From Mycoplasmataceae bacterium (lineage in GTDB: Bacteria; Bacillota_I; Bacilli_A; Mycoplasmatales; Mycoplasmoidaceae): a stretch of 13,256 bases of DNA. Location of the stretch: NCBI GenBank assembly GCA_031278855.1, contig JAITJR010000002.1:1-13256 (forward strand). Reading direction: 5' to 3'. Of this stretch, positions 1 to 13,256 are shown piece after piece. Each line of letters starts with the position of its first letter. Position 1 is the stretch's first letter. The position numbers and the translations under genes are program-made. The notes beneath the pieces were generated by a model. That model was not told the DNA's origin and ran no database searches. It was given only the letters and a program-made list of their open reading frames with translations.

Positions 1-2
1 CT

Positions 3-1640
3 ATCACTGGTAATAATGTATTAGACATGTCATCTGAGAAAAGTGGCACTGCCACATTTGATTGGTATGCCATTGATCCTTATTCAAATATTATCAATTT
101 ATCTACATGGGGTAACTTCACTGTTTTTGATTTTAAAGAAGATCATAATATTGTCAATCCGCCTAGTTGATTTCACATTGGTCAAGGTTTAGGGAATAAT
201 ACTATTTCGTGGGATGAGGATGCAACACGCATTGGTCATTTATACACTTTTAATATTAGTGTAGATGGCACACCACCGTATTATGTGAACTTACCAACTA
301 CCAAAACCATTACATCTGCAGCAATTTCGGTACCAACTACACTTTATTACTTTGATGCTAAATCAAGCAATGTTGGAAAATCTTGTGAAATTGGGATTAA
401 TTCCGATAGTCAATTGAATAATATTAATTGAATTATTAATAATTTTGATGGTCAAGCTACTAAGCCTGACTGGGTTTCAATCGTAAATGACGATAATAAT
501 CAAATTCATGTGGAATGAAAGCCTTCAGATCCGCAATTGCTCGGAACCACACATACTTTTACTTTATCGGCCACTTCGTCTTCCGTCAATTTTCCACTTG
601 AAAGTCAAATCATTACATTAAATATTGTTGATAATTCTCATGCTTTAAGCATTTCGGCTCCGATTGTTAGTTATTGAGCTGAATTCCAAAAAACGACTAA
701 CCCTAACCGAATTTATCGTTCTTGTGAAATAAGTGCAAGTGTCGATGGTTCAACTGCACAAATTCCAAGCCTTACATGAAGTATTACTGATTTTGATCAT
801 GGACAAATACCACCAAGTTGAATGCATATTGTTAATGATGATCCTACTCAAAATCAAATTCATGTGGAATGAAAGCCGACCGAAGCCGCTAGTGGTCCTC
901 ATACTTTCACAATTACAGCTCAATCTGCTTATGGTTCAACAAAAACAACTACTTTTGATTTAATGGTAGCTCATGAAGATATTCAGCAATTTACTTTCGC
1001 CATATCAGATTTCAATTCTATAGGAGCTACTGGCGTTTCACTAAATAGTGGATCTGGTTTATGCTGACACGATATACAGATGACTAAATTGGATTTAAAT
1101 TTAAAATACGACAAAACTCGTTTAGGAGCAATTGATCCAGCCACAGGCGAATACATTTATAAAACTGATACAGAATACAATTGATTTGCCTTATTAAATG
1201 ATGGTTTATTGGTGGATGATGGTGCTTGAAATTTTGAAGTTATTTTTCATCATGAAGCTAGTGATTTCATGTCGTTTGGTACAGATGCTTGGGATACAAC
1301 TTTTTCAACTGGTAATTTTAGTCCAAATAGTATTGGTGGGAATATCTATCGATTTTCGGATCGATATAGTGCTGGAGCAGGACATGCCACCACCGATTTT
1401 GCAATCCAACTTTGTTATTCTAGCACCACTGCTCACGATGACTTAGGTTTACTGTCTAAAATAAACAACAACTTATCTTTCAAAGTTGAACGTAATGATG
1501 ACAATGAATTGTTTAGGATTTGTCGATTTAATGTAGACGGTAGAACTGCGACAGGTAGTGACATGCGTATTGATATTTCAGCACCCGAATGTTCAAGCGA
1601 TGAAAACGCTTTTCCAGTAATCAACTATTATCAGAATTAA
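3..1640 (+). CDS. Modular secreted-type surface protein, 5'-truncated by window edge
   Basis: Unrecognised protein. The frame is open from the left edge to TAA at 1638-1640 (545 residues visible) only if TGA is Trp; it uses about ten TGA and five TGG Trp codons. The visible part holds three consecutive modules with the pattern W-x-I-x-x-F-D, P-x-W-x-x-I, N-x-I-x-(V)-x-W and G-x-x-(Y/H)-T-F-x-(I/L)-(S/T)-A. The second and third (about 423-591 and 771-941) carry INDD-type turns and the IHVEWKP string. A C-terminal domain of about 220 residues follows, with IDPATGEY and HHEASDF, both matched in the next gene (IDPDTNEY, HHDAKNF). No membrane segment closes the protein, so any signal or anchor must lie upstream. 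The neighbouring paralog has an N-terminal signal, so export is likely by analogy. The gene sits 16 bases before that paralog. Function is unknown; adhesion or surface coating is a guess from the Ig-like modular layout. Confidence 0.85.
501..520 (+). repeat. 20-base exact repeat CAAATTCATGTGGAATGAAA, copy 1 of 3
   Basis: Identical 20 bases recur at 855-874 (same gene) and 2014-2033 (next gene). All three are in the coding frame for QIHVEWK, with TGA encoding Trp. Identity at wobble positions between two genes suggests recent duplication, recombination or conversion between the modules. Confidence 0.9.
855..874 (+). repeat. 20-base exact repeat, copy 2 of 3
   Basis: Same 20 bases as 501-520, 354 bases downstream and in the same frame, so the intra-gene module spacing is 118 codons. 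It is the core strand of the third visible module of gene 1. Confidence 0.9.
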
Positions 1641-1642
1641 TT

Positions 1643-1646
1643 AGGA
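1643..1646 (+). promoter_or_regulatory. Ribosome binding site for gene 2
   Basis: AGGA lies 10 bases before the ATG at 1657, in the 16-base gap after gene 1. It is a modest site with somewhat long spacing. Confidence 0.5.
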
Positions 1647-1656
1647 AAAATATAAA

Positions 1657-2742
1657 ATGAAAAATAAATCAAAAAGATTCGTGAGTTTTGTTATAGGTGT
1701 ATCGGCACTGCCCGTATTAGCTACAACAACATTTGCCTTGGGTACATTTGGTAGCGAGGCAACGGCTATGTCTTCATTTTCTGCTATTAAAAGCGATACT
1801 AATTCCATTAATGTATGAGCCTACAACAAAAGCTACTACATTGAATATCAACCTTCCAATCCTGATCAAATTGGTAAGTCAGAAAGTATCTATGCCACTT
1901 CAAATGTGTCGTCAGGGCAAATTCCTAACCTCGCTTGATCCATTACTGACTTTGATCAAAACACTTCTGTGCCAAATTGGATTTACATCGTCAATGATGA
2001 TCCAATTGATAATCAAATTCATGTGGAATGAAAACCAGACCAAAGTGCAATCGGAACACATACTTTCACAATTACCGCTACTGCCCCAGGTTTTACTAGT
2101 GGTAAAAGTGATGTTATTACTTTGAATGTGCAAACACAAGACATTAGACAAGCTAATTTAATTTTGCAAAGCACTAGTTTTGATCCTAATTCGTGTGAAA
2201 CAAGCTTATCCACATCGAATACCATTGCTCATCATAATGCCGGCATAACTTCAATTGCAATTGATTTTCAATATGATTTGAATGCTTTGAATCAAATTGA
2301 CCCTGACACTAATGAATATAAGTACAAAGCAGGGACATATGTGTTTGCCGATTTATATGGTAATGCGATTAAGCCTGTTATTTTAAATTCACTTTCATTA
2401 AGCTTGAATATTCATCACGATGCTAAAAACTTTTGGTACGACCAAAGAAATTGAGACAATACTTTTACTTGGAACACCAGTTCTGGGTCACAAACATTTA
2501 CAAATATTGAAGATTGTGGTGGATCTTCCCATGCTGGCACTTACATGATAATTAGTAATGCAGGATTTGAATATGATAAATATTTAAGTGTATCTTTTTA
2601 TCGTCATAGTGATAACACTGTGGAATTTTCTTTAGATGCAACAAGAATGTCAGTAAGTTGAAAAATAGCTAATCCCAATGGATCGGAGCCAGAAAGCTAC
2701 AACACTTGTGGGATTTACTACAATGGTAATAAATTTAATTAA
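1657..2742 (+). CDS. Secreted-type surface protein, single-module paralog of gene 1
   Basis: 361 residues with TGA=Trp; unrecognised family. The start is fixed by a basic N-terminus (MKNKSKR) followed by a hydrophobic stretch to about residue 30, which is a signal peptide or uncleaved anchor. No lipobox cysteine is present. One module (about residues 91-146) has W94, IVNDD at 111-115 and QIHVEWKP at 120-127, matching the modules of gene 1. The remaining 200 residues align by eye with the end of gene 1: YD then IDPDTNEYKYK, then HHDAKNF. So it looks like a short sibling, made by duplication with module loss or gain. It is 16 bases after gene 1, and its stop overlaps a TAATG just ahead of gene 3, so co-transcription is likely. 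It is probably exported and membrane-attached by its N-terminus. Its binding partner or role is not visible. Confidence 0.88.
1930..2090 (+). repeat. Fourth copy of the IHVEWKP module, in gene 2
   Basis: Protein pattern AWSITDFD, then P-x-W-I-x-IVNDD, QIHVEWKP and GTHTFTITA. It is closest to the third module of gene 1 (SWMHIVNDD, QIHVEWKP, GPHTFTITA). Confidence 0.8.
2014..2033 (+). repeat. 20-base exact repeat, copy 3 of 3, in the paralogous gene
   Basis: Same 20 bases as 501-520 and 855-874, here in the second gene and again in its reading frame. The surrounding codons (GTCAATGATGATCC before, ACACATACTTTCACAATTAC after) also closely match copy 2. Confidence 0.9.
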
Positions 2743-2744
2743 TG

Positions 2745-2748
2745 AGGA
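2745..2748 (+). promoter_or_regulatory. Ribosome binding site deciding the gene 3 start
   Basis: AGGA (in GAGGAA) sits 5 bases before the ATG at 2754. An in-frame ATG at 2742 overlaps the previous stop (TAATG) and would add four residues, but it would place this site inside the coding region. The downstream ATG also gives an N-terminus (MKNLNK) like that of gene 2 (MKNKSK). Start 2754 is therefore preferred. Confidence 0.6.
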
Positions 2749-2753
2749 ATAAT

Positions 2754-4031
2754 ATGAAAAATTTAAATAAATTTGTAACAGGATTAAGCACCACCTTAGT
2801 CTCGTTGACAGCCTTTGGAATTGGTGCTACTTTGTTCATGAATCATCTTCACAATCATGCAATGAGTATCAATAAACTTACTATCAATCAATCGACTAAT
2901 CATGGTAATTTTCAATCAGTTCCTGCTTTTGATGTGAATACCATCACCGATGATTGAAAACAAATTAATGCAATTACAAATTGTGCTGCAAGTACATATT
3001 TTTACACTCCATGAAATTTTGAGGTTGCCAAAGATGCTTATGCCATTTCCTTTACACTAATAAATAGCACTAATTTCATTAATACTTTTGGTTGTGACCA
3101 CCCAGTGAATTATGGCATCGCAGTTCAACAAAAAGTATTAGAACCTGATTTAAAGCTAGGGCTTGTAACCCATAACGAATACGGGGCTCCGATCATTTCG
3201 CAATTACACATGTACAATAATACGATTACTGATGTTGGTTACTATGACAAAACAGTTAAAGCTTATGCCATTGCTCCAACATCTGCCAGCGATGGCACTA
3301 AGAATAGCGTATTTTCATGAGACATAGGTTGATTCGGACCATCGTTTGCAGTTGGTGAGAGTTTTAAATTTAAATTTTCGCTTAATTTGTGTCGTGGGGA
3401 CATAAATCATCCGACTCCAGTCAATATCTTTAATGCTTTATATGTATCGGCATCTAGCAAACCAGCAAACCCTTTATGTGTTTCTTTGGATACAGGTTGT
3501 TTCTTCCAGTATTCAATTAGCTTTATTGGGGCAGATTCAGGTAATCATTCAGCCACAACTAATTGAACAGTAAATGGTAAGGATACCGCGATTAACGATC
3601 AGTTGTGTTCGCAAAATTCACAGCAGACTAAAAATATTGTTGGAGCAAAAGTACTTAATAATGATGACCATGCGGTAACTGGGGAAGATTGACTTTGAAT
3701 GGATTCGATTAGCCAAATGCTTACCCGCTATTCGTATTCAACAAGTCAACAAAACAATGTTGATATTTATACTTTTGATTTTACCGATGTTTGACGTTAT
3801 ATCGGAATTGATGGCACCCCATTGGGGAAAGAATTAACTGAAGATTATTTAGATGATTACACTTTGCAATTTATTAGTACAAATGTGGGTGAATTGCTGC
3901 CTAAAGTTGTCTATGACGATAGTGGCAAATTCCTGTTTTCGGTACCTAATCAAAAATTTGTCGGCAATATGGAATGATTCAATGACGACGGTCAAGAAAT
4001 TTACGCATACAACACATTATTGGTTCAATAA
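2754..4031 (+). CDS. Secreted-type protein of unknown function
   Basis: 425 residues with TGA=Trp, read without another stop to TAA at 4029-4031. The family is not recognised. The N-terminus (MKNLNKF, then a hydrophobic run to about residue 30) is a signal peptide or membrane anchor, with no lipobox cysteine. The run ends in HNHAMS, echoing SEATAMS at the same place in gene 2, so the export segments may be homologous. The rest is polar, rich in Asn, Ser, Thr, Asp and aromatic residues, with scattered cysteines and no further membrane helix. I could not find the IHVEWKP module or the IYG repeat of its neighbours in it. It lies 11 bases after gene 2 and 17 before gene 4, so it belongs to the same run of exported proteins. 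It is probably extracellular and tethered by its N-terminus if the signal is not cleaved. Confidence 0.85.
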
Positions 4032-4033
4032 AA

Positions 4034-4040
4034 AAGGAGA
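4034..4040 (+). promoter_or_regulatory. Strong ribosome binding site for the eight-repeat protein
   Basis: AAGGAGA, a near-perfect Shine-Dalgarno sequence, ends 8 bases before the ATG at 4049. It lies in the 17-base gap after gene 3 and is one of the best sites in the window. Confidence 0.75.
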
Positions 4041-4048
4041 ATAAAAAT

Positions 4049-7000
4049 ATGAAAATTAAACCTATTCTAATATCATTGTTAGCATCTGCATCTTTAGGTG
4101 TAGTCGTGGCATCTTCAATGGTAGCTACTTTTGTAGCAACAAAAACGATTGAAACTTACACGCTACAATCACTTGATAATGATAACAATCTAAGCACGGT
4201 ACTAGCTAATTCTGGTGAAAAATTAACGCTAAACACCATAAATGAAAATAATCGTAAAAAATCCGATGTGGTTTATTCGATTGATGGTGATGACTACCAA
4301 CAATATCTTCAGTTGAAAGATAATGTTTTATTATGTAAAAATACACCATTAGCAACCAGAAGTTATAACATTATTGCTAGTGATGCCAACAACCCATCAC
4401 GAACAATTGCGACTACAAAGATTCGTATTATTCCATCACCAACTTCATTAAAAATTTATGGAAATGATAAAATAGCAGTTCAAATTGGAGCACGAGAAGG
4501 TTCACTGCAATATTTACTTGATGACAACACTGGACAAAGTGTTGTAGGCGGAACTTGAAGTGTTACGGCTGACAAGTATAGTAATTTTTTCACAATCAGT
4601 AATACAGGTCTATTATCATGGCGTGGAACTTTTCCAGAAATTCAAAATTTTAATGTACGAATTAGATGTGAAAAGGCAGGCTATGATGCAGCATATTTTG
4701 TGGTAACATTTCAAGTTTATTCTAGTGTTCCACAAGACACAAGTATTTCGATTTATGGTAGTGCCATCATCAATGGTGTAGTGGGCGGCGCTAGCAATTC
4801 TAATTACACTGCCGTAACTAATACTGGTCAAACCGTCGCTGATGCTACGTGAACACTTACAAACGCTGTTGCAGGAATCACCATTGATAACGGTACTTTA
4901 AATTGAACAGATAGTTTAGCTCAAGGGACATATCAATTTAGTATCCAATGTGCCAAAGTTGGATTGGAATCAGGCAAAATTGATGTAACTTTAAATATTT
5001 TAGCTTCATCTTCAACCGCGACATTAATAAATATTTATGGTAGCAATACAGTAACTGGAACGTATGGAACAGCTGGGACTGCTAAATATACTGCTGTAAA
5101 TAACGCTGGCCAAACTGTGGTAGACGGAACATGAACGCTAATCGATAATGTGCCGACAGGCGTAACAATTGATAATGGCGTTTTAAGTTGAACCGATAAA
5201 TTAAAAGTAGGTCAATATCAATTTAACATCCAGTGTGCCAAAACTGGTTTGGAAAGTGGTAAAATAGCTGTTACGTTAACAATTCAAAGTGATGCCCCTA
5301 CGGCTACCTCAATTAATATTTATGGTAGCGATTTACCAGCTGGTACATTAGGGATTTCTGGTAATGCTAAATATACTGCTGTAACTAACACTGGCACAAC
5401 CATTACTGATGGCACGTGAGCACTTTCTAGCGATGCTCCAAGTGGTGTTACCATCGACAACGGTACTTTAAATTGGACTAGTGCTTTAACGCTAGGTAAA
5501 CATCAATTTACCATTCGTTGTGATAAAACTGGCTTAAAAACTGGAGAGTTAATAGTGGGGCTAACAATTCAAAGTGATGCTCCTAAACCAACCGCAATTA
5601 ATATTTATGGCAGTGATGCACCCACTGGAACTTTTGGTATTTCTGGTAGTGCTAATTACACTGCCGTAACTAATACAGGCCAAGCTGTTACTGATGCCAC
5701 ATGAGCTATTTCAGGAAGCAATCTTCCTGATGGGATATCAATTGATTCTAACGGTGTTGTAGGATGAAATAATTCCTTGGCTTTAAATGAATACAGTTTT
5801 ACTGTTAAGTGCTCTTCGAAAACTGGCTTAAGTGGTGAAAAAGCGGTTCAATTAAAAATTCAAAGCGACGAGCCAGCATCATCATCCATAAATATTTACG
5901 GCAATGACACAGCGGTTGGTATTCAAGGAACAGCTGGTTCGACTAAATATATTTGTACAACTAATACAGGTGTTTATGTAACGGATGGCAAATGAAGTAT
6001 TGCAAGTCCTGGAATTAGTGGTGTATCTATCACTGCTGATGATAATGGTAATGGCGTTTTAAGTTGAACCGATAGTATGCCGTTAATGGTATCGTTACCA
6101 CTAACGATTAATTGTTCCAAAGACGGATTATTAGTTGGTACTAAACAAATTCATTTTAGCATTGTTTCAACGATGCCATCACCAACTTCCATCAGAATTT
6201 ATGGAGCGGATACGATATACGGCAAAACTGGTGAAGCCGATTATGAAAGATATGAAGCTACCAATAATTTAGGTCAAGTCATTGCCGATGGTAAATGAAC
6301 ATTATCAGGCACACATCCTACTAATACTACCATTGATAACAGTGGTAAATTATCATGATCAAATACTACTCCTGGTGGTTCGTACACATTTAGTATTAAT
6401 TGCACTAGTGGTTCTTTCAGTGCCACACTAATAATTAATTTGATTATTTTTAACAATCCTATACCAACTCATATTAATATTTTTGGTTCATCCACAATTG
6501 CCGCCACAAGTGGAAGAGCTGGTAATACCAATTACATTGCAGTCGATAATACTGGAACGACCCTAACAGGATTAACTTGAAGTTTAAGTACTGATGCACC
6601 TTTAGGAGTATCAATTGATGCCAACGGAACATTATCATGAACTTCTAATATCGCATCAAATGTTTATCGGTTTAATATTGTATGTAATAAATCAGGTTTT
6701 CCACAAAGCACTCTATCAGTTGCTTTAAGCGTGCAATATTCGCCAGATTCTGAATATAGTCCCGCATATGTCTACAATACGGCTGATCCTTACAACGAAA
6801 CTAATTCGATGATCACCATTCCAACAGGAGTCAACGAAAGGAATGACATTAGATTTAATTTACCAAATTTAACTGTTAATAATGACCAAAGAATAATTTT
6901 TGGATATACGGTCACAGCATCAAGCGATGATCAAAAATTATTTTCAATTTTAAGCGTAACACAAAAATTTGATTCAGTCACCAAAAATGCTTATTGTTTA

Positions 7001-7144
7001 TTTGACATTAAAGCCACTACTGACAATTTAGCATATGCTCGTAATGCCATTATGGTGTATGCCATAGATAGATTGGCACCTGGATATCCAGTTTATTCGA
7101 TGAGTTTTGCGATGGATTTAAATATTCACCCCCACCCATATTAA
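4049..7144 (+). CDS. Surface protein with eight tandem Ig-like repeats
   Basis: 1031 residues with TGA=Trp; no other stop interrupts. The start has a strong ribosome site and an N-terminal hydrophobic segment (about residues 5-32) after MKIK, a signal or anchor without a lipobox cysteine. Residues 33-135 may be a degenerate half-repeat ending in IIPSPTS. Eight repeats follow, each opening with (I/L)-x-I-(Y/F)-G, at residues 136, 235, 329, 424, 519, 616, 717 and 811. The core is Y-x-A-V-x-N-T-G-Q, then G-T-W-x-L, then P-x-G-V-x-I-D-x-N-G-x-L-x-W, then Y-x-F-x-I-x-C and a last V-x-L-x-I strand. This resembles the He_PIG/putative Ig fold. A distinct 137-residue C-terminal region without Trp closes the protein. 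All 16 Trp (14 TGA, 2 TGG) lie in the repeats, two each. It is probably a rod-like exported stalk for adhesion or surface shielding; the role is inferred. Confidence 0.9.
4454..6733 (+). repeat. Eight in-frame tandem repeats of about 95 codons
   Basis: Repeat starts (the I of IYG) are at 4454, 4751, 5033, 5318, 5603, 5894, 6197 and 6479. Periods are 297, 282, 285, 285, 291, 303 and 282 bases, all multiples of three. Repeats 2-5 are the most alike, including DNA-level stretches such as ACTGCCGTAACTAATAC (repeats 2 and 5) and CAATTCAAAGTGATGC at the ends of repeats 3 and 4. The first and last three are more diverged. This is typical of an array expanding by unequal recombination in its middle. 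Confidence 0.9.
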
Positions 7145-7153
7145 ATTAAAAAT

Positions 7154-7159
7154 AGGAGA
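7154..7159 (+). promoter_or_regulatory. Ribosome binding site for the coiled-coil membrane protein
   Basis: AGGAGA ends 5 bases before the ATG at 7165, inside the 20-base gap after the eight-repeat gene. It supports that start. Confidence 0.7.
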
Positions 7160-7164
7160 TTATT

Positions 7165-8247
7165 ATGAAAAACAATGAAATAAAAAATAAAAAAAATGCT
7201 CTAAAACAGAGCTACATGACGAAAAAGATAAGTCTAAAAAAAGAATTGATCAATGCCCAAAAACATGGTCAGAATGAACGTGTGCTCCGATTGAAAAAAG
7301 AACTTGCAACCATAAAGCTAAATTTTAAAAAGGCTAAACATGCCCTTCGAACAAATGCTAAAAATGCAACTGAAAAAGTTAAATCAATTAAACATTTAAG
7401 TCCGCTTCAAATCAAAAAAATCGCACTCAAGAAAAGTTATTTAGTTAAAAAGGAAAGTTTAAAAAAAGAACTAGCTGTTGCGAAAGAGCATAATCGTGAA
7501 GAACGTATTGCGGAGTTAAAAGAAAAACTCATCAATGCTAAGTCAAACTTTAAAAAGGCCAAGTGTGCGTTAGTTAATAAAAACAAACCTGTTAAGCAAT
7601 TAAGTGCATTACAAATTAAAAAAATCGCTCTTAAAAAAAGTTACTTAACCAAAAAAAATGGTCTAAAAAAAGAACTAGTTAATGCGAAAGTACATAATCA
7701 TGAAGAACGTATTGTGCAGTTAAAAGAAGAACTTATTAATGCCAAGTTGAATTTTAAAAAAGCCAAGTGTGCGTTAGTTAATAAAAACAAACCAGTTAAA
7801 CAACTAAACCCGTTACAAATTAAATTAATCGCCCTTAAAAAAAGTTATTTAACTACTAAAGTTAATCTCAAGAAAGAATTAACTAATGCGAAAGAACACA
7901 ATCTTAGTGAACGTGTGTTGCAACTAAAAAAGCAACTCAAGAATGCGAAGTTAAACTTTAAGAAAACCAAATGCACTTTATTAGGTCGTTCAATTGTCGA
8001 CACAAAAATGGGTTTTGCTCATCTTTCCATGATAAGTGCGGTAACCTTTTCCGTTGCTTTACTTTTTGTTCTAACAATTTTCTTCTTATTGTCTGCCTCT
8101 AATGCATTACCAAACATTGAGATAGTTATTGGTGATGGGAGTTTATCAGTCTTAGGCATTCTATGCATCGTAATGTTTATTCTATTGATAATAGCCTTGA
8201 GCTGAACTTTATTTTTACTATTTCGAAAAAAATCCAATAAAATTTAG
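7165..8247 (+). CDS. Lysine-rich four-repeat coiled-coil protein with C-terminal membrane hairpin
   Basis: 360 residues. TGA at 8203-8205 is Trp inside the second membrane helix, and the real stop is TAG at 8245-8247. Four helical repeats occupy residues 3-281. The first is variant, and units 2-4 start at residues 78, 146 and 214 with an exact 68-residue period. Each unit reads L-x-x-LQIK-x-IALKKSYL, LKKEL, ER-x-x-x-LK, and NFKKAKCAL, and probably forms a pair of basic helices. Two hydrophobic helices follow (about 289-314 and 328-353), separated by a short acidic loop (IEIVIGDG). The tail RKKSNKI is basic. The positive-inside rule places the repeats and tail in the cytoplasm and the loop outside. 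There is no signal peptide. Family not recognised. Possible roles are a membrane-attached scaffold, a nucleic-acid tether or an internal partner of the exported proteins encoded upstream. It lies 34 bases before hpt. Confidence 0.88.
7396..8007 (+). repeat. Three 204-base in-frame repeats in the coiled-coil gene
   Basis: Units 2, 3 and 4 begin at 7396, 7600 and 7804, a constant 204-base period (68 codons). A 32-base stretch is identical at 7558-7589 and 7762-7793, exactly one period apart. A more diverged first unit lies upstream (about 7171-7395), with a longer linker. Confidence 0.85.
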
Positions 8248-8269
8248 TGAATTGTAACCCCCGAAAGGT

Positions 8270-8274
8270 GGAGG
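8270..8274 (+). promoter_or_regulatory. Strong ribosome binding site for hpt
   Basis: GGAGG, within the purine-rich GGTGGAGGGAG, ends 7 bases before the ATG at 8282. It is the most G-rich initiation region in the window and suggests that hpt is translated independently of the gene before it. Confidence 0.75.
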
Positions 8275-8281
8275 GAGTCCA

Positions 8282-8824
8282 ATGCATAAAGATGTGCAGC
8301 GCGTTTTAGTAGATAATAGAACCATTAAACAAAAAGTTCGTAAATTAGCTAATGTTATTAATAAAGATTACAAACATAAAAAGCCGATACTAATCGGCAT
8401 ACTAAAAGGCTGCTTACCATTTTACAATGAATTATTTTTGCAATTAACTTGTGATCCAACCATGGACTTTATGATCGTCTCAAGTTATGCTGGTGTTCGT
8501 GCTCAAAATGTTAAAATTGTGGCTGATTTACGACAAAATATTGCCAAACGTCACGTTGTAATTGTTGAAGATATTGTGGACACAGGCAAAACTTTAGAAC
8601 GCATTATCGCCATCTTGAAATTACGTAAACCAGCTTCAATTAAAGTCGTTTGTCTATTGGATAAACCAAATTGTCGGATTGGTAATTTTAAACCAGATTA
8701 CACTTGTTTTAAAATTGATCCAGTGTTTGCAATCGGTTATGGGCTGGACTATAATGAACGATATCGTAATTTGCCATACATTGGTGAATTAAAAAAACTT
8801 ATATATGCTAAAATGAGTAAGTAA
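8282..8824 (+). CDS. hpt: Hypoxanthine(-guanine) phosphoribosyltransferase
   Basis: 180 residues, the usual size. It transfers phosphoribosyl from PRPP to hypoxanthine or guanine, giving IMP or GMP. This is cytoplasmic purine salvage, vital in Mollicutes, which lack de novo purine synthesis. Visible motifs are ILKG at residues 40-43 (pyrophosphate loop), SSYA at 67-70 (start of the mobile loop), and the PRPP-binding signature VVIVEDIVDTGKTL at 92-105, with acidic E96 and D97. LLDKP is at 125-129 (purine site), and the end reads FAIGYGLDYNERYRNLPYIG. K121 precedes the VVCLLDK strand. The mobile loop is about two residues shorter than the common SSYGxxTxSSG form and lacks its second Ser pair. 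The start is fixed by a strong ribosome site. The stop overlaps the ftsH start (TAATG), the conserved hpt-ftsH arrangement. The protein has no Trp, so TGA does not affect it. Confidence 0.95.
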   Translation: MHKDVQRVLVDNRTIKQKVRKLANVINKDYKHKKPILIGILKGCLPFYNELFLQLTCDPTMDFMIVSSYAGVRAQNVKIVADLRQNIAKRHVVIVEDIVDTGKTLERIIAILKLRKPASIKVVCLLDKPNCRIGNFKPDYTCFKIDPVFAIGYGLDYNERYRNLPYIGELKKLIYAKMSK

Positions 8825-8826
8825 TG
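8822..8826 (+). promoter_or_regulatory. TAATG stop-start overlap coupling hpt and ftsH
   Basis: The last A of the hpt stop is the first base of the ftsH ATG. No Shine-Dalgarno sequence precedes it, so ftsH translation probably depends on ribosomes finishing hpt. This ties the amounts of the two proteins together. Confidence 0.7.
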
Positions 8827-11100
8827 AAAAATCACAATAATCTAAATCGCTTTGCTGAAGAAGTAAAAGAGGATCATACACAACCTAAAGGCACACCTAG
8901 TAATAATCGTAGTAACGATGTAGTCGATCCTGAAGAGAAGACCCGATTACGTACTAAAATTTTTAAATGAGTTGGAGTCATTTTAATCTTAGGAGTAATG
9001 GCAGTTATTGTTTATTTTGCTTGTTTTGCTGGGAATGCTACTAAAATCAACCCTGCTAACGCTACAGCCACCTCTTTCTATTTAACGGATGGATCAGATG
9101 GTGATCATAAAACTTTAAACATTAAATCAAATCAAGCTGCCAAAGATCCGTATAAAATTCCGAACTTAGATGTACGAAAAGGATACGAACCTAACAACAA
9201 TAATTTAATCTGATCAAATCCTTATATTGCTAATGCTGGCGGATATAGTATTTGATTGGTTTATGCTAAAACTACTGCTGGCAATATTTGTTTTTACGTC
9301 AACGAAGCATTGTATGAAGGGGTTGCTAATTATTACATTGGACCTGTTGATAATGGTGATCAAAGTACAAGCAAACTTCCAATGAGCACGAAAGACCAAT
9401 CAAATGATATTGGTGATTTGATTGGCTATTCGATTAACAGCAACATGTCAATTGCACAGCAATCACCATGGTTATCGTTTTTCTTAAATTTAATGCCAAC
9501 AATTTTATTGTTACTTGTGATGTTGTGGATTATGAATCGAGCAATGCGCATGCAAGGCGGCGGACAAGGCGATGAAGGATCTATTTTTGGCATCGGCAAG
9601 TCTCAAGCTAAACTCGCTCAATCTAATGTTAAGTTCAGCGATGTGGCCGGAATTGAAGAAGAAAAAGCTGAGTTAATTGAAATTGTAGATTACTTAAAAA
9701 ATCCAGATAAGTATGCAGCGATGGGTGCAAGGACTCCGCGTGGAGTTATTCTTTACGGTCCGCCAGGTACTGGCAAAACATTATTAGCAAAAGCTGTCGC
9801 TGGCGAGGCTCGTGTACCGTTCTTTCAAGTTTCAGGTTCAGCATTTGAAGATATGTTAGTAGGTGTTGGGGCTAAGCGTGTACGTGATTTATTTACCAAA
9901 GCTAAAAAAGCGGCTCCTTCCATTATTTTTATTGATGAATTAGACTCAGTTGCTTCCAAACGTGGTAAATTTGATGTCGCTGGCGGGGGTGGTAGCGGTT
10001 TGGCAGATCAAACAATCAACCAATTGTTAGCCGAAATGGATGGTTTTAGCACTAAGACTGGCGTAGTTGTAATGGCGGCAACTAACCGTTTAGATGTTTT
10101 AGACGAAGCTATTCTCCGTCCAGGACGTTTCGATCGTCACATTCAAGTTAACTTACCTGATATTAGAGAACGTGAAGCGATTTTAAAAATTCACTCTCGC
10201 AACAAAAATCTATCTGCGAAAGTTCATTTAGAAGATATCGCTAGACGAACACCAGGTTTTTCAGGAGCTCAATTAGAAAATGTATTAAATGAAGCAACAT
10301 TATTAGCGGTACGAATGGGAAAATCAGCGATTGGCATGAGTGAAATTGATGAGGCGATCGACCGTGTGATTGCAGGTCCTGCCAAGAAATCAAGAATTAT
10401 CACAGATAACGAAAAGAAGCAGATTGCTTATCATGAGGCTGGACATGCATTGGTTGGTTTACATACTCCAGGTAGTGATGTCGTGGAAAAAATTACTATC
10501 ATCCCGAGAGGCCAAGCTGCTGGATATACGCTATCCACTCCTGAAAAACAAGAAATTCACATTCAAAAGAAGTCTGATTTGTTATCAATCGTAACTGCCA
10601 TCTTGGGTGGTCGAGCGGCTGAAGAAGTAATTTATGGTAAATCCGAAATATCTACAGGTGCAGCAAACGATCTATTCAAAGTAACTAATATCGTAAGATC
10701 AATGGTAACCCAATTGGGTATGACCGATTTAGGGATGACACAATACATTCCAAGTGAAGGTCAAGTTAATCCATATGCGGCGAAATTATATTCTGAACAA
10801 ACTGCTCAAAAAATTGATCAGCAAATTAATAGTTTAATTGATGAGCAATACCAAAAAGCGAAAGTTATTATTGAGCATAATCGTAAGGAATTAGATTTGA
10901 TTGTTGAAGCTCTAATCTTGTTAGAAACTATTGTGAAGAACCAAATTGATTACATTCATAAAAATCTCAAGTTACCTAAAGAAGCTGTTGATAAAAAAAT
11001 ACAAAATGAAAAATTGGCTGCCGAAAAACATGAACAAAAATTAGCTGAAAAGGAAGACAAAGTAAAAAGTCCTGCCAAGAAAGAAGAACCGCCTAAATAA
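8824..11100 (+). CDS. ftsH: ATP-dependent zinc metalloprotease FtsH
   Basis: 758 residues. A membrane-bound hexameric AAA+ protease that pulls misfolded or short-lived membrane and soluble proteins through its ring for cleavage. The start at 8824 needs three TGA Trp codons (8968, 9211, 9253); starting later would lose the first membrane segment. Order: hydrophilic cytoplasmic tail 1-48; membrane helix 49-71; external domain to about 215; second helix 216-238; AAA+ domain with Walker A GPPGTGKT (312-319), Walker B IIFIDE (D371, E372) and second region of homology ending RPGRFDR; peptidase with HEAGH (H537, E538, H541) and third zinc ligand D616 in TGAANDL. A charged Lys/Glu tail ends the protein. 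The pore loop reads M-L-V-G-V-G, with Leu345 where most FtsH have Phe. Both the N-terminal tail and the external domain are longer than in E. coli. The gene overlaps hpt and is followed 16 bases later by pnuC. Confidence 0.97.
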
Positions 11101-11116
11101 TTTTGTCCTTTGAGTT

Positions 11117-11977
11117 ATGAAGTTAAGTAGTAAAATTGCCAAATTAAATTTTGATGTTAGGAATAAATTTTTCCAAATTTATAATGATGGGATTTTACGT
11201 GCTCCACGTAAGTGATGACAACATATTTACATCATTTATCATTGAACTATTTTTGAGCAGGTATTATTTTTGGTTAACTTTGCGACAGCGTTAGCCATTG
11301 GCATCTATAGTTTTGTGAATCCAGCATCGGTAGGAACAAGCAGTAATACCCTAAATTATATTATTGCTACCGTATCATTAGTCGGTAATGTTACTGACAT
11401 TATGTCAATTATTTTGTCTAGCAAGAAAAGAATATCTACTTTCACTTGAGGAGTGATTGCTTGCGGAACATTAGGAGTTTCATCGCTTTTAATGGGGGCG
11501 GTAGGAACTGGTATTGTCTATGTAATCGTACAATTACCAATGCAATTTATCGGATTTTACTTATGAAGACGACAATCGGTTAATAAAATTCAAGTTGAAC
11601 CCAAAAAAATGAAATGGTGAATGATCTTATTATTTGTTACCATCATTTTAGCATTAACTACTGGTTTTTATTTCTTAGAAAAAATGCCTAGTTTTCAAGA
11701 ATTTTGGAATGGTTATAGTGATCAAATTCAAGATAGTCCTGTTGTATGGTTTTGTGATTCATTAGATTTAGTTTTGGGTACAGCTGGAATGATTTTGATG
11801 GTAATGGTTTTTAAAGAGCAATGAATTATTTGAATTATTTTAGACATCACGATGATTGTATTATTTTCAGTCAACACGCAGCCGCAAATGATTGCTTTAG
11901 CAGTAACTAGTCTTATTAATAGTATTTATGGCGTATGAAATTGACGTCACGAAACCAAATTAAAGGACTATGAATAA
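11117..11977 (+). CDS. pnuC: PnuC-family nicotinamide riboside/NMN transporter, copy 1
   Basis: 286 residues with about eleven TGA Trp codons. An integral membrane protein with about seven hydrophobic helices. PnuC proteins carry nicotinamide riboside (or nicotinamide mononucleotide) into the cell by facilitated diffusion for NAD synthesis. The family shows in the closing INSIYGVWNWR, in the LD-x(18)-KEQWIIWIILD pair of helices, and in the internal FYLWRRQSVNKIQ. The N-terminal 40 residues are a basic cytoplasmic segment (MKLSSKIAKL...RAPRKWW). The start ATG at 11117 has no clear ribosome site, 16 bases after ftsH, so reinitiation is likely. The end overlaps the next gene by 8 bases. Substrate cannot be told from sequence; riboside is the usual one. 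Confidence 0.88.
11962..11967 (+). promoter_or_regulatory. Ribosome binding site for the second pnuC, inside the first
   Basis: AAAGGA lies within the last codons of the first pnuC, only 2 bases before the ATG at 11970. This is unusually tight, so coupling to the upstream gene probably helps initiation. Confidence 0.4.
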
Positions 11978-12722
11978 GCAATGGCATAAAAAAATCTTAT
12001 TTTTTTGGGAATGGAATCGATTAGAGAAAATATTATTACTAGCTAATTTTATTGTCACTTTTACCCTCTTAATTTACCAGTGTGCGACTGGTAAAGCGAG
12101 TGACTGAAAAACTTTTGTGGCTTTCTTAGCTAACATTTGTAATATCGTGAGCGTAATTCTAGCAACCAAAAAACATGTTAGTTGTTTTATTTGAGGTCTT
12201 TTGGCGGTAATTGGCTTTGGCGGTGTTGCCTATGGATCATACGTAATGGGGAACGTTATTTTGTATTGAATCTTTTATATTCCAGCTCAATTGATTGCTT
12301 TATATTTATGACGCAAAAATTCACTTAATAAAATTCAAGTAAACCCGACTACCATTAAGGGTTGGCAAGTTGTTGTTTCGGGTGTTGCTGCCATTGGCTT
12401 TATTGCTTTATTTTCGTGGTTGGAAACATTGCAGCAATTTCAAAGCTTTTGATATCATGATAAACCGATTAGTTATTCGACTTTTACTTTTATTTTAGAT
12501 GCCGCAGTATTAGTTTTATCAATCGTAATGACTGTGTTTACTTGATGTCGTTTTAAAGAAAGATGATTTGTTTCAATATTAGTGGATATATGTCAAATTG
12601 CTTTGTGAAGTGCGATTATTTACCATAATGGTATTAATGACATTAGTGCTTGAATTATGGTGGTATCATCAATCACTATGATGGTAAGTGCAATTTATGG
12701 TGTCTTTAATTGACAAAAGTAG
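11970..12722 (+). CDS. pnuC: PnuC-family transporter, copy 2 (tandem paralog)
   Basis: 250 residues with about ten TGA Trp codons; the stop is TAG at 12720-12722. About seven hydrophobic helices. It aligns along its length with the preceding gene: LYLWRKNSLNKIQVNP against FYLWRRQSVNKIQVEP, then QFQSFW against SFQEFW, LD-x-x-VLVLSIVM against LDLVLGTAGMILM, KERWFVSILVD against KEQWIIWIILD, and the family ending AIYGVFNWQ against SIYGVWNWR. It has a shorter N-terminal tail than copy 1. The two arose by tandem duplication and have diverged greatly, so they may differ in substrate (for example nicotinamide riboside against another vitamin, since PnuT and PnuX relatives carry thiamine or riboflavin). 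Start 11970 gives an 8-base overlap with copy 1, and the neighbouring ATG at 11981 is out of frame. Confidence 0.85.
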
Positions 12723-12759
12723 AGTAAAATATTACCGCTAATTGAAAAAAAGAGGAATC
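12723..12759 (+). other. 37-base gap before the flavodoxin gene, with its ribosome binding site
   Basis: This and the 34 bases before hpt are the two longest non-coding gaps between genes. It contains AGAGGA at 12751-12756, 3 bases before ATG 12760, which sets that start. An in-frame TTG at 12742 could add six residues but has no site ahead of it. No clear promoter or hairpin is present. Confidence 0.55.
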
Positions 12760-13221
12760 ATGAAAGACAGAATAATAATCGTTTATCAATCAAAAGCCAA
12801 AACTGGCAACACAAAACATATTGCACAGCAAATTGCTGCTCAGTTAAAATGCGAAGCTGTGGATATAGCTTTGAATCCAAAAATTAATTTAGAACAATAT
12901 AACCTTGTCGGCTTCGGTAGTGGAATATATTTTTGAAATTTTGGTTGAAAACTAAAAAAGTGAATTAAAAATATTCAATGATCTAGTGCGGAAGCTTGTA
13001 AACCGGAAGCGTTTGTATTTTCAACTCAAGGTGCCAAGAAAGCTAATTGAATTCACGCTAGATTTAATCGATTTCTAGAAAAGAAAGCTGGCATTACTGT
13101 TATTTCAGGATGAGCATGTCAAGCTACCAAGGCCAAAACTCCTGAAGCTTTAAGTAACTTAAATGAGTGACTTGGCACTAAGATCAAATTACCAGATCCT
13201 AACGCTGTTAATAAAAATTAA
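12760..13221 (+). CDS. Flavodoxin-like FMN protein
   Basis: 153 residues with seven TGA Trp codons. The start follows AGAGGA. It opens with a hydrophobic strand (IIIVYQSKAKTGNT, residues 5-18), where the loop ending T15-G-N-T18 is the phosphate-binding loop of flavodoxins. The helix KHIAQQIAAQL follows, and then LVGFGSGIYFW, the second flavin loop and strand. Next comes an aromatic, basic helix (WKLKKWIKNIQW), a strand AFVFSTQGA and an ending near ISGWACQ. Length and order match single-domain flavodoxins, closest in style to the Flavodoxin_5/protoporphyrinogen-oxidase-like group rather than classic electron-carrier flavodoxins. It is probably cytoplasmic, binding FMN and passing electrons to an unknown partner. 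It lies 37 bases after the pnuC pair; one downstream possibility is redox chemistry tied to NAD supply, but that is inference. No gene symbol is safe. Confidence 0.82.
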
Positions 13222-13256
13222 AGATATTTAGCCACCGTGGTATTTATTTAGTTCAT
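13222..13256 (+). other. Right-edge non-coding remnant
   Basis: 35 bases after the flavodoxin stop. A short inverted stretch around GCCACCGTGGT can pair only 4-5 bases with a tiny loop, so I do not call a terminator. No gene start is visible on either strand. Confidence 0.5.

Follow-up and report, generated by a model that had tools for sequence, protein, structure and literature searches.

Do the housekeeping genes that stand behind a niche-specific surface operon in a gene-poor bacterium belong to it, or has one block simply come to lie next to the other? The window analysed here, the whole 13,256 bp of contig C3 of genome G000 (an 895-kb assembly in 111 contigs, 79% complete, from the JAIR/JAIS/JAIT record series, which we take to be of termite-gut origin), offers an example. 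That origin is a presumption: the main text of PMC9137090 makes no mention of Mycoplasma. Read with genetic code 4, all of its genes lie on the + strand. Five of them, g1 to g5, follow one another head to tail with gaps of 16, -1, 17, and 20 nt, and 34 nt after g5 comes a second series, hpt-ftsH-pnuC-pnuC-flavodoxin. A first-pass annotation had described just such a block, with gaps of at most 20 bases and leading directly into hpt-ftsH, and the gene order bears it out. We consider it moderately probable that, within an uncultured genus of the Mycoplasmataceae, a fast-evolving, attachment-type surface cassette now stands directly before a conserved operon in this species, acting by the mechanism outlined below; a real unit, the cassette, can then be separated from a probable chance neighbor, hpt-ftsH.

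Two gene blocks in one contig

The hpt-ftsH pair is conserved in Firmicutes and mycoplasmas, and in the window, too, ftsH directly follows hpt; the window differs in having two pnuC copies and a flavodoxin gene after the pair, and the cassette instead of other genes before it. The assignments are firm: hypoxanthine phosphoribosyltransferase (hpt; 8282..8824, +) and ftsH (8824..11100, +) match the equivalogs TIGR01203 (186.3 bits, cut-off 150) and TIGR01241 (676.2 bits, cut-off 600), the pnuC copies (11117..11977 and 11970..12722, both +) match TIGR01528 (79.9 and 58.2 bits, cut-off 42.45), and the flavodoxin-like gene (12760..13221, +) matches PF12724 (44.7 bits, cut-off 27). The same five-gene block is present in 7 genomes, G000 included; the pair singled out earlier as conserved is part of a block of its own. 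The cassette was seen joined to it in G000 only. Upstream of 24 other hpt genes, no g1-g5 relative appears among the readable nearest upstream ORFs, with six of these regions readable for <1.5 kb and that of G027 for 312 bases. The idea that surface genes generally collect upstream of hpt was also rejected: exported-type ORFs of at least 300 aa make up 14 of 53 on the upstream side and 10 of 67 on the downstream side (Fisher p 0.17), and the upstream count includes the window's own g2, g3, and g4, which makes the case weaker still.

Is the cassette itself more than a chance run? In G027, the nearest relative, the counterparts of g3, g4, and g5 are contiguous on a contig that lacks hpt-ftsH and has other flanking genes. 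The cassette is a unit, with g3-g4-g5 linked in two genomes, and the earlier view of exported genes and a basic hairpin protein as a non-random run holds. In G027, conservation of gene order thus extends to g3-g4-g5, which are not scattered; the join with hpt-ftsH was not seen in any relative. The proposed functional tie between the two blocks fares poorly, as the pair has its own block and the G027 cassette lies on another contig; the link of the surface genes to hpt-ftsH is probably accidental. An upstream continuation of the window was sought in four contigs of G000 (C21, C80, C102, and C19), none of which has an exact end overlap of at least 20 nt with it.

A polybasic protein with a predicted membrane hairpin

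What does g5 (7165..8247, +) bring to the cassette? Its product combines a lysine-rich repeat domain with a predicted C-terminal two-helix membrane hairpin, as read in the first pass. The repeat region spans about 280 residues, comprises four ~67-residue repeats, and has a pI of 10.4 and a net charge of +56; the hydrophobic helices are predicted at residues 290-308 and 327-345. The coiled coil that had been assigned to it is not borne out: in a crude test, a 3.5-residue periodicity does not rise above shuffles (matched by 153 of 500). DUF1090 (PF06476) is matched in four stretches with 27.7 bits (cut-off 24.4), whereas a search up to E 0.1 gives no such match for the G027 ortholog, a version with two repeats; PHROGs yield one family of unknown function (E 0.0005) for g5 and no match for g1, g2, g3, or g4. 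Against the protein database, the whole protein finds nothing at E 0.001 among the 7,999 scored candidates that share most words with it, and none of the 169 candidates scored for the hairpin matches it at E 0.01. In our preferred reading, g5 would sit on the inner face of the membrane, held by its hairpin, with the polybasic repeats binding a polyanion, be it DNA, RNA, ribosomes, or acidic lipid.

The hairpin (8032..8199, +) recurs as a domain in further basic proteins, and the genus also has short proteins of ~130-150 aa that contain it. Among the other 34 same-genus genomes beyond G027, g5 relatives are limited to hairpin matches, found in three. The long relatives with basic domains are a 740-aa protein on contig C30 of G027 (pI 10.9), two of 600 and 475 aa in G024 (pI 10.4 and 10.2), and one each in G033 (890 aa, pI 9.7) and G019 (854 aa, pI 9.9); none of these hairpin-tethered proteins falls convincingly into a Pfam or NCBIfam family. 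Since they occur with no g1-g4 relatives among the neighbors seen, g5 is not necessarily a dedicated scaffold, and its proposed role inside a surface apparatus becomes one option only. Could g5 rather be a passenger, belonging to a broader family of polybasic proteins that are tethered by such a hairpin and serve as nucleoid or ribosome tethers? The long relatives in four genomes and the short versions elsewhere, also in G000, speak for this reading, but g5-type repeats are found in just two genomes, both with linked g3 and g4; we regard it as quite possible, if short of an even chance. The recurring family could bear on how DNA or ribosomes are tethered to the membrane in wall-less bacteria.

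A known protein offers a partial parallel. Rv3852 carries its membrane anchor at the C-terminus. It is described as a membrane-anchored histone-like protein whose lysine-rich N-terminal repeats bind DNA (PMC4433263). Lysine-rich N-terminal repeats on a membrane-anchored protein are what g5, judged from charge and predicted topology, has in common with it; the Rv3852 repeats are tetrapeptides, as against 67-residue repeats and a two-helix hairpin in g5 (PMC4433263).

Exported proteins with Ig-type domains

The genes before g5 had been called exported and modular. An N-terminal hydrophobic segment is clear in g2, where it is plain and signal-peptide-like, and in g4; g3 is called exported under a looser rule, its N-terminal hydrophobicity falling below the stricter threshold (which its G027 counterpart passes), and the N-terminus of g1 lies off the contig. 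Modularity stands: g4 has eight repeats, and three copies of another unit are spread over g1 and g2. The exported-type g1 (3..1640, +; 5' part cut by the contig end) consists of two g2-type Ig units and a C-terminal domain in common with g2; its paralog g2 (1657..2742, +) has a signal, one Ig unit, and a beta-rich C-terminal domain. An AlphaFold model of g2 has ten-residue confidence means of 72-93 over residues 51-160 and a low-confidence tail. Pfam He_PIG (PF05345) matches g1 below its cut-off (E 0.0026, 18.6 bits; cut-off 24) and is not listed for g2 or g4. No g2 relatives occur in 98 other genomes, and a PDB sequence search with g1 and g2 returned insignificant matches only, cohesin at E 0.089 among them; Foldseek matches of the whole g2 model were set aside as generic Ig pairs (TM about 0.2). 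In our preferred reading, g1 and g2 would be Ig proteins that are shorter than g4 and end in a different C-terminal domain, while g3 would be a further exported partner.

The g3 family (2742..4031, +; exported type, no recognised fold) is rare, present in 4 of 298 genomes (G000, G027, G024, and G016). Its profile, run against the protein database (7,999 candidates scored), retrieves itself and one G016 protein. Another exported cassette-type gene adjoins the g3 relatives at four of five sites, the window included, and G016 has two copies, one standing alone. At the G024 locus neither a gene with significant similarity to g4 nor the g5 repeat was found, which means that g3 can occur without either as a partner. 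The gene that follows the large protein there was tried as a g4 relative and dropped: two pieces gave blastp E values of 0.31 and 0.025, one piece reached 2% in hhalign, and the product is a repeat protein with no significant similarity to g4.

The largest member, g4 (4049..7144, +), has an N-terminal hydrophobic segment, eight Ig/Rib-like domains of ~95 residues each (4436..6754, +; delimited by alignment and AlphaFold), and a ~130-residue C-terminal domain. All eight units have a Cys at the same alignment column. The repeat is modeled confidently as an Ig/Rib fold (pLDDT 94.8) resembling Rib domains; the kinship is one of predicted fold, as a search reporting hits up to E 1 gives no match of g4 to the Pfam Rib model. 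Adhesive Pfam and NCBIfam domains are likewise absent from g4 up to E 1, and a PDB search with the repeat gave one insignificant match (E 0.14). The C-terminal domain and its G027 counterpart match marginally (hhalign probability 4%). We infer that an uncleaved N-terminal helix would anchor g4 in the membrane and that its C-terminal domain would stand at the tip of an eight-domain stalk, presumably for adhesion.

Would such proteins stay on the cell? Read by eye, the hydrophobic N-terminal segments of g2-g4 do not end in the Cys that a lipobox would require, and the proteins have no C-terminal hydrophobic anchor; they could therefore be secreted and released to act as a soluble matrix, decoys, or substrate binders, an option that the plain signal-peptide-like N-terminus of g2 fits. 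Set against release are the stalk architecture of g4 and the hydrophobic, putatively uncleaved N-terminus that its G027 relative also keeps, and we consider release unlikely. Among known systems, fibrillar-adhesin-like proteins of Gram-positive bacteria resemble g4, which likewise has a tandem Ig/Rib-fold stalk that ends in a distinct domain (PMC8286594). Of the features by which such proteins are recognised, g4 has the tandem stalk domains but no recognised adhesive domain; it departs from these proteins also in having no Rib match and in belonging to a wall-less cell, with a presumed N-terminal membrane anchor (PMC8286594). Another comparison is with ‘Ca. Mycoplasma girerdii’, an uncultured mycoplasma that has an expanded surface-protein family and counts organisms of the termite gut and rumen among its 16S relatives; there, as in the window, large repeat proteins are specific to one lineage, with repeats reported as BspA-like leucine-rich in ‘Ca. 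M. girerdii’ and Ig/Rib-like in the window (PMC4206474). Pfam and NCBIfam scans do not name Mycoplasma mobile-type gliding families for g1-g5. A limited search (mycoplasma hpt-ftsH operon, mycoplasma Ig surface repeats, and membrane-anchored lysine-rich nucleoid proteins) found no printed description.

The start of hpt

If the two blocks met by chance, what happened where they met? In 8 of the 8 closest relatives, TATAAT lies 8-17 nt before the hpt ATG. The window hpt has no TATAAT near its start codon and instead follows a Shine-Dalgarno (SD)-like leader: the leader is changed relative to these genomes. The g5-hpt gap (8248..8281, +) contains the GC-rich, SD-like CCCCCGAAAGGTGGAGGGAG; a search of 36 genomes that allowed up to 3 mismatches finds no second occurrence of the GC-rich 20-mer at the join. 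An SD-like leader with no near TATAAT is what is expected of an operon-internal gene, as if hpt had lost its near-start promoter and gained an SD leader at the join; the housekeeping operon would then be read at least partly from upstream. This argument is weakened by TAAAAT at 8238..8243 (+), inside the end of g5, a possible relocated -10 box that ends 38 nt before the ATG and may give hpt its own leadered promoter. Such boxes at 23-54 nt precede 26 of 96 head genes vs 22 of 220 tight internal genes. Scans for intrinsic terminators (7 found, 7.2 expected) and promoters (58 found, 59.7 expected) perform at chance level; RNA structure at the join has a z of -0.69, and the window contains no tRNA and no Rfam match at gathering scores.

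A bolder reading would merge these observations into a trans-membrane attachment system not known from other genera, in which Ig/Rib stalks and the new exported family of g3 are built where g5 marks sites from inside, coupling them to the chromosome or ribosomes, while in this species purine salvage and FtsH have been captured into its transcript and hpt has passed from near-leaderless to SD-led; we see this as a long shot. An assembly artefact at the g5-hpt join seems improbable to us. The join is seen in one strain, in a single contig of a fragmented, 111-contig metagenome draft, and its GC-rich 20-mer is unique; against this, GC and GC3 are similar on either side, and the spacing between the SD-like word and the ATG is plausible. 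Last comes the single dedicated surface apparatus of the first-pass annotation, with g5 as internal scaffold and quality control by a co-transcribed FtsH, a putative role suggested by no more than adjacency: tight spacing through ftsH, the SD-led hpt, and the g5 linkage to g3/g4 in G027 would fit it, but ftsH accompanies hpt, pnuC, and flavodoxin rather than the cassette in 7 genomes, the G027 cassette is on a contig with no ftsH, and g5 hairpin relatives exist apart from g1-g4, so that we give it very little weight. The change at the hpt start, if true, would give a tangible example of how a gene of the leaderless type turns operon-internal.

The probable surface cassette and its setting

The 13,256 bases make up the entire contig C3 of the draft genome G000 (895,118 bases in 111 contigs, completeness 79%). 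Translated with code 4, a single strand holds all ten genes: g1, truncated by the contig end, g2, g3, g4 and g5, then hpt, ftsH, two pnuC genes and a gene for a flavodoxin-like protein. Pfam/NCBIfam models identify the five from hpt onward. Successive genes of g1-g5 are spaced by 16, -1, 17 and 20 nt; g5 and hpt lie 34 nt apart, and hpt overlaps ftsH by 1 nt. The gene order and topology described in the first-pass annotation stand, but its coiled-coil label for g5 is unproven. It had suggested that the run could be a surface apparatus with an internal scaffold, quality-controlled by a co-transcribed FtsH; g1-g5 are likely a surface cassette, with g3, g4 and g5 linked in both G000 and its relative G027, but a joint system with FtsH is not supported. 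As a whole, a surface cassette placed before the hpt operon, with the roles proposed below for g1-g5, is the best explanation, one that we favor by a modest degree.

Does the cassette travel together? Contig C35 of G027, the genome nearest to G000 in hpt and ftsH (83%), carries, head to tail and with gaps of 10, 2 and 4 nt, genes for a large exported protein of 1,070 aa and for g4-like (34% identity), g3-like (22-24%) and g5-like (36-38%) proteins, all within a longer run of genes with exported-looking N-termini. At a contig end in G024, three genes stand side by side: g3, a large protein (33% identical to that of G027) and a repeat protein whose similarity to g4 is not significant, so that it is not counted as a g4 relative. 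On contig C25 of G016, g3 and the gene for the large protein have a 1-nt overlap; a second g3 copy in that genome stands alone. Given these loci in G000, G027, G024 and G016, g3 adjoins another exported gene of the cassette kind in four of five places, the window included; in only two genomes (G000 and G027) is it seen linked to g4 as well as g5. Repeats of the g4 type match in 13 of 36 genomes, G000 included. The large protein belongs to a wide exported-type family of ~940-1,070 aa (loci L054, 13045-16257; L070, 11421-14543; L224, 5278-8094), present in 12 of 36 genomes, with 20 places in G008 and copies on four other contigs of G000 (on three of these the gene is cut by the contig end); its G027 and G024 members reached no Pfam cut-off.

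In the proposed mechanism, g4 would be fixed on the membrane through its N-terminal helix, with an eight-domain stalk holding the C-terminal domain outward, g1-g3 may be exported partners or variants, and g5 would bind a polyanion beneath the membrane. In all eight Ig units of g4 (window 4436-6754) one alignment column is a conserved cysteine, which may or may not form disulfides that link domains or chains. The set comprises lineage-specific surface genes, with no earlier description found in a limited literature search. The JAIR/JAIS/JAIT record series presumably comes from termite guts. The setting fits attachment: among records that carry a name, those closest are genomes of uncultured Mycoplasmataceae, and 'Ca. 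M. girerdii' is described as tightly associated with trichomoniasis and as having relatives by 16S in the termite gut and the rumen (PMC4206474).

The join to hpt

The order hpt-ftsH-pnuC-pnuC-flavodoxin is kept in seven genomes of the genus (G000, G027, G006, G021, G024, G019 and G033). As for the tandem pnuC pair and flavodoxin gene after hpt-ftsH (window 8824-13221; L037-L042), G005 keeps one pnuC and G001 none there. A survey of 46 sources, 9 of them without hpt, left 25 distinct hpt genes once identical ones were dropped; among these, the direct g5-hpt join was seen in G000 only, and the six nearest readable upstream ORFs included a g1-g5 relative (E 1e-3) in 0 of the other 24, readable upstream sequence being under 1.5 kb in six (312 bases in G027, 1.1 kb in G006, 1.5 kb in G019, 0.6 kb in G001, and two distant ones). 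Contigs C1 and C9 of G024 end in an identical 112 bases (ends of L070 and L040), and may adjoin or merely have a repeat in common. Were the two contigs neighbors, a distance of some kilobases, with opposite-strand genes in it, would separate hpt from g3 and the large protein; the case for adjacency is weak because the gene that holds the shared end has near-identical repeats.

In each of the eight relatives whose hpt shares at least 59% identity, a perfect TATAAT ends 8-17 nt upstream of the hpt ATG; across the 24, it lies 3-22 nt before the ATG in 15, and all nine misses have hpt identity of at most 48%. The window hpt has no TATAAT near its ATG, the best hexamer there matching 2/6; its leader has GAAAGGTGGAGGG at SD distance, within a GC-rich 20-mer that has no other match in 36 genomes when up to 3 mismatches are allowed. 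More broadly, TATAAT 3-22 nt before the start precedes 34/96 head genes vs 11/220 tight internal genes (p 1.4e-11; 11/224 before removal of duplicates), a bias that persists with hpt genes excluded (28/89 vs 9/216, p 4.5e-10), and SD words of at least 5 are commoner in internal genes (59/224 vs 13/96 head genes, p 0.013). The leader of hpt in the window, with its SD-like word and no TATAAT, supports a move of hpt into a transcript interior. Against this counts a TAAAAT box inside g5, ending 38 nt before the hpt ATG: TA[T/A]AAT boxes are described as used by M. gallisepticum, and internal promoters as occurring in operons of several bacteria, including M. pneumoniae (PMC4245973). Such boxes lie 23-54 nt before the start of 26/96 head genes and 22/220 internal genes. 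Both can be true, with hpt inside the upstream transcript and served by its own TAAAAT promoter. About one third of transcription-unit head genes in the group have TATAAT 3-22 nt ahead of the start codon, and transcripts without a leader, or with a very short one, look common.

The g5 hairpin family

The g5 protein has four 67-residue lysine-rich repeats (280 residues in all; pI 10.4, net +56), then two hydrophobic helices; its G027 ortholog shares the hairpin but carries two repeats, and the repeat type was found in G000 and G027 only. A hairpin profile, built from four and later nine sequences, matched 23 genomes out of 149 at E 0.01, many weakly, and 16 out of 298 at E 0.001, of which 13 belong to the host's genus (G000 included). 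Strong matches include long basic proteins in G033 (890 aa, pI 9.7), G019 (854 aa, pI 9.9), G027 contig C30 (740 aa, pI 10.9) and G024 (600 aa, pI 10.4; 475 aa, pI 10.2), with no g1-g4 relatives among their visible neighbors, as well as short proteins of 128-149 aa, including one of 135 aa on contig C56 of G000. Because the hairpin recurs in long basic and short proteins, g5 is, judged from sequence, one member of a wider family of hairpin-tethered basic proteins; a limited literature search found no earlier description of it. Short two-helix proteins of 128-135 aa with the g5-type hairpin (L193, 7615-8001; L194, 6927-7328; L225, 457-864), possibly the ancestral form of the family, have the N-terminus M[AG]FISN and adjoin a convergent gene of ~1,110 aa in G027, G024 and G000.
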